Source of the DNA: Arcobacter sp. F2176
GTDB lineage: Bacteria > Campylobacterota > Campylobacteria > Campylobacterales > Arcobacteraceae
Assembly: GCF_004116465.1 (NCBI RefSeq)
Contig: NZ_PDJV01000005.1
Coordinates: 124,001 to 188,000, forward strand
Length of the DNA: 64,000 bases
Reading direction: 5' to 3'
The position numbers and the translations under genes were made by a program. Numbering within the stretch: the stretch's first letter is position 1; every line of letters starts with the position of its first letter. Positions 1 through 64,000 of the stretch are shown one piece after another. The notes under the pieces are model-generated. The model was not told the DNA's origin. It ran no database searches and saw only the letters and a program-made list of their open reading frames with translations.

Positions 1-2
1 TT

Positions 3-1076
3 GAAGCCCGAATTCATCCTTATGTAAGACAAAACTATCTAATGTCTCCAATGCTAGTAATGATTTATGCAATAGCAGGAACTGTTGATATTGATTTATA
101 CAAAGATCCAATTGCTTTTGATAAAAATGAAAATCCTATTTTTATGAAAGATTTATGGCCTCAAAATGATGAAGTAAGAGAACTAATTAATAAAAATGTT
201 ACTAGTGAACAATATAAACAAAGATATGCACAGATTTTACAAGGTGATGAAAATTGGAAAAGTTTACCAATAACTAAATCAGATACTTATAAATGGATTG
301 AAAAGTCAAGCTATATTAAAAAAGCACCTTTTTTTGATAATTTTACTTTAAATACAACAAAAAAAGAAGATATTCAAAAAGCTAAAATATTAGCAATGTT
401 TGGAGATACTGTAACTACAGATCATATCTCTCCTGCAGGAATAATTCCACCTGAGTATCCAGCAGGTAAATACTTACAAGAAGAAGGAATAAAAGTTGAA
501 GAGTTTAACTCTTATGGTTCAAGAAGAGGAAATCATGAAGTAATGATGAGAGGAACATTTGCTAATGTTCGTATAAATAATAATCTTGTTTATCCAAAAG
601 AGGGTGGTTTTTCAAAATATATGCCAAACGAAGAAGAAGATTATATCTACAATATTGCGATGAAATACAAACAAGAAAAGAGTGCAAGTGTTATTTTAGC
701 AGGAAAAGAGTACGGAACAGGTAGTTCAAGAGACTGGGCAGCAAAAGGAACATCACTTTTAGGAGTAAGCGCAGTAATTGCTCAAAGTTACGAACGAATC
801 CATAGAAGTAATCTTGTAGGTATGGGTGTCTTGCCTTTACAATTTATAGATACAAGCTGGAAAGACTTAGGATTAGATGGAAGTGAAACAATCGATATCT
901 TAGAAATAAGTGAGATAACTCCAAGAACTATTCTACAAGTAAAAGCATATAAAACAAATGGGAAAGTATTGGAATTCCAAGTATTATGTCGCCTTGATAC
1001 GCAAATAGAAGTTGAATATTATAAAAACAACGGTATTTTAGAATATGTATTAAGAAAAATAATAAAAGAGAAGTAA
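3..1076 (+). CDS. acnA: Aconitate hydratase A, C-terminal part (5' end outside window)
   Basis: Aconitase interconverts citrate and isocitrate in the cytosolic TCA cycle. The reading frame is open from the first bases (codon phase at position 3), so the gene starts upstream and only about 357 residues of a normally ~900-residue protein are present. The swivel domain is clear: GDTVTTDHISPAG, then YGSRRGNHEVMMRGTFAN, the substrate-binding YGTGSSRDWAAKG, and QSYERIHRSNLVGMGVLPLQF, all typical of the AcnA/IRP branch rather than AcnB. It ends about 105 bases before the molybdate operon, with a candidate sigma-54 promoter in between, so the two are probably separate transcription units. Most Campylobacterota use AcnB, so an AcnA-type enzyme here is a small oddity. 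It could also be a 2-methylcitrate-pathway AcnD-like paralogue, which the visible part does not decide. Confidence 0.93.
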   Translation, partial: EARIHPYVRQNYLMSPMLVMIYAIAGTVDIDLYKDPIAFDKNENPIFMKDLWPQNDEVRELINKNVTSEQYKQRYAQILQGDENWKSLPITKSDTYKWIEKSSYIKKAPFFDNFTLNTTKKEDIQKAKILAMFGDTVTTDHISPAGIIPPEYPAGKYLQEEGIKVEEFNSYGSRRGNHEVMMRGTFANVRINNNLVYPKEGGFSKYMPNEEEDYIYNIAMKYKQEKSASVILAGKEYGTGSSRDWAAKGTSLLGVSAVIAQSYERIHRSNLVGMGVLPLQFIDTSWKDLGLDGSETIDILEISEITPRTILQVKAYKTNGKVLEFQVLCRLDTQIEVEYYKNNGILEYVLRKIIKEK

Positions 1077-1099
1077 TTCATTATATATTAAAGTATATA

Positions 1100-1117
1100 A
1101 CGGTATGCTTCTTGCAT
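1100..1117 (+). promoter_or_regulatory. Candidate sigma-54 promoter of the molybdate operon
   Basis: CGGTATGCTTCTTGCATA has GG at 1102-1103 and GC at 1114-1115, the obligatory 10-base spacing of a sigma-54 -24/-12 element. It lies about 65 bases upstream of the first gene. The -24 half (GGTAT) is weaker than the GGAAC seen at the other three sites in this window. The -12 half (CTTCTTGCATA) matches the site at 9523-9540 exactly. Confidence 0.55.
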
Positions 1118-1150
1118 ATTGTTTATTGATTTTCATATTTTTATGATTAT

Positions 1151-1174
1151 CGCTATATATATTAATATATAAGG
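1151..1174. promoter_or_regulatory. Candidate ModE-type operator
   Basis: An imperfect AT-rich palindrome reads CGCTATATATATTAAT followed by ATATAAGG, overlapping the ribosome-binding site of the first molybdate gene. ModE operators in proteobacteria are palindromes of the CGTTATATA...TATATAACG kind. A separate half-site TATATAACG lies at 1095-1103. The match is suggestive only, because the background is very AT-rich. Confidence 0.3.
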
Positions 1175-1181
1175 AGTCCTT

Positions 1182-1796
1182 TTGGAATTTCGACCATCTT
1201 TGACTTTGTTAAATTCTGACACAACTTTTTTATTAGAAAAAAGGATACAACTTCTAGTAGCTATTGAACGAATAGAATCAATAATTAAAGCTACAAAAGC
1301 ACATCAAAAGATTTTAACACATTTAACAAAAATGACTGATTTTCTTACAAGAGCTCTTAAATCTATCCAAAGGATGGTTATGCAAATAAGTGCAAGAAAT
1401 CAAATTCAAGGGAAAGTTGAACATATAGAACAAGGAAAAGTAAACTCCTGTGTTTTTGTTAAACTTAAAAGCGGTTATTCGCTTGTTAGTGTGATTACAA
1501 ATAGTGCGGTTGAATCATTATCTTTAAAAAATGATAATGATGTAATAGCAATATTCAAATCAAGTTCAGTTTTATTAACAGCTGATTTAACACTAAATAT
1601 TAGTGCAAGAAACAAATTTCAAGGTGAAGTTATCAAAATAACCACAGGGGAAGTAAACTCTGAGATTATTATTGATATTGGTGGAGATACAATTACTTCT
1701 GTAATTACAACAGAGGCAGCAAAATTTTTAGACATAAGAATTGGAAAAAAGATGAGTGCTGTAATTAAATCTTCAGATATTATGATAGGAAAATAA
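1182..1796 (+). CDS. ModE-like protein with internal loss of the DNA-binding core; two Mop/TOBE domains
   Basis: The C-terminal two thirds are two consecutive molybdate-binding Mop (TOBE) domains, each starting with SARNxxQG or SARNKFQG (about residues 72-135 and 140-204). The N-terminal LLEKRIQLLVAIERIESIIK is the first helix region of a ModE winged helix. It then runs directly into the linker helix (AHQKILTHLTKMTDF). The recognition helix (SYKAAWD) and the glycine-rich wing (TGGxGGGG), both present in the intact ModE at 27191-27961, are absent. That is about 50 residues lost in frame, giving 204 residues instead of about 256. The start is a TTG with a good AAGGAG at 1171-1176. It is first in the mod operon, 10 bases before modA. 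It probably binds molybdate but cannot bind DNA in the usual way; it may act as a molbindin or partner of intact ModE, or be decaying. Confidence 0.8.
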   Translation: MEFRPSLTLLNSDTTFLLEKRIQLLVAIERIESIIKATKAHQKILTHLTKMTDFLTRALKSIQRMVMQISARNQIQGKVEHIEQGKVNSCVFVKLKSGYSLVSVITNSAVESLSLKNDNDVIAIFKSSSVLLTADLTLNISARNKFQGEVIKITTGEVNSEIIIDIGGDTITSVITTEAAKFLDIRIGKKMSAVIKSSDIMIGK

Positions 1797-1805
1797 GGAA
1801 ATAAT

Positions 1806-2552
1806 ATGAAAAAAATTATCTTAGGAATATTAGTTGTAAGTTTAAGTTTATTTGCAGGACAAATCAATATTGCAGTTGCTGCAAATGTAAGTTATGCAAT
1901 TGGTGATTTGATTAATGAGTTTAATAAAACAAATCCAGATACAAAAGTAAATGTTACACTTGGAAGTAGTGGAAAACTAACGGCACAAATTAAAAATGGT
2001 GCCCCTTATAATATTTTGATGGCTGCAAATATGAAATATCCAGAAGCTTTATATAGTGATAAGATTGCTATTACAAAACCAGTTATTTATGCACAAGGAA
2101 GTTTAGCAATTTTAAGTATTAAAAAACTAGATATGTCAAAAGGAATAAATCTAGCAAATGACAGTTCAGTAAATAAAATTGCTATTGCAAATCCAAAAAC
2201 TGCCCCTTATGGGAAAGCTGCAGTTGAAGCTATGAAAAATGCAAAAATTTATGACGAAGTTGTAAAAAAATATGTTTATGCCGAATCTATCTCACAAACA
2301 GTAACTTATGCCACAACTGCAACTGATATAGGATTTATTGCAAAATCATCTTTATATAGTCCAAAAATGAGTATGTATAAAGAAGGAGTAAACTGGGTAG
2401 ATGTAAATCCAAAACTTTATACTCCTATTAATCAAGGAATTGTTATTATAAAAAATGCAAAAGACAATAAAGAAGCAAAAGCATTTTATGACTTTATATT
2501 AAGTGCAGATGCAAAAAAAATATTTAACAAATTTGGATATTTAGTACCATGA
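1806..2552 (+). CDS. modA: Molybdate ABC transporter, periplasmic binding protein ModA
   Basis: A signal peptide (MKKIILGILVVSLSLFAG) precedes a type II periplasmic binding fold of normal length (248 residues). Family features are visible: an early AANVSYAIGDLINEF segment, LGSSGKLTAQIKNGAPYNILMAAN (oxyanion-binding Ser and the ModA hallmark region), and the late IANPKTAPYGKAA motif. It captures molybdate or tungstate and delivers it to ModB. It overlaps the next gene by the ATGA arrangement, consistent with translational coupling. In this neighbourhood the molybdenum would serve nitrogenase as well as the TMAO reductase at 18661-21180. Confidence 0.95.
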   Translation: MKKIILGILVVSLSLFAGQINIAVAANVSYAIGDLINEFNKTNPDTKVNVTLGSSGKLTAQIKNGAPYNILMAANMKYPEALYSDKIAITKPVIYAQGSLAILSIKKLDMSKGINLANDSSVNKIAIANPKTAPYGKAAVEAMKNAKIYDEVVKKYVYAESISQTVTYATTATDIGFIAKSSLYSPKMSMYKEGVNWVDVNPKLYTPINQGIVIIKNAKDNKEAKAFYDFILSADAKKIFNKFGYLVP

Positions 2553-2950
2553 ATAAAATAGAAGCTATCATATCTCAAATAGACAATATTGATAATCTCA
2601 ATATTGTGCAATTTGATTTTTCAGGAATTAAACTCAAAATGATGAGTTTAGATCTTAATGAAAATATTAAAATCGGTCAAAAAGTTATATTAGTGGCAAA
2701 AGCTACAAATATTATCTTGGCAAGAGATTTTGAAGGTATGATTAGTTTCTCTAATCAAATAAAAGCAAAGATTGAAAGTATAGAAGAGGGTAAACTCCTT
2801 TGTAGTGTGACAATAAAAGCTAAAAATTCATATTTCCAATCAATTATAACCCAAGCAAGTGCAAAAAAAATGAATCTAAAAAAAGATGATGAAATTAATA
2901 TTTTTATAAAAGCAAGTGATTTATCTATTGAGGAAGTAATAAATGTTTGA
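2549..2950 (+). CDS. Molbindin-like protein with two Mop (TOBE) domains
   Basis: A 133-residue soluble protein without a signal peptide. It consists of two Mop-like repeats of about 65 residues: the first is divergent (residues 1-65) and the second clearer (IKAKIESIEEGKLLCSVTIK onwards). Molbindins bind and buffer cytoplasmic molybdate as oligomers. The gene sits between modA and modB, overlapping modA by 4 bases and modB by 8, so it is coupled to the transporter. With the HTH-less ModE upstream and the Mop domain at the end of ModC, this operon encodes five Mop units. A regulator function is unlikely because no DNA-binding domain is present. Confidence 0.75.
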   Translation: MNKIEAIISQIDNIDNLNIVQFDFSGIKLKMMSLDLNENIKIGQKVILVAKATNIILARDFEGMISFSNQIKAKIESIEEGKLLCSVTIKAKNSYFQSIITQASAKKMNLKKDDEINIFIKASDLSIEEVINV

Positions 2951-3635
2951 AACCCTGAAAGCTATAGAATTTGGTCCCTTTATACTCTCATTTAAATTAG
3001 CATTTATTACAACTTTAATTTTATTTGTGATTTCATTACCTCTTTCTTGGTATCTCTCACAAACAAAATCAAGATTGAAACCTTTTTTAGAAGCAATTAC
3101 AGCTCTTCCAATAGTTTTACCTCCTTCTGTTCTAGGGTTTTATATTTTGTGGGCTTTATCTTATAATTCTCCAATAGGTGCCTTTTTTGAAAATACTCTT
3201 GGAGTAAAACTAGTATTCAATTTTTATGGGCTTGTAATTGCTAGTTGTTTTTATAGTCTACCTTTTATGGTTCAACCCTTACAAAGTGGTTTTGAAAGTA
3301 TTAGTAAAAATATGATTGAAGCTAGTTATATTTGTGGAAAAGGGAAAATAAAAACTTTATTAAAAGTAGCCTTACCAAATATAAAACCAGCTCTTCTTAC
3401 AGCAATAATTGTAACCTTCGCACATACAGTAGGAGAGTTTGGAGTTGTTCTTATGGTAGGAGGAAGTATTCCAGGTGAGACAAAAGTAGCTTCAGTTGCT
3501 ATATATGAAATGGTAGAAATAATGGATTATAAAAGTGCCCATATTTATAGTGCTATTATGGTAATAATAAGCTTTTTAGTACTTCTTAGTGTTTATATCT
3601 TCAATGGCAGAAATAACAAAAAGTTTGGGATATAG
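2943..3635 (+). CDS. modB: Molybdate ABC transporter permease ModB
   Basis: A 230-residue inner-membrane permease with about five hydrophobic segments. It contains the typical ModB text LPIVLPPSVLGFYIL and the EAA loop in the form MIEASYICGKGKIKTLLKVALP, which contacts the ATPase ModC. HTVGEFGVVLMVGGSIPGET is a signature of the molybdate subfamily. The start overlaps the end of the molbindin gene and modC follows after 3 bases, so they are co-transcribed. Confidence 0.95.
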   Translation: MFETLKAIEFGPFILSFKLAFITTLILFVISLPLSWYLSQTKSRLKPFLEAITALPIVLPPSVLGFYILWALSYNSPIGAFFENTLGVKLVFNFYGLVIASCFYSLPFMVQPLQSGFESISKNMIEASYICGKGKIKTLLKVALPNIKPALLTAIIVTFAHTVGEFGVVLMVGGSIPGETKVASVAIYEMVEIMDYKSAHIYSAIMVIISFLVLLSVYIFNGRNNKKFGI

Positions 3636-3638
3636 GTT

Positions 3639-4493
3639 ATGATAAAAATAGATATTTTTAAAAAACTACATGGTTCAGATGGACAGATGAATTTGGATGT
3701 AAATTTAGAGATTAATGAGGGTGATTTTATTGCATTAGCAGGATTGAGCGGGAGTGGTAAAACTACACTTTTAAGAATACTTGCAGGTCTAGAAGAAGCC
3801 AAAGGTGAGATAAAAATAGGTGAAAGCTATTGGCAAAATGAATCAATTTTTCTAGCTCCACAAAAAAGAGAAATAGGTTTTGTTTTCCAAGACTATGCAC
3901 TATTTCCAAATATGAGTGTGATAGATAATCTTTTATTTGTAAAAAAAGATAAAGACTTAGCAATAAAACTTTTAAAATTAACCGAAATGCAAGAGTTAAA
4001 AAATAGATTACCTAACACTTTAAGTGGTGGACAAAAACAAAGAGTTAGCCTTTGTCGAGCACTAATGAATAAACCAAAACTTTTACTTATGGATGAGCCT
4101 TTATCAGCCTTAGACCCTCAAATGAGAGTAAAACTACAACAAGAGATATTAACACTTCACAAAGAGTTTAATACAACCACAATAATGGTAAGTCATGATC
4201 CAAGTGAAATGTATAGATTATCAAATAGAGTTATAGTTTTAAATCAAGGTTTAGTTATAAATGATGGAAAAGCTAAAGATATTTTATTAAAAACAAGTGG
4301 TTCTCAAAAATTCTCATTTGAGGGAGAATTACTTGATATTATAAAAGTTGATGTTATTCAAGTAGCAATTGTATCAATAGGTCAACAGCTTGTGGAGGTT
4401 GTTATAAGTAATGATGAAGCAAAAAATTTAAATATAGGACAAAAAGTTTTAGTAAGTACAAAAGCTTTTGCCCCATTAATAAAACAGATTTAA
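3639..4493 (+). CDS. modC: Molybdate ABC transporter ATP-binding protein ModC
   Basis: An ABC ATPase energising molybdate import. Walker A is GLSGSGKTTLLR (residues about 35-46), the Q-loop region is VFQDYALFPNMSV, the signature is LSGGQKQRVSLCRAL, and Walker B is LLLMDEPLSALDP with the switch His in MVSHDPSEM. The last ~60 residues (FEGELLDIIKVDV...) form a single Mop-type regulatory domain, as is usual for ModC, though at 284 residues the protein is on the short side of the family. It follows modB by 3 bases. Confidence 0.95.
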   Translation: MIKIDIFKKLHGSDGQMNLDVNLEINEGDFIALAGLSGSGKTTLLRILAGLEEAKGEIKIGESYWQNESIFLAPQKREIGFVFQDYALFPNMSVIDNLLFVKKDKDLAIKLLKLTEMQELKNRLPNTLSGGQKQRVSLCRALMNKPKLLLMDEPLSALDPQMRVKLQQEILTLHKEFNTTTIMVSHDPSEMYRLSNRVIVLNQGLVINDGKAKDILLKTSGSQKFSFEGELLDIIKVDVIQVAIVSIGQQLVEVVISNDEAKNLNIGQKVLVSTKAFAPLIKQI

Positions 4494-4510
4494 AATAAAA
4501 GGATAAAAAT

Positions 4511-5368
4511 ATGTTCATTCTAACAGATAATGAACTTCAACAATATATAAATGATGATATACCTTACTTTGATTTAACCACTTATCTTCAAGGACAATCA
4601 AATAAGAAAGCAAAATTAAGTATCTTTACTAGAGAAGATATTATTGTCTCTTGTAGTGAAGAAGCAAAAAGAATTGCTGAGCTTTTAAATTGCAAAGTGA
4701 AAAGTTTTGTTCCATCAAAAACTTTTATAAAACAAAATGATGTAATTTTGGAGTTTATTGGTAAATATGAAGATGTTCATAAGGCATGGAAAGTTTGTCA
4801 AGTATTATTAGAATATAGTTGTAAGATGGCAAGTAATACTAATAAAATGAAAAAAGAAATAGAAAGCGTAAATAAAACTTGTGAACTTTTATCCACTAGA
4901 AAAAGTTTTCCTTTTGCAAAAAAATTATGTATAAAATCAATTATAATAGGTGGAGCTACACCACATCGTTTAGGATTAAGTGAAAGTATTCTTCTTTTCC
5001 CTCAACACAGAATAGTTTATAAAAATGAAAAAGACTTTTTAAATGATATAAAAAGATTAAAACAAAAAACCCCAGAGAAAAAAATAGTAATAGAAACTGA
5101 AACATATGAAGATGCAATAATTCTAATGCAAAATGAAGTAGATGTAATTCAAATTGATAAAATAAAAATTCCTATATTAAAAAAAATCATTCAATATAAA
5201 AATGAGAATTTTCCAAGCGTAAGCATCTTAGCTGCAGGTGGAATAAATTTATCAAATGTAAAAGAATATGCCTCTTTAGGCGTTGACGGTATAGTTTCAA
5301 GTGCTATGTACTCAAGTGGTATGGCAGATTTTGGAAGTAAAATGAAATTACTTCCAAAAGAAAATTAA
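4511..5368 (+). CDS. modD: ModD, nicotinate-nucleotide pyrophosphorylase-like protein of molybdate operons
   Basis: The protein is similar in length (285 residues) and layout to quinolinate phosphoribosyltransferase. The N-terminal part contains DDIPYFDLTTYLQG; the C-terminal barrel contains STRKSFPFAKKLCIKS, GGATPHRLGLSESILLF, and ending VSILAAGGINLSNVKEYASLGVDGIVSSA. Together with the mod genes this identifies ModD rather than NadC. ModD is frequently found at the end of molybdenum transport operons of diazotrophs; its exact reaction is not established. It is last in the operon and its stop overlaps the stop of the convergent hydrogenase gene by four bases. Confidence 0.85.
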   Translation: MFILTDNELQQYINDDIPYFDLTTYLQGQSNKKAKLSIFTREDIIVSCSEEAKRIAELLNCKVKSFVPSKTFIKQNDVILEFIGKYEDVHKAWKVCQVLLEYSCKMASNTNKMKKEIESVNKTCELLSTRKSFPFAKKLCIKSIIIGGATPHRLGLSESILLFPQHRIVYKNEKDFLNDIKRLKQKTPEKKIVIETETYEDAIILMQNEVDVIQIDKIKIPILKKIIQYKNENFPSVSILAAGGINLSNVKEYASLGVDGIVSSAMYSSGMADFGSKMKLLPKEN

Positions 5369-7023
5369 ACTTTATACTCTCCTAAATACTTACCTTTTGT
5401 ATCTATGATATGCACAGCACATGCTAAACATGGATCAAAAGAGTGTAGGACTTTTAAAACCTCAAGAGGTTTTTCTAAATCTTTTATTTTGATTCCAACT
5501 AAAGCCTCTTCATATGCACCTCTAATACCATCACTATTTTTTGGAGTTGCATTCCAAGTTGTTGGAGCTATGATTTGATAATTTTTAATTTTGGCATTTT
5601 CTATATTTATACTATGAAGTAAAACTCCTCTTGGAACTTCTAAGAAAACATACCCACTTGCATCTTTTTTTAGCTCTTCAAAATTGTATCTGTCCCAAGT
5701 ATTTGTATCATAGTATTTAATATTTTGAATTAAATTTGAAACTAGTTTAAAAATATATTCACAAATATATTGACTCTCAATTGCCCTTGCACAATTTCTT
5801 CCAACAGTTGAATTTAAATCTTCAAGACTCAAAGAGGTCTCTTTTAAAAACTCATCAACAAAAGAGTTTATGGCAGTATTATTGTTTAAATAACTAATAA
5901 TAAGTCTTGCAATTGGACCTGTTTCCATAGTCTTGCCATCATATCGGGGAGCTTTTATCCAAGAATATTTGTCATCTTTATTTTTAGTTTTTAAAGTACC
6001 ATCTTCATTTAAATCAGTATAAAAAGGTTCTTGTTTTGCATCATCACTATACCAAGCTCTTTGAACTTCTTCTTTTATTTTGTTGGCATCAAATTCTTGT
6101 ATATTTGATAAATCTTGTTCAAATATAACTCCACCAGAAAAAAGTTTCATCTCTTTATTTATAGGGTAACCACCCACACTTAAAAAGTTACCTATTGTTT
6201 TTCCACTTTTCGATTTTATCTCATCTTTATAGGCAATTGCTAATAATTTCATATCAGGTAAATAAGCTCGATTTATAAAATCACTTGCCTCTTTTATTAC
6301 AAAAATGAAGTCATTGAGTCTTTGGGGATTTAGCATATCTGCAACACTTGTAATACCACCTACAACCAAAGATTGAGGATGGGGAGTTTTACCTCCAAAA
6401 ATTGCTATGGCTTTTGAGATTTTTGTTTGAAATTGTAAGGCTTCAAAATAGTGGGATAATAAAATTAAATTTTGTTCACTACTTAATTTATAATCACTAT
6501 GCCCCCAATATCCACTATTAAAAGGCCCTAATCTTCCAGCATCTATAAAGTTTTGAAGCTTTTCTAAAACTGCTTCATAATGTGTATTTGAGTTTCTAAA
6601 TGGTTTTTCACAATACTTATGAGCCTCTTTTGTTGTCTCTTTTGGATTTGCCTTTAAGGCACTTAGGACATCAACAAAATCAAGCAAATGTAACTGATAA
6701 AAATGTACCACGTGGTCTTGAATAAATAAAGCCATAGACATCAAATCTCTTATTATCCTAGCATTTTCTGGGATACTCAAAGAATAAGCACTTTCTACTG
6801 CTCCAATAGCTCCTCTAAAGTGAGAATTTGTACAAACTCCACAAACTCTTCCTGCTAGAAGTCCTGCATCTCTTGGGTCTCTATTTTGTAAAATAATTTC
6901 AATACCTCGAAAAAGTTGTCCGCTTACATAAGCTTCTTTTACAATACCATTTTCATCAACTTCTACTTCAGCTCTTAAATGCCCCTCAATTCTAGTAATG
7001 GGATCAATAACAATTTTTTTCAT
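5365..7023 (-). CDS. [NiFe] uptake hydrogenase large subunit
   Basis: Catalytic subunit of 552 residues holding the Ni-Fe centre. The N-terminal L1 motif is RVCGVCTNSH (Cys61, Cys64) and the C-terminal L2 motif is DPCLACAVH (Cys532, Cys535). These four cysteines ligate nickel. Fourteen residues follow His538, the usual C-terminal extension removed by a maturation protease. There is no Tat signal, as expected since large subunits travel with the small subunit. Its start abuts the stop of the small-subunit fusion gene (they share one base), so the two are translated in tandem. In a diazotroph such an enzyme recaptures H2 released by nitrogenase. Maturation genes (hyp, hupD) are not in this window. 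Confidence 0.93.
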   Translation of the reverse strand: MKKIVIDPITRIEGHLRAEVEVDENGIVKEAYVSGQLFRGIEIILQNRDPRDAGLLAGRVCGVCTNSHFRGAIGAVESAYSLSIPENARIIRDLMSMALFIQDHVVHFYQLHLLDFVDVLSALKANPKETTKEAHKYCEKPFRNSNTHYEAVLEKLQNFIDAGRLGPFNSGYWGHSDYKLSSEQNLILLSHYFEALQFQTKISKAIAIFGGKTPHPQSLVVGGITSVADMLNPQRLNDFIFVIKEASDFINRAYLPDMKLLAIAYKDEIKSKSGKTIGNFLSVGGYPINKEMKLFSGGVIFEQDLSNIQEFDANKIKEEVQRAWYSDDAKQEPFYTDLNEDGTLKTKNKDDKYSWIKAPRYDGKTMETGPIARLIISYLNNNTAINSFVDEFLKETSLSLEDLNSTVGRNCARAIESQYICEYIFKLVSNLIQNIKYYDTNTWDRYNFEELKKDASGYVFLEVPRGVLLHSINIENAKIKNYQIIAPTTWNATPKNSDGIRGAYEEALVGIKIKDLEKPLEVLKVLHSFDPCLACAVHIIDTKGKYLGEYKV

Positions 7024-9443
7024 TATTTTTCATCCTCTTTTTCTTTATATACTCTCTCATTTGCAAATTTATCAAAAAATCCAAGTTCAGTACACCCCAT
7101 ACAGCCATGCCCAACTTGTACCGGCCAACTTGTTCCTTGATTAAACTTCATAGATGGGCAATTTACATTAGCAAATGGACCTTTACAACCCATCTCAAAA
7201 AGACACCAACCATTTTTTGCCCCATCATCTCCCCATTCTTTTACAAATTCGCCAAGTTCATAATGACCTCTTCTTTCACAATTATCATGAACCCTTTGTT
7301 CATAAGCCCATAAAGGACGGTTAAATTTATCCAAAGCTGGTATTTCTTCAAACATCATATATGAAAGCAAGGTTCCTACTATATTTATAGGATTTGTGGG
7401 ACAGCCTGTGATATTTATAATATCATCTCTATTTAAAGCTTGAGCCACTCCAACAGCACCTGTTGGATTTGGATAGGCAGATACTACTCCTCCATCAAAA
7501 GCACATGAACCAACTGCTAATACGAGTGCTGCATCTTTTGCACATTTTTTTAAAAGCTCAACTCCTGTTTCACCTTTTTTCCCTATTCGTAAATACTTTC
7601 CATCAAGACCTAAAGAAACTGCACCTTCAACTATCAAGACATATTTTCCTTTATCATTTTTGATTATATTTTCTAAGATAGTCTCACTCTCATCACCACT
7701 TGCACTCATAAGTAACTCATGATAATCTAAAGAGATATAATCAAATATCAAGTCTTCTAATACTGGATTTGATGATTTTATAAAGGCTTCACTATTCCCG
7801 CTACAATCACTTAACTCCAACCAAATAATTGGAATCTTATTTAAATTTTTAATTCCCTCACTTACAACATCTTCAAAGGCTGGGTTTAATTTCATACTAG
7901 CTGTTACCATAGAGATCCAACTATTAATTTCACTTTTACCCATATCAAGCATTTTTAGTGCCGATTCTAAATTATTTTCATCCATATTATTTTTTGGATG
8001 TAGTTTTTTAAACTTCTCAATACTTCTTTGACTTCTTTTTAATTCTTCTTCTAATCTTAGCTCTTCAGGAGTTTTTTTAGGAGTATCATAATCTATTAAA
8101 TGTTGTGAATCCAAAATAATATCATCTATCTCTTTTTTACATCTTCCACAAACTCTTCCTGCTTCACTGAACTCTTTTAATGAAGAAAAAGAGTCAATCT
8201 TACATGAAATCACAAGATCTTTTAAATCCTCATAATAAATATGTTTACACGCACAAACTAATTTTCCTCTTGGGCTTAATTCTCTATTTTCATATAAATA
8301 GTTTAAATCTATCTCATCCTTTTCATTTATAACTTTTTCTAAATATGCTGTATCAATATTTGAATTAATTCCGATAAATCTTATTAGCTTTTTATCTTTT
8401 AAGAAGTATTCATCAACTCTTTTTTTATCTATTGATTCAATAACAACCTTTTCAAAACCTTTATCAAAATCTGATGAGCAAATTTCAACTAAAGTAAAAT
8501 CCCCAATTTTAAGCATATCAACTGCAGTATCAAGTTCAAAGTTAATAATATCTTTTTGAAAGATATGAGATATTGCTACATTTGCTTGGGTTGTACACTC
8601 TTTTACGTGACCTGCTACAAAATTATCTTTTACAACTTCAGCACACTCTCCAACTGCATAGATATTTTTATCACTACTTTGCATAAACTCATTTACTAAA
8701 ATACCTTTGTTTACATCAATAAATTTTTCAAAAGGTTTTGCATTTGCTTTTATTCCTATTCCAAAAACAATAAAAGGATTTTTTATATTTAATTTTTTTG
8801 TTTTTAAAACTTCGATTTTATTATTTTTGATTTTGCATTCAACAATCTCATCTTCATAAGAGATTCTTGCTTTTTTATTTTTTAAAAAACTATTTTCCAT
8901 TATTTGCATAGATTCAGCAGATATATATTTATCGTATAAGTGTCTACTTCTTATGAGTAAAGTTATACTTTTTACATCAGCCATTTCATTTAAAGTATCA
9001 AGTAGTTCCAAAGCAATGGGTCCACTTCCCACAAGAACTACTTCATTTGTTTTACAATATTGTTCTATTTTCTTACAATCATTTACATTTCTAAAAACAG
9101 AGACATTTTCTAAAGTTGTATCTAGAAGAGTTATAGGAGTAGAGCCTGTGGCAATTATAAGTTTGTCATAGTCATAAGTTTTATCATTTGAAAAGACTTG
9201 TTTTTTATCTTTATTGATATTTGAAATAGTTTGCTTAAGTTGTAAGTTCACAGAACTATTTAGTTCAAGCTTTATATTCTCAACATCATTATTAGATTCA
9301 ATTAATCTACAAAGATGTATCCTATCATAAGGGATATATTCTTCATCACTAAGAATAGTAACACTACATGATGAATCTACATTTAAAATATTATTTGCTA
9401 AATAAACTGCGGCAATTCCTCCACCTATAATAATTATCTTCAT
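7023..9443 (-). CDS. Fusion: FAD/NAD(P) reductase + BFD [2Fe-2S] domain + [NiFe] hydrogenase small subunit
   Basis: One uninterrupted 806-residue frame joins three modules. Residues 1-380 are a pyridine nucleotide-disulfide oxidoreductase resembling the N-terminus of NirB-type nitrite reductase: an FAD fold at GGGIAAVYLA, YDRIHLCRL, and an NAD(P) fold at VGSGPIALELL. Residues about 390-445 are a BFD-like [2Fe-2S] domain with Cys397, Cys399, Cys432 and Cys435. A charged linker follows (450-485), then a hydrogenase small subunit (about 490-806). That part starts its proximal-cluster motif as DCSGNS (Cys547), the form known from cytosolic group 2-like HupS, rather than ECTCCSES. It keeps GSCAFDGG, TGCPTNP, CERRGHYE, MGCKGP and GHGCMGCTELGFFD. 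No Tat signal is present, so the enzyme is cytoplasmic. The architecture suggests electrons pass from H2 through Fe-S clusters and [2Fe-2S] to FAD and NAD(P)+, or the reverse. Confidence 0.9.
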   Translation of the reverse strand: MKIIIIGGGIAAVYLANNILNVDSSCSVTILSDEEYIPYDRIHLCRLIESNNDVENIKLELNSSVNLQLKQTISNINKDKKQVFSNDKTYDYDKLIIATGSTPITLLDTTLENVSVFRNVNDCKKIEQYCKTNEVVLVGSGPIALELLDTLNEMADVKSITLLIRSRHLYDKYISAESMQIMENSFLKNKKARISYEDEIVECKIKNNKIEVLKTKKLNIKNPFIVFGIGIKANAKPFEKFIDVNKGILVNEFMQSSDKNIYAVGECAEVVKDNFVAGHVKECTTQANVAISHIFQKDIINFELDTAVDMLKIGDFTLVEICSSDFDKGFEKVVIESIDKKRVDEYFLKDKKLIRFIGINSNIDTAYLEKVINEKDEIDLNYLYENRELSPRGKLVCACKHIYYEDLKDLVISCKIDSFSSLKEFSEAGRVCGRCKKEIDDIILDSQHLIDYDTPKKTPEELRLEEELKRSQRSIEKFKKLHPKNNMDENNLESALKMLDMGKSEINSWISMVTASMKLNPAFEDVVSEGIKNLNKIPIIWLELSDCSGNSEAFIKSSNPVLEDLIFDYISLDYHELLMSASGDESETILENIIKNDKGKYVLIVEGAVSLGLDGKYLRIGKKGETGVELLKKCAKDAALVLAVGSCAFDGGVVSAYPNPTGAVGVAQALNRDDIINITGCPTNPINIVGTLLSYMMFEEIPALDKFNRPLWAYEQRVHDNCERRGHYELGEFVKEWGDDGAKNGWCLFEMGCKGPFANVNCPSMKFNQGTSWPVQVGHGCMGCTELGFFDKFANERVYKEKEDEK

Positions 9444-9522
9444 TTGACATCTCTTTTTTATGGATTACATTAATAATAGCAAAATATAAGTTACTCTTTA
9501 ATTACATAAACCCATGATTTTT

Positions 9523-9540
9523 AGGGAACACTTCTTGCAT
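9523..9540 (+). promoter_or_regulatory. Sigma-54 promoter of the aldo/keto reductase - nifT unit
   Basis: AGGGAACACTTCTTGCAT has GG at 9525-9526 and GC at 9537-9538 with exactly 10 bases between. GGAAC-N5-TTGC agrees well with the sigma-54 consensus used in Campylobacterota. It lies about 97 bases upstream of the start at 9637, in the divergent region shared with the hydrogenase operon. I looked for a NifA site (TGT-N10-ACA) in the ~175 bases upstream and did not find one. Confidence 0.75.
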
Positions 9541-9636
9541 ATATATTAGTCAACCTTTTGTAGTTAAATTTTAAAGAGTAAAATTTACCCAATTTTACTC
9601 TTTTTTTACAAAGGAATTGAATAAGGAAAAGTATTT

Positions 9637-10746
9637 ATGACAGAAGCAACTTTAGAAGCAACTCATAATTTTGCAAAAAAGTTTTCATCTTACAAAGAGT
9701 TTTATATCAAAAGTAATGACCTGATTTTTTCAAAACTTGGTCTTGGAACTTTTAACAAAGAACCTTACAAAGAAGAGAATTATGTTTTTCATTATATTGA
9801 GGGTGTAAAAGAAGCTGTTAAAAATGGCATAAACCTAATAGATTCTGCAAGTAATTATAGATATGGGCAAAGTGAAAAAGAGATTGGTATTGCATTAAAA
9901 GAACTTTTTGAAGAGAAAATAGTTACAAGGGAAGAACTAATTATTTGTTCAAAGGGTGGTTTTATTCAACTTGAATATCCATTTCCAAAGAATCCATATA
10001 CTTGGATTGAAGATAATATTATCAATACAAAACTTGCTACAAAAGAAGATATTGAACTAGACCAACACTGTTTGAGTGCTGATTTTATAGAGTGGTCATG
10101 TAAAAAATCTTTAGAAAATATGGGTATTGATAAATTTGATATTTACTATTTACATAATCCAGAAATTCAAATACAAAAAAATGGATATAAAAAATTTCTA
10201 AAGAAAGTTGAGTCTATTTTTAAACGATTTGAAAAAATGATAACAATGGGCTTTATCAAATACTATGGAGTTGCTGTTTGGAATGGATTTAGTGATAAAT
10301 CTACAGGTGAACATATCAACCTAGAAGATTTAGTAGAAATTGCACTAAAAGTTGGGGGAGAAAATCACCATTTCAAATATATTCAAACTCCTTTTAATAT
10401 TGCAAAAACAAACATATATACAATGCCAACACAAACAGTAAAAGGTGAAGAATGTACACTTTTACAAGCAGCATATAGACTAAAAATTGATGTTATTAGT
10501 AGTTCTTCTTTACTTCAAATGAATCTATTTAAAAAGTCATTTAAAGCTGAAACTGGTTACTTATTGGATAATAAAATGGTTCTAGAAAATGATATTCAAT
10601 TAGCGCTTCAATTTGTAAGATCAACACCTGGAATTATAAGTTCACTTTTTGCTTCAAAAGTACCTGTTCATATAAAAAGTAATCTAAGAATTACAGAAAT
10701 AAAAACAACTCCAAGAGCACACTACGACTTAATGTATAGAGTATAA
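9637..10746 (+). CDS. Aldo/keto reductase family oxidoreductase, nif-linked
   Basis: A 369-residue NADPH-dependent TIM-barrel oxidoreductase. The start is LIFSKLGLGTFN. The catalytic tetrad is readable: Asp and Tyr in NLIDSASNYRYGQSEKEIG, Lys in IICSKGG, and His in FDIYYLHNPE. Its substrate is not evident. It is longer than the usual ~320 residues, with extra sequence around residues 120-140. It begins the sigma-54-driven run and is followed after one base by the FrdA-like flavoprotein, so the two are likely partners. A link to nitrogen fixation is inferred from position only. Confidence 0.8.
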   Translation: MTEATLEATHNFAKKFSSYKEFYIKSNDLIFSKLGLGTFNKEPYKEENYVFHYIEGVKEAVKNGINLIDSASNYRYGQSEKEIGIALKELFEEKIVTREELIICSKGGFIQLEYPFPKNPYTWIEDNIINTKLATKEDIELDQHCLSADFIEWSCKKSLENMGIDKFDIYYLHNPEIQIQKNGYKKFLKKVESIFKRFEKMITMGFIKYYGVAVWNGFSDKSTGEHINLEDLVEIALKVGGENHHFKYIQTPFNIAKTNIYTMPTQTVKGEECTLLQAAYRLKIDVISSSSLLQMNLFKKSFKAETGYLLDNKMVLENDIQLALQFVRSTPGIISSLFASKVPVHIKSNLRITEIKTTPRAHYDLMYRV

Positions 10747-10747
10747 T

Positions 10748-12397
10748 ATGATTTATGATGTAGTTGTAGTGGGTGGTGGTATCGCTGGACTTATGGCAGC
10801 AATAGAAGCCAAAAAAGTTGATAATACTGTAGCTCTCATCACAAAAGGAAATATCTTCAAATCAAATTCTGCCATGGCAAGTGGTGGAATAAATGCAGTT
10901 TTAAACTCTAAAGATTCTTATGCAATAAATTCTCATATTGATGATACTTTCAAATCATCAAAAGGTCTAGCAGATATAAATGCCATAAGTTATATGTGTA
11001 AAAATGCTTCTAATATAATCTCAAAACTTGAAGATTATGGAGTAAATTTTGATAAAGATGAAAAGGGAAATATTTTACAAAGACCTTTTGGTGGAGGCTC
11101 AGCAAATAGAACTTGTTATGTGGGAGATAAAACTGGCTTTGCTATAACTCAAGCACTTATAAAAAAAGCAAAAGAAGTAGGTATAAGCTTTTTGGTAAAT
11201 ACTTATGTACTAAACCTAGCTAGCCATGGAAACGCTATTTCTGGGGTAGTTTGTCTAAGAAGATTAGATACTTCTATTTTAGTATATCCAGCAAAAACTG
11301 TAGTTCTTGCAGGTGGTGGGTATGCTGGAATATTTAGAGGAAACTCTACCAATGCACAAGATTATACGGGTGATTTATTAGCTGTTTGTTTAAGAGCTGG
11401 ATTAGTTCTAAAAGATATGGAATTTATGCAATTTCATCCAACAGGAATAGCAAAAACAAATTACCTAGTAACTGAAGCTGCTAGAGCTGAAGGTGGATTT
11501 TTAATAAATAGTAATGGTGAGAGATTCATCAATGAGCTTGAGACAAGAGATAAAATTGCAAAAGCAATACTTGAACAACAAAACAATGGAAAAGAAGTAT
11601 TTATTGACTTAAGACATTTAGGATATGAAAAAATTCAAGAAAAACTACCATCACTTTTTAATGCTGCTTATAATCAAGTTGGAATAGACATTAGCAAAGA
11701 GTTATTAAAAATAAAACCTGTAGCCCATTATAGTATGGGTGGGGTTGATACAAATATGGGTGAGACTTCTATAAAAGGACTTTTTATCTGTGGAGAAATG
11801 GCTTCAAATGGAGTACATGGAGCAAATAGACTTGGAGGAAATTCTCTTTTAGAGGGAACTATCTTTGGGGAACTAGTGGGTAAAAAAGCTTATGAATATA
11901 CTCACTACAAAGAGTATTTACCAATTGATTATAATATTGTTATAAGAGATATTCAAAATATAGATAAAATTTTCGAAGGTGATACTACAAAAAATTTCAA
12001 TGCAATTAGAATCTCATTAGGAAAAGTTTTATTTGAAAAAGTAGGGATTATACGTTCTGAAGAGAGTTTGATTAAAGCCTTTGATTATGTAAAATATCTA
12101 AGAAGAGAGTCATATTCCCTTCATTGTATAAATAAAGAAAAGACTAATAATGTTGAACTAATTTCCATATTGGAACTTAGAAATGCCCTTGAAATATCAG
12201 AAGCGATAATACTTTCAGCACAAAAAAGAAAAGAGAGTAGAGGTGCTCATTTTAGAGAAGATTATCCAAGTGAAGATGAAAATCTAAAAAAACACATCTT
12301 AATAAAAGAGGTTCAAAAAGGTTACTTTAGATTAAGATATGAGGATAATTCATTGATTACAAAAATAAGAAATCTATTTATAAATAGATTGGATTAA
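10748..12397 (+). CDS. FAD-dependent fumarate reductase / L-aspartate oxidase family flavoprotein
   Basis: A 549-residue flavoprotein. The FAD-binding Rossmann motif is VVVGGGIAGLMAAIEA at the start, followed by SAMASGGINAVL. The active-site stretches of the FrdA/SdhA/NadB superfamily are present: MEFMQFHPTGI, LETRDKIAKAI (catalytic Arg), AHYSMGG and GANRLGGNSLLEG. The C-terminal helical domain has the usual ESRGAHFREDYP. The sequence cannot by itself separate L-aspartate oxidase (NadB) from a soluble fumarate reductase; SMGG and RLGGNSLLE lean to the fumarate-reductase side. No signal peptide and no iron-sulfur or membrane subunit gene are adjacent. It sits between the aldo/keto reductase and nifT, suggesting a nif-regulated role in electron or NAD metabolism. 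Confidence 0.75.
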   Translation: MIYDVVVVGGGIAGLMAAIEAKKVDNTVALITKGNIFKSNSAMASGGINAVLNSKDSYAINSHIDDTFKSSKGLADINAISYMCKNASNIISKLEDYGVNFDKDEKGNILQRPFGGGSANRTCYVGDKTGFAITQALIKKAKEVGISFLVNTYVLNLASHGNAISGVVCLRRLDTSILVYPAKTVVLAGGGYAGIFRGNSTNAQDYTGDLLAVCLRAGLVLKDMEFMQFHPTGIAKTNYLVTEAARAEGGFLINSNGERFINELETRDKIAKAILEQQNNGKEVFIDLRHLGYEKIQEKLPSLFNAAYNQVGIDISKELLKIKPVAHYSMGGVDTNMGETSIKGLFICGEMASNGVHGANRLGGNSLLEGTIFGELVGKKAYEYTHYKEYLPIDYNIVIRDIQNIDKIFEGDTTKNFNAIRISLGKVLFEKVGIIRSEESLIKAFDYVKYLRRESYSLHCINKEKTNNVELISILELRNALEISEAIILSAQKRKESRGAHFREDYPSEDENLKKHILIKEVQKGYFRLRYEDNSLITKIRNLFINRLD

Positions 12398-12417
12398 ATT
12401 AAAAAAAGGAGAAGAAA

Positions 12418-12627
12418 ATGGCAAAAGTAATGTTAAGAGAAAATGAGGGCAAAATATATTTTTATTTTGCGAAAAAAGATATGGAAGAGATTATAGAATC
12501 TGTAGAGTTTGATAGTGAAGAAAATTGGGGTGGAGAGTGTGAACTTTCAAATGGTGAAACATGGTGGATTCAACCAGGTCCAAAGAATTTACCAAAAGAA
12601 GAAGTTTGTAAAAAACTTACTAACTAA
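12418..12627 (+). CDS. nifT: NifT/FixU family protein
   Basis: A 69-residue protein beginning KVMLRENEGKIYFYFAKKDM and containing WGGECELSNGETWWI, the conserved core of the small NifT/FixU family (about 65-75 residues) found beside nifK, nifA or nifB in diazotrophs. The family's biochemical role is unknown and it is dispensable in tested organisms. An AAAAGGAG ribosome-binding site precedes the ATG. It is the third gene of the sigma-54-headed run and precedes nifA by 81 bases. Together with nifA it is the strongest evidence that this region belongs to a nif cluster. Confidence 0.85.
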   Translation: MAKVMLRENEGKIYFYFAKKDMEEIIESVEFDSEENWGGECELSNGETWWIQPGPKNLPKEEVCKKLTN

Positions 12628-12708
12628 GACCCGCTTGTATATAAAATATACAAAATAATATATGAATTTGTATTCAGTATGTTATACTATTATTAAAAAG
12701 GATTTTTC

Positions 12709-14271
12709 ATGTCATTATTTGATAATACAGCCTGTAGCTCATGTTTAACTCTTAGAGAATTAACAACACTTTATGAAATCTCAGCAGTAATATCAAATCA
12801 TTATGATTTGGAAACTTCCTTAGAAAAATCTATAAAGATTTTGAAAAATAGTTTAAATCTTACAAACTGTACAGTTCATATTTTAGAAGAGGATTTACTT
12901 ACAGTATTTGCATCAGTTGAATTATCAACTATTCAAAAAAAACTATCAGTTTATAAAGTGGGTGAAGGAGCAACAGGTGTTGCTGCTTTATCTAAAGAAC
13001 CAGTTGTTGTGGAAAATATTCACAATGATTCACTATTTTTAAACAAATCAGGAAAAAGAGATTTTTCAAATCTTTCATATGTAGCTGTTCCTTTAGTTGT
13101 TGAAAATGAAACTGTTGGTGTTTTGGGTGCTGCTCTTACTAAAAGTACGGAAATAGGATTTGAAGATTGTGTAAGAATACTTACAATTATTGGTTCAATA
13201 TTTGCACAAACTATCTACTCTTATCAATTAAACATAAAAGAGAAAGAAAGATTAGAAGATTTGAAATCATATTATAAAATGGAATGGGACTCAAAGGTTC
13301 ATAACTTCGGAGATATCATTGGAGATAGTCCAAAGATGAAACAAGTTTTTCAAGTAATACAAAGAATAGCCCAATCAGAAGTTACAGTATTAGTAAGAGG
13401 AGAGACAGGAACTGGTAAAGAGCTAGTTGCTGCTGCAATTCATAAAAGAAGTAAAAGAGCAAATGAGCCTTTTATTAAATTGAACTGTGCTGCTATTACT
13501 GATACCTTACTTGAAAGTGAACTTTTTGGTCATGAAAAAGGTGCCTTCACAGATGCAAGGGAGACTAGAAAAGGAAGATTTGAATTAGCAGATAAAGGAA
13601 CTTTGTTCTTAGATGAGATAGGTGATATTTCATCTTCTGCTCAAGTAAAACTTCTAAGAGTCTTACAAGAGAGAGAGTTCGAAAGAGTAGGTGGAAGTAA
13701 GACTATTAAAGTAAATGTTAGACTAGTAGCTGCTACAAATAGAAACCTAGAGCAAATGGTAAAAGAGGGAAAATTTAGAGAAGATTTATATTATAGATTA
13801 AATGTAATACCAATTGATTTACCACCACTTAGAGAAAGAGGTGATGATATAAAACAACTTGTAAATTTCTTTTTAGAAAGAGCAATCAAAAACCATAAAA
13901 AAAATGTAAAAATATTAGATGAAGCAATGGAACTTTTAGCTTCTTATCCTTGGCCTGGAAATGTAAGAGAACTAGAAAATACCATGGAGAGAATTGTTTT
14001 AATGGGCAATGAAAATGGTATAGATAGTTTTGATATGTCACTTCTTCTTCCTGCACTTGAAAAAGGGAAATTAGAAGATAAACCAATAGCTTCTTCAAAA
14101 CAAGCAAGCCATAAAAAAAGCCTAGAAGATATGGAAAAAGAAGCTATAACAGAAGCTTTAATTGCAAATAACTTCAACCAATCAAATGCAGCAAAAGAGT
14201 TAGGAATAACACTTAGACAAATGGGTTATAAAATCAATAAATATGGAATAACAAATGAACTACAAGAATGA
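12709..14271 (+). CDS. nifA: NifA, sigma-54-dependent transcriptional activator of nitrogen fixation
   Basis: A three-domain enhancer-binding protein of 520 residues. A GAF domain spans about 15-175, with the NifA-like stretch GATGVAALSKEPVVVENI and DSLFLNKSG. The AAA+ domain spans about 200-440, with Walker A GETGTGKE at 231-238, the sigma-54 loop as GAFTDA at 278-283, and Walker B GTLFLDEIGD at 297-306. A Fis-type HTH lies at the end (NQSNAAKELGITLRQMGYKI), close to NifA C-termini. The loop has Asp where most activators have Gly (GAFTGA). A CxxC pair lies at Cys9/Cys12, before the GAF domain. The interdomain cysteine motif of alphaproteobacterial, oxygen-sensing NifA is not seen. The gap of 81 bases after nifT may hold its own promoter (TATACT near 12681). 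The stop overlaps the next gene by 17 bases. Confidence 0.87.
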   Translation: MSLFDNTACSSCLTLRELTTLYEISAVISNHYDLETSLEKSIKILKNSLNLTNCTVHILEEDLLTVFASVELSTIQKKLSVYKVGEGATGVAALSKEPVVVENIHNDSLFLNKSGKRDFSNLSYVAVPLVVENETVGVLGAALTKSTEIGFEDCVRILTIIGSIFAQTIYSYQLNIKEKERLEDLKSYYKMEWDSKVHNFGDIIGDSPKMKQVFQVIQRIAQSEVTVLVRGETGTGKELVAAAIHKRSKRANEPFIKLNCAAITDTLLESELFGHEKGAFTDARETRKGRFELADKGTLFLDEIGDISSSAQVKLLRVLQEREFERVGGSKTIKVNVRLVAATNRNLEQMVKEGKFREDLYYRLNVIPIDLPPLRERGDDIKQLVNFFLERAIKNHKKNVKILDEAMELLASYPWPGNVRELENTMERIVLMGNENGIDSFDMSLLLPALEKGKLEDKPIASSKQASHKKSLEDMEKEAITEALIANNFNQSNAAKELGITLRQMGYKINKYGITNELQE

Positions 14272-14767
14272 AGAGTTTGAACTCATTGATGAATTTATAG
14301 ATGTGGGATATATGGCTGAAGATATTGAAGCTGTAGATTTACAAGGTAATGAATTAATTATAAAAAAAGCAAGTCCAAATAGAATGATTCAGATCTTTTT
14401 ATCATTTCCAAATTTTGAAGATTTTAAAAAAGAAATTATAGCTTTTGATGAGTTTATGAATGATGCAAAAGTTGAGATTTTTACTTATTTGATATTTAAT
14501 AAAAAGATTGATTTTGACTATAAGTTTAAAAAAATACTTCCTGTTTTTGATATCAATGAAGATTATGCAAATATGTATGGAACAAAAATAATAAGTGGCA
14601 CTTTAAAAAACTGTTTAACAAAAGCCTTATTTTTAGTTGGCAAAGATGGAGCTATTTATCATATTGATATGCCAGATGATTTATCAAAGCCTTTAGACAT
14701 GGATAGAATAAGAATTGAATTAAATAAGGTTTACCAATCATATACAGGAGTTGGGTGTCATGGATAA
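14255..14767 (+). CDS. Thiol-peroxidase-like (redoxin fold) protein lacking the catalytic cysteine
   Basis: A 170-residue soluble protein. Its layout follows Tpx-type peroxiredoxins: a strand-rich N-terminus, IQIFLSFPNFEDFKKEIIAF where Tpx has the FPSIDT-x-x-C active site, a central VFDINEDYANMYGTKI, and a late TKALFLVGKDGAIYHIDMP. At the active-site position there is no cysteine. The only cysteines are Cys139-region NCLTKALF and a C-terminal GVGCHG. Either it is a non-catalytic redoxin relative, or the C-terminal cysteine has taken on a role. It overlaps nifA by 17 bases (ATG at 14255) and so is translationally coupled to it. Family assignment is by my own pattern reading and is moderate; a regulatory or protective role toward nitrogenase is inference. 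Confidence 0.5.
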   Translation: MNYKNEEFELIDEFIDVGYMAEDIEAVDLQGNELIIKKASPNRMIQIFLSFPNFEDFKKEIIAFDEFMNDAKVEIFTYLIFNKKIDFDYKFKKILPVFDINEDYANMYGTKIISGTLKNCLTKALFLVGKDGAIYHIDMPDDLSKPLDMDRIRIELNKVYQSYTGVGCHG

Positions 14768-14774
14768 TAAAAAA

Positions 14775-14815
14775 AGCTACAAGACTCTCATCTTGTAGCT
14801 AATTGATTTTATTTT
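14775..14815 (+). terminator. Rho-independent terminator after the nifA unit
   Basis: AGCTACAAGA (14775-14784) and TCTTGTAGCT (14791-14800) form a perfect 10-bp stem with a 6-base loop, preceded by an A-run and followed by a T-rich stretch. It lies 8 bases after the stop of the redoxin-like gene and can serve both strands. Confidence 0.85.
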
Positions 14816-14864
14816 ATTTTTATTTTTTATATTGTTAAGTCAAAAGACCATCAAAATTTTAAAT

Positions 14865-15143
14865 TTATTTACCAATCTTATTAGCTATAAATTCAATATC
14901 CTCATTACTTAATGGCATAGATTGGACTTTCATCATTGCTTTTAAAGCCCCACCATAAGTTCCATTTTTGTAGCCAATTAGTGCAGATTTTATATCTGCC
15001 TTTGACATCTCATTAATAATTAATGATTTACCATTTAAAGCTGATTTATCTCCATTTTCTCCATGACAAACTATACATTTTCCATAAGGATTTGCATAAG
15101 CTAAAGAGGCAATAAAAAGAGAAAAAACTAATGCCTTTTTCAA
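14865..15143 (-). CDS. Small periplasmic class I cytochrome c (cytochrome c553 type)
   Basis: A 92-residue precursor with signal peptide MKKALVFSLFIASLAYA and a single haem site CIVCH right after cleavage. A distal methionine candidate lies in MMKVQSMPLS, followed by the C-terminal helix IEFIANKIGK. It is a monohaem electron carrier of about 75 mature residues. Its promoter carries the same direct repeat as the torA promoter (see 15186-15201), so it is probably co-regulated with the TMAO reductase system and may carry electrons for it. Confidence 0.85.
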   Translation of the reverse strand: MKKALVFSLFIASLAYANPYGKCIVCHGENGDKSALNGKSLIINEMSKADIKSALIGYKNGTYGGALKAMMKVQSMPLSNEDIEFIANKIGK

Positions 15144-15169
15144 ATAATTCTCCTTTCTTTTAATAAAAA

Positions 15170-15201
15170 ATTATATGAAATTTTTGTGGCGAAATGGTGG
15201 C
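15170..15201 (-). promoter_or_regulatory. Promoter of the cytochrome c gene with OmpR-type direct-repeat operator
   Basis: On the minus strand GCCAC occurs twice at 11-bp spacing (plus-strand GTGGC at 15186-15190 and 15197-15201), followed after exactly 10 bases by TATAAT (15170-15175). The repeats lie where a -35 box would be. The same geometry is found upstream of torA at 21259-21290. Confidence 0.65.
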
Positions 15202-15222
15202 ATTTTGGTCTTTGTAGAGTAT

Positions 15223-15864
15223 TTAGAAGGTTTTTATTTCATATCCAAAGTGCTGTGAAACTATCATCCCATCTGGAAGTTTTACTCTTAATCTTTTAAT
15301 CATAGATCTAATTCCAACTGAAGTTGTCATTTCTCCTTCCCAAACATAATCTTCTATATACTCTAAAGGCGTCATTTTATTTTCATGTTTAATTAAAAGG
15401 GATATAAAGCGTCTCTCTTTTCTTGTAAGTTTTACCGCTTCTTTGTTTTCATCAAATAATGTTTCTGAACTTAAATTATATGTATAATTAGCTAATAGAT
15501 TTTTTTCTTCTCCCAGATGACATAATTGTTTTATTTTTGTCTCTAACTCATACATATAAAATGGCTTTTTTAAAAAGTCATTGCATCCATTTGAATATGC
15601 TTTTTTTACATTTTCTAATTCAAAGTTTGCACTTATAATTATTGCAGGGGTTGTTTTATCTCTATTTCTTATCTCTTTTAACAATGAAATTCCATCTACA
15701 TTTGGGACATTTATATCTAAAATAAAACAATCAAATCCATCTATACAATGGTCAAGTGCATCTAATCCATCATTAAAACTTGATACTTCATATCCAATAT
15801 CTTCTAATTCTTCTGTGATTAATTCTAATAAACTTTCATTATCTTCTAATATTAAAACTTTCAT
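15223..15864 (-). CDS. OmpR/PhoB-family response regulator (likely TorR-like)
   Basis: A 213-residue regulator. The receiver domain (1-115) has the acidic pair in LILEDNESL, the phospho-acceptor in FDCFILDINVPNVDG, and the conserved Lys in FLKKPFYMYE. The C-terminal winged helix (about 130-213) includes KLTRKERRFISLLI and GIRSMIKRLRVKLPDG. It directly follows the sensor kinase gene (adjacent coordinates), so they form a pair. It lies in a minus-strand run starting with torA, and the direct repeats found at both Tor-region promoters are the type of site OmpR-family regulators bind. Ligand and target are inferred from context. Confidence 0.9.
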   Translation of the reverse strand: MKVLILEDNESLLELITEELEDIGYEVSSFNDGLDALDHCIDGFDCFILDINVPNVDGISLLKEIRNRDKTTPAIIISANFELENVKKAYSNGCNDFLKKPFYMYELETKIKQLCHLGEEKNLLANYTYNLSSETLFDENKEAVKLTRKERRFISLLIKHENKMTPLEYIEDYVWEGEMTTSVGIRSMIKRLRVKLPDGMIVSQHFGYEIKTF

Positions 15865-18021
15865 CTAATCCCTTTCTATATTCAAAGGTAGTAATATCTC
15901 TATATTTGCACCATTTTCTGTATTGAAAGCGTTTATTACACCATGCATTTTATTTTCAATAATAAGTTTTGCCATATACAAACCAAAGCCATCACCATTT
16001 TTTTTATTAGTATAAAAAGCTTCAAAAAGATGTTTTAATGCATCAGCATCAAATCCTTTCCCATCATCAATTACACTTAAATTAATATAAGTTGCATTTC
16101 TAGAAAGTAAAATCATGATTTTTCCACTCTTTTTAAACTCTCTTGATAATATAATTGAATCTTTTGCATTGTTTATTATGTTTAGTAAAACTTGTTTAAA
16201 CTCATTTGGATATCCAAAAAGACTATATGAACTATCTAAGTTATTAACATATTCTAATTGAATATTGTTATATTTTAATGAACTATCAAGTATTGTCTCA
16301 ATTTCATTAATTCCTTTATCAATATCAAAAAGTACTGGTTTATTAGATGGTTTGATAAATTGTCTAAATTCATCTATTGTATCACCCATATAAATGATTT
16401 GTTTCATAATAGTATCAAAAAATCCATCCATATTCTCTTTACTTAATTTATCTTTTTTGTAATAACTTTGCATTTTATGGGCAACTACTGAAAGTTCAAT
16501 TAGTGGTACCTTCCATTGATGCACAATAGCTGAAAGCATTTCTCCAACTTCTGTTAGTTTTGATTGTTGGATTATAAACTGTTTATTGATTTCAAGTTGT
16601 TTCTTTTCTGTTATATCAGTAATAATTGTTACTGTTCCACTATCTTTTCCATTTTCATCATAATATGTTTTACTTCTTGCAAAAAAGGAATTATTATTAT
16701 AAACAAATTCAATATCTTCATCAATAGATATTTTTTCTTTTGTTATTACTGTGCAAAATGGTTTAAAAACATCACAAATATAAAGACCAATTCCATCTTT
16801 CCCATTATAAAATATTTTTGAAAAAGATCGATTATGACCTCTAATATATCCATTTATATCAATCCAAAACACTGCACTTTTTACATTATTTAAAAGAACT
16901 TGTTCTCTTTTATTTTCAGCTATCAATTGTTTTGACAATTTATCTCTTTTATAAATATTTATAAGTGCAAGAACTAAGAAAAATAGAATAAAAGGGGAGA
17001 TTATAAATATTCTATAAATCCAAATTTTATATTTTTCAAAAAATGTTTCTGGTTCATTTATAAAAATTGAACCTGAAGGGACTAAATTTGTATTTAAGCC
17101 ATATTTTTCCATAACTTTATAATCATAAACATATTGGGTATGTGCCAATATTGGTTTTGTATAATCAACTTTCTTACCTTGCATAATTTCAACAGCCCTT
17201 TTACCAGCTTCATAGCCAACATAATAACCTCTCAATAAATGACCTCCAATAACTCCTTTACCTAAGTGATAATCAGTCATAGAAAATACAGGAACAGGAG
17301 AGTTATTTAAAAGTTTATTGACTTTTAAAAAAGGTATATAGTTTTCATTTTCATTAAGATATAAATTTCCAAACCAAACTGCACTATTTTTTGGAAGAGT
17401 TTTAAAATCTTTATATATTTGAGAAATATTCCCATCTAAATATAATTTATAATCAATTCTATTTTTAAAGCTATCTAATTTTTCTTTTATTATTTTATTA
17501 ATCATTTCAGAAGTATAAGTTTTATCATTTATAACATATAAATATTTTAAATCAGGCATTACTTGCAAGATTGCTTCAATGCCACTTTTTAAAGGTTTAT
17601 GCTCCAGTATTAAGCTAATTTTATCTTTTAATACTTTAGTAACATCAATACCCGGATTCATCTCTTCAATTCCAGTAAAGACTAAAGGAGTATTTTTAAA
17701 CAGTTCATTTTTATGTTTTAACACAAATTGAACAGCTGCATTATCTGCTGCGATAACAATATCAAATTTTTGTTTTTTGAATTTTTCTATGTAAGCTTGT
17801 CTAATAAGTTTGTGATACTCTTTATTTTTATTTCTTTTATTATCTAAATATTCCGTAGAGAGTTCATAATCAGGAAGTACTTTTAAAGAATCATCAATAC
17901 CTTTGGAAATATTTTCACTCCAAACTAAGCCTTTATTATATGAATGTAATAATAATATATACTTTGATGATGCACTTAAAGAAGAGACAATAAAAAATAT
18001 TAAGAATAACTTTTTAAACAT
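15865..18021 (-). CDS. Sensor histidine kinase with periplasmic ABC substrate-binding-like domain
   Basis: I place the start at 18021, where MFKKLFLIFFIVSSLSA forms a signal anchor and an AAAAAGG ribosome-binding site precedes; the frame is also open to an ATG at 18078. The periplasmic part (about 20-310) resembles the ABC-substrate-binding-like domain (LLHSYNKGLVWSENI, GVIGGHLLRGYYVGYEAG). A membrane helix (about 330-350) and a PAS-like domain follow. The kinase core has an H-box in SAIVHQWKVPLIELS, an N-box LLNIINNAKDSI and G-boxes DDGKGFDADAL and NGDGFGLYMAKLII. It belongs to the HisKA subgroup with the HQW motif common in Campylobacterota. It probably senses the substrate of the adjacent TMAO-reductase system (Tor), doing in one protein what TorT and TorS do separately elsewhere; this is inferred. 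Confidence 0.85.
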   Translation of the reverse strand: MFKKLFLIFFIVSSLSASSKYILLLHSYNKGLVWSENISKGIDDSLKVLPDYELSTEYLDNKRNKNKEYHKLIRQAYIEKFKKQKFDIVIAADNAAVQFVLKHKNELFKNTPLVFTGIEEMNPGIDVTKVLKDKISLILEHKPLKSGIEAILQVMPDLKYLYVINDKTYTSEMINKIIKEKLDSFKNRIDYKLYLDGNISQIYKDFKTLPKNSAVWFGNLYLNENENYIPFLKVNKLLNNSPVPVFSMTDYHLGKGVIGGHLLRGYYVGYEAGKRAVEIMQGKKVDYTKPILAHTQYVYDYKVMEKYGLNTNLVPSGSIFINEPETFFEKYKIWIYRIFIISPFILFFLVLALINIYKRDKLSKQLIAENKREQVLLNNVKSAVFWIDINGYIRGHNRSFSKIFYNGKDGIGLYICDVFKPFCTVITKEKISIDEDIEFVYNNNSFFARSKTYYDENGKDSGTVTIITDITEKKQLEINKQFIIQQSKLTEVGEMLSAIVHQWKVPLIELSVVAHKMQSYYKKDKLSKENMDGFFDTIMKQIIYMGDTIDEFRQFIKPSNKPVLFDIDKGINEIETILDSSLKYNNIQLEYVNNLDSSYSLFGYPNEFKQVLLNIINNAKDSIILSREFKKSGKIMILLSRNATYINLSVIDDGKGFDADALKHLFEAFYTNKKNGDGFGLYMAKLIIENKMHGVINAFNTENGANIEILLPLNIERD

Positions 18022-18096
18022 ATAAGCCTTTTTTATAAAATATAACTCTATTTTAACATATCCAGTAGGTTTCTTCAAATAGAAGAAACCATAAAT

Positions 18097-18660
18097 TTAT
18101 TGTTCTTGAAGATATTTTTCTATTTTCATTCTTTCATCTTTTGTAAGCCCAGCTTGTGGTGCCATATTATTTAAAATACTTGGCCATACATTTGGGATAA
18201 ATTCCTCTTTATGATGAATATCATGACATACACCACATTTCGCCTCAAACATATTTTTACCTTCTGCTATAATTTTAGTTTTATCATTTGTTAAAGAATC
18301 ACTTATAATATAACCTTTTATTAAAACTTCAAACCATTCATTATCATACTCATCAACTTTTTTTCCGATAATTTTATAATCAGCAAAATCTTTACCTTCA
18401 AAACCAGTGATTAAAAAACCTGCTTTTTCATAAACTGTTGGGCTATCTTCAGGAGCATAACCAATAAATTCTACTTTTGTTAGATTACCTTCTTTTGAAA
18501 GAACTTTTAAGTGCGAAGCCACAATTAAATCACCAATAACCTCTTTTTTATTTACATCTTTATACAATTTTGTATTTTGAGATAAATATGCTGTATCAGC
18601 AGCTACACCAAGTGTAACAACTGATACTAAAACCAATAATATTTTTCTTAAATTTTTCAT
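18097..18660 (-). CDS. Monohaem c-type cytochrome partner of the TMAO/DMSO reductase
   Basis: A 187-residue secreted protein (MKNLRKILLVLVSVVTLGVAADT) with one haem motif CGVCH near residue 140 and a downstream MAPQAGLTKDERMKIEKYL tail holding a likely Met ligand. The first ~120 residues (SH3-like, containing DKVEYDNEW-type strands) precede the haem domain. The arrangement matches the Campylobacter jejuni reductase/cytochrome pair Cj0264c/Cj0265c, where the cytochrome donates electrons to the periplasmic reductase. It starts at the base after the torA stop, so the two are coupled. Confidence 0.85.
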   Translation of the reverse strand: MKNLRKILLVLVSVVTLGVAADTAYLSQNTKLYKDVNKKEVIGDLIVASHLKVLSKEGNLTKVEFIGYAPEDSPTVYEKAGFLITGFEGKDFADYKIIGKKVDEYDNEWFEVLIKGYIISDSLTNDKTKIIAEGKNMFEAKCGVCHDIHHKEEFIPNVWPSILNNMAPQAGLTKDERMKIEKYLQEQ

Positions 18661-21180
18661 CTAAGCTCCTTTTATTTTTGGAGCTTTAAATATTCCAATA
18701 GCTGGAATCTCTCCATCAAATTTTTCAATTTCAACAAGTGCAGTTGCTTGATTTCCTTGAGCAAGACTTGAAGTTCCTTCATCAGGAATTAATACATTAA
18801 CATCACCATGTCTACATAAAGTACCAGGTTCTCCTGCTTCAGTTGGATCATACCAAGCTCCCTCTTGCATTCGTACTGCACCTTTTTTTACAAATTCAGT
18901 TACTACTGCACCCGCTAAGATTTGCCCTCGTCCATTAAATACTCTTACAACATCACCATTTTTTATACCACGTTTTTTTGCATCATCAGTATTTAACCAA
19001 ATAGGTTCTCTTCCATTTACTTCTTCAAGATGTCTAATCCAAGTATTATTCAATTGAGAGTGAAGTCTATATTTAGGATGTGGCGTAATTAAATTCAATG
19101 GATATTTTTCAGCTTTTTTAGAACCTACCCATTCCATTGGTTCAAACCACATAGGATGTCCTTTACAATCATCATAACCATAACTTGCCACTTTTTTTGA
19201 GAAAATCTCAATTTTTCCAGATGGAGTTCCAAGTCTATTAATAATTGGATTTTTTCTAAATTCTTCAAATCTTATGTATTTTTTTGCGATTTCTGGAGTT
19301 TCAAATTCACAAAATCCTTTTTTCCAAAATTCATCAAAAGTAGGCATTTTCACTCCAGAACTTTGTGCTTTTTTATATGAAACTTCATAGAAGTGTTTAA
19401 TCCATCCCATTTTGTCTCTACCTTCTGTGAAAGCATGAACATGCTCTTTAGAGAAATGTTCTAATATTCCAGTAAAAATATCAAAATCATCTTTCACTTC
19501 TGCATATGGTTTAGATACTTGTTTCATAGCAAAAATAAAACTATTTGAATGAGCTTTTGCGATATCATTTCTTTCTTGCTCTAGTGTTGAAGGAAGAATA
19601 ATATCTCCCATTCTAGCAGTTGCAGTCCAGAAGGCATCTTGTACAACAAATGTTTCTAATTTTCTATATGCTTTAATCATTCTATTTCTATCTTGGTGAT
19701 GGTGGAAAGGATTTCCTCCTGCCCAGTATGCCATTTTGATATCTGGATATTTAATTATTTTCCCATCAAATTTTATCTCTTTTCCTGGATTTTCTAAACA
19801 CTCAACAATTCTAGAAACAGGGATAACTGGAACTTTATTATCTTTCCATGGTCCATCAATTGTTGTTTTTCTTCCTATTCCACCAAGTCCAGGAGAAGCA
19901 GAAAGTCCATTTTTTTCACTTTTAGAACCTTTTTCACTTTGAGCATTTCCTGTTGCAGCAGCTGGCATTGGAACACCATTTCCAGAATAATGATAATTAC
20001 AAGAGTATCCCCCACCAGGTAATCCAATATCTCCAAGCATAGTTGCAAGAGTAATTAACATCCAGTTTGGTTGTTCCCCATGATGAGCTCTTTGTGTAGA
20101 CCATCCTCCCATTAACATTGTTCTTTTTGAAGCAAATTCTTTTGCTAACATTTTAATTACTTCAGCATCAACACCACAAATTTTAGATGCCCATTCTGGA
20201 GTTTTTTCAATCATATCTTCAGTTTTACCAATTAAGTATTGTGAAAATTGTTTAAATCCATAAGTACATTTTCTCAAAAATTTCTCATCATGTAATTTAT
20301 TAGTATAAAGATAATGAGCTATTCCAAGCATCAAAGCAACATCCGTTGTAGGATTAATTTTAATATGCTCTGCATCAAAATACATACCAGTATTATTATA
20401 AACAGGGTCAATTATATAAAATTTTAATCCTCTTTTTTTAGCTTGTGCTTTTAACTCTTTTAAATAAGTATATGTTTTATGATCTGGAACACCCCATGCA
20501 ATTTGATTTGTATTTACAATATCAGCACCCCAAAATACAATACATTCAGAATTTTCAATTAATACTGGATAAGCAGTTGGTCTTGCAGTAGATTCATCTG
20601 TTCCTACAATATAAGGAGTAATTTGTCTAATAGCATGTGTTGAATATGTACAAGTTCTTGAAGTGTATCCACCTGTTAAATGAAGCATTCTTCCTAAAAG
20701 TGCTTGAGGATTATTTAATGATCCTACACAATACCAACCATAACTTCCTCCATAAATGGCTTCATCACCATAATCTTTATGTGTTCTTTTAATTTCATTA
20801 GCAACTAATTCTAAAGCTTTTTCCCATGAAACACGAACAAATTTATCTTTACCTCTTTTTGATTTATCACTTTTATATCCATTTTTAAGATAATCTTCTC
20901 TAACACACGGGTAAAGAATTCTATCTTCTGCATATGTTCTTGCTGGAAGTGCGTTTATCAAAGAAGATGGATATTCATCACCTTTAAATGCTTCCACACC
21001 TTCAAATCTTGAGTTTTTATCTCTTGCTCTAAATGCGCCAAAGTGAGAAGCACTCATCTCTAAAGGTTTATCATTAAATAAACTTTCACCAACTAATGGT
21101 ATTGCATGAGCTTGGACTACTGCAGCTGCAGCAACTGTACTTGATTTTAAAAATGTACGTCTATTCATTCCATTTTCCAT
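18661..21180 (-). CDS. torA: Periplasmic molybdopterin TMAO/DMSO reductase (TorA/BisC family)
   Basis: An 839-residue precursor with a Tat signal (NRRTFLKSS at 6-14). It lacks an N-terminal [4Fe-4S] cysteine set, as in TorA/DorA/BisC. The molybdenum ligand is a serine (Ser180, CTYSTHAIRQITPYIVGT), the hallmark of the TMAO/DMSO group. Other family stretches are YGGSYGW, LTGGYT, GGWSTQRAHHGEQPNW, AYWAGGNPFHHHQDRN and the C-terminal LNTDDAKKRGIKNGDVVRVF. It reduces TMAO and/or S-oxides as a terminal electron acceptor, fed by the cytochrome encoded next. An OmpR-type operator lies upstream at 21275-21290, and the kinase/regulator genes follow in the same orientation. Confidence 0.93.
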   Translation of the reverse strand: MENGMNRRTFLKSSTVAAAAVVQAHAIPLVGESLFNDKPLEMSASHFGAFRARDKNSRFEGVEAFKGDEYPSSLINALPARTYAEDRILYPCVREDYLKNGYKSDKSKRGKDKFVRVSWEKALELVANEIKRTHKDYGDEAIYGGSYGWYCVGSLNNPQALLGRMLHLTGGYTSRTCTYSTHAIRQITPYIVGTDESTARPTAYPVLIENSECIVFWGADIVNTNQIAWGVPDHKTYTYLKELKAQAKKRGLKFYIIDPVYNNTGMYFDAEHIKINPTTDVALMLGIAHYLYTNKLHDEKFLRKCTYGFKQFSQYLIGKTEDMIEKTPEWASKICGVDAEVIKMLAKEFASKRTMLMGGWSTQRAHHGEQPNWMLITLATMLGDIGLPGGGYSCNYHYSGNGVPMPAAATGNAQSEKGSKSEKNGLSASPGLGGIGRKTTIDGPWKDNKVPVIPVSRIVECLENPGKEIKFDGKIIKYPDIKMAYWAGGNPFHHHQDRNRMIKAYRKLETFVVQDAFWTATARMGDIILPSTLEQERNDIAKAHSNSFIFAMKQVSKPYAEVKDDFDIFTGILEHFSKEHVHAFTEGRDKMGWIKHFYEVSYKKAQSSGVKMPTFDEFWKKGFCEFETPEIAKKYIRFEEFRKNPIINRLGTPSGKIEIFSKKVASYGYDDCKGHPMWFEPMEWVGSKKAEKYPLNLITPHPKYRLHSQLNNTWIRHLEEVNGREPIWLNTDDAKKRGIKNGDVVRVFNGRGQILAGAVVTEFVKKGAVRMQEGAWYDPTEAGEPGTLCRHGDVNVLIPDEGTSSLAQGNQATALVEIEKFDGEIPAIGIFKAPKIKGA

Positions 21181-21258
21181 TTTATTCTCCTAGATTTAAA
21201 ATTAATTTAATAACTTAAAAATTAATGAATTAATTTTTTAGTTTAATAATTTAATGTA

Positions 21259-21290
21259 ATTATAAATTAATGCTGTGGCGAAAATGTGGC
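21259..21290 (-). promoter_or_regulatory. torA promoter with OmpR-type direct-repeat operator
   Basis: The plus strand reads TGTGGCGAAAATGTGGC. GTGGC repeats at 21275-21279 and 21286-21290, 11 bp apart. On the minus strand a TATAAT (21259-21264) follows the repeat after exactly 10 bases. The spacing matches the cytochrome promoter at 15170-15201, with the repeats overlapping the -35 position, as for an activator. It is about 80-110 bases upstream of the torA ATG. Confidence 0.7.
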
Positions 21291-21318
21291 AAAATAGTAA
21301 ATTTAAAATCATAATATT

Positions 21319-21336
21319 AGGGAACGGTTTTTGCAT
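21319..21336 (+). promoter_or_regulatory. Sigma-54 promoter of the SIR2-like - clpX unit
   Basis: AGGGAACGGTTTTTGCAT has GG at 21321-21322 and GC at 21333-21334 with 10 bases between, in the form GGAAC-N5-TTGC. It lies 35 bases upstream of the ATG at 21370 and diverges from the torA promoter. No TGT-N10-ACA upstream element was found between 21181 and 21320. Confidence 0.75.
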
Positions 21337-21369
21337 AGTAGTTAATTAAATATTACTATAGGATATTTA

Positions 21370-22194
21370 ATGGAAGATATAGTAGAAAAATTAAAAAATG
21401 GATCGATGGTACCATTTCTTGGTATGGGTGTCTTTGAAAAAATACAAGCAAAAGATGGTAGTCAGTTGCCATATGATAGTGATTCGATGATTTTAGCTTT
21501 AAATAATGGAAGAGCTATGAGCCCAAGACTTATGTATGAATATTCAAGAGCTGCCATGAGTTTAGAGCAGAGAAAAGGTAGAGAGTTTATTGTTCAAATG
21601 ACAAACCACATCTATAGTTCCAAAGAGTATGATTTGCCTAAAGTTTATACTTGGTTAAAACAAATCAAACCCAAATATGTAATTGATACAAATCTAGATG
21701 ATAGTTTACAAAAAATCTATAGTGATGTTGAACACTTCTTAATAACTGGGGTTTCTAGAATAACTGCTGATTATGATAGATTTATTATTTATAAATTTGA
21801 TGTGAGTAAAAATGCCTATGAAAAGATAGAAAAAGAGGCTTTAACTTTAGATTTGCCAATTTTATTTAAACCTATGGGCTCAACAAAACCTGAGATGAAC
21901 TTTATCATCTCTGATGCTGATTTTGTGGATTGGTTAACTGAAGCCATGGGTGGATTTGCTATGCCTCCTATTTTAAAAGATTTTAGAAAAGACAAAGAGT
22001 ACCTTTTTATGGGTGTTGATTTTTCTAAAGATACTTTTAGAATGGTTGCAAATGAAATAACAATGGATTTAAAAGGTGGGTTTGCTATATTTAATAAACC
22101 TGAACTAACAAAAAAAGAGGATAAATTTATCAAAACTCATAATTTAGAAAATTTAAATTTGAGTTTAAATGAGTTTATAAATAACTATGCCTAA
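21370..22194 (+). CDS. SIR2-like domain protein, nif-linked, lacking the catalytic histidine
   Basis: A 274-residue soluble protein. The N-terminal NGSMVPFLGMGV resembles the nucleotide-binding start of bacterial SIR2-like (SIR2_2) proteins. The order of later segments also fits: KPKYVIDTNLDDSLQKIY (family: TTNYD), ILFKPMGSTKP (family: KLHGS) and EYLFMGVDFSKDTFRMVANEI (family: FLGYSxxDxxxR). The catalytic His of the KLHGS box is Met here, so NAD hydrolysis or deacylation by the usual mechanism is doubtful. It is headed by a sigma-54 promoter and overlaps clpX by 8 bases, so it is coupled to it. Role unknown; an adaptor or redox/NAD-sensing role in nitrogenase assembly is speculation. Confidence 0.6.
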   Translation: MEDIVEKLKNGSMVPFLGMGVFEKIQAKDGSQLPYDSDSMILALNNGRAMSPRLMYEYSRAAMSLEQRKGREFIVQMTNHIYSSKEYDLPKVYTWLKQIKPKYVIDTNLDDSLQKIYSDVEHFLITGVSRITADYDRFIIYKFDVSKNAYEKIEKEALTLDLPILFKPMGSTKPEMNFIISDADFVDWLTEAMGGFAMPPILKDFRKDKEYLFMGVDFSKDTFRMVANEITMDLKGGFAIFNKPELTKKEDKFIKTHNLENLNLSLNEFINNYA

Positions 22195-23449
22195 TAAATT
22201 AAAATCATGTGACTTTTGTGGGAAAGAGATAAAAGAAGTTAAAAAAATATTTTCAAGTGAAAAATCAAATATTTGTGATGAATGTATCTCTATGTGCTCA
22301 AATGTTATGGAAAAAGAGACTATAAAAGAGGCAAAAAAAGAGTTTCAAAAAGGTCTTAGCGTTCCAATTAAAATAAAAGAACATCTTGATGAATATGTAA
22401 TAGGTCAAGATGATGCTAAAAAAGTTTTAGCAGTAGCACTTTATAATCATTACAAAAGAATCGATAAACCAATTATCAAAAATGTTGAACTAGAAAAATC
22501 AAATATCATGCTAATAGGTCCAACAGGAAGTGGTAAAACTCTACTTGCAAAATCACTTGCTAAAATCATGGATGTACCCTTTGCAGTTGCAGATGCAACA
22601 GCTTTAACTGAAGCTGGATATGTGGGTGAAGATGTGGAATCTATACTTTCAAGACTTTTGGCAGCTGCTGATTTTGATTTGGAAAAAGCAAAAAGAGGTA
22701 TTGTTTATATCGATGAAATAGACAAAATAGCCAATAAAAGTGAAAGTGCCACAAGTGGTAGAGATGTAAGTGGAGAAGGTGTTCAACAAGGACTATTAAA
22801 AATTCTAGAAGGAGCAGAAGTTTATGTTCCAGTAAAAGGAAGTAGAAAAAACTCTTCAGCTGAAACAATAATTTTTGATACTACCCATGTCTTATTTATC
22901 TGTGGTGGCGCTTTTGTTGGATTGAGAAAAGATGAAAACAAAGAAAAATCATCTGTCATGGGATTTTTAAATAAAGATAACAAACTAAAAGATAAAAAAG
23001 ATATAGAAGCAAAAGAGCTTATCTCTTTTGGATTGATTCCTGAGTTTATTGGTAGAATTCCAGTAATTGCAGAACTTAACAAGCTTTCAAAAGAAGATTT
23101 AATAAGAGTTTTAAAAGAGCCTAAAAATGCCATCACAAAACAGTATGAAATACTTTTTGAGCTTGATGGAGTAGATTTAAAATTTGAAGATAAAGCCCTA
23201 GATGAAATTGCAAATATCGCCTATGAAAAAGATGTAGGAGCTAGAGGACTTAGGGGTATAATTGAAAAACTTATGTTACCATTACAATATACAATACCAT
23301 CAGAAGAGAACTTAGGTTCATGTGTAATTACACAAGAGTATATTTGTAATAAAAAAGATATAGATTTAATCTATGAAAAAAGTACTCAGAAAAAAGTCTC
23401 TAAGGAGATAAACTACAATGATATTAAAAAGCAATCTACAAATATGTAA
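22187..23449 (+). CDS. clpX: ClpX-type AAA+ unfoldase, probably the nif-specific copy
   Basis: A 420-residue unfoldase of normal length. The N-terminal C4 zinc-binding domain has Cys8, Cys11, Cys30 and Cys33. Walker A is GPTGSGKTLL (111-120), Walker B is IVYIDEIDK, and the pore and sensor regions (GYVGEDVES, GARGLRGIIE) are present. It normally delivers substrates to ClpP. It lies in a sigma-54-headed unit between a SIR2-like gene and an acetyltransferase, not beside clpP or lon. In Azotobacter vinelandii a second ClpX (ClpX2) sits in the nif cluster and controls NifB and NifEN levels; by position this one is probably the counterpart. If so, a housekeeping clpX should exist elsewhere in the genome. 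Confidence 0.92.
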   Translation: MPNKLKSCDFCGKEIKEVKKIFSSEKSNICDECISMCSNVMEKETIKEAKKEFQKGLSVPIKIKEHLDEYVIGQDDAKKVLAVALYNHYKRIDKPIIKNVELEKSNIMLIGPTGSGKTLLAKSLAKIMDVPFAVADATALTEAGYVGEDVESILSRLLAAADFDLEKAKRGIVYIDEIDKIANKSESATSGRDVSGEGVQQGLLKILEGAEVYVPVKGSRKNSSAETIIFDTTHVLFICGGAFVGLRKDENKEKSSVMGFLNKDNKLKDKKDIEAKELISFGLIPEFIGRIPVIAELNKLSKEDLIRVLKEPKNAITKQYEILFELDGVDLKFEDKALDEIANIAYEKDVGARGLRGIIEKLMLPLQYTIPSEENLGSCVITQEYICNKKDIDLIYEKSTQKKVSKEINYNDIKKQSTNM

Positions 23450-23882
23450 AGCTACAAAAGAAGATTTCCCAAGCATTGTAAATCTTCTTCAATCATTATT
23501 TTGCATTGAAGAAGATTTTACTTTCAATGAAAAAAGACATGAAGAAGGTATCAAATTATTATTAAATAATCGAAGTGCGGAAGTGATTCTTGTAAAATTT
23601 GAAAATGAAGTAATAGGAATGATAACTATTCAAAAAATTATTTCAACGGTTATGGGGACAAAAGTAGGACTTATTGAAGACTTTGTAATCAAAGATGACT
23701 ATAGAGATTTAGGAGTAGGAACTTATCTTTTAGAGTATATAAAAGATTATGCTAAAAAAAACTCATTGACAAGATTACAACTTGTTTGTGATGAAGATAA
23801 TACTACAGCCAAAGAATTTTACACAAATAAAAAATTTAAAAGAAGTAATTTAAATGCTTGGTACTATCATGTAGAAAACTAA
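23418..23882 (+). CDS. GNAT-family N-acetyltransferase
   Basis: A 154-residue GNAT protein. The acetyl-CoA-binding motif A is GLIEDFVIKDDYRDLGVGTYLLEYI, with the R/Q-x-x-G-x-G/A pattern as RDLGVG, and the C-terminal NTTAKEFYTNKKFKR is the family's motif B. Its substrate is unknown. The ATG at 23418 lies inside the last 32 bases of clpX, so its expression is probably coupled. It may acetylate a small molecule or a protein; position in the sigma-54 unit suggests a nif-associated role. Confidence 0.8.
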   Translation: MILKSNLQICKATKEDFPSIVNLLQSLFCIEEDFTFNEKRHEEGIKLLLNNRSAEVILVKFENEVIGMITIQKIISTVMGTKVGLIEDFVIKDDYRDLGVGTYLLEYIKDYAKKNSLTRLQLVCDEDNTTAKEFYTNKKFKRSNLNAWYYHVEN

Positions 23883-23889
23883 AGCAATA

Positions 23890-23907
23890 GTGGAACACTA
23901 TTTGCAT
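23890..23907 (+). promoter_or_regulatory. Sigma-54 promoter of the nif ferredoxin gene
   Basis: GTGGAACACTATTTGCAT has GG at 23892-23893 and GC at 23904-23905 at 10-base spacing, in the form GGAACAC-N3-TTGC. It lies 34 bases upstream of the ATG at 23941. Confidence 0.78.
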
Positions 23908-23940
23908 CTTATTTCTTATATTTTTATATAAGGAAAGACA

Positions 23941-24324
23941 ATGGCAGTTAAAATTACAGAAGAGTGTATAAGTTGTGAAGCATGTGCTCCAGAGTGTCCA
24001 GTTGCAGCGATTTTAGAAGATGGCAATGCTAAAAATCCTACAGATGTATTTTATGTAAAACCAGAATCATGTGTTGAATGTGTTGATCATGCAGATAAAC
24101 CAAGATGTGCGGAAGCTTGTCCAACAGAGGGTGCAATTGTATGGGACATGCCTTATACTAGTGAATTCTCAGATTATTATGCAATGGGTAACGATGAAGG
24201 CACTTATAAAATTAGAGAACATAAAACAAAAGGTCTTATGCTTCCAAGCGTAAAAGAGCAAAAATTTATTACTGACATTCCAATGGAAGATAGAGAATCT
24301 TACGCAAATGTAGGACAATTTTAA
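23941..24324 (+). CDS. 2[4Fe-4S] ferredoxin of nif type
   Basis: A 127-residue ferredoxin. The first cluster motif is CISCEACAPECP and the second is CVECVDHADKPRCAEACP, with an insert between the second and third cysteines typical of nif-linked and Allochromatium-type ferredoxins (FdxN/FdxB group). The C-terminal ~55 residues extend beyond the usual fold. It is a low-potential electron carrier, plausibly for nitrogenase or cofactor assembly. It has its own sigma-54 promoter and a strong terminator directly after. It is much more likely a nif ferredoxin than a housekeeping one, given the promoter. Confidence 0.87.
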   Translation: MAVKITEECISCEACAPECPVAAILEDGNAKNPTDVFYVKPESCVECVDHADKPRCAEACPTEGAIVWDMPYTSEFSDYYAMGNDEGTYKIREHKTKGLMLPSVKEQKFITDIPMEDRESYANVGQF

Positions 24325-24330
24325 GATTAA

Positions 24331-24354
24331 AACAAAGACTTTAAAGTCTTTGTT
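24331..24354. terminator. Bidirectional terminator between ferredoxin and sensor kinase
   Basis: ACAAAGACTTTAAAGTCTTT continued by GT is a perfect palindrome flanked by A- and T-rich sequence. It sits between the stop of the ferredoxin gene and the convergent kinase gene. Confidence 0.8.
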
Positions 24355-27051
24355 CTAATCAACACTCTTTAAAGAGATTAGAAATTTTGCACCTGTATAT
24401 TTTTTATTCTCATACTCATATTCTACATTTGAAACTTTTATTTCTCCACCCATTTTTTTAATTATTGAATAAGACATATATAAACCAAGCCCTGTTCCAT
24501 TAGATTCATGTTTTGTAGTAAAATATGGTTCATATATTTTATTCATTATATTTGCAGGTATTCCATTGGCGTTATCTTTTATACTTACACAAATAGTATC
24601 TTTATCTTGTGTAACTTTAATAAAGAGCAATCTCTCTTCATCTTTTTTGTTTTCTGTTAAAGCATCAACAGCATTATTTACTATATTAATAAGAGCTTGA
24701 AGCACTTGATTTTGATTTCCTTTTACCACTTTTTTTAAATTATTAGTAAATATGAACTTAACCTGAGAACTGTGTAAAGAATGAGAAATAAGTCTATTTA
24801 AATTCTCCATTAACTCTTTTATATCAAACTCTTTTGAGCTATCTGCATCTTTAATAAAAGATCTAAAGTCATCAATTGTTTGAGATAAATAATTAGCATT
24901 TGCTATAATCTGCTTTGAGTCTTTTAAAACCTTAGTATTATTTAATTTTCCAATCTCATTATAAATACTCCAACTACTACTTATTGTCGTAATTACACTT
25001 AATGGTTGCCTCCATTGGTGAGCAATATGTCCAATCATCTCACCTAATGCTGCCATTTTAGATTGTTCAATCAAAAGTTTTTCTTTGTTCTTTACCTCTG
25101 ATAAGTCAATAATAGAAGAGATTCTAATAAGTCTATCATTCAATTTTAAATTAGTACCTCTTCCTAAAGCAGGGATAATCTTTTTTTCTGAACTTACAAC
25201 ATTTAATTCAAAAGGTTCACTACTATCACTTGAAAAGGTTTCTTTAATTTTTTGTTTATATTCATCAGATACAAACTCTAAATAATCTAATCCTATCATT
25301 TCATCTTTACTTAAATTAAAAAGCTTTAATGCTGACTCATTTGCATCAATACATATTCTATTTTCAGTGATGATAATTGCTTCTAATGTCGAATTAATAA
25401 TACTTTGTACATTATGATATGATTTCTTTAGTTCATTATTATATTTTTTTAAAACAATTTGCCTATATATAAAACCTATAACTATAAATAAAGTTATTAA
25501 TAAAATAATTATCAAGATTTTATAATCTAGTGTTTTTTCTTTAACAGTAGTTTGAATCCAATTTGAATAAATATCTTTTTTCTCTTTTTGTGTAATTGAA
25601 TCTATTGATTTATTAATTATTGATAATAAAATTGGATTATTTTTTTGTACTAAATAACGATGTTCAAAATCAAAAAGTGTACTTCCTGAAATCTTTAAAT
25701 CACTTAAATGAAGTTGAGAAATATAAAATACTGAAGTTGCAATATGTCCAATAAAAGCATCTGCTCTGCCTTTTTCAACTAAAATTAAAGCTTCTTGGAT
25801 ATTGGAAGTTTCTAATATCTGGATAGCTGGATAATTTTTTTTGATAAAATTATAACTTGTATAATGTTTAGGAACAGCAATTACTTTATTTTTTAAATCA
25901 TTTAAACTATTTACATAAGAATACTTTGAACCAGTTATTATTACCATGGGAAACTTTGAATACATTTTAGAAACAAGCCCCAAGGACTCTTTTTCTGAAC
26001 TTGAAGTAACAGAAGGAATTAAATCTATTTCTCCTTCATTAAATTTATCCAAAACATCTTTCCAAGACCTTGAAGGAACAAATTGAAACTTAAGACCTGA
26101 TCTAACACTTATTATTTTAAGAAAGTCTCCTATAATACCTTGCATCTCATTATTTTCAATAATAGACAAAGGCATCCAATTTATTTCACTATATTTTATA
26201 TTAGGATTACTCTTAATATATTTTATTTCTTCTTCAGTAAACTTAACATATTTATAATCAGCATTATCTTTATCAAATATAATCCATTTATCCGCTATTG
26301 AGTTTAACTCTTGAGTGGAAATTTTATCTAAGGCTTTTTCTATTATAGAGTTTAAAATAGGATTATCTACATTAACTCCAAATCTTAAATCCTCTTTTTT
26401 GATTTTTGTAAACTCATCTATTACTTTTAAATTTGTAAATGAATTATCTTTAATTGCTTTTTCTCCTTTTGTATAAGAAGATACAAAATAATCTGCTTTT
26501 CCTTCAATAACTGCTTTGATTTTTTCTAATGCCGTATCAAATTCTAAGACATTTATTCCTTGTTTTTTTATATCATTAATATAAAAAATACCTTTAGTCA
26601 CAGCTAAAGTTTTTCCCTTTAAACTATCCGCTCCCTTATAGCTTTCATTATCTTTTAATCCAAAAATAAAATTAGGTATTTCATAATAAGGCTTTGAAAA
26701 TAAAGTAAAAGATTCCCTCTTTTTAGTATAAGATATATTACAGATAATCTTTACATCTTTGTTCTTAAAACTGTTCAAAGCTTCGGACCAAGGTAATGCA
26801 TTTATCTTAAAAGTTAAACCTGATAAATTTTCAATTCTTTGAAGAATATCGATAACTAGACCTTTTGAATTGCCATTTTCAATATAAGAAAAAGGAGGGA
26901 AACGCATTGATATAGCAATATCAACATTTGGGTTATTTTTTATCCACTCTTTTTCTTTAAAACTCAAAGAAAGTTCTTTCTGTGAAGTTGAAGCAAATAG
27001 ATATGATGTAAAAAAAATTATTAAAAAAATATTTTTAGGTATTTTCCCCAT
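24355..27051 (-). CDS. Sensor histidine kinase with two tandem periplasmic solute-binding domains
   Basis: An 898-residue kinase. A signal sequence (IFLIIFFTSYLFAS) is followed by two consecutive SBP_bac_3-like domains (about 35-255 and 275-500); each starts with a YIKSNPNIKY or WIKNNPNVDI element and contains ISYTKKRESFTLFSKPYY- or SVTSSSEKESLGLVS-type loops. One membrane helix (about 512-535), a PAS domain (550-650) and the kinase core follow: H-box GHIAHQWRQPLSV, N-box ALINIVNNAVDAL, G-box GTGLGLYMSYSIIKKMGG. This is the EvgS-like architecture, which senses a small molecule or amino-acid-like ligand. No response regulator gene is adjacent. It is divergent from modE; a functional link is not shown. 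Confidence 0.88.
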   Translation of the reverse strand: MGKIPKNIFLIIFFTSYLFASTSQKELSLSFKEKEWIKNNPNVDIAISMRFPPFSYIENGNSKGLVIDILQRIENLSGLTFKINALPWSEALNSFKNKDVKIICNISYTKKRESFTLFSKPYYEIPNFIFGLKDNESYKGADSLKGKTLAVTKGIFYINDIKKQGINVLEFDTALEKIKAVIEGKADYFVSSYTKGEKAIKDNSFTNLKVIDEFTKIKKEDLRFGVNVDNPILNSIIEKALDKISTQELNSIADKWIIFDKDNADYKYVKFTEEEIKYIKSNPNIKYSEINWMPLSIIENNEMQGIIGDFLKIISVRSGLKFQFVPSRSWKDVLDKFNEGEIDLIPSVTSSSEKESLGLVSKMYSKFPMVIITGSKYSYVNSLNDLKNKVIAVPKHYTSYNFIKKNYPAIQILETSNIQEALILVEKGRADAFIGHIATSVFYISQLHLSDLKISGSTLFDFEHRYLVQKNNPILLSIINKSIDSITQKEKKDIYSNWIQTTVKEKTLDYKILIIILLITLFIVIGFIYRQIVLKKYNNELKKSYHNVQSIINSTLEAIIITENRICIDANESALKLFNLSKDEMIGLDYLEFVSDEYKQKIKETFSSDSSEPFELNVVSSEKKIIPALGRGTNLKLNDRLIRISSIIDLSEVKNKEKLLIEQSKMAALGEMIGHIAHQWRQPLSVITTISSSWSIYNEIGKLNNTKVLKDSKQIIANANYLSQTIDDFRSFIKDADSSKEFDIKELMENLNRLISHSLHSSQVKFIFTNNLKKVVKGNQNQVLQALINIVNNAVDALTENKKDEERLLFIKVTQDKDTICVSIKDNANGIPANIMNKIYEPYFTTKHESNGTGLGLYMSYSIIKKMGGEIKVSNVEYEYENKKYTGAKFLISLKSVD

Positions 27052-27190
27052 TATAAGCCTTAAAATAAATTATAAATTTTATATATTACCTTTTTTTTAT
27101 ATATAAGGAATTAATTTCTGTTTATTTTTTATTCATTTATTTATATTATAAAATATTGACAATTATATTTCATTAGGTTATATTTCATTT

Positions 27191-27961
27191 ATGGAAAATA
27201 AATTTAATATTAATGGCAATTTTTGGGTAAATAAAGATGAAAAAGGCTTTATAGGTAAAGGAAGAGTAGAACTTTTAAAAAATATCCAAATATATGGTTC
27301 TATTTCAAAAGCTGCAAAACAAATGAAGATGAGCTATAAAGCAGCATGGGATAGTGTAGATATTATGAACAAACTTTCGCAAGAACCTTTAGTCACAAAA
27401 GTAACTGGTGGTGTTGGGGGTGGAGGTACAGTTATAACCACTTATGCAAAAGAGATTATAAGTGCATACGATGAGTTAATGAATCTTCACGAAACTTATT
27501 TAAAAAATATGAGTAATCTTTTTGATAATCTTGTTATAAATCTAAAAAATGAAAAACCGGTTTTTTCAAAACTTGAAGGTAAAATCACTAGTATATTATC
27601 GAAAAATGAAACTTGTGAAATAGAGATTACCTTAGCTTCAGAACAAAAGCTAATAACAATAGTTAGCACAGAATTTTTAGAAAAAAGAGAATTAACTCTT
27701 AATAAATCTGTAAAACTCTTAATTGAAACAAGCTCAATAGTAATTACAAAAGGTATAAACTCAAATAGTGCAAGAAACTCTTTAAAAGGAATAGTTGAAA
27801 AGATTAATGATGATGGAATTAATACTTTTTTGAGTATTAGATGTGGAGAAAAAGATTTAATAGATGCAAAAATTACAAATTCAAGTTATAAAAATCTTGG
27901 AATTAAAATAAATGATAATATTTTTGCTCAATTTAAAGCTTATAATATAAATATAATCTAA
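27191..27961 (+). CDS. modE: Molybdate-responsive regulator ModE (intact)
   Basis: A 256-residue regulator. The N-terminal winged helix has IYGSISKAAKQMKMSYKAAWD, the recognition helix, and the wing VTGGVGGGGTVITTYAK. Two Mop domains follow (about 125-190 and 195-256), the second beginning NSARNSLKGIVEKI. ModE senses molybdate and represses or activates molybdate transport and molybdoenzyme genes. It is likely the regulator of the mod operon at 1182-5368, 26 kb away, whose own ModE copy lacks the DNA-binding core. Its stop overlaps that of the convergent gene at 27958 by three bases. Confidence 0.92.
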   Translation: MENKFNINGNFWVNKDEKGFIGKGRVELLKNIQIYGSISKAAKQMKMSYKAAWDSVDIMNKLSQEPLVTKVTGGVGGGGTVITTYAKEIISAYDELMNLHETYLKNMSNLFDNLVINLKNEKPVFSKLEGKITSILSKNETCEIEITLASEQKLITIVSTEFLEKRELTLNKSVKLLIETSSIVITKGINSNSARNSLKGIVEKINDDGINTFLSIRCGEKDLIDAKITNSSYKNLGIKINDNIFAQFKAYNINII

Positions 27962-28374
27962 TACAATAAAGTAAGATATGCCAATACTGCATATCTTACA
28001 AATTTAGCAACTATTACTAAAGCAAAAAAATATGTGAATTTGTATTTTAAAACACCAGCTATTAAAGTAATAGGATCACCAATAATTGGCATCCAAGATA
28101 GAAGTAGTGACCAGCCTCCATATTTATCAAAAAAAAATTTTGCCCTATCTATACTCTTTTTAGGGATATACTTTTTATTTTCTAAATACTCTTCACCTTT
28201 TAACCCAAGAAAATAATTTACACATGAGCCTAAACTATTACCTAAAGTTGCTACAAAAAGCAAAAGAGTTAAATTATACCCTTGTAAAATATCATAGACA
28301 AGAACTGCTTCACTAACCATTGGAAAAAATGTTGCAGAAACAAAACTTGAGAAAAAAAGAGTTAGATAAATCAA
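27958..28374 (-). CDS. DedA/YqaA-like small membrane protein (VTT-type)
   Basis: A 138-residue inner-membrane protein with four hydrophobic segments. It contains the VTT/DedA-like features FVSATFFPMVSEAVL (re-entrant region), LGNSLGSCVNYFLG (G-x-x-x-G in a helix), and GGWSLLLSWMPIIGDPITLIAGVLKY, the conserved second half. The length and the WMPIIGDP motif match the YqaA subfamily. DedA proteins are linked to lipid flipping and membrane homeostasis, but the function of YqaA is not established. It overlaps the next upstream EamA gene by four bases, so they are co-transcribed. Confidence 0.82.
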   Translation of the reverse strand: MIYLTLFFSSFVSATFFPMVSEAVLVYDILQGYNLTLLLFVATLGNSLGSCVNYFLGLKGEEYLENKKYIPKKSIDRAKFFFDKYGGWSLLLSWMPIIGDPITLIAGVLKYKFTYFFALVIVAKFVRYAVLAYLTLLY

Positions 28375-29279
28375 ACTATTTTTCTTTTTCTTCTAAATCT
28401 TTTAACAGGGATTTGAGATATTATAACTCCACTTAAAATTGTAACACTAGCAATCAACTCTTCAATACTCAATTTTTCTTTTAATATAAAAAATGCCAAA
28501 ATCATTGTAAAGATAGGAATTAGATTTATGTACATTGCCGCCTTTGAAGCTTCAATTTTAGTCAAGGCATAATTATATAAGCCATAACCAGCCAAAGTAA
28601 CTACAACACCTAAATAAACTAAAGATATAACAGAATTTTGAGTAAAAACTATATCTCGCGTCATATATTCATATATAAAAAAAGGAAAAAAGAAAATAGC
28701 TCCTGCAAACGCTTGAATTGCAGTTATAAAAAGAGCAGGATATTTTTCTATTAAATGTCTAGCAAGTATTGTATAAGCTGCCCCACAAGCCATAGCACAC
28801 AACTCTAAAAAATTGCCAAGCATAGGATTTGGTGCACCAAAAGTTACACTACCTTGTACACTTAACCAAATAGCTCCAATCATTGCTATTACAGAACCAA
28901 ATAAAAGTTGTCTTGAAACAAGCTCTTTAAGAAAATAACCAGCTCCCATTGCAGTAATAATAGGCATCAAAGAGGTAATCATTCCAGCTTGAGATACAGA
29001 AGTATAAGTTAAAGCTTTAATTTCAAAGATAAAATATAATGAGGGTTCAAAAATACATAATAAAAGCATATATTTTATATCACTTTTTTCAAAACTATAT
29101 TTTGAAAATCTTTTTATAAAATAAACAAAACACAAAGAAGCTATCAACATTCTAAAAAATAGAACTGTAAACTCTCCTAAATCTTGCATCGCTATTTTTA
29201 ATGCGATAAAAGAGCTACCCCAAATAAACATTGCAAAGATTAAGGAAAATATTCCTATGAGATTAAAATTTTTAGTCAA
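28371..29279 (-). CDS. EamA-family (DMT superfamily) transporter
   Basis: A 302-residue membrane protein with ten predicted helices in two EamA repeats; the first begins FIWGSSFIALKIAM and the second ends AFFILKEKLSIEELIASVTILSGVIISQ. The ending KRFRRKRK is cytoplasmic and basic. The family exports amino acids, metabolites or drugs; the substrate cannot be read from the sequence. It is the first gene of a two-gene minus-strand unit with the YqaA-like gene. Three related but distinct EamA genes occur in this window. Confidence 0.85.
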   Translation of the reverse strand: MTKNFNLIGIFSLIFAMFIWGSSFIALKIAMQDLGEFTVLFFRMLIASLCFVYFIKRFSKYSFEKSDIKYMLLLCIFEPSLYFIFEIKALTYTSVSQAGMITSLMPIITAMGAGYFLKELVSRQLLFGSVIAMIGAIWLSVQGSVTFGAPNPMLGNFLELCAMACGAAYTILARHLIEKYPALFITAIQAFAGAIFFFPFFIYEYMTRDIVFTQNSVISLVYLGVVVTLAGYGLYNYALTKIEASKAAMYINLIPIFTMILAFFILKEKLSIEELIASVTILSGVIISQIPVKRFRRKRKIV

Positions 29280-29389
29280 ATTATCACTTTTTTTTAAAAT
29301 AAGGATAGAATTGTACTCTTCTATAATTAAAAGTCAAGTTTTCAATTTATAAGAATTTTAAGTTTATTAGGATAAGATTACAACCCTTA

Positions 29390-29432
29390 AAGAGAAGCAC
29401 AAAGAGTATAAAGTACTTTTTGTGCTCTTCTT
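29390..29432 (+). other. Long imperfect hairpin upstream of the SRP RNA
   Basis: AAGAGAAGCACAAAGAGTA (29390-29408) pairs with TACTTTTTGTGCTCTTCTT (29414-29432) across a 5-base loop, with 16 of 19 positions complementary. It lies between a possible -10 (TAAGAT, 29373-29378) and the SRP RNA core. It may be the 5' leader of the RNA, a processing signal or a terminator; no gene ends into it on the plus strand. Confidence 0.5.
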
Positions 29433-29525
29433 TAGACCTTTACAATCATATCTGAAGACAACGCCCCAGGATGGGAACATAGCAAGGCACCTTCTTTTAT
29501 GGTGTGTTTAGGTATCTGGAGAGGA
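29433..29525 (+). ncRNA. ffs: Signal recognition particle RNA (4.5S-type), ends approximate
   Basis: The SRP domain IV signature is clear at 29464-29487: CCCAGG, then ATG-GGAA-CAT (3-bp stem with GGAA tetraloop at 29474-29477), then AGCAAGGC. This matches the 4.5S core CAGG-UCC-GGAA-GGA-AGCAG. The flanks extend the rod: ATATCTGAAGAC (29448-29459) pairs with GTGTTTAGGTAT (29503-29514). The RNA binds Ffh and guides co-translational targeting of membrane proteins. A terminator-like hairpin follows at 29522-29538. The 5' end is uncertain because a long hairpin lies just upstream. Confidence 0.8.
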
Positions 29526-29544
29526 GTGCTTAGCACTTCTTTCT
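29522..29544 (+). terminator. Terminator of the SRP RNA gene
   Basis: GGAGTGC and GCACTTC pair around a TTA loop (7 bp with one G-U) and are followed by TTTCTT. It ends at the stop of the convergent gene at 29544. Confidence 0.6.
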
Positions 29545-30152
29545 TACTTAAAATCCGAAAAATCTTCATCTAAAATCAAAACTTTTTTTGTATGTTTATT
29601 ATAAATAAATCTTTTATCCCCATTTTTAATAGCTTTTAAAATCAAAATTTTTATCTCTTTATCACTTTTTTTATAAGTTTTCATCAAAGCTGTAAAGTCT
29701 ATCAGAGAAATAAACTTCTTCTTTGGACTCAAGGGTTTTAATTGTGGTTTATAAATTGCACGCATTTCATTAAAGGCACTTTGTAGAAGTTTTATCTCTG
29801 AATCAAATACGCTTATAATCTTATCTTGATTTTTTTCTAGTCTTTCAATCTCTTCTTGGTACTGTCTTCGTAGCCATTTTACTGACTTTTTCAAAAGAAG
29901 AATTTGTTCATCTTTTGTTTCTATTACTTTTTGGATATAGATTTTTTCTTCTTCTTTTCTTTGGGCTACTTCTTCAATAGAAGTTGAATAACCCTCTTTT
30001 TTACTATTATCATCCCAAAGGTAAACATAGGTTTTTCCAGATTGTTTTATTGACTTTAGTTGATTACTTTTTATTCTATAGTGAACACCTTGTAAAGATA
30101 TACCAAGTATCTCTGCCGCTTGTGCTGTAGTTACTAATCTTTCCAAGGTCAC
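29544..30152 (-). CDS. MerR/excisionase-like HTH protein with coiled coil, unknown function
   Basis: A 202-residue protein. The N-terminus (residues 5-45) is a helix-turn-helix of the HTH_17 type: VTTAQAAEILGISLQGVHYR, then KTYVYLWDD as the wing. A long charged coiled coil (about 60-130: AQRKEEEKIYIQKVIETKDE onwards) follows, then a basic C-terminal region (LKPLSPKKKFISLIDFTALM). It may be a DNA-binding structural or regulatory protein. It lies 3 bases after queF and is co-transcribed with it. I do not recognise a named family for the whole protein. Confidence 0.7.
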   Translation of the reverse strand: MTLERLVTTAQAAEILGISLQGVHYRIKSNQLKSIKQSGKTYVYLWDDNSKKEGYSTSIEEVAQRKEEEKIYIQKVIETKDEQILLLKKSVKWLRRQYQEEIERLEKNQDKIISVFDSEIKLLQSAFNEMRAIYKPQLKPLSPKKKFISLIDFTALMKTYKKSDKEIKILILKAIKNGDKRFIYNKHTKKVLILDEDFSDFK

Positions 30153-30155
30153 AAC

Positions 30156-30533
30156 TTATAATTTAGCTGAGTCTATTTCAATAACCGTATGAACATTTCC
30201 ACGAGGTTTGAAATCTGCAATTACTTTTAACCATTTAGGTTCTAATTTTTCCATTAAAGTATCAAAAATCTCATTTGCTCCATTTTCATGAGAAACTTCT
30301 CTAAGCATAAATGAATTTATATATAATTTTAAGGCCTTAAGTTCTATAACTTTTTTATTTGGAGTGTAATGTATAAAAATTGTTGCAAAATCAGGATAAC
30401 CACTTCTTGGACATTTTGCCATGAATTCTGGCAATTCTATATTTATTACATAATTTTTATCATTTTTGTTTGGCCAAAAATTCTCTTCTTTGTTAATATC
30501 AAATTCTACTATCTCTTTTTCACCATATTTCAT
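30156..30533 (-). CDS. queF: QueF, NADPH-dependent 7-cyano-7-deazaguanine reductase (type I)
   Basis: A 125-residue tunnelling-fold enzyme that reduces preQ0 to preQ1 in queuosine biosynthesis. The catalytic nucleophile is Cys41 in KCPRSGYPDFAT with the acid Asp48, and the preQ0-binding Glu and the EFKSLKLY-like motif appear as VIELKALKLYINSF, followed by SHENGANEIF. The length fits the short unimodular type. The start is preceded by a GAAAC-rich region with no strong Shine-Dalgarno, but it is the only fitting ATG. Confidence 0.95.
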   Translation of the reverse strand: MKYGEKEIVEFDINKEENFWPNKNDKNYVINIELPEFMAKCPRSGYPDFATIFIHYTPNKKVIELKALKLYINSFMLREVSHENGANEIFDTLMEKLEPKWLKVIADFKPRGNVHTVIEIDSAKL

Positions 30534-30676
30534 TGTTTCTTGCCTTTTGTTTAAAAATTTCTTTAAATAATATAAGTATATGATTTTATCAAAAGTATTC
30601 TTACAAATGTTATACTACTATCATTTCATGTTATTATATTATATTATTAGAAAAACTTATTTTATGGAGCTTTATT

Positions 30677-31705
30677 ATGAAAACAGATAATTATGACATA
30701 GCTATTATTGGTGGAGGACCAGGGGGAATTGCTACAGCACTTGAAGCTGCAGTTCATGGTATCCAAAATATCATACTTATAGATAAAGCTGATAATCACT
30801 CAAGTACTATTAGAAAATTCTATAAAGAAAATAAAAGAGTTGATAAAGATTGGAAAGGTAAAAGTGTGCAAATAGAAGGGAATATTCCCTTTATGGATGG
30901 AACTAAAGAGTCAACCTTGGATTTTTTTGACAAACTTCTTGACCTTGATAAGATTGATACTTTATTTAATACAGAAGTTGAATCAATAATTAAAAATGAA
31001 AAAGAAGATGAGTTTTTAATTAGTACAGGAAGTCAAAGTTTCAAATCAAAAGCTGTCGTAGTTGCAATTGGTAAAATGGGTAAACCAAATAAGCCAGATT
31101 ATAGAATTCCCCCTTCTATAAAAGCAAAGGTAAATTTTAATCTTGACGGCTGTAGTGAAGGGGAGAAAATATTAGTAGTAGGTGGTGGGAATAGTGCTGC
31201 TGAGTATGCATATGAATTAGCTGATGAAAATAACAATGTAACACTTGTTTATAGAAAAGCACAATTTACAAGATTAAATCCAGAAAATGAAGAGATTTTA
31301 AGAACCTATAATGGACAAGAGAAATTAAGACTTAGACTAAATACAAATATTATCTCATTAGAAAATGAAAAGGGTAAAATAAAAGTTAATTTTGATGATG
31401 GATATTTTACTTTGTTTGATAGGATAATATATGCCATTGGAGGAACTAGTCCAATAGATTTTCTAAAAAATTGTGGAATAAAATTAGATAGTGAAAATAA
31501 ACCAATTTACAATGAACACTACATGACAAATATACTTTTTTTGTATGTTGCAGGAGATATCGCTTTTAATACAGGAGGGTCAATTGCCGCATCATTAAAT
31601 CATGGTTATCACATAGTAAACTCATATATGAGAAGAACAGGAAAAATCTACGCTCATACAGACAAAGTAGAAGAGTTTCTTAAAAATAATCCAGAGTTTA
31701 AATAA
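30677..31705 (+). CDS. fqrB: FqrB-like flavodoxin:quinone / NADPH reductase
   Basis: A 342-residue flavoprotein of the thioredoxin-reductase fold: FAD motif AIIGGGPGGIATALEA and NADPH motif LVVGGGNSAAEYAYELA, ending YVAGDIAFNTGGSIAASLNHGY. The CxxC of true thioredoxin reductases is absent. It matches Helicobacter FqrB in characteristic stretches: RKFYKENKRVDKDWKG, EGNIPF, VVAIGKMGKPN. FqrB is an essential-type reductase that links NADPH, flavodoxin and quinone in Campylobacterota and so provides low-potential electrons. The next gene begins 1 base after the stop. Confidence 0.85.
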   Translation: MKTDNYDIAIIGGGPGGIATALEAAVHGIQNIILIDKADNHSSTIRKFYKENKRVDKDWKGKSVQIEGNIPFMDGTKESTLDFFDKLLDLDKIDTLFNTEVESIIKNEKEDEFLISTGSQSFKSKAVVVAIGKMGKPNKPDYRIPPSIKAKVNFNLDGCSEGEKILVVGGGNSAAEYAYELADENNNVTLVYRKAQFTRLNPENEEILRTYNGQEKLRLRLNTNIISLENEKGKIKVNFDDGYFTLFDRIIYAIGGTSPIDFLKNCGIKLDSENKPIYNEHYMTNILFLYVAGDIAFNTGGSIAASLNHGYHIVNSYMRRTGKIYAHTDKVEEFLKNNPEFK

Positions 31706-31706
31706 A

Positions 31707-32555
31707 ATGATGAATATAAAACTTGTTTTGCTTGTTTCTCTTACTCTGTTTTTCTTTGCAACAAGCTCAGTTTTAGCAAGAGCTGCATTAATAAATAACT
31801 CAATTGACCCTTACTCTTTTACATTTTTTAGGCTTTTTTTTGGAGCTTTGACTTTATTAATTATTTTGTCTTTTAAAGAAAAAAAACTAAATTTAAGCCT
31901 AAATAAAAATTGGCATACTTCCTTTTTACTTTTTTTATATGCTATTTGTTTTTCTTATGCTTATATAAATTTAGATGCGGGACTTGGAGCTTTAATACTT
32001 TTTGCAATGGTACAACTGACTATTATAATTACAGCCTTGATAAAAAAGGAGCGTATTGATATTAGGAAAGCTTTAGGAATAAGTTTAGCTTTTGTAGGAT
32101 TGATTTACTTATTATATCCAAGTGAAGGTTTTGAAGTATCACTTTATCACTCTATTTTGATGATGATATCGGGTGTTGCGTGGGGACTTTATACAATCTT
32201 TGGAAAGAAATCATCAAATGCTACACTAAATACAACCGATAACTTTACAAAATCTCTTTTTTTTGCGATTATATTTTTTGCATTATTTGTTCATAATGTA
32301 AAGCTTTCAAGTTATGGGATAACTTTAGCATTTATATCAGGAGGAATAACTTCTTCTATTGGCTATCTTTTATGGTACTACTTACTTCCAAATATGAAAA
32401 TTATAACTTCTGGGATTTTACAACTTTTAATACCCCCACTTGCTATATTTTTAGGAGTATTATTCTTAAATGAAAAGATAACTTCTACTTTGATAATCTC
32501 TACAATATTGATACTTTTGGGAATATTAATATCTATATATAAAAAAGATAAATAA
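31707..32555 (+). CDS. EamA-family (DMT superfamily) transporter
   Basis: A 282-residue protein of ten predicted transmembrane helices in two repeats. The first repeat contains FFATSSVLARAALINNSIDPYSFTFFRLF and the second SGVAWGLYTIFGKKS and SSIGYLLWYYLLPNMKIITSG, the region typical of EamA exporters. It follows fqrB after 1 base and is probably co-transcribed. Substrate unknown; the sequence is clearly distinct from the other two EamA proteins in the window. Confidence 0.85.
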   Translation: MMNIKLVLLVSLTLFFFATSSVLARAALINNSIDPYSFTFFRLFFGALTLLIILSFKEKKLNLSLNKNWHTSFLLFLYAICFSYAYINLDAGLGALILFAMVQLTIIITALIKKERIDIRKALGISLAFVGLIYLLYPSEGFEVSLYHSILMMISGVAWGLYTIFGKKSSNATLNTTDNFTKSLFFAIIFFALFVHNVKLSSYGITLAFISGGITSSIGYLLWYYLLPNMKIITSGILQLLIPPLAIFLGVLFLNEKITSTLIISTILILLGILISIYKKDK

Positions 32556-32622
32556 AATATTTTTACCTATTTTGTAGCTTTTATGTGTATAATAAAAACA
32601 AAGAACAATCAGAAGAGTTATT

Positions 32623-33570
32623 ATGAAAAAATTTATATTATTGGTATTTTTAGGTTCTATACCTACTTTTTTATTTGCTACACAATTTATTACAATAGGT
32701 ACAGGTGGAGTAACTGGAACATATTATCCAACTGGTGGGAAAATCTGTAAGTTTGTAAATAAAGCAAAAGAAAAAACAAATATTAGATGTTCTATTGAAT
32801 CAACAGGTGGTTCTGTTTTTAATGTAAAAGCAATAAAAAGTGGTGAGTTGGATTTTGCAATTGTTCAATCAGATATTGTTTATCAAGCATCAAAAGGTAT
32901 AGGGAAATTTAAGGGTGAAGAATTTCCTAAATTAAGATCAGTACTTGCTATTTATCCTGAATCATTTACTTTAGTTACAAGAAAAGATGCAAATATAAAT
33001 GGCATTACGGATATAAAAGGTAAAAGAATAAATATAGGAAATCTAGGCTCAGGCACTGAAGCCACTGCATTAGCTTTATTTAAAACTTTAAATATAGAAA
33101 CATCTGATTTATCATATGTTGGTAATCTAAAATCTTCAGCAATGCCAGATGCCCTAAGGGATAATAAACTTGATGGATACTTTTATATGGTCGGTCATCC
33201 AACAGCGAATATTAAAGATGCCTCAAACTCTACAGATACTATAATTGTCCCAATCACAGGAGCAAAAGTTGATAAGTTTGTTAAAGAACATCCATACTTC
33301 ACAAAAACTGATATTCCAGGTGGTATTTATAGGGGTAACCCAAAAGAGATACCAACTTTTGCTGTAAAGGCTGTATTAGTTGCAAATTCTACGATGAGCG
33401 ATAAAGCTGTTTATACCGTAGTAAAACAGATTATGGAAAACTTTAATGAATTTAAAAAAGCCCATCTAGCACTTACACCTATTACCAAAAAATCTTTTTT
33501 AGAAGGATTATCTGCTCCATTACATACTGGTGCTAAAAAATATTTCAAAGAGATTGGATTGATAAAATAA
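32623..33570 (+). CDS. TAXI-family TRAP solute-binding protein
   Basis: A 315-residue secreted protein (signal MKKFILLVFLGSIPTFLFA). The TAXI hallmark TIGTGGVTGTYYPTGG is followed by CSIESTGGSVFNVKAIKSGELDFAIVQSD and GTEATALALFKTLNI. TAXI binding proteins capture small carboxylates or amino acids such as glutamate for TRAP transporters with a fused DctQM permease. No permease lies next to this gene; an AraC regulator follows 6 bases on. The permease may be elsewhere, or the protein may serve another transporter or sensor. Confidence 0.9.
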   Translation: MKKFILLVFLGSIPTFLFATQFITIGTGGVTGTYYPTGGKICKFVNKAKEKTNIRCSIESTGGSVFNVKAIKSGELDFAIVQSDIVYQASKGIGKFKGEEFPKLRSVLAIYPESFTLVTRKDANINGITDIKGKRINIGNLGSGTEATALALFKTLNIETSDLSYVGNLKSSAMPDALRDNKLDGYFYMVGHPTANIKDASNSTDTIIVPITGAKVDKFVKEHPYFTKTDIPGGIYRGNPKEIPTFAVKAVLVANSTMSDKAVYTVVKQIMENFNEFKKAHLALTPITKKSFLEGLSAPLHTGAKKYFKEIGLIK

Positions 33571-33576
33571 TTTAAA

Positions 33577-34386
33577 ATGAACAAAACCCAATTTTTTATA
33601 GATGAAAAAATTCCTTATATTGAACTAAGATACTCTAAGACCAAATTAAACTATAAAGAGCACTTGCACGATGATTTATCAATAGGTGCTTTAGTTAGTG
33701 GAAAAAGAGAATATACAAATAAAAACAATAAATATATAATTGCAAAAAATAGTTTAGCAATAGTAAATCCAAATATAATTCACTCTTGTAATAATATCAC
33801 TAGTGAAGAGACAAGTTATTATATGCTTTATATAAAAAAACAATGGCTGTTTAAAATACAAAAAGAGTTAAATCCAGCTTTAAACTCTTTTGTTCCTTTT
33901 TCTAAAGAATTTCTTGAAAATAAAAAAGAGTATGAAGATTTTATTAAATTATGTGAAGTGATTTTTTCTTCTGAACTCTATTTAGAAAAAGAGGTTTTAT
34001 TATTGGAATTTATTTCAAATTTATACTTAAATCATTGTGATTTTAAAATAGACTCAAAAGAGAGTTATAAAACAAAAGTAAAAGATATTATGGAATATCT
34101 AAATAAAAATATTAGTGAGAATATATCTTTAGATGAACTATCAAAAAAGTTTAATCTTTCTACATTTTATATTATCAAACTTTTTAAAAAAGAGTTAGGA
34201 ATATCTGTATATTCATATTTTATCAATCTAAAAATTGAGTATGCGAAGGTACTACTAAAAAAAGGCATAAGTATAGTAGAGACTGCTTTAGAGTGTGGCT
34301 TTTATGACCAAAGCCATTTGCATAGAAACTTTTTAAAAATCGTAGCCTTAACTCCAAAAGAGTATCAGGACAACTTCGTACAATAA
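33577..34386 (+). CDS. AraC-family transcriptional regulator
   Basis: A 269-residue regulator. The N-terminal cupin-like sensing domain (1-150) has YKEHLHDDLSIGALVSGKR and IIHSCN, typical of the AraC_binding fold. The C-terminal double HTH (about 170-269) has SLDELSKKFNLSTFYIIKLF and the second helix-turn-helix ending ECGFYDQSHLHRNFLKIVALTPKEY. It lies between a TAXI binding protein and a LysE-type exporter; regulation of the exporter is a common arrangement for this subfamily, but the target is not certain. Confidence 0.92.
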   Translation: MNKTQFFIDEKIPYIELRYSKTKLNYKEHLHDDLSIGALVSGKREYTNKNNKYIIAKNSLAIVNPNIIHSCNNITSEETSYYMLYIKKQWLFKIQKELNPALNSFVPFSKEFLENKKEYEDFIKLCEVIFSSELYLEKEVLLLEFISNLYLNHCDFKIDSKESYKTKVKDIMEYLNKNISENISLDELSKKFNLSTFYIIKLFKKELGISVYSYFINLKIEYAKVLLKKGISIVETALECGFYDQSHLHRNFLKIVALTPKEYQDNFVQ

Positions 34387-34426
34387 AAATATTTTTTATT
34401 TGTATAGACTTCTAAAAAGGAAGTTT

Positions 34427-35059
34427 ATGAATATAGATATTTTTATACAAGGTTTTATTCCCCTAGCACTTGCACACTTTATTGCACTTCTAAGTCCTGG
34501 TGCTGATTTTTTTATATTAGTTTCAAGCTCTTCAAAAAATGGAAAAACAGCAGGTATTCTTACAGCTTTTGGTATTGCTTTTGCAAATGGACTTTATATT
34601 TTATTTGCTCTTTTTGGAATTTTACTTATTCAAAATAATCAAATACTTTTTATAAGTATAAAACTAGTAGGTGCTCTATATTTATTATACTTATCTTATC
34701 ACTTGATATTTTCAAAACAAAGGGAGTTATTTAAAAATGATAAAAATATCAAAAGAACAAAAGAGTTATTAAAAAACTTTCTAAAAGGATTTTTATCAGC
34801 AATATTAAATCCGAAAAATTCAATATTTTATTTCACTATGTTTTCTATTTCAAGCACGCATAAAATACCCTTGGATTTTCAGATAATTTATGCCTTTTGG
34901 ATGTTTTTTGTAGTTTTATTTTGGGATATTTTTATCGTATATTTAATCAATTCAAAAAATAATAGAGTTCTAATACAAAAATACTCAAATAAAATAGAGA
35001 AGATCTCAGGAGTGATTCTTTTTGTATTAGGTTTTGCAATTTTGATAAGTCTATTTTAA
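34427..35059 (+). CDS. LysE-family amino-acid/homoserine exporter
   Basis: A 210-residue inner-membrane protein of about six helices. I choose the ATG at 34427, preceded by AAAAAGG; the frame extends to a TTG at 34400 but without a ribosome-binding site. LysE/RhtB features are HFIALLSPGADFFILVSSSS near the start (family motif PGP), GFLSAILNPKNSIFYFTMFS in the middle and VLFVLGFAILI at the end. It exports amino acids or homoserine lactone-like compounds. It lies 40 bases after an AraC gene that may regulate it. Confidence 0.87.
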   Translation: MNIDIFIQGFIPLALAHFIALLSPGADFFILVSSSSKNGKTAGILTAFGIAFANGLYILFALFGILLIQNNQILFISIKLVGALYLLYLSYHLIFSKQRELFKNDKNIKRTKELLKNFLKGFLSAILNPKNSIFYFTMFSISSTHKIPLDFQIIYAFWMFFVVLFWDIFIVYLINSKNNRVLIQKYSNKIEKISGVILFVLGFAILISLF

Positions 35060-35071
35060 ATAAAATAGACT

Positions 35072-35845
35072 TTAGTCAAAAATAGATTTTACATTCATAT
35101 TTGAAATATACTTTTCTACTTTTTTTCTACTTTCAGTCAATAAGTCAATTACTTTGTCTTTTTTCTTTTGAGAACTTCTAAATAAAGGTATAGATACACT
35201 AATAGCTGCTAAAACAAGATTATCTTTGATAATAGGAACCGCAATACACTCAACTTCTTTCATTCCTTCTTCTCTCTCTGTTGCATATCCATTTTGGTCT
35301 ATTTTTATAATATCTTCATACAAGTCTTTAATTGAGGTAATCGTGTTTTCTGTTCTTCTTTCAAGTTCACCTGGAAAGACATTTTCCAACTCTTTAAATG
35401 AATGCTTGAAAAGTAATGCTTTTCCAAGTGCACTACAATTTGCGGGGAATTGTACACCTACTGAAGTTGCTAATTGAATGGGATTAGAAGCATTTACTTT
35501 TTCTACATATAATACTTCATGCTTATTAAGAACCCCTAGTTGACAGATTTCATTACAGCTTGCAACAATTCTATTCATCTCTTCTTTTATAAACTTCACA
35601 ATTGCATTATTTTTATTTACAGAAGAAGATACACTTAATATTCCAATATAAATAGAATACTTTAATGTTATCTCATTATAAGCTAGATAATTATAATAAA
35701 CTAGTGTTTTAAGTATAGGTGATAAACTCGTTTTTGGTATGTCCAAAAGCTTAGAAATTTCAGTTAAGGTATAACCTTCTTTGTTATTAGAAATTAACTC
35801 AAGAATATTGATGATTCTTGAAGTTGTCGAATGTAGTGCCTTCAA
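35072..35845 (-). CDS. IclR-family transcriptional regulator of the sugar-acid genes
   Basis: A 257-residue IclR protein. The N-terminal winged helix (5-75) has SRIINILELISNNKEGYTLTEISKLLDIPKTSLSPIL. The C-terminal effector domain (90-250) has NASNPIQLATSVGVQFPANCSALGKALL and YATEREEGMKEVECIAVPI. It is divergent from the DapA-like/rhmD operon, with a shared 189-base region. IclR proteins usually bind short palindromes and respond to a pathway intermediate. Tandem CTTATATAAG elements upstream of both catabolic operons are the likely binding sites. Confidence 0.9.
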   Translation of the reverse strand: MKALHSTTSRIINILELISNNKEGYTLTEISKLLDIPKTSLSPILKTLVYYNYLAYNEITLKYSIYIGILSVSSSVNKNNAIVKFIKEEMNRIVASCNEICQLGVLNKHEVLYVEKVNASNPIQLATSVGVQFPANCSALGKALLFKHSFKELENVFPGELERRTENTITSIKDLYEDIIKIDQNGYATEREEGMKEVECIAVPIIKDNLVLAAISVSIPLFRSSQKKKDKVIDLLTESRKKVEKYISNMNVKSIFD

Positions 35846-35942
35846 TATTTCTCCATATAAAACTCATTAAAATTGCGTAAGAAAAATATTATATCATATT
35901 AAAATATAAAGCTAAGAATTTAAAAATTCTAAGAATTTTACC

Positions 35943-35971
35943 TTGACAAAATACAAAAAAAACATTAAACT
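35943..35971 (+). promoter_or_regulatory. Sigma-70 promoter of the aldolase-rhmD operon
   Basis: A perfect -35 TTGACA (35943-35948), a 17-base spacer and a weak -10 TAAACT (35966-35971) precede the tandem operator. Transcription would start near 35978. Confidence 0.5.
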
Positions 35972-35979
35972 TATCTAAA

Positions 35980-36007
35980 CCTATATAAGTTCTTATACTT
36001 ATATAAG
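35980..36007. promoter_or_regulatory. Tandem palindromic operator (candidate IclR site)
   Basis: CCTATATAAG (35980-35989) and CTTATATAAG (35998-36007) have an 18-bp repeat distance and are followed by TAC. The same two-element layout with the same 18-bp spacing lies upstream of the TRAP operon at 42757-42784. It covers the likely transcription start of the aldolase gene, consistent with repression. Confidence 0.65.
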
Positions 36008-36034
36008 TACTATATAAAAACTAAGGAGAGGTTT

Positions 36035-36931
36035 ATGGGTAAAATTCAAGGGGTATTTCCACCTTTAATAACTGTATTTAATGAAGATTCAACAATAGAT
36101 ATTGATTCTATAAAAAAACACATAGATTTTTTAATTGAAAAAGGCGTAGATGGGGTAGCTATTTTAGGTACAACGGGGGAGTTTTTTTCACTTTCATTTG
36201 AAGAAAAGAAATTTTTAGTTGAAAATATATTAGCACATACAAAAAATAGAATAAAAGTTATAGTAGGGGTTGGAGAAACAAATTCAAGTAAAGCATTTAA
36301 ATTTATAGACTATTTAGAAGATAAAGATGTAGAAGCATTGTTAGTTATTAACCCTTATTTTGTTGTTTATGATGAAGATACAATTGTAAAATACTATAGT
36401 GAAATATGTAATAGAACATCTAAAAATGTGCTTATTTACAATTTCCCAACATTGAGTGGATTTGATTTTACTTATGATGTTGTAAGAAGAATAGCCTTAA
36501 ATAATAATAATTTAGCAGGGATAAAAGAGACTGTTGAAGATATAAAACATATTGAAAAAATGTTAAAAATAAAAGATGAGAAAAAAGATTTTTCTGTTTT
36601 TTGTGCCTTTGAAAGCCAAGCAATAGAAGCCTTAAAACTAGGTGTTGATGGATTTATCAATGCTACTGTAAACTTTGCACCTGAATTTACTGTAAATACA
36701 TATAAATATTTTAATGAAGGAAATGAAGAACTTACAAAAGAGTACTTTGATAAAATGAATAGTGCAATGAAAGTTTATACATATAGCCAACCTCTTTTAC
36801 AAGCTTGTAAACAAGCTGTATATTTTAGAGTACTAAAAGAAGATAAATATGAAAAATTACCAGCATATTCTTTAAGTGAAGAGAAAAAGAAAGCACTTAA
36901 AAATGACTTGCAAAAACTTAATATCTTATAA
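36035..36931 (+). CDS. DapA-family lyase, likely 2-keto-3-deoxy sugar-acid aldolase
   Basis: A 298-residue class I (Schiff base) aldolase of the DapA/NAL superfamily. GTTGEF, the catalytic Tyr in IYNFPTLSG and the Schiff-base Lys in AGIKET are readable. Dihydrodipicolinate synthase is unlikely because the gene is operonic with L-rhamnonate dehydratase. It most plausibly cleaves the dehydratase product, 2-keto-3-deoxy-L-rhamnonate, to pyruvate and L-lactaldehyde. In E. coli this step uses an HpaI-type (YfaU, class II) aldolase instead, so this would be a non-homologous replacement. The ribosome-binding site is AAGGAGAGG. Confidence 0.8.
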   Translation: MGKIQGVFPPLITVFNEDSTIDIDSIKKHIDFLIEKGVDGVAILGTTGEFFSLSFEEKKFLVENILAHTKNRIKVIVGVGETNSSKAFKFIDYLEDKDVEALLVINPYFVVYDEDTIVKYYSEICNRTSKNVLIYNFPTLSGFDFTYDVVRRIALNNNNLAGIKETVEDIKHIEKMLKIKDEKKDFSVFCAFESQAIEALKLGVDGFINATVNFAPEFTVNTYKYFNEGNEELTKEYFDKMNSAMKVYTYSQPLLQACKQAVYFRVLKEDKYEKLPAYSLSEEKKKALKNDLQKLNIL

Positions 36932-36945
36932 TTAAAAGGTAAATT

Positions 36946-38130
36946 ATGGAAATGTCAAAAAGAACAATTAAAAGTATCCGAGCTTATGTAGTAAGCGGTG
37001 GTGGTGCTGATTACCACGACCAAGGTGAAGAGCATTGGATTGTTAATCAAATATCAACTCCTATGAGCCTTTTTCCTGAATATAAACAAACAAGAACAAG
37101 CTTTGGAATTAATGCCCTTAAAACTATTGTAGTAGAAGTTGAAGACAATACTGGAAATGTAGGTTTTGGTATCTCAACTGGTGGTTACCCAGCTGCATGG
37201 CTAGTAATGAATCATATAGATAGATTTATTGTAGGTCAAAATCCCTCAGACATCGAAAAGATGTGGGAACAAATGTACAGAGGAACACTTTATTATGGTA
37301 GAAAAGGTATCGTAATGAATGCTATTTCTGCTGTAGACCTTGCCCTTTGGGATTTACTAGGTAAAATTAGAAATGAACCTGTTTATTCTATGATTGGTGG
37401 AAAAGTTAGAGATGAATTAGAATTTTATGCCACAGGTCCTAGACCAGATTTAGCAAAAGAGATGGGATTTATTGGTGGAAAGATGCCACTAGTATATGGT
37501 CCAGCTGATGGGGAAGAGGGATTAAGAAAAAACATAGAATATGCAAGAAAAATGAGAGAAGCTGTTGGTGATGATTTTATGCTAATGTGGGATTGTTGGA
37601 TGTCACTAGATCTTCCATATGCAAAAAAACTTATGCATGAATCTGAAAAATTAGGTATGAAATGGATTGAAGAGTGTTTTAATCCTGATGATTATTGGGC
37701 TTATAGAGACTTAAAAAAAGCAGCTGGTAATACTATGATGGTAACAGGTGGAGAACATGAAGCTACTAAATATGGTTTCAAAATGTTAATTGAAATGTGT
37801 GACCTTGATATCTTACAACCAGATGTTGGTTGGTGTGGTGGTATGACTGAACTAATCAAAATAGGTAATCTAGCTGAAGCAGCAGGGAAGTTAGTTATTC
37901 CACATGGAAGTGGTGTTTATAGCCACCATTATGTTATTACTAAACTATCTTCACCTTTTACTGAGTGTTTAATGATGGCACCAAAAGCTGATAAAGTTTT
38001 ACCACAATATTATCCACTACTATTAGATGAGCCAGTTCCAGTAAATGGGAGACTAAAAGTTTCTGATAAACCAGGGTTTGGTGTTACTTTAAATAGAGAA
38101 AATCTAGTAGAAGTGAAAAAAGAAGCTTAA
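36946..38130 (+). CDS. rhmD: L-rhamnonate dehydratase (enolase superfamily)
   Basis: A 394-residue enzyme closely resembling E. coli YfaW/RhmD over its full length: GGADYHDQGEEHWI, TPMS, SFGINALKT, FYATGPRPDLAKEMGFIGGK, LMWDCWMS, WIEECFNPDD, VTGGEHEAT, LQPDVGWCGG, and VIPHGSGVYSHH. The metal ligands (Asp in WDCW, Glu in IEEC, Glu in GGEH) and the catalytic Asp-His pair (QPDVGW and PHGS) are all present. It removes water from L-rhamnonate to give 2-keto-3-deoxy-L-rhamnonate. It follows the aldolase gene by 14 bases. Confidence 0.92.
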   Translation: MEMSKRTIKSIRAYVVSGGGADYHDQGEEHWIVNQISTPMSLFPEYKQTRTSFGINALKTIVVEVEDNTGNVGFGISTGGYPAAWLVMNHIDRFIVGQNPSDIEKMWEQMYRGTLYYGRKGIVMNAISAVDLALWDLLGKIRNEPVYSMIGGKVRDELEFYATGPRPDLAKEMGFIGGKMPLVYGPADGEEGLRKNIEYARKMREAVGDDFMLMWDCWMSLDLPYAKKLMHESEKLGMKWIEECFNPDDYWAYRDLKKAAGNTMMVTGGEHEATKYGFKMLIEMCDLDILQPDVGWCGGMTELIKIGNLAEAAGKLVIPHGSGVYSHHYVITKLSSPFTECLMMAPKADKVLPQYYPLLLDEPVPVNGRLKVSDKPGFGVTLNRENLVEVKKEA

Positions 38131-38138
38131 CTCTTAAC

Positions 38139-38166
38139 TATGTGAGATAATTTCTTATCTCACATA
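38139..38166 (+). terminator. Hairpin after rhmD
   Basis: TATGTGAGATAA and TTATCTCACATA form a perfect 12-bp stem with a 4-base loop. No T-run follows, so it may stabilise the mRNA end rather than terminate alone. Confidence 0.55.
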
Positions 38167-38249
38167 ACTCTTCAAAAAAATAAATCTAAATACTTTATAT
38201 AAAAATGAAATAATTAATTGTAATAGTTTTTATAGAATTTGTAGTTTTA

Positions 38250-38282
38250 AATAAGTTACCTTAAAAGGTAACTTATTTTTAT
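38250..38282. terminator. Bidirectional rho-independent terminator between rhmD and aldA
   Basis: AATAAGTTACCTT and AAGGTAACTTATT form a perfect 13-bp stem, followed by a run of T on the plus strand and AT-rich sequence on the other side. It separates two converging units. Confidence 0.85.
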
Positions 38283-38289
38283 AGATAGA

Positions 38290-39741
38290 TTATTGTTTAT
38301 TTAAATCGTATTGTAAATATACAACTTTAGTTTGTAAGAATTCTTCTAAACCATGTTTACCATCAGCTCCACCAATACCAGATTTTTTCCATCCAGCGTG
38401 GAAACCTTGCATTGCTTCAAAGTTTTCTCTATTGATATATGTTTCACCACATTTTATCTCTTTGCAAGCTCTCATAGCTATATCAAGGTTTTGTGTATAG
38501 ATTGATGAAGTTAATCCAAACTCACTATCATTTGCTAAAGCAATAGCTTCATCAAGTGTATCAAATGTTACGATTGGAAGTACTGGTCCAAAAATCTCTT
38601 CTTTGATAATATCCATATCTTGTTTTACATCAATTACTACTGTTGGCTCATAGAAGTATCCGTCATCCCTATCGCATCTTTTACCACCAGTTGTAATAGA
38701 AGCTCCTGCTGCAACTGCTGAATCTACTAATTTTTGAACATGAGTAATAGCATCTTCATTAATAAGTGGTCCCATGTCAACTTGTTCTGTTAAAGGATTT
38801 CCACAAGTTAAAGCAGCCATAGATTTTGTGATTCTGTCAGCAAACTCTTTTGCAATACTTTTATGTACATAAACTCTTTCAGCACAATTACAAACTTGTC
38901 CATTATTTGTAACTCTTGAATTCTTGATAGCTTCAACTGCTATATCAAGATTAGCATCTGCCATAACAATCGCAGGTGCTTTTCCACCTAATTCTAAAGA
39001 TACTTTTGTTACATTTTTAGAAGCTGCTTCCATGATTTTAACACCTGTTGGAACACTTCCTGTAAAACTTACGATTCCTACTTTTTCATTTGCTGCAAGT
39101 TCATTTCCAACAGTTGAACCAGATCCAGAAACTAAGTTAAATACACCTTTTGGAAGATCTATTTCATCAACTAATTTTGCAAATTCAAAGGCATTGTTTG
39201 GAGTTTCACCACTTGGTTTTATAACAATAGTATTACCTGTTAAAAGTGCAGGAGCTAATTTTCTTGCAATTAAGAAAAATGGGAAATTCCAAGGTAAGAC
39301 ACCAGTTGCTACTCCTATTGGTAATTTAAATAAAAAGATATTTTCATTTGGTCTATCACTTTGGATTATTTCACCTTCATATCTTCTCGCCCATTCTGCC
39401 ATATAATCCAAATAATCAGCAGTAAAATTAACTTCAACTTCTGCTAAACCTAATACTTTACCTTGTTCTTCAGTGATAGTTTTTGCAAGCATATCACTAT
39501 TTTCTCTAATTTTTTGTGCAATCTTTCTAAGATAATTACCACGCTCTACTGCTGGTAATTTTCCCCATGAATCTTGTGCATTGTGCGCTGCATCAATTGC
39601 AACTTTTGCATCTTCTGCATTTCCTTTTGGGATATAAGAAATAATCTCTTTTGTTGAAGGATTAATTACGGGAGTTGTTTCACCTTTATTAGAAACAAAC
39701 TCTCCATTAATATACATTTCATAAACTCTTTTTTCTGACAT
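38290..39741 (-). CDS. aldA: NAD-dependent aldehyde dehydrogenase, likely L-lactaldehyde dehydrogenase (AldA-like)
   Basis: A 483-residue ALDH, similar in length to E. coli AldA. The coenzyme-binding PWNFP and GSVPTGVKIMEAASKN, the catalytic Glu in LELGGKAP and the nucleophile Cys in NNGQVCNCAERVYVH are present, and the C-terminal NRENFEAMQGFHAGWKKSGIGG is like AldA. It would oxidise L-lactaldehyde, the product of the rhamnonate pathway, to lactate. It is the last gene of the TRAP transporter operon (57 bases after dctM), and so falls under the same candidate operator. Confidence 0.88.
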   Translation of the reverse strand: MSEKRVYEMYINGEFVSNKGETTPVINPSTKEIISYIPKGNAEDAKVAIDAAHNAQDSWGKLPAVERGNYLRKIAQKIRENSDMLAKTITEEQGKVLGLAEVEVNFTADYLDYMAEWARRYEGEIIQSDRPNENIFLFKLPIGVATGVLPWNFPFFLIARKLAPALLTGNTIVIKPSGETPNNAFEFAKLVDEIDLPKGVFNLVSGSGSTVGNELAANEKVGIVSFTGSVPTGVKIMEAASKNVTKVSLELGGKAPAIVMADANLDIAVEAIKNSRVTNNGQVCNCAERVYVHKSIAKEFADRITKSMAALTCGNPLTEQVDMGPLINEDAITHVQKLVDSAVAAGASITTGGKRCDRDDGYFYEPTVVIDVKQDMDIIKEEIFGPVLPIVTFDTLDEAIALANDSEFGLTSSIYTQNLDIAMRACKEIKCGETYINRENFEAMQGFHAGWKKSGIGGADGKHGLEEFLQTKVVYLQYDLNKQ

Positions 39742-39798
39742 AATTTTCTCCTTATTAACTTTTATATATTCAAATAATTACAAATAAAATTTATATTT

Positions 39799-41124
39799 TT
39801 ATTTCCACCATAATGCAATTTCTGGAAATACAATTAATACAACAATTGCTAAAGCCTGTAACATTATAAAAGGCATTACAGCTTTAAATATATCACCTAA
39901 TGATACATCTGGCGGAGCAACAGTTTTTAAAATAAATACACCCGTTCCAAATGGAGGGGATAAAAATGCTATTTGCATATTTAAAGCAAACAACACACCA
40001 AACCAAACAGGGTCATAACCTAAGGCAATAACAATTGGCATAAAAATAGGTATTGTTAATAAAACAATTCCAACCCAATCCAAAAACATACCTAAGAAAA
40101 ATAGAATTACCATCATTAAAAATATTATATAAATAGGAGAACCACTTCCATGTGCTAATATTACACCTTTAACAAACTCAATTCCACCCATAAGATTAAA
40201 TACACCTACTAATAAAGTAGCTCCTATTCCTATCCAAATAATAGTACCGCAAGTTTCTAGCGTTTTATAAGCACTATCAACCATCAATTTCCAAGTAAGT
40301 TCTTTTCTTAAATAAACAGAAAGAGTAATACCCAATACACCAATAGCAGAAGATTCTGTAACTGATGCTATACCCATATAAATACTTCCTAAAACACTTG
40401 CTGCAACCAATAATGGTAGAATAACTTTTTTTAAAGACTTAATCTTCTCACTCCAAGGAACATATTCTTGTACTGATTCAGGAACCATACTTGGATTTAA
40501 ATATCCTCTTATTAATACATACGCTATATAAAATCCTGCAAGCATTAAAGCCGGTAAAAATGATGCTGTAAACAAATCTGAAATTGAAACATTTGCTGTT
40601 AAACCAAAAATTATCAATACAATAGATGGAGGAACCATGGTTCCTAAAGCACCACCAGATACAACAACCCCAATTGCAAGTTTTTTATCATAACCCATTT
40701 TTAACATTTGAGGCAGAGCAATCATTCCTAATAAAATTGTTTCACCACCTATAATTCCAGACATTGCAGCTAAAAAAACTGCTAGAACTATAGTTTGTAT
40801 AGCAACACTTCCTCTTATATTACCACTAAAAGATTTCATAGCAGCAAATAAGTCCCTTGATATATTTGACCCATCAAGTATGGCGGCCATCAATACAAAC
40901 ATGGGCACGGACACAAAGGCATAAGATGTAACAAAGGCATAAACTCTTGTTGATATTAAACTTGAAGCTTGAGGTCCAATCCAAAAAAGTAAAAAGAATC
41001 CAGCAACCAAGGCAGTTATAAATGCCAACGGTAAGCCAAGAATCAATAATCCAATTATCATTCCTAGCATCAATAAACTACCAGCTTCTATTCCCATAGA
41101 AGAAATATTAAGTAATTCAAACAT
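39799..41124 (-). CDS. dctM: TRAP transporter large permease (DctM)
   Basis: A 441-residue membrane protein with about twelve helices. TRAP-specific stretches are [55 protein letters not shown] and SPPFGTGVFILKTVAP. It forms the sodium-driven channel for uptake of the bound substrate from DctP. It overlaps dctQ by one base. The cargo is inferred to be a sugar acid such as L-rhamnonate from the operon and regulon. Confidence 0.93.
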   Translation of the reverse strand: MFELLNISSMGIEAGSLLMLGMIIGLLILGLPLAFITALVAGFFLLFWIGPQASSLISTRVYAFVTSYAFVSVPMFVLMAAILDGSNISRDLFAAMKSFSGNIRGSVAIQTIVLAVFLAAMSGIIGGETILLGMIALPQMLKMGYDKKLAIGVVVSGGALGTMVPPSIVLIIFGLTANVSISDLFTASFLPALMLAGFYIAYVLIRGYLNPSMVPESVQEYVPWSEKIKSLKKVILPLLVAASVLGSIYMGIASVTESSAIGVLGITLSVYLRKELTWKLMVDSAYKTLETCGTIIWIGIGATLLVGVFNLMGGIEFVKGVILAHGSGSPIYIIFLMMVILFFLGMFLDWVGIVLLTIPIFMPIVIALGYDPVWFGVLFALNMQIAFLSPPFGTGVFILKTVAPPDVSLGDIFKAVMPFIMLQALAIVVLIVFPEIALWWK

Positions 41125-41636
41125 TATTTTCTCCTAAGTATAGAAATAAATTTAACAAGTACTTGTATAAGCATCAATATTAAAACCAAAAATAAAACAA
41201 GTTTTGATATTGCTGGAAAAGGTGGATTCCATGCAGAACCCGAAGTTTCCATATAAAAAGCACCCCATGGCTTAAACCAAGAACTTTTGAAAAGTAAAAA
41301 AGCTGAATAGTTCATAAATACTAAACAAATTATCAATAATGTTGAGATTAAAATATCAACATAATACTTGTATTTTTTTGATAGCATATCATATAAAATA
41401 GTTATTTTTATATGTCTATCAATTGTTAAAGAGTGTAATCCTCCCCAAATAAATAAAATACCTGCAATCAAAGTTGTTGTTTCTTGAACCCAAGAAGTAG
41501 GTGAATTAAGTACATATCGAGAAAAAACCTCATAACAAATAATGATAAAACAAACTATATAAAAAATACAAATCTTTCGACCGATTAAAATTATTAATCG
41601 GTCAAGTTTATTATATTTCAGCTCAGTATTTTCCAT
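41124..41636 (-). CDS. dctQ: TRAP transporter small permease (DctQ)
   Basis: A 170-residue membrane protein with four hydrophobic helices (about 15-35, 50-70, 95-115 and 148-166), a typical DctQ layout. FSRYVLNSPTSWVQETTTLIAGILFIWGG is the conserved core. It pairs with DctM in the inner membrane. It overlaps dctP and dctM by one base each, showing translational coupling. Confidence 0.9.
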   Translation of the reverse strand: MENTELKYNKLDRLIILIGRKICIFYIVCFIIICYEVFSRYVLNSPTSWVQETTTLIAGILFIWGGLHSLTIDRHIKITILYDMLSKKYKYYVDILISTLLIICLVFMNYSAFLLFKSSWFKPWGAFYMETSGSAWNPPFPAISKLVLFLVLILMLIQVLVKFISILRRK

Positions 41637-42649
41637 TAAATCATTCCATTATCTTTTAAAAACTTAGTAATAAGATCATAAGCTTCTTTTGCATTAGGAG
41701 ATTGTGTAGACATTTTTTCCCACTCACCTTGTGCAATTCTTCTAAATTTTATTTTTTCTGATTCTGGCCAAGTTACAATAGTATAATCTTTAGTTTCTGT
41801 TGCTCTTGCAGCTTCTGCTTTATCAGAAAGTTTTATTGTAGAAATAATTTGTCTCACATAATCTCTAAAAGAAACTTTAATTATCTCTTGATAATTTTTT
41901 GGCATTTTATTCCAAGTTTTAGTATTAATAGAAAGATCCATTAAAGGAATAGAATGAAAACCTGGGAATATAGGAAATTTAGCAATTTTATTAAGTCCTG
42001 CTTGAGCATTTACAGCTAAAGTAGATGCATCCGCTGCTTCTATAACCCCTTTATCTAATGAAGTAAATACTTCACTATATGGTAAATTTACAGGCGCTGC
42101 ACCTGCTGCTTTAAATACTGCTTGAACAAGACCCTCAGGTGCTCTCATTTTCAAACCTTTTAACTCTGCAACACTTCTTATTGGTTTTTTTGCAACCAAT
42201 GATTCTAAACCATTTGTCATAGCAGAAACAAATGTTACACCATAAGGATTCATCAATTTATTCATAAATTCATTTCCTCCTCCATATTCCATAAACAAAA
42301 TTAAATCATTTGGATCACTCCATGCACCAACAGTATTTCCCATTAAAGCAAATGCTGGATCTTTACCAGAAAAATATGCAATTGAAGAAATTTCTCCATC
42401 GAGAACCCCAGCGCCAATAGCATCTAAGGTTTCAGTATATTTTACAATACTATTTACTGGTAAAACTTCTATATTAATATCAGAATTAGTCATTGTAGCA
42501 ACAGTTTTTGCCCACTTCTCTTGTAACTTAAAATTAATAGACCCTGATGGATCTGCAGATTGTAGTTTTAAAGTAAATGTACTTGCCCCTTGTAAGAATG
42601 TACCAAACATTGCTATAGCTAAAGATAGCTTTACTAATTTTTTAAACAT
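41636..42649 (-). CDS. dctP: TRAP transporter solute-binding protein (DctP)
   Basis: A 337-residue periplasmic protein with signal peptide MFKKLVKLSLAIAMFGTFLQG. The ligand-binding Arg lies in LKGLKMRAPEGLVQAVFKAAGAAPVN, as in DctP proteins. GVIEAADASTLAVNAQ and the terminal helix also fit. A signal tail SDPSGS near the start is in the expected contact loop. The exact ligand is unknown; its operon with aldA and shared operator with rhmD point to L-rhamnonate or a similar six-carbon acid. Confidence 0.92.
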   Translation of the reverse strand: MFKKLVKLSLAIAMFGTFLQGASTFTLKLQSADPSGSINFKLQEKWAKTVATMTNSDINIEVLPVNSIVKYTETLDAIGAGVLDGEISSIAYFSGKDPAFALMGNTVGAWSDPNDLILFMEYGGGNEFMNKLMNPYGVTFVSAMTNGLESLVAKKPIRSVAELKGLKMRAPEGLVQAVFKAAGAAPVNLPYSEVFTSLDKGVIEAADASTLAVNAQAGLNKIAKFPIFPGFHSIPLMDLSINTKTWNKMPKNYQEIIKVSFRDYVRQIISTIKLSDKAEAARATETKDYTIVTWPESEKIKFRRIAQGEWEKMSTQSPNAKEAYDLITKFLKDNGMI

Positions 42650-42959
42650 TTTTTCCCCTTTGTTATATACTTTAAAAAACTGAGTTTAAATTTCTTATAT
42701 TATTTTAAACTACTGTTTAATAAACTTAAGTATTATATGTTAAAGCTTAAATTATACTTATATAAGGACTTGTTCTTATATAAGTACAAATAGAAGAGAA
42801 GAACCTTTTTTGGGATACTTCTTATTAGAGAAGATTCATTTGCTTTAAAAAAATAAACAAATAATTAACACAAAATGAGCTATTTATCAAAAAAATTTAC
42901 ATAATTTTGACATTTTTAAAAATTTTATTTTATTTAACTTACATTTTTGTAAGCCATTT
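42650..42959. other. 310-base AT-rich intergenic region upstream of dctP
   Basis: The region separates the DUF3010 gene end from the start of dctP on the minus strand. It holds the tandem operator at 42757-42784 and otherwise AT-rich sequence with no open frame of note, no clear terminator and no recognisable RNA. Confidence 0.7.
42757..42784. promoter_or_regulatory. Tandem palindromic operator of the TRAP-aldA operon (candidate IclR site)
   Basis: CTTATATAAG occurs at 42757-42766 and 42775-42784, an 18-bp repeat distance, followed by TAC as at 36008-36010. It lies about 107 bases upstream of the dctP ATG. The same arrangement stands before the aldolase gene. Confidence 0.65.
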
Positions 42960-43355
42960 TTACTTAGAACTTAAAATTGCTAAATAAGCTTGTTCTTGAT
43001 ATTTATTCAAAGATTCTGGATACTCAATACTGTTTTTTCTTTCATAACTTCCCATAGCTTGTGCTGATACCAAATCCACTTTACATTTTGGATTTAATTG
43101 AATTAAACTCTCCATTTTAAAAGTAACTGCACCACCTGAAAAGTTTCCTTTTTTTGCTCTTTTTTTAATATAGACTTGTTCAATATCATTTTCGGTCAAA
43201 AACACTAATAAGTCATTACAATAGCTTCTTATTGACTCTTGTTTTTCATCATCTTCAAGGGTAATCTTTTTAGTTTTTAAATCTTTATATTCGCCATCAA
43301 TCTGAACTACCAAAATTGTTTGATTTGCTTTTAGTTCTATTCCACATATATTCAT
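42960..43355 (-). CDS. DUF3010 family protein
   Basis: A 131-residue protein from the ATG at 43355 (preceded by AAAAGGA); an ATG at 43394 in the same frame would give 144 residues and begin in an inverted repeat. It starts NICGIELKANQTILVVQI and contains VYIKKRAKKGNFSGGAVTFKME, the conserved part of the DUF3010 family of unknown function. The fold recalls RNase H-like/RuvC-like proteins (strand-turn-strand NICGIELKA start), but no catalytic set is evident. A perfect hairpin covers its ribosome-binding site (43365-43389). Confidence 0.8.
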   Translation of the reverse strand: MNICGIELKANQTILVVQIDGEYKDLKTKKITLEDDEKQESIRSYCNDLLVFLTENDIEQVYIKKRAKKGNFSGGAVTFKMESLIQLNPKCKVDLVSAQAMGSYERKNSIEYPESLNKYQEQAYLAILSSK

Positions 43356-43364
43356 TTTATTATT

Positions 43365-43389
43365 CCTTTTAAATATCCCATTTAAAAGG
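43365..43389 (-). repeat. Inverted repeat covering the DUF3010 ribosome-binding site
   Basis: CCTTTTAAAT and ATTTAAAAGG form a perfect 10-bp inverted repeat around ATCCC. On the minus strand the second arm includes the AAAAGG that serves the ATG at 43355. It may be an operator or an RNA hairpin. Confidence 0.5.
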
Positions 43390-43465
43390 GACATTAATCA
43401 TATGATTTGTAGAAGTATAAGATAAATTTTTAAAGTGGATTGATTTTATTGCAGATTGTTATATA

Positions 43466-43969
43466 TTAATAAAGTTTCCCATATAAATCCATATATGTAA
43501 GATAAACTCTTAAGTCAAATTCATATTGATGATAATGAGGCTCCATAAAGCAACATAAACTATAAAAGGCCTTATCATGTTCCTTTTCCTTTAAATGAGC
43601 TAATTCATGCACTACAATCATCCTAAGAAACTCTTCTGGAACATTTTTAAACAAAGTTCCTATTCGTATCTCATTTTTACTCTTAAGCTTCCCACCTTGA
43701 ACCCGAGAAATAATAGTATGCAAACCCAAAGCATCATTGATAACATTTATCTTCCCATCATAAATCACCTTACTAAGAGGAAGTGACTTTTTCAAATAAC
43801 TATTTTTAAAATCCATAGCATAAGAGTAAAGGGCTTTATCATTTTTATAATCATGAGAAGTTTTGTATTTATTTAACAAATACTTATCAAGCTTTTTATT
43901 ATCTATTAGCTTTTGTATTTGCAAGATTATATCTTTAGGATAGTGTTCTAAGTATTTTAAGTTTTTCAT
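43466..43969 (-). CDS. YgjP/DUF45-type zinc metallopeptidase domain protein
   Basis: A 167-residue protein with zinc motif HELAH (121-125) followed by His131 in EHDKAF, matching the WLM/YgjP-like family pattern. The upstream strand region GLHTIISRVQGGKLKSKNEI and IVVHELAHLKEKEHDKAFY are well conserved. YgjP-like proteins are often beside restriction or helicase genes, but here it is beside DUF3010. The substrate is unknown. It is a stand-alone minus-strand gene, 71 bases upstream of the DUF3010 start region. Confidence 0.82.
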   Translation of the reverse strand: MKNLKYLEHYPKDIILQIQKLIDNKKLDKYLLNKYKTSHDYKNDKALYSYAMDFKNSYLKKSLPLSKVIYDGKINVINDALGLHTIISRVQGGKLKSKNEIRIGTLFKNVPEEFLRMIVVHELAHLKEKEHDKAFYSLCCFMEPHYHQYEFDLRVYLTYMDLYGKLY

Positions 43970-44023
43970 ATTTGAGAGTGTATCACATATATATTTTAAG
44001 GATAATAAGATACATGGATAATG

Positions 44024-44350
44024 TTATATTTTCTTATTAGTTGCTTTTGGTTTAATATTACTAACTTGTTTACAAATTTGATAATAATTAGCTAACATTT
44101 TCGAGTGTTCTGTTGGCTCAGGTGCAAAGAATGAAATAGGTGCTCGTAAAGAAGAAATAAAACAAAGAAAATCTACTGACGCAATTGATTTATAAAAATT
44201 TATTGGTGTACCATAATCTTCATCAGAATATGCTCCATGTAAAATGCCATGCCTATTTGTTTTATCATCTAAAATATAATTATCCGAATTAATGTAAAGA
44301 TTATTATCAATTTCATTTGCTAGTCTACCAAGAAATCCCATTGTTTCCAT
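44024..44350 (-). CDS. Small HEPN-like protein (possible fragment)
   Basis: A 108-residue protein. The central NRHGILHG carries the R-x4-H pattern (Arg33, His38) of HEPN domains, followed by YGTPINFYKSIASVDFLCFI, as in the C-terminal part of many prokaryotic HEPN proteins. HEPN domains are usually about 110-150 residues with three to four helices; here only the last two to three fit, so it may be a remnant of a longer gene. A ribosome-binding site (TTGGAGTAAGT) before the ATG suggests it is still expressed. No partner antitoxin gene is next to it. Confidence 0.5.
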   Translation of the reverse strand: METMGFLGRLANEIDNNLYINSDNYILDDKTNRHGILHGAYSDEDYGTPINFYKSIASVDFLCFISSLRAPISFFAPEPTEHSKMLANYYQICKQVSNIKPKATNKKI

Positions 44351-44469
44351 ACTTACTCCAATTACTAATTAGTTAATGTTTATTATATGAAAGTTGCTCT
44401 AAAACTTAACAAATAATAATATACCTAAAATAAATTATTAAAAGTTTATATTTTATTTATAATCAAGGC

Positions 44470-44540
44470 AAAGGGTAAAATTTGGGAGGGAGCTTACTCA
44501 GTCGTAAGTGACTGAGTAAATTTTGCGCTTTAACGCAGAG
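44470..44540. other. Structured hairpin region between gyrB and the HEPN-like gene
   Basis: TTACTCAGTC and GACTGAGTAA form a perfect 10-bp stem around a short loop (about 44495-44519), enclosed by AAAATTT and AAATTTT arms and followed by a short GCG hairpin. It lies downstream of gyrB on the minus strand. It lacks a T-run, so a simple terminator is not certain. Confidence 0.4.
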
Positions 44541-44560
44541 TATGAATAAAAGATAAACTT

Positions 44561-46882
<2,322 letters not shown>

Positions 46883-46892
46883 TTATCCTTTT

Positions 46893-47963
46893 TTATTTGT
46901 CTAACACAATTGGCATTACAATTGTAAAAAATTTATCATCTTCTAAATAAAATGGTAAGTTAGATTCATTGAATCCAACTACAACATTTTCATTATTTGA
47001 CATGCTTAAAAAATCTAATAAATATTTAGCATTTACTGCTAAATAAAAATTTTCATTAATATTTAAATCAATATCAATTTGAGTTTTAGATTCTGTATCT
47101 TCATCTAAAGATTCAAATACCATAGAATTTGGAGAAAAAGTAATTTTGATATTTGAAAACAAAGATGTAACTAGTTTAATAGAATCTATTAAAACAGCTT
47201 TTGGTAAAGTTAAATTATATTTTAAAGTATTTGGAATAATTCTTTCATAATCTGGAAATTTCCCATTAATTAGTTTTGTAAAAAATTTAGAATTATCAGT
47301 TTCTACTACTAAATTTGTATCATCATAAGATATTTTTGCATCATCTAAAAATAGTTTTTGTATTTCTATAATTGCTTTTTTTGGAATAATAAATTGCGCT
47401 TCATTATTTGAAATATTTTGTAAATGAGAAATAGCAAGTCTTCTTGTATCTGTTGCTACAAAATTGATTTTAGAATTTTTAATATCAATTAATGCACCAT
47501 TTAATTCAAATTTTGGATTGTTGTTATCAATAGCTGGTGTAATTTTTCTAATACTATTTACTAAACTAATAGTTGAAATATTTAATATATTTAATTCAGT
47601 ATTCATAATTAAATTAGGATATTCATTAGCATCATACATTGGTAATTTAAAAGTTGATCTACTTTGTTTTATAACTAAATTATTATCTATAGTTTCAACA
47701 GTAATTTTGTCATTTTTTAATCTTTTAATAATACCTAATAAATTACTTCCGTTAACTGTACCTTTTCCATCTGTTGATTCTTCAATATCATTAACATAAG
47801 ATTCTAATCCAATTTCATAATCTGTAGCTTTTAATATTAATTTAGAATTTATTACTTCTAAATATATATGTGAAGTAATAGAACTAGAATCTTTTTTTTC
47901 TAAAAATGGTTGCATTGAAGAGATTATATTTTCAAAGATATTTTTAGCAATGATAAATCTCAT
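46893..47963 (-). CDS. dnaN: DNA polymerase III beta clamp
   Basis: A 356-residue sliding clamp, of normal length, with three repeats of the clamp fold. MRFIIAKNIFENIISSMQPFL starts it, KITPAIDNNNPKFELNGALI and the internal GKFPDYERIIP are typical clamp segments, and it ends YLEDDKFFTIVMPI, the C-terminal MP-motif peptide region. It keeps the replicative polymerase on DNA. It lies 160 bases downstream of dnaA, that gap carrying DnaA boxes. Confidence 0.97.
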   Translation of the reverse strand: MRFIIAKNIFENIISSMQPFLEKKDSSSITSHIYLEVINSKLILKATDYEIGLESYVNDIEESTDGKGTVNGSNLLGIIKRLKNDKITVETIDNNLVIKQSRSTFKLPMYDANEYPNLIMNTELNILNISTISLVNSIRKITPAIDNNNPKFELNGALIDIKNSKINFVATDTRRLAISHLQNISNNEAQFIIPKKAIIEIQKLFLDDAKISYDDTNLVVETDNSKFFTKLINGKFPDYERIIPNTLKYNLTLPKAVLIDSIKLVTSLFSNIKITFSPNSMVFESLDEDTESKTQIDIDLNINENFYLAVNAKYLLDFLSMSNNENVVVGFNESNLPFYLEDDKFFTIVMPIVLDK

Positions 47964-48123
47964 GTTATCCCCTTTATTTATTATTTTATTTAGTGGTAGT
48001 AGTAGACTATGTGAATAGATGAAAACTCTTGGTTTAATCCGATAAAATCAACTCTTGGAAGAGTGATTAAAAGATTAAAGATATTCACACCTATTCACAT
48101 AATGGTTTAAAACTTTTCTACGA
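47964..48123. other. Candidate replication origin element, dnaN-dnaA intergenic region
   Basis: The gap contains three DnaA-box-like sequences: CTATTCACA on the minus strand at 48010-48018, ATATTCACA at 48081-48089 and CTATTCACA at 48091-48099, the last two one base apart. Box form NTATTCACA agrees with the Campylobacterota DnaA box TTATNCACA. AT-rich stretches flank them. Origins in this phylum can be in intergenic regions beside dnaA, sometimes bipartite. Confidence 0.6.
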
Positions 48124-49437
48124 CTATCCTCTATTTATGATTTTATTTTTTAAATTTTCTATTATAAGTTTAAAATTTTCATCTTTTTCAATTAACTCAT
48201 TTGCTTTTTTAATATTATGAGAAATTGAACTATGATCTTTCATACCTAAAAACTTAGCAATATCTGGCATAGAGTTATGTGTTAACTCTCTTGCTAAATA
48301 TATCACTATTCTTCTTGCATTTGCAACAATTGCTGTTCTTTTTTTAGATTTAATATCACTTGGTTTGATATTAAGTTCTATTGCAACGATTGTTATTATA
48401 TCAGGAAGTTTTATATTTTCTTTTGTTTCTTTAATTTGCTCTTTTAAAAGGTTTTGTACCATAGGTAAATTAATCTCTTGGTTAAGTAAGGCTGCACTTG
48501 CATTTATTCTAATTAGTACACCTTCTATTTCTCTAATAGAGTTATCAAGATTTGTAGCAATATAATTTACTATTTCCCTATCTAAATGAATGCCATTTAA
48601 TTCAGATTTTTTTTCAATAATTGCTATTTTTGTCTCTAATCCAGGAATTTGAACATCAGCTGTTAAACCCCACTCAAATCTTGATTTTAATCTATCCACA
48701 AGGCCTGCTATTTGAGATGGAAGTCTATCTGAAGTCATGACAATTTGTTTTTCAGCATTATGAAGTTCATTAAAAGTGTGAAAGAACTCTTCTTGAGTTT
48801 GTTCTTTTCCACTTAAAAATTGAATATCATCGATTAGTAGGACATCACATTTTCTATATTTACTTCTAAAATGTTCCATATTTTTGTTTTTAATTGCAAA
48901 AGTAAAGTCATTCATGAACTGTTCAATTGTAACATAAATAATTGTTCTACCATGCTCTATTGCATCGTTTCCAATTGCTTGAAGCAAGTGAGTTTTACCT
49001 AAACCAGTTCCACCATAGATAAATAAGGGGTTGTATTGAATACCTGGTTTTTTTGAAACGGCAAGGGAAGCATTAAAGGCCATTTGATTTGATGAACCAA
49101 CTACAAAAGAATCAAAAGTATATGATGGATTTAATATAGTGCTTTCCACATCTGATTTTCCTACTTGTTCTTTTAGTATCTCTTTTTTAGTCTTCTTCTC
49201 ACCTGTTAATTTTATTTCAACAGTTGGCTTAGTACCATCTATTGTCTCAATACAGTGTTGAATGATTTTTGAATATTTGCTTTTTATCCAGTTTGCAATG
49301 TATTTATTAGGAACTTCAAAAATAGCTATGTTATCGTCAGATGAAATTTTTTTGTAAATAAGTTGTTTTAGGTATCTGTCATAGTCTGATTTTGATGTTT
49401 CATTTTTTAAAACTGATAAAATCTCTTTTGTTGTCAT
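48124..49437 (-). CDS. dnaA: Chromosomal replication initiator DnaA
   Basis: A 437-residue initiator. The N-terminal domain (1-90), AAA+ domain with Walker A GGTGLGKTHLLQA and Walker B VLLIDDIQFL, and the C-terminal DNA-binding helix-turn-helix with the DnaA signature MKDHSSISHNIKKA are all complete. It binds DnaA boxes and unwinds the origin. It is first of dnaA-dnaN-gyrB on the minus strand, with ruvC diverging from it. Confidence 0.98.
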   Translation of the reverse strand: MTTKEILSVLKNETSKSDYDRYLKQLIYKKISSDDNIAIFEVPNKYIANWIKSKYSKIIQHCIETIDGTKPTVEIKLTGEKKTKKEILKEQVGKSDVESTILNPSYTFDSFVVGSSNQMAFNASLAVSKKPGIQYNPLFIYGGTGLGKTHLLQAIGNDAIEHGRTIIYVTIEQFMNDFTFAIKNKNMEHFRSKYRKCDVLLIDDIQFLSGKEQTQEEFFHTFNELHNAEKQIVMTSDRLPSQIAGLVDRLKSRFEWGLTADVQIPGLETKIAIIEKKSELNGIHLDREIVNYIATNLDNSIREIEGVLIRINASAALLNQEINLPMVQNLLKEQIKETKENIKLPDIITIVAIELNIKPSDIKSKKRTAIVANARRIVIYLARELTHNSMPDIAKFLGMKDHSSISHNIKKANELIEKDENFKLIIENLKNKIINRG

Positions 49438-49636
49438 TAAATATAAACTCTTTTTTATTTGATTGGTAGATATTATATCTAAAATATTTTAAAAACTAAG
49501 ATATAATAAAAATTATGTTGAATAAGTAGTGAATAACTTTTGGATAACTTTGTAATTTAAGTGAAAACTTATAAAGTTTTTACCATTATATCACTCTTTT
49601 AATAAGTGAATAGATTTTTTAAGGATATGTGAACAG
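49438..49636. other. Candidate replication origin element, dnaA-ruvC intergenic region
   Basis: This 199-base AT-rich gap has DnaA-box-like sequences, all in minus-strand orientation: TTATTCACT (49528-49536), CTATTCACT (49605-49613) and CTGTTCACA (49628-49636, ending at the ruvC start). A run of AT-rich sequence near 49470-49520 could be the unwinding element. Together with 47964-48123 it suggests a bipartite origin around dnaA. Confidence 0.55.
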
Positions 49637-50110
49637 TTGAAAAAAAAGATATTAGGAATAGACCCTGGAACTATAAATTGTGGTTATGCAGTTATAGAAA
49701 AAAATAATAGAGAATTAAGACTTTGTGAAGCTGGATTGATAAAAATAAAAAGTAAAATTTTACAAGAGCAAATAGTTGAAATGGTTGAGGGTTTGGATTT
49801 GATTTTTTCAAATCACGAGATAAACGAAGTAGCTATTGAAGATATGTTTTATGCCTTTAATCCAAAAAGTGTAATTAAACTTGCTCAATTTAGAGGTGCT
49901 ATATCGTTAAAGGTTTTACAAAAATTTGGAAATTTTTCTGAATACACTCCATTACAAGTTAAAAAAGCAGTTACAGGAAATGGAAAAGCAGCAAAAGAAC
50001 AAGTTGCTTTTATGGTAAAAAGATTATTAGGTATAAAAAAAGAGATAAAACCACTTGATATTACAGATGCAATTGCAATTGCATTAACTCATGCACAAAG
50101 ATTAAAATGA
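49637..50110 (+). CDS. ruvC: RuvC Holliday junction resolvase
   Basis: A 157-residue RNase H-like nuclease resolving Holliday junctions with RuvAB. Catalytic acidic residues are in [16 protein letters not shown] (Asp), [14 protein letters not shown] (Glu) and the late [15 protein letters not shown] (Asp pair). The start is TTG at 49637 with AAGGAT upstream. It diverges from dnaA and its stop overlaps the next gene by four bases. ruvC beside dnaA is a common arrangement in Campylobacterota. Confidence 0.95.
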
Positions 50111-50988
50111 AAAATTTTGCAATTATCTCATTTTGGACTTTAGGTATTATTTGGGGAAGTAATTTTATTTATATGAAGATGGCAGCTGATTATATTTCTC
50201 CTATGCAAGTTGTTTTTTTTCGAGTTTTATTTGGATTTATCCCAGTATTTTTATATGCACTTTTTACAAAAAGTTTGAAACTAAAAGATTTGAAATATAG
50301 TTTTCATTTTATCATTATGTCGTTACTTGCAACTGTTGTTTATTATTTTGGATTTGTAAAAGGGTGTGCTTTACTTTTATCTGGAGTTGCAGGAGCTTTA
50401 AGTGGTTCAATTCCTCTTTTTTCATTTTTGCTTGCAGCTATTTTTCTAAAAGAAGAAAAAATCACAAAATTGGCTTTTTTGGGTGTTTTTATTGGGTTTT
50501 TAGGAGTTGTTCTAATAAGTGATGTATTTAATGAAAATATTATGGCTTCTAGTATAGAAGGTATGCTTTCTATGATTTTAGGGTCACTTAGTGTGGGAGC
50601 ATCTTTTATTTATGCAAAAAAATATGTTATGCCTTTAAAACTAAAAGCCCAAGCTCTTACTACTTATCAGTTAGGTTTTGGAGTTTTGATTTTGATATTT
50701 ATAACAGATTTTGACGGTATAAATAATATTTGGCAAGATACTCATAGTGCTCTTGGTTTAGTAATTGGACTAGGATTATTGGGTACTGGATTAGCTTATA
50801 TTATTTATTATTATATGATTGAAAAGTTAGGGGCTTTGAAGGCTTCTTCAATTACATATATTCCTCCTGTAGTTGCACTTATTATTGCTGTATTTATAGT
50901 GGGAGAAGATATTAAATTAATAGATATTATTGCTACAGGATTTATATTTTTAGGAGTATTTTTAATAAATCAAAGAAAAAAAGCATGA
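50107..50988 (+). CDS. EamA-family (DMT superfamily) transporter
   Basis: A 293-residue protein of ten predicted helices in two repeats: [32 protein letters not shown] begins the first and [36 protein letters not shown] is the typical end of the second. It overlaps ruvC (ATGA), so it is co-transcribed. The substrate is unknown; the last helix ends NQRKKA. Confidence 0.88.
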
Positions 50989-51044
50989 TATTAGTTTAAA
51001 CAAAAGTTGTTATAATTCGCCTCTACGAATTATTAGGATAATAA

Positions 51045-51620
51045 ATGAAAAGAATTGGAATACTCTCTTCACACAATGGAAGTGGCTTTGATACACTTTT
51101 TGAAGCTTGTGAAGATAAAATTTTAAATGCGCAGGTTGTATTAGTGATATCTAATAACCAAGAGGCAAAAGTGTTACAAAAAGCATCAAATAATAATATT
51201 CCAAATTTTGTTGTAAATGCAAAAAAATATCCAGATGAGAACCTTGATGAAAAAATTACTAAACTAATGCTTGAGTTCAAAGTTGATTATATATTTTTAT
51301 CAGGTTATATGAAAAAGATTGAAGAAAATCTTTTAAAAAACTTTCCAAATAAAATCATAAACTCTCATCCTGCATTATTGCCAAAGTTCGGTGGAAAAGG
51401 GATGTATGGAAGATTTGTTCATGAAGCTGTCATAAAAGAAAAACAAAAAGAATCAGGTTGTACAATACATTTTGTAAATGAAAATTATGATGAGGGTAAA
51501 TATATAATTCAAGAAAAAATTTCCCTAACAAGTGATGAAAGTGTAAAAACTTTAGAAGATAAAATAAAAATTTTAGAGAAAAAAGCTATTGTAAATGCAT
51601 TTAAAAAAATGTTAAGTTGA
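51045..51620 (+). CDS. purN: Phosphoribosylglycinamide formyltransferase
   Basis: A 191-residue enzyme for the third step of purine synthesis, using 10-formyl-tetrahydrofolate. The start KRIGILSSHNGSGFDTLFEAC, the region ISNNQEAKVLQKASNNNIPNF, the catalytic NSHPALLPKFGGKGMYG with its Asn-His, and GCTIHFVNENYDEGKYIIQ with the catalytic Asp are all clear. Length is in the family range. It is a stand-alone gene between the transporter and the signalling operon. Confidence 0.95.
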   Translation: MKRIGILSSHNGSGFDTLFEACEDKILNAQVVLVISNNQEAKVLQKASNNNIPNFVVNAKKYPDENLDEKITKLMLEFKVDYIFLSGYMKKIEENLLKNFPNKIINSHPALLPKFGGKGMYGRFVHEAVIKEKQKESGCTIHFVNENYDEGKYIIQEKISLTSDESVKTLEDKIKILEKKAIVNAFKKMLS

Positions 51621-51675
51621 GTAGTATTTAATAGTAATTTTCCTATAATAAAACAATAATCGTTTTGGAGAAATA

Positions 51676-52041
51676 ATGAAATATTTAGTTTGTGATGATT
51701 CTAAAATGGCAAGAAAGATGCTAATTAAGGATTTAAAAAATTTAGTTGGTCAAGAAATAGAAGTTTTTGAGGCGACTAATGGTTTAGAAGCTTTAAAACT
51801 GTATGAAGAAGTATCTCCTACTATTACTTTTATGGATTTGACAATGCCTGAAATGAATGGATTTGATGCTGTAGAAAAAATATGCAAAATTGACAAAAAT
51901 GCAAAAATAATTGTAGTAAGTGCAGATATTCAAGAGGCTTCAAAAGTAAAAGCAAAAGAAAATGGAGCACTAGGATTTATTAAAAAGCCTATTAATGAAG
52001 AAAACCTTAAACAAATTCTTTTAAAACTAAAGGTTTTATAA
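51676..52041 (+). CDS. CheY-like single-domain response regulator
   Basis: A 121-residue receiver domain without output. Acidic pocket in YLVCDDSKMARKM, phospho-acceptor in SPTITFMDLTMPEMNGF, Thr/Ser in IIVVSADIQ and Lys in GFIKKPINEENL are all present. It is followed by a CheC-like phosphatase sharing one base and then a diguanylate cyclase, so it is probably a signalling component dephosphorylated by that protein. It may act on the flagellar motor or on the cyclase. Confidence 0.92.
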   Translation: MKYLVCDDSKMARKMLIKDLKNLVGQEIEVFEATNGLEALKLYEEVSPTITFMDLTMPEMNGFDAVEKICKIDKNAKIIVVSADIQEASKVKAKENGALGFIKKPINEENLKQILLKLKVL

Positions 52042-52658
52042 TGAACGATAGCAACTGTTTTAATGATGATCAAAAAGATTGTTTACAAGAGTTGATGAAT
52101 ATATCTTATGGTTCTGCAACGGCAGCCATTGCTGATATTATAGGAAAATTTGCAAATCTTAGTATTCCTAAGATTACTACTTTATCAAGTAGTGATTTTA
52201 AGGATTATATTCAAGAAAAAGTAGAACATTATCCTGCTTGTTATTTAGTTAGCCAATTAATTGACGGAAAACTTTCAGGGGAAAACCTTTTTTTAATTGA
52301 TGAAAGCTCATTAAAAAATTTAGCCTTAGAATTTGATTTAAATGAATCAGATATAAATGAAGATGAATTAAAAGATGTAGTTTTAGAAATTACAAATATT
52401 ATTTCTTCAACTACTTCTAGTAAACTAGCTGAACTAATAGAGACTGATATTTTATTTTCACCACCTGATGTGAAAGTTGTAGAGTCTGCACAAAATTTAG
52501 AAGAACATTATCATGTGGAATATAATCACATTATAATTATTTCTACTGTAATAGAGTTTGAAGTTCAAAATATACATAGTGAACTAATAATGATGTTAAG
52601 AGATGATTCTATTGGCTTTATGAAAAGTGCATTAGATAAAATAATGGATGAGATTTAA
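52041..52658 (+). CDS. CheC-like CheY-P phosphatase with two active-site motifs
   Basis: A 205-residue CheC-family protein. Both consensus active sites D-x3-E-x2-N followed by P about 22 residues on are intact: DCLQELMN...SIP near residue 12 and DVVLEITN...SPP near residue 110. CheC and CheX hydrolyse CheY-phosphate, and the two-site form is like CheC. It is encoded right after the CheY-like gene and before a diguanylate cyclase, so this appears to be a dedicated module. There is no CheD gene next to it. Confidence 0.85.
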   Translation: MNDSNCFNDDQKDCLQELMNISYGSATAAIADIIGKFANLSIPKITTLSSSDFKDYIQEKVEHYPACYLVSQLIDGKLSGENLFLIDESSLKNLALEFDLNESDINEDELKDVVLEITNIISSTTSSKLAELIETDILFSPPDVKVVESAQNLEEHYHVEYNHIIIISTVIEFEVQNIHSELIMMLRDDSIGFMKSALDKIMDEI

Positions 52659-53585
52659 ATGGAATTTTTAAATAATAACATCATTTTTAATACTATTGAT
52701 AATGGAATAATAATTTTAGATGAAGATCTAAATATAAAAGCTTGGAATAAGTGGCTTGAAGTTAAAACAGGTGTAAAAGCAAGTGAAATAGTTAATCATG
52801 AAATTTGCGAAAAATTCCCTTATATAGATAAAAAAAAGTTAGTAAGAAAAGTAAAATCTGTACTAATAACAAAAAGTACTTCTTTTTTTAGTGTAGAGCC
52901 TCATGAGTACTTAATTAAAATTCAATCAAATAGTATTATGGGTAAAGTTTTTAAATATATGAGACAAGATGTTACTTTGGTTCCTTATGATTTAGATAAA
53001 AGATTAGTATGTTTATATATTTATGACCATACTAAACTTCATGAAACATCACAAAGATTGAAAAAATCAAATGAAGAGTTAAAAGAACTTTCAAGTAAAG
53101 ACCCACTTACTCAATTATATAATAGAAGATATTTTACAGAGTCAGCTAATACTATGCAAAGTCTTTCTATCAGAAATAATCATCATATTTCAATCATTAT
53201 TTTGGATGTTGATAATTTTAAAAATATAAATGATACTTATGGACACTCTGTTGGTGATAAAGTTATAGTTTCACTTTCAAGAATATTAGAAAATAACTGT
53301 AGAAAAAGTGATATTGTAGCTAGATTTGGGGGAGAAGAGTTTGTAATTCTTTTATATAATACTTCTTTATCTTTTGCCCAAAGTGTTGCAGAAAATATCA
53401 GACAAAATGTAGAAGATTATTCTGTTGATGTAAAAACAGGAAAATTTAGTTTTACACTTAGTTTAGGTGTTGCTCAATTTGATGCACAACTTGATAAAGA
53501 TATTGAATCAACTATAAATAGAGCAGATAAAGCACTTTATACTGCAAAAGAGAGTGGGAAAAACAAAGTTATAGTAGATCTATAA
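52659..53585 (+). CDS. PAS-GGDEF diguanylate cyclase
   Basis: A 308-residue soluble protein. A PAS domain occupies about 1-120 (FNTIDNGIIILDEDLNIKAWN), a coiled-coil linker follows (TKLHETSQRLKKSNEELKEL), then the GGDEF domain (about 145-308) with SKDPLTQLYNRRYF, active site ARFGGEEFVIL, and a likely inhibitory I-site RKSD five residues before it. It makes cyclic di-GMP. The last gene of a CheY-CheC-GGDEF operon, it converges with and overlaps the next gene by six bases. Confidence 0.93.
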   Translation: MEFLNNNIIFNTIDNGIIILDEDLNIKAWNKWLEVKTGVKASEIVNHEICEKFPYIDKKKLVRKVKSVLITKSTSFFSVEPHEYLIKIQSNSIMGKVFKYMRQDVTLVPYDLDKRLVCLYIYDHTKLHETSQRLKKSNEELKELSSKDPLTQLYNRRYFTESANTMQSLSIRNNHHISIIILDVDNFKNINDTYGHSVGDKVIVSLSRILENNCRKSDIVARFGGEEFVILLYNTSLSFAQSVAENIRQNVEDYSVDVKTGKFSFTLSLGVAQFDAQLDKDIESTINRADKALYTAKESGKNKVIVDL

Positions 53586-54185
53586 CTTTGGTAAAGACCA
53601 CTTTTTATAATATGCTAATAATCTCAGTAGAACACCTAAAATAAATAATACTGTAATATTAAAAATATTTCTTTGCTCAAATAATTGTAAAATATACATA
53701 CCTAAACCAACTATTATTGCAACTGTTCCATAAAACTCACTTACAAGTATTGATGGTACTCTATTTATTAGAATATCCCTAATTGTTCCTCCACCAACAG
53801 CTGTAAGAAAAGCTAAAATTAAAACACCTACAAAATTGAAGTCATTTTCAATAGCTATGATGGAACCAGTTATTGCAAAAGAGACAAGGCCAATGGCATC
53901 AGAAATTATAAAGGCTATTTTCCCTTCAAAATCTGCTATTTTATGAAGTTTAAAAACAAGAGATACAAGAACTGTAGCAATTACAAGTATTACAGGAAGA
54001 GTATCTATAAAAATATATGGAGTCTTATTTGCAATTGTATCTCTAATCATCCCTCCACCAAGGGCAGTTAGAAATGAAGAAATAACTATTCCTAAAATAT
54101 CTAAGTTATAATGAACAGCTATTAAAAATCCACTAGCAGTAAAACAAATTATTCCAATAATATCTGCAATTTGTAACGCCGTCAT
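53580..54185 (-). CDS. TRIC-family (UPF0126) cation channel protein
   Basis: A 201-residue membrane protein with two copies of a three-helix unit, each carrying SFLTALGGGMIRDTIANKTPYIF or AFLTAVGGGTIRDILINRVPSIL, the glycine-rich GGG-RD signature of the YadS/YicG group. Family members are trimeric potassium channels or glycine transporters. It is a lone gene, convergent with the cyclase gene. Confidence 0.9.
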   Translation of the reverse strand: MTALQIADIIGIICFTASGFLIAVHYNLDILGIVISSFLTALGGGMIRDTIANKTPYIFIDTLPVILVIATVLVSLVFKLHKIADFEGKIAFIISDAIGLVSFAITGSIIAIENDFNFVGVLILAFLTAVGGGTIRDILINRVPSILVSEFYGTVAIIVGLGMYILQLFEQRNIFNITVLFILGVLLRLLAYYKKWSLPKL

Positions 54186-54232
54186 TTTTTATTAACTCTT
54201 TTATTTAATTTTTAAGGATTATACTAAATTTT

Positions 54233-55426
54233 CTATTTGAAGTTGATTTTAAAAATATTGTTTTTATTTTTGTATTCATATTCTAATTTTAAATAATGTC
54301 TATTTAAAATTTTATCAACAATACTAAGTCCTAATCCAAAGCCATTCCTTTGTGCTAACTCTTGGGTGAAAGGTTTTAAATAATAATCTAATCCCTTTGA
54401 AAGTTTTTCACCTATATTTTCTATAAAAATAGTATTATTTTTGGCTTTTAAAATTATAGGAAAGGAAATAGTATATTTAAGGGCATTGTCAATTAAGTTT
54501 TTCAAAGCAATGCTAAGATAATTTAAATCACCCTCTATTTTAAAATCATCTTCTATATTTAAATTTATTTTTGTCTCATCATTTATATATAATTTATCTA
54601 AAGCCTCTAAAATCAAAGTTTCAGCACTAAATCTTGTAATATCAAGTTTTGATGAGTTTAGTTTTTCAAGTTCTATTAACTCATTTGTTAAAATTTCCAA
54701 GTCAGAAAATATCTTTTTTAAAAGCTCTTTTTGTGAAAAATCATCAATTTTTTCTATGACAAACTTACCCTTAGCAATTGGAGTTCTAAGTTCATGTCCA
54801 ATATCTCTAAGTAAGGCTTCTCTTGTTTTAATTAACTCTTCTAAATTATTTGCCATTTTGTTAAAAGTATTTGCTAATATTCCAATTTCATCATTTGATT
54901 TGATTTTGATTCTTGCACTTAAATCACCCTTTGAAAAACTCTCTATCTCTTTTGTGATTTTTTTAAGTGGTGAGAGTAGTTTTATAATATATAAAAATAT
55001 AAGAAGTAAAACGAAAACATCAAGAAAAACCAAGATGTTTAGAGTAAATTTTTCATTTAGATTTTTTTCATCTTGAGTTTTTAGAATATATTCATCTTCA
55101 AGGTATTTTATATGAAGAATAAGTTCATCATCAAAACCCTTATGAAATATAGAAATAGAGCCAAAAGTGTGAGCTTCATTATATAAGATTTTTTCTTCTT
55201 TTGTTTGATTATTTGTGATGGGTTTTAGTTTATATTCTTTTATTATTTGATTTACTAAATTTGTATTATCGATATTTTCATAAATCTCAGTTGCTATTTT
55301 TAAATATTTGTCTTTTATTAGACTATCTATTCTTTGGGAATTTATACTATCTATCCAATATCCAATAATACTCATAAGAATAAGACTTATGATAAATAAA
55401 ATAGAAATCTTTTTTGTTATACTCAT
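54233..55426 (-). CDS. Sensor histidine kinase
   Basis: A 397-residue kinase. Two membrane helices (about 8-25 and 130-150) flank a periplasmic loop of about 100 residues. HAMP (KKITKEIESFSKGDLSARI) and HisKA follow, with H-box RDIGHELRTPIAKGK and the N- and G-boxes ALKNLIDNALKYT and NGFGLGLSIVDKIL. It follows the response regulator gene by one base. With the Spy-like protein and cytochrome cluster upstream in the same orientation it may sense envelope or redox stress. Confidence 0.92.
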   Translation of the reverse strand: MSITKKISILFIISLILMSIIGYWIDSINSQRIDSLIKDKYLKIATEIYENIDNTNLVNQIIKEYKLKPITNNQTKEEKILYNEAHTFGSISIFHKGFDDELILHIKYLEDEYILKTQDEKNLNEKFTLNILVFLDVFVLLLIFLYIIKLLSPLKKITKEIESFSKGDLSARIKIKSNDEIGILANTFNKMANNLEELIKTREALLRDIGHELRTPIAKGKFVIEKIDDFSQKELLKKIFSDLEILTNELIELEKLNSSKLDITRFSAETLILEALDKLYINDETKINLNIEDDFKIEGDLNYLSIALKNLIDNALKYTISFPIILKAKNNTIFIENIGEKLSKGLDYYLKPFTQELAQRNGFGLGLSIVDKILNRHYLKLEYEYKNKNNIFKINFK

Positions 55427-55427
55427 T

Positions 55428-56093
55428 TTAACTCACAAACTTATAACCAACACCCCAAACAGATTTTATATATTTTGGGTTTTTGGAATCATCACCGATT
55501 TTATATCTTATATTTGAAATGTGCATATCTATTGTTCGATTTTTTGTATTTGGATCTAGTGAAGTGGCATGAAGTATTTGTTCTCTTGAAGATATTTTAT
55601 TTAGGTTTTCTATTAAGAAAATAAAAATCTCAAATTCTATTTTAGTAAATTCAACTGGAAAATTATCAACTATTACTTCTCTATTTTCTTTGTTTATTTC
55701 AAAAGCACCAATTTCTATTTTTTTACTTGAGTATTTTTTTAAAATATACTCTATTCTAAGTACTAACTCCCTTGGTTCATATGGTTTTGCTAAATAATCA
55801 TCAACTCCTAATTCAAAGCCATGTATTTTATTTCCAATATCACCCCTAGCAGATGAGATAATAATAGGTATATCTTTTATCTCTTTTAATTTTTTAAATA
55901 AATCAAAGCCATCCATTCCAGGTAACATCAAATCTAATATAGCAATACAATAATTTTGGTTTTGAAAGAATTCATCAAGGGCATCTTTCGGATTTGCAAA
56001 TGAAATACAATCAAAGTGATAATCTTTTAGATAATCACTTATCAAACTTTGCATTTGCAAATCATCTTCTATAAGTAGTACTTTTTTATTCAA
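55428..56093 (-). CDS. OmpR/PhoB-family response regulator
   Basis: A 221-residue regulator. Receiver domain acidic pair in VLLIEDDLQM, phospho-acceptor in CIAILDLMLPGMDGFD, Lys in DYLAKPYEPRELV. The winged helix (130-221) ends TIDMHISNIRYKIGDDSKN and VWGVGYKFV. It overlaps the Spy-like gene by 8 bases and is followed by its kinase gene. The probable pair regulates this cytochrome region. Confidence 0.93.
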   Translation of the reverse strand: MNKKVLLIEDDLQMQSLISDYLKDYHFDCISFANPKDALDEFFQNQNYCIAILDLMLPGMDGFDLFKKLKEIKDIPIIISSARGDIGNKIHGFELGVDDYLAKPYEPRELVLRIEYILKKYSSKKIEIGAFEINKENREVIVDNFPVEFTKIEFEIFIFLIENLNKISSREQILHATSLDPNTKNRTIDMHISNIRYKIGDDSKNPKYIKSVWGVGYKFVS

Positions 56094-56505
56094 TTCTCCA
56101 CTCCTTTAAAAAGTGAGAAAATTTCTCTTTTTGTGTATCATCTAATATATCATGAATCTTTTTTAGATTTTCTATTTCTATTTTTTTTGATTTTTGGTTA
56201 ATCTCATCTAAAATTTTTTCATAAGCTATTTTATCAAAATCTCTTTTTTTTATTATTTGTGTTAACTCTTTTTCTTTTCTTCTTTCAAATTTATAAAACC
56301 TCTTAGACTCTTTTTTATATCTTTTTAATACCTCTTTTAACTCAGATAATTGTTTTTTGTCAAGATTTAGATAATCCAAGTTTTTATAAATATGATGTTT
56401 ATATTCTTCATTTTTTTCATGATGCTCATACTTGTCTGCAAAAAGATTAGCAGTGAAAATAATACTACATAAAAGAGCTAATATTTTTAATTTTATCATT
56501 TTCAA
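56086..56505 (-). CDS. Spy/CpxP-like periplasmic protein
   Basis: A 139-residue secreted protein (signal MIKLKILALLCSIIFTANLFA) that is rich in charged helix: HHEKNEEYKHHIYKNLDYLNLDKKQLSELKE is a LTxxQ-like start, followed by a long Lys/Glu-rich helical region ending DDTQKEKFSHFLKEW. Spy/CpxP proteins are ATP-independent chaperones or stress inhibitors of sensor kinases. Its gene lies at the head of the regulator-kinase pair, overlapping the end of the diheme-like frame upstream by 41 bases, so it may tune the kinase. Confidence 0.7.
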   Translation of the reverse strand: MKMIKLKILALLCSIIFTANLFADKYEHHEKNEEYKHHIYKNLDYLNLDKKQLSELKEVLKRYKKESKRFYKFERRKEKELTQIIKKRDFDKIAYEKILDEINQKSKKIEIENLKKIHDILDDTQKEKFSHFLKEWRIE

Positions 56506-56851
56506 TTAATCCTTTCTCCACATCAGTATGACAAGCTTTACAGTTGGCTTTACTTTTAACTTCTTTATTTAAAAATACACTTTTTGGAATATCTTCATGT
56601 TTCTTTTTCCAATAAGTTGTTTGAGTCATGGCTATTATATCTTTATTTCCTATAGACTTTAGAATTTTAAAACTAGCTTTTTTTGTAGATTTTTCAGCAC
56701 TATATTGTACTAAAAAGTCTAAGATAATTTTTTCATCTTTTTTATCTAAACTTGCATCATCCCCAAAATGATTCTCTAAATCTCCCATCAATATTCTCCA
56801 TGATTTCTCAGGCAATAAATTTGGAGGGATACAGAGTATGGCACGATGCAC
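56465..56851 (-). pseudogene. Diheme cytochrome c (DHC)-like domain, out of frame with the cytochrome b gene
   Basis: The frame starts with no plausible start but reads PPNLLPEKSWRILMGDLENH onward, the part of DHC following its first haem. It ends with CKACHTDVEKGLIE and ISSFM. Its first CxxCH lies in the end of the cytochrome b frame (CASCHTLY). Joining the two at tat-ccc-tcc (56823-56831) by a +1 shift gives CASCHTLYPPNLLPEKSW, the same spacing as CSACHFAYQPGLLLAASW in the intact DHC at 57593-58108. So this is the second half of a 372-residue cytochrome b-DHC fusion. Whether a mutation, a sequence error or programmed frameshifting at CCC-U is involved is open. Confidence 0.75.
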
Positions 56852-57584
56852 ACTCGCTTACAAAAAGAGGGTTTTCTTTTTTGTAATCTACTGCTTTAAA
56901 AGTTGAAGCTATTAAAACATTATTTGGTTTTATAATATTAAATATGAAAAAAGAAACAAGAATAGCTAAAAATATAAAAGCTAAAAATTTTTGAAAAATA
57001 GTTAGTTTTATTCCCTGCTCATTTTCACTTTTTTTATAACCTGTAACTATAGAGTTTAGTGTTTCATGTTTTTTATGAAGTATTCTATCACTTATTACTC
57101 CTAGTATATGTGAAGCTAAAAGTACCAAAAATAGAGTTGATAAAAATTCATGAATATGTTTAAATAATTTCATATCTTCAAAAAAAGAGCTATTTAAATA
57201 TGCAAATATTCCTTTACCCTCTTGTATTCCATATGCTAAAACTCCAGTTATAACTGCAAAAAAACAAACAACAAGCATACTTATCATGACATAAGAAGCT
57301 ATTGGGTTGTGTCCTACATATTTTTGTTTATCTTCAAAGATATTATTTAAAAACTCTTTTATGTTTTTTTTGCCCATTGGAAAGTCTTTTAACTTTGAGT
57401 GTTTTGGACCAAAGATTCCCCATGCTAATCTAAATAATAAAAGTATAAATATTGCATATCCAATTATTGCATGGTATGATAACCATCTATCTTCTTCACT
57501 TGAAATAAATACTAATAAAATAAAAAAAGCAAATAAAAAGTGAAATACTCTTGTTGGTAGTGACCAAATATATATTTTTTGCAT
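56808..57584 (-). CDS. Cytochrome b561-type membrane protein, fused by frameshift to a DHC domain
   Basis: A 258-residue frame with four membrane helices and the b-type haem ligands expected from His in RVFHFLFAFFILLVF, SYHAIIGYAIF and HEFLSTLFLVLLASHILG, followed by a fifth helix (LAFIFLAILVSFFIFNI) and a periplasmic tail with a haem c site CASCH. The C-terminal 120 residues of the DHC domain continue in the next frame (see 56465). The b-type unit would pass electrons from quinol to DHC and SHP. It is preceded by 8 bases by the DHC gene, so they are one operon. Confidence 0.85.
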   Translation of the reverse strand: MQKIYIWSLPTRVFHFLFAFFILLVFISSEEDRWLSYHAIIGYAIFILLLFRLAWGIFGPKHSKLKDFPMGKKNIKEFLNNIFEDKQKYVGHNPIASYVMISMLVVCFFAVITGVLAYGIQEGKGIFAYLNSSFFEDMKLFKHIHEFLSTLFLVLLASHILGVISDRILHKKHETLNSIVTGYKKSENEQGIKLTIFQKFLAFIFLAILVSFFIFNIIKPNNVLIASTFKAVDYKKENPLFVSECASCHTLYPSKFIA

Positions 57585-57592
57585 CTTATCTC

Positions 57593-58108
57593 CTAATCAT
57601 CCCATCTTCCATAATTTGGAATTTTTATATCTCTTTCACTGTATATTCCTCTTTGGGCTGTGGTATGACAAGCTACACAGTTAAATAATCCTTTTACTTC
57701 TTTTTGAGATAACATTGCAGGTCGTAACTCATTGTGTTTTCTGATGATATATGGAACTTTGGAAATAGATTCTGGAACATCACCACTTCTTATACTTTTT
57801 ACAATTTTGTTACTTCTTCTATAATCCATAGCTTTTTCAGCACTATTTTTATTTAAATACTCTTTTATGATTTTAAAATCATCTTTTGCAAGGCTGGCAT
57901 CAGTGTCAAAGTGATTTTCTAAATTATTCATCATCTTATTCCAAGAAGCTGCTAGTAAAAGACCTGGTTGATATGCAAAATGACAAGCACTACACTCTAG
58001 TTTATAGATTTTATTATCTACAGGTTTTACTCCAGGTTTTCCATTCGAATAATGATTTTCTGCAAAAATTAGTGAACTTAGTAAGGTCAATATTATTAGA
58101 GCTTTCAT
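57593..58108 (-). CDS. Diheme cytochrome c (DHC) of the SHP cluster
   Basis: A 171-residue secreted protein (signal MKALIILTLLSSLIFA) with two haem motifs, CSACH (near residue 36) and CVACH (near residue 150), and the DHC family's FAYQPGLLLAASWNKMMNNLENHF after the first. DHC is the electron-transfer partner of SHP and cytochrome b. The gene overlaps shp by one base. Length and spacing fit the known DHC proteins of Rhodobacter and Shewanella. Confidence 0.88.
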   Translation of the reverse strand: MKALIILTLLSSLIFAENHYSNGKPGVKPVDNKIYKLECSACHFAYQPGLLLAASWNKMMNNLENHFDTDASLAKDDFKIIKEYLNKNSAEKAMDYRRSNKIVKSIRSGDVPESISKVPYIIRKHNELRPAMLSQKEVKGLFNCVACHTTAQRGIYSERDIKIPNYGRWDD

Positions 58109-58515
58109 TATTTATCCTTTGATATGATATAAGTTACAACATCACCTTTTTCTTGCGCTGTTCCAACTCTATTATAAACATCATTGAAATTTCTTCTTAG
58201 CCATTTTTCTATATTTTTAACTTCAGTAAATCTTTTTGGATTGGCTATTGGAGATAGTGGTTCTATTATTTTTCCAGTGAAAAAGTTTTTGCCTGATTTT
58301 GTTAAATCAATACCATGGCAAGAAGTACATGATATCTCTTTACCTTTTTTTTCCATGTGTTTTGATGTGAAAATCTCTTCACCTCTTTTTATATCAAAAC
58401 CTTTGAAGTTTGGATTTGATTTTTGAACTTCTATTTTTAGATTATTTAAATAATCATCAACAACAGAAGCATAAGTTAGATTTAGAATTAATCCTAGAAG
58501 AATTAGTAGTTTCAT
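58108..58515 (-). CDS. SHP-like monohaem cytochrome c (DUF1924)
   Basis: A 135-residue secreted cytochrome (signal MKLLILLGLILNLTYA) with one haem motif CTSCHGIDLTKSGKN and the family's IEPLSPIANPKRFTEVKNIEKWLRRNF tail, characteristic of the sphaeroides haem protein (SHP) group. SHP has an unusual haem with an Asn ligand that opens to bind oxygen or NO. It is first in an operon shp-DHC-cytochrome b, close to a two-component pair, the same company it keeps in other bacteria. Confidence 0.87.
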   Translation of the reverse strand: MKLLILLGLILNLTYASVVDDYLNNLKIEVQKSNPNFKGFDIKRGEEIFTSKHMEKKGKEISCTSCHGIDLTKSGKNFFTGKIIEPLSPIANPKRFTEVKNIEKWLRRNFNDVYNRVGTAQEKGDVVTYIISKDK

Positions 58516-58594
58516 CTTTAAGCCTTTATGTTTTTATATTGTAAGTATAAAACAAAAGCTTAAAGTGTAGTAGAAGGTTTTCTTGACACTTTCT

Positions 58595-58954
58595 TTACAA
58601 TTTAGAAAGTAATATACAACTCCAAGTCACAATAAAAATAAAGATACTAATAAATACAATAGCACTTCCAACATCTTTTGCTCGTCCTGCCATCTTATGA
58701 TGGTCTAAAGTTACAAGATCAACAACTCTTTCAATAGCACTATTTGTAGTCTCAGCTAAAATCATACCCATCAAAGTAATAAACATCAAAAGTTTATTGG
58801 TAAGGCTTGTATCTATAAAAAACAATGTTGGCAATAATAAAATAGTAACAATAAGTTCTATTTTAAATGAAGTTTCTGTTTTTATTAAATCAAGCAGACC
58901 TTTTAAAGCATAAGAGGTATTTTTGAAAAAGTTATATTTGGGTTGGTTTCTCAA
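58595..58954 (-). CDS. dgkA: Diacylglycerol kinase
   Basis: A 119-residue membrane enzyme with three helices. The family signature ETTNSAIERVVDLVTLDHHKMAGRAKDVGSAIVF is complete with its catalytic Glu. It phosphorylates diacylglycerol to phosphatidate, recycling the lipid released when EptA uses phosphatidylethanolamine. The start overlaps the PAP2 gene by 23 bases, and the cluster dgkA-PAP2-eptA is one minus-strand operon. Confidence 0.94.
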   Translation of the reverse strand: MRNQPKYNFFKNTSYALKGLLDLIKTETSFKIELIVTILLLPTLFFIDTSLTNKLLMFITLMGMILAETTNSAIERVVDLVTLDHHKMAGRAKDVGSAIVFISIFIFIVTWSCILLSKL

Positions 58955-59627
58955 TTTCTTTCCTTTTAAATATTTTTGCGAATATTAATATAATGAGCCA
59001 AGCTAAAATCATGCTAATTATAGTATGACTTAAAAAGTGATCACCTATGAGCATTTTGTAAAGTCCCATACTCCAAGCTATAAGAAGTGCAAAGGATAAA
59101 GCTATAACTTGATTTTTTCTTTTCTTAAAAAGAAAAAAGATTGACATAAGTGCAAATCCAGCACTAGCATGACCAGCGGGCCAACATCTGATTCTTTTTT
59201 CTTTAAAACCTTTTGGATATGACTCAAAAATATTTACATTTGGGTATTTCCCTCCATAGTCTTTTGTATGTTTTGGGCAAGGCATATTTGTAGTATCTTT
59301 TAAAGAAACCACAACAAACGGAACAGTAAATGAACTTAATACTATTATAATAAGACCATTTCTATACATTCGGATAAGCTTATTTTTTCTAAAAAAAATT
59401 AGAGAAATAATAATAAGTATAGCAAATAGCATTAATAGTTTTTTCATTCCTTTATAAAAAATAAAGTTCAAAGTAGCATTGTTTCTATCTATTAACCAAG
59501 TATGTGTATCAAATTTATAAAAAAAGTTTTGCACATAAATATCTATGGGAGTAAATGCAAAAAGTACTATTACAAAAGATAAACAAAGTGTTGTATACAG
59601 TATATGAGTATTAATTTTTTCTAGCAT
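58932..59627 (-). CDS. PAP2-family phosphatase, likely lipid A phosphatase
   Basis: A 231-residue membrane protein. The three phosphatase motifs are degenerate but readable: KDTTNMPCPKH (first), CWPAGHASAGF (PSGH, second), and GDHFLSHTIIS (third, with His). Six hydrophobic segments surround them. Its position between dgkA and eptA suggests a lipid A 1- or 4'-phosphatase (LpxE/LpxF-like), which clears a phosphate so that EptA can add phosphoethanolamine. It overlaps eptA by 17 bases. Substrate not proven. Confidence 0.85.
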   Translation of the reverse strand: MLEKINTHILYTTLCLSFVIVLFAFTPIDIYVQNFFYKFDTHTWLIDRNNATLNFIFYKGMKKLLMLFAILIIISLIFFRKNKLIRMYRNGLIIIVLSSFTVPFVVVSLKDTTNMPCPKHTKDYGGKYPNVNIFESYPKGFKEKRIRCWPAGHASAGFALMSIFFLFKKRKNQVIALSFALLIAWSMGLYKMLIGDHFLSHTIISMILAWLIILIFAKIFKRKEIEKPTQI

Positions 59628-61224
59628 GATTTAATATATCCTTATCTTTTTTATAAACATCTGTTTCAATTTCAAAGAAACCTAAAAGTGTGTGAAAAAG
59701 GTCATCTTGTGAGAATCTCTCATCTGAGTATGTTCTTAGTTTTGTTGTATTAACTTCACTATCTCCAAACCACATAAGAGCTCCTATATGTCTTTGTTCA
59801 TCTGGTGCTATAAGGTATGGCATACCGTGTAAATATAAACCATTCTCTCCTAAACTTTCACCATGATCACTCATGTATATTAAACCTGTATGATAATATT
59901 TTGAATATGGTTTCAAAAAATTTATGGTTTTTGATAAGAAATAATCAGTATAAAGTATTGCATTATCATATGCATTACCAACTTCTTCTTGAGTACATTC
60001 TTCTAATTGATTTGTTTTACAAACAGGCTTGAATTTCTCAAACTCTTTTGGATATCTTTTATAATATGCAGGTCCATGATTTCCCATTTGGTGAAGAACT
60101 ATAAGAATATCTTCATTTTTATGTTTTTCAATAAATTTATCAAGACCTACAAGCATACCTTCGTCTCTACATTCTCCATCATCGCATATTGTATTTATCT
60201 TAGGGTCTTTAAAATTTTGATAGTCAACTCTAAGGGCAACACCTTTTGAATCAGAATTATTATCTCTCCAAAGTATTTTTACATCTTTTGTGTTGTTTAA
60301 TATATCTATAACATTTTCAGTTGAGATACCTTTTTTATAAGTATACTCACTTCTTGGATATACAGAAAACATACAGGGAACAGAGACAGCGGTTGAAGTA
60401 CCACATGAATACATATTTGGGAAGTTTATAATATCTTCTTTTTTTAATAAAGGATTTGTCTCTCTTTTATAGCCATTTAAAGAAAATCTATTTGCTCTTG
60501 CTGCTTCTCCTACTACCATAATAAGAAGTTCTTTTTTATCACTTTCATACTCTTCAGGTGAATATTTAGCATCTTTTCCTATTATTTCTAGAACAAGTGG
60601 GCCACTATTTATAGTTTTATTTATATAATTGCCAATACTATATATCCAAAATATAGGGTTAGCATGATATCTTAAAGGTTTATGCTCTCTGAAAAATGAA
60701 GTATAAAACTTACTTAAACTAAAAATTATAATAATAACTACTAATAATGAGATAATTAGAGTTTTTAATTTTGCAAAAATTTCATTTTTTAGTGGTCTGT
60801 AATTAATTTTTAATTTGTAAATAATAATTGAAGGTATAACACCTAATAATAGAACATAAAGTACAAGTTGATAACTAAATAAATCACTTGATTCATCGAA
60901 ATTAGTTTGAAGTGTATTTCGTATCATCTCTGTATCAATAACTACATGATAAGTATCCATAAAATACGCTGTAAAAGATGAAACAAGTAAGATTATTATT
61001 AAAATAGGTTTTGTTGTATGTTTAGATGCCACAAGTGAAAATAAAAATACAATTAAAGATAGTAGAACAAGGCTAATAGATATTATATAAATAAGATTTG
61101 TTCCAGTAACGGGATATGCTGTTATTATACTCTTAAAAAAAGAGAGATTAAAAAATGTAGTTAAAAAAATAGCTACAAAAATTATCAATTTATATTGTGT
61201 AAAGTTTTTCATTTTATTCCTCAT
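59611..61224 (-). CDS. eptA: Phosphoethanolamine transferase (EptA/LptA family)
   Basis: A 537-residue inner-membrane enzyme. Five N-terminal helices (1-180) are followed by a periplasmic sulfatase-fold domain (about 220-537). The catalytic Thr lies in YSCGTSTAVSVPCMFS, zinc ligands in GEAARANRFS, DHGESLGENGLYLHG. It transfers phosphoethanolamine to lipid A or to flagellar rod protein FlgG as in Campylobacter. It begins the operon with PAP2 and dgkA. Increased cationic charge gives polymyxin-type resistance. Confidence 0.93.
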   Translation of the reverse strand: MRNKMKNFTQYKLIIFVAIFLTTFFNLSFFKSIITAYPVTGTNLIYIISISLVLLSLIVFLFSLVASKHTTKPILIIILLVSSFTAYFMDTYHVVIDTEMIRNTLQTNFDESSDLFSYQLVLYVLLLGVIPSIIIYKLKINYRPLKNEIFAKLKTLIISLLVVIIIIFSLSKFYTSFFREHKPLRYHANPIFWIYSIGNYINKTINSGPLVLEIIGKDAKYSPEEYESDKKELLIMVVGEAARANRFSLNGYKRETNPLLKKEDIINFPNMYSCGTSTAVSVPCMFSVYPRSEYTYKKGISTENVIDILNNTKDVKILWRDNNSDSKGVALRVDYQNFKDPKINTICDDGECRDEGMLVGLDKFIEKHKNEDILIVLHQMGNHGPAYYKRYPKEFEKFKPVCKTNQLEECTQEEVGNAYDNAILYTDYFLSKTINFLKPYSKYYHTGLIYMSDHGESLGENGLYLHGMPYLIAPDEQRHIGALMWFGDSEVNTTKLRTYSDERFSQDDLFHTLLGFFEIETDVYKKDKDILNHARKN

Positions 61225-61302
61225 ATTAATGTCAATAGAATTCTATTTTAGTTAAATTAATAAGTAGTTAATGCATAGTTAACCAAGCTCCTTTTTAGCG
61301 TA

Positions 61303-62136
61303 TTATCTAAAAAGAAGTAGGGGTTTTTCTGCTTTTTCTAGCATTTTAGAAGTAAAACTTCCAAATAAAACATTTTTTAATCTATTGTGACTATATGCAC
61401 CCATTGCTACAATATCTAAATTATTATTTTTTTGATAATTTAGTATCTCAGTAATTTTATTATCCCCTTCTAAAGAAGAAGTTTGTACTTCAAAATCAGC
61501 TTTTGCAAATAGATTTTTTGCTTCATGTAAAAGTTTTTGTGAGCTTTGTGTATCTTTATTTATATTTACTATATGTCTAGTAATATTAGGGAATATTGGT
61601 TCTTTTGTAGCTTCATTGATTGCTTTATTTGCATAATCAGAACCATCATATGCCATTAAAATGGAATTAATTGGAAAAAATTCAGAGTTTACAATTAAAA
61701 TGGGGATATTAAGTGTCCTAATAATATCTTCAAGGTTTTTACTATTTTTATCAAAACCAATTATTGCAATAAATGTCTCTTTTTCTAAATCTTCAAGGTT
61801 TTCTTCAAAAGATCCATGTCTTTGAAGTGAAAAAAGGTTTTCAACTCCTTGCTCTTTTGCATATTCACTAAAAGTTTTTAAAAGAGTTCTTCCTTTAATT
61901 ATTAGTTTTTTACTCTCTTCTTGTTCTTCAAGGCTAAGTTCTTCAAGCAAAGTCTCTTTTGAACCAAATCCGATATTTCCAGATAAGTCAACTTTTTTAG
62001 AAATGTGAGTATGATTTACTACATTTAATAATACAAGTGGTAAGTTGTGAAGTTTAGAGATGTAAACTCCATATTCACAAGCAGCTTTACAATATGAAGA
62101 ATCATCAATACATACTAAAACTTTTTTAGAACTCAT
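61303..62136 (-). CDS. Universal stress protein, tandem UspA domains
   Basis: A 277-residue cytosolic protein with two UspA domains (about 1-145 and 150-277). The first begins KKVLVCIDDSSYCKAACEYGV; the second begins INSILMAYDGSDYANKAINEA and ends DIVAMGAYSHNRLKNVLFGSFTSKMLEKAEKPLLL with the nucleotide-binding GxxxxG-type motif. It is one base after SulP and co-transcribed with it, a common pairing. Confidence 0.92.
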   Translation of the reverse strand: MSSKKVLVCIDDSSYCKAACEYGVYISKLHNLPLVLLNVVNHTHISKKVDLSGNIGFGSKETLLEELSLEEQEESKKLIIKGRTLLKTFSEYAKEQGVENLFSLQRHGSFEENLEDLEKETFIAIIGFDKNSKNLEDIIRTLNIPILIVNSEFFPINSILMAYDGSDYANKAINEATKEPIFPNITRHIVNINKDTQSSQKLLHEAKNLFAKADFEVQTSSLEGDNKITEILNYQKNNNLDIVAMGAYSHNRLKNVLFGSFTSKMLEKAEKPLLLFR

Positions 62137-62137
62137 T

Positions 62138-63634
62138 TTAGTGTCCTCCCATTATTTTTTCAATTTCTTGTGGATCATCATGAATACCAAATCTATCAAT
62201 AATAGTTTTACTAGCTTCATTTTGACCGATTATTTCAACTTCTGCACCTTCTCGTCTTAATTTTATAACTGCTTTATCAAGTGCATTTACAGCTGAAATA
62301 TCCCAAAAATGGGCACGAGTCAAGTCAATAATAACTTTATCTAAAACCTCTTTAAAGTCAAAAGCTTCATAAAATTTATCAGCACTGTTAAAAAATACTT
62401 GTCCTACAAATTTGTAAGTTTTGATTGTATTGTCTTCATTGTAAAAAGTTTCATTATACATAAAGTGAGAGATTTTATTAGCAAAAAATAGTGATGCTAA
62501 TAGTACTCCTGAAAAAACACCATGCGCTAGGTTGTGGGTATAAACTGTTACACAAACAGTTGTAATCATTACTAAGTTTGTTGATAGAGGTAGTGTTTTT
62601 AAGTTTTTAAATGAACCCCAATCAAAGGTTCCAATTGAAACCATAATCATAACAGCAACTAATGCAGCCATTGGAATTACTGAGATTATATCACTTAAGA
62701 ATACAACCATGATAAGTAAAAATATACCAGCTAAAAAAGTTGATAATCTAGTTCGTCCACCTGATTTTACATTGATAACTGATTGTCCAATCATAGCACA
62801 TCCAGCCATTCCTCCCAAAAATCCAGAGGCAATATTTGCAATACCTTGACCTGTACACTCTCTATTTTTCTCACTTTTTGTATCAGTTAATTCATCAACT
62901 ATAGTTGAAGTCATAAGTGATTCTAAAAGACCAACAACTGCTAGTGAAACAGAATAAGGAAGAATGATAAGTAAAGTATCAAGATTTAATGGAATATCTG
63001 GAAATAAAAATATTGGTAAAGTATCAGGAAGTTCTCCCATATCTCCAACTGTTCTTATGTCAATTCCTAAAAAAAGTACAATAAGAGTTAAAGTGATAAT
63101 TGTAACAAGTGGTGAAGGAATGATTTTCCCAATTTTTGGAACATAAGGAAATAAATATATAATAGCAAGACCCAAAGCAGTAAGAGCATAAACATGCCAA
63201 GTTACATTTGTGAGTTCTGGAAGTTGAGCCATAAAAATCAAAATAGCTAAAGCATTTACAAAACCAATCACAACAGCTCTTGGAACAAAACTCATAAATC
63301 TCCCAAGTTTTAAGTATCCTGCAATAATTTGAAATACACCTGTTAATAAAGTTGCAGCTAATAAGTATTGCAAACCATAATCTTTTACTAAAGTTACCAT
63401 TACAAGTGCCATAGCTCCAGTTGCAGCACTAATCATTCCTGGCCGACCACCCACAAATGAAATCACAACAGCTATACAAAATGAAGCATAAAGACCAATT
63501 TTAGGGTCAACTCCTGCAATAATTGAAAAGGCTATTGCTTCAGGAATTAATGCCAATGCAACAACAAGTCCAGAGAGAGTATCTCCTCTTATGTTACTAA
63601 ACCATTCCTCTTTTTTAAAATATTTTTTTACCAT
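62138..63634 (-). CDS. SulP-family anion transporter with STAS domain
   Basis: A 498-residue inner-membrane transporter with about ten to twelve helices, starting [41 protein letters not shown], the SLC26/SulP signature. [25 protein letters not shown] is another. The C-terminal STAS domain (about 385-498) has [24 protein letters not shown]. It may carry sulfate, bicarbonate or another anion; several Campylobacterota homologues are sodium-bicarbonate type. The Usp gene follows. Confidence 0.93.
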
Positions 63635-63769
63635 TCTTTCTCCACTATTTTTAAAAATTCAAAATTCATAAATTTGATTGTTTTCTTAAGTATTGAGGGA
63701 AAAACCCCTAATAAGAGTACCTTTTGGTGGAATTGTAGCCAAAAAGTTAAAAATCACAAAATATAAAGA

Positions 63770-64000
63770 TTACATCTTCTCTTTTGAAAAAATCAGTTTT
63801 ACAGTTGTTCCTATTTCTTCACTACTTATTAACTCAATTTTACCATTGTGACTACTTATTATTTTATCAACGATTGCCATTCCAAGACCTGTTCCGCCCG
63901 ATTCTTTATTTCTACTTTTATCTGTTCTATAAAACTTCTCAAATATTTTATTTTGTTCTTGTTTTGCTATTCCTATTCCTTTATCTTCAATACTAACAAT
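63770..64000 (-). CDS. Histidine kinase, C-terminal catalytic fragment (5' part outside window)
   Basis: The open frame runs from the window edge for 76 residues to a TAA at 63770-63772. It carries the end of the ATPase domain: DKGIGIAKQEQNKIFEKFYR, then GGTGLGMAIVDKIISSHNG (G2 box) and IELISSEEIGTTVKLIFS. This is the PhoR/OmpR-type HATPase_c pattern. The sensor part lies beyond the window. It reads towards the sulP gene in the same direction. Confidence 0.9.
   Translation of the reverse strand: MVSIEDKGIGIAKQEQNKIFEKFYRTDKSRNKESGGTGLGMAIVDKIISSHNGKIELISSEEIGTTVKLIFSKEKM

Follow-up and report, generated by a model that had tools for sequence, protein, structure and literature searches.

A tandem GCCAC operator predicted to link a torA-type reductase cluster and a small cytochrome c to an OmpR/PhoB-type regulator in Arcobacter sp. 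F2176

We analyzed a 64,000-nucleotide stretch of the Arcobacter sp. F2176 genome (the window), to which all positions refer unless another locus is named. The minus-strand gene order is torA, a torB-like gene, a sensor kinase gene, a response regulator gene, and then, after 79 bases, a gene for a small cytochrome c. These genes and the associated features are as follows.

14776-14801, no strand assigned: hairpin AGCTACAAG-N8-CTTGTAGCT between the cytochrome gene and a convergent gene, read from the sequence by eye; the probable terminator shared by both genes
14865-15143, minus strand: small monohaem c-type cytochrome, 92 amino acids, TTG start, signal peptide (PF00034; member of a clade adjoining torA homologues)
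15170-15175, minus strand: -10 box TATAAT of the cytochrome promoter, exactly 10 bases after operator 1
15186-15201, minus strand: operator 1, GCCAC-CATTTC-GCCAC, direct repeat with a period of 11 bp ahead of the small cytochrome gene (sequence, pattern search)
15223-15864, minus strand: response regulator of the OmpR/PhoB type, with both operators as its predicted binding sites (Pfam domains, comparison)
15865-18024, minus strand: sensor histidine kinase with a periplasmic ABC_sub_bind (PF04392) sensor domain (Pfam), directly abutting the regulator gene
18097-18660, minus strand: TorB-like monohaem cytochrome, matching only the C-terminal part of the E. coli pentahaem TorC
18661-21180, minus strand: TorA-type periplasmic molybdopterin S/N-oxide reductase with a Tat signal (model matches)
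21259-21264, minus strand: -10 box TATAAT of the torA promoter, exactly 10 bases after operator 2
21275-21290, minus strand: operator 2, GCCAC-ATTTTC-GCCAC, the corresponding direct repeat ahead of torA (sequence, pattern search)

The torA product scores above the cut-off of the family model TIGR00509 (bisC_fam; 1024.5 bits, cut-off 1017.55) and below those of the equivalog models PRK15102 (908.1 against 909) and TIGR02164 (870.2 against 1465). Because PRK15102 is missed by one bit, TMAO is only a probable substrate, and the sequence marks the enzyme as a probable TMAO reductase. The TorB-like protein aligns to positions 206 to 377 of the 387 in the TorC model. The regulator contains a receiver domain (86.2 bits, cut-off 30.2) and a Trans_reg_C winged helix (31.7 bits, cut-off 26.2). 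With its fused PF04392 domain, which is also found in at least one paralogous system, the kinase may, as a single protein, do the work that E. coli divides between TorT and TorS. In the cluster of one relative, G100 (L099 7364-8702), no kinase gene lies between torB and the regulator gene, and the operator upstream of torA is retained.

A first-pass annotation of this DNA had described two GCCAC half-sites at 11-bp spacing, followed 10 bases later by TATAAT, at both torA and the small cytochrome gene, and this description is exact. The cytochrome promoter reads GCCAC-CATTTC-GCCAC-aaaaatttca-TATAAT and the torA promoter GCCAC-ATTTTC-GCCAC-agcattaatt-TATAAT; OmpR/PhoB-type regulators use tandem direct repeats with a period of about 10 to 11 bp, and at the level of sequence both sites have this form, with an 11-bp period. 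The two promoters are about six thousand bases apart, and the regulator gene does lie between them, as do the genes for the kinase, the TorB-like cytochrome, and torA. Operator 1 starts 21 bases past the stop codon of the regulator gene and lies 42 bp from the start of the cytochrome gene, with an AAGGAG between the -10 box and the start codon; operator 2 lies 94 bp from torA. That operator 2 also controls the divergent SIR2-like gene is unsupported, because the gene beside torA differs in both orthologous clusters described below.

Two short motifs in AT-rich DNA might resemble each other by chance, and the shortness of the motif is the one point that favors such a reading. Genome counts run contrary to it. 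In pattern searches, with expectations taken from word frequencies observed in the window, exact GCCAC-N6-GCCAC occurs 3 times in the 3,271,724-base genome against 0.25 expected; two copies are in the window, and another, with TAAATT after N10, precedes lrgA-lrgB. A scan for the repeat placed 10 bases from a -10 box, which the first-pass annotation had proposed, returned exactly two GCCAC-N6-GCCAC-N10-TATAAT sites, both at this locus, against 0.0003 expected. When up to three mismatches were allowed, 20 sites were found in the genome, versus 3 for the reversed pattern.

We also varied both spacings across 104 genomes of the family, using the half-site RMCAC and TATAAT. Among the matches listed, 36 of 150 have spacings of 10 (repeat to -10 box) and 6 (between half-sites). 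The same cell holds 23 of the 102 matches listed after removal of near-duplicates, with an average of 1.6 in the other 48 cells, and 12 of the 23 listed in which at least one half-site is GCCAC. The next-highest cells, (8,6) and (12,4), contain repeated near-identical sequences that resemble another operator and coding sequence. In the intergenic regions of the retrieved loci, some of them picked by motif, there were 11 sites at (10,6) and at most 2 in any other cell. This geometry peak, the genome counts, the conservation of the sites, and the control promoters presented below all bear out the earlier judgment that coincidence is unlikely; a chance likeness is scarcely credible, and we rejected it on the geometry peak and the comparison of promoters with controls. 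A second geometry peak consists of AACACTTAATTAACACT or a sequence near it, followed by 8 bases and TATAAT (G000:C6:40044-40073); sites of this type also stand at matching places in G001, G092, G095, G116, G027, and G010.

An orthologous cluster is present in only two other genomes of the family, G027 and G100, with torA 85% identical and the regulator 74 and 68% identical. The torA promoter reads GACAC-N6-GCCAC-N10-TATAAT in G027 and GACAT-N6-GCCAC-N10-TATAAT in G100. We then compared promoters from loci that encode a regulator of this clade, a set of 12 reductase promoters (reached via the regulator or torA, not the motif) plus the window cytochrome promoter, which also takes in another family of the order. 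The (10,6) site is present in 12 of these 13, a set in which the window itself was chosen by motif and which amounts to fewer than 13 independent cases because several of the loci are closely related (L101, L104, and L107; likewise L316 and L320). The thirteenth promoter, at L106, reads GACAA-N6-GCCAA-N10-TAAACT and overlaps a mechanically called (mis-called) start codon. Among torA-type promoters beside other regulators (about 30% similar), by comparison, the site occurs in 0 of 14. These controls include Sulfurospirillum, in which torA (71 to 76% identical) and torB adjoin an unrelated two-component system with a regulator at about 30%, and in which no (10,6) site was found at the torA promoters. 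The site therefore goes with the regulator and not with the reductase, and the notion that the motif is torA's own is ruled out by the Sulfurospirillum and other torA promoters without it.

Half-sites differ among subclades and paralogous systems (GCCAC, GACAC, GACAA, GCTAA), and both spacings are constant. Regulators of the clade have in common the recognition helix pattern IRxxxKRxR; the helix IRSMIKRLR is common to the local regulator and to paralogues with GCCAC-type sites at dicarboxylate-transporter operons. Around other clade members, which flank other kinds of genes, no site with this half-site was found, and the operator rule is accordingly limited to reductase- and transporter-linked members. 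Together, these comparisons support assignment of the operator to the regulator clade. They also uphold the operator reading of the first-pass annotation, in that the site is kept at torA in both orthologous clusters, is absent at similar torA genes beside an unrelated regulator, and recurs in its geometry at paralogous regulators.

The near-identity of the paralogues' recognition helices to that of the local regulator also bears on which protein acts here: a paralogous regulator (e.g., that on C32, beside a dicarboxylate-type transporter) or a common one might govern the cytochrome promoter or both promoters, with the local regulator not the main one. Transporter operons carry GTCAC-N6-GCCAT in this genome, upstream of the DASS transporter on C32, and GCCAC-N6-GCCAC in G011 and G100. 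GCCAC-type sites are also borne in this genome by lrgA and a GltP/DctA-type gene, the latter as GCCAC-N6-GACAC, which recurs upstream of an S21 ribosomal protein gene. Given these similar sites of paralogous systems, cross-talk is possible, and the torA-linked regulator is perhaps not the sole binder. However, the spacer before the second half-site has TTTC in both window sites and at torA of G027, whereas transporter sites mostly have ACTAA, a difference that may separate the operators of the respective regulators, and torA loci without this regulator clade are without the site. We therefore consider control by a paralogue improbable, though worth keeping in view, and favor the local regulator.

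Many promoters of the form (A/G)CCAC-N6-GCCAC-N10-TATAAT were seen in G096 and G018 (L095, L172, L173, L174, L175), which suggests a larger regulon with the same code. In one case (L172 9109-9185), three tandem GCCAC-type repeats stand ahead of a hybrid kinase gene.

The product of the small cytochrome gene is a class I cytochrome (PF00034, 22.3 bits, cut-off 21.3) with a CxxCH haem site, and among solved structures those of cytochromes c553 come closest to it. A tree of 52 relatives places it with six others at 94/99 support, a grouping that rests on few columns and whose bootstrap of 94 is just below the usual cut-off. A torA homologue lies within 1.5 kb in 4 of the 6 other clade members versus 0 of 44 checked relatives outside the clade, many of these loci being covered with a 1.5-kb flank only. 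The order torB-torA-cytochrome recurs in G107, G108, and G011, and in G233, which belongs to another family. This genome encodes further, housekeeping-type paralogues, two of them beside methylaspartate mutase genes; with these additional copies elsewhere, the present copy looks specialized. The repeated position of the clade beside torA homologues supports the idea that the small cytochrome supplies TorB/TorA with electrons and, with the perfect site, favors the earlier prediction that its gene is a member of the torA regulon.

The cytochrome site could instead be a leftover or duplicated torA promoter without a present role, the cytochrome being made by readthrough or being itself a housekeeping carrier. 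Indeed, the arrangement of site plus cytochrome gene is seen in this genome only, neither of the other orthologous clusters having it: in G027 a second site lies downstream of the regulator gene, followed by a hairpin instead of a cytochrome gene, and in the G100 cluster no second site was found. For this reason the cytochrome promoter is unconfirmed in a second genome. Against a leftover copy, both half-sites and TATAAT are perfect, a start codon with AAGGAG follows close behind, and G027 retains a second site in the corresponding position past its regulator gene. In addition, the linker and spacer differ between the two window sites, so the cytochrome site is no recent copy of the torA promoter. 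A site without function seems quite improbable, and we favor a promoter in current use.

The hairpin in G027, immediately past the second GCCAC-type promoter and with no cytochrome gene behind it, has counterparts in other relatives, in which a long hairpin separates torA from the small cytochrome gene. Its stem is built around AAAGRYGRTAY..RTAYCRYCTTT, and its loop is often C/U-rich, such as TTCTCCTTC. The tor-linked hairpins are as follows.

L098, 11263-11331, plus strand
L179, 11074-11147, plus strand
L177, 8193-8307, minus strand
L256, 3230-3295, plus strand
L257, 6296-6363, minus strand

With stems registered by hand, 9 of 19 stem pairs have two-sided changes. Strong matches to a model of the hairpin, found in 14 genomes, fall almost exclusively at these loci, and a comparison with Rfam gave no match. 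The element may be a small RNA or an intercistronic stabilizer. It is absent from the window, and we did not count it as part of this finding.

The layout of both window sites is known from another regulator. The E. coli phoA promoter, whose pho-box sequence we located upstream of phoA in E. coli records, reads GTCAT-AAAGTT-GTCAC-ggccgagact-TATAGT and has the same 5-6-5-10 arrangement, with an 11-bp direct repeat standing where the -35 box would be and 10 bp separating it from the -10 box. There, PhoB occupies two such 11-bp repeats in tandem and interacts with sigma at the -35 position (PMC4415409; PMC3348028). The half-sites differ, being GCCAC in the window and GTCAT/C in the pho box, and the window regulator is linked to S/N-oxide respiration. 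Against the PhoB model TIGR02154 it scores 67.9 bits, far under the cut-off of 296.2; it would work like PhoB but is not PhoB.

Like E. coli TorS-TorR, the locus pairs a torA-type reductase with a two-component system whose OmpR-family regulator acts, or here is predicted to act, at direct repeats; it differs in the ligand-binding-type sensor domain fused to its kinase. The regulator falls below the cut-off of the TorR model NF008034 (60.3 bits against 275), as does the kinase for the TorS model (40.1 against 676.5). The E. coli tor box is CTGTTCATAT (PMC9239176), and no match with up to two mismatches was found in 20654-21589 and 13095-16224, which cover both promoters. These scores and the absence of the tor box rule out an E. 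coli-type TorR system. Within the phylum, Sulfurospirillum RR2 is likewise an OmpR-family regulator tied to anaerobic respiration, that of PCE; at pceAB, CTATA repeats with 6-bp gaps overlap the -35 box, as shown by gel shift, and the working consensus in S. multivorans is CTATW-N17-CTATW (PMC7755780). The CTATW-N6-CTATW form, searched with N6 only, had no match with up to one mismatch at the window torA and cytochrome promoters. In the literature on Arcobacter and Campylobacter TMAO regulation, as searched, we found no description of the GCCAC operator. From its sequence it appears to be a novel operator of a layout type already known (the pho box); its predicted targets are torA and the cytochrome.

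In Campylobacter jejuni, TorA-TorB (Cj0264-Cj0265) is supplied with electrons by QcrABC; what the small cytochrome CccA contributes could not be tested there (PMC6195509). As in the window, TorA is paired in that organism with a soluble cytochrome equivalent to the C-terminal domain of TorC, without the NapC-type quinol dehydrogenase domain (PMC6195509). In contrast to the C. jejuni locus, the one in the window includes its own dedicated two-component system and a small cytochrome gene preceded by the operator also present at torA. A co-induced small carrier would, we infer, fit the gap left by CccA in the C. jejuni picture.

We consider it likely that both GCCAC-N6-GCCAC sites are operators of the 15223-15864 regulator and that they jointly drive the torA cluster and the small cytochrome carrier. 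In the mechanism we propose, the kinase (15865-18024) would detect a ligand in the periplasm, probably an S/N-oxide such as TMAO, and phosphorylate the regulator. Two regulator molecules would then bind the 11-bp repeat head to tail in the place of a -35 box and recruit sigma-70 RNA polymerase to the TATAAT 10 bp downstream; by analogy, the regulator would be a class II activator. Operator 2 would drive torA, torB, the kinase gene, and the regulator gene, hence positive autoregulation, and operator 1 would start a short second transcript with the small cytochrome alone. The small cytochrome would in this way be made along with the reductase, probably in excess of it, and would probably relay electrons from menaquinol-cytochrome c reductase to TorB and TorA.

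The operator offers a sequence code for a large, uncharacterized set of two-component systems in the phylum. On a broader reading, to which we give an even chance, this Campylobacterota regulator clade and its kinases with fused periplasmic-binding-protein sensors have expanded system by system, with a fixed layout and a changing half-site and spacer, and have here captured a dedicated, TMAO-induced carrier of c553 type. If this is true, each regulator copy drives its own reductase or transporter, and only the half-site and spacer change. Because the small cytochrome is separate from the housekeeping-type copies and bears the operator of the reductase, a single deletion could address the carrier question.
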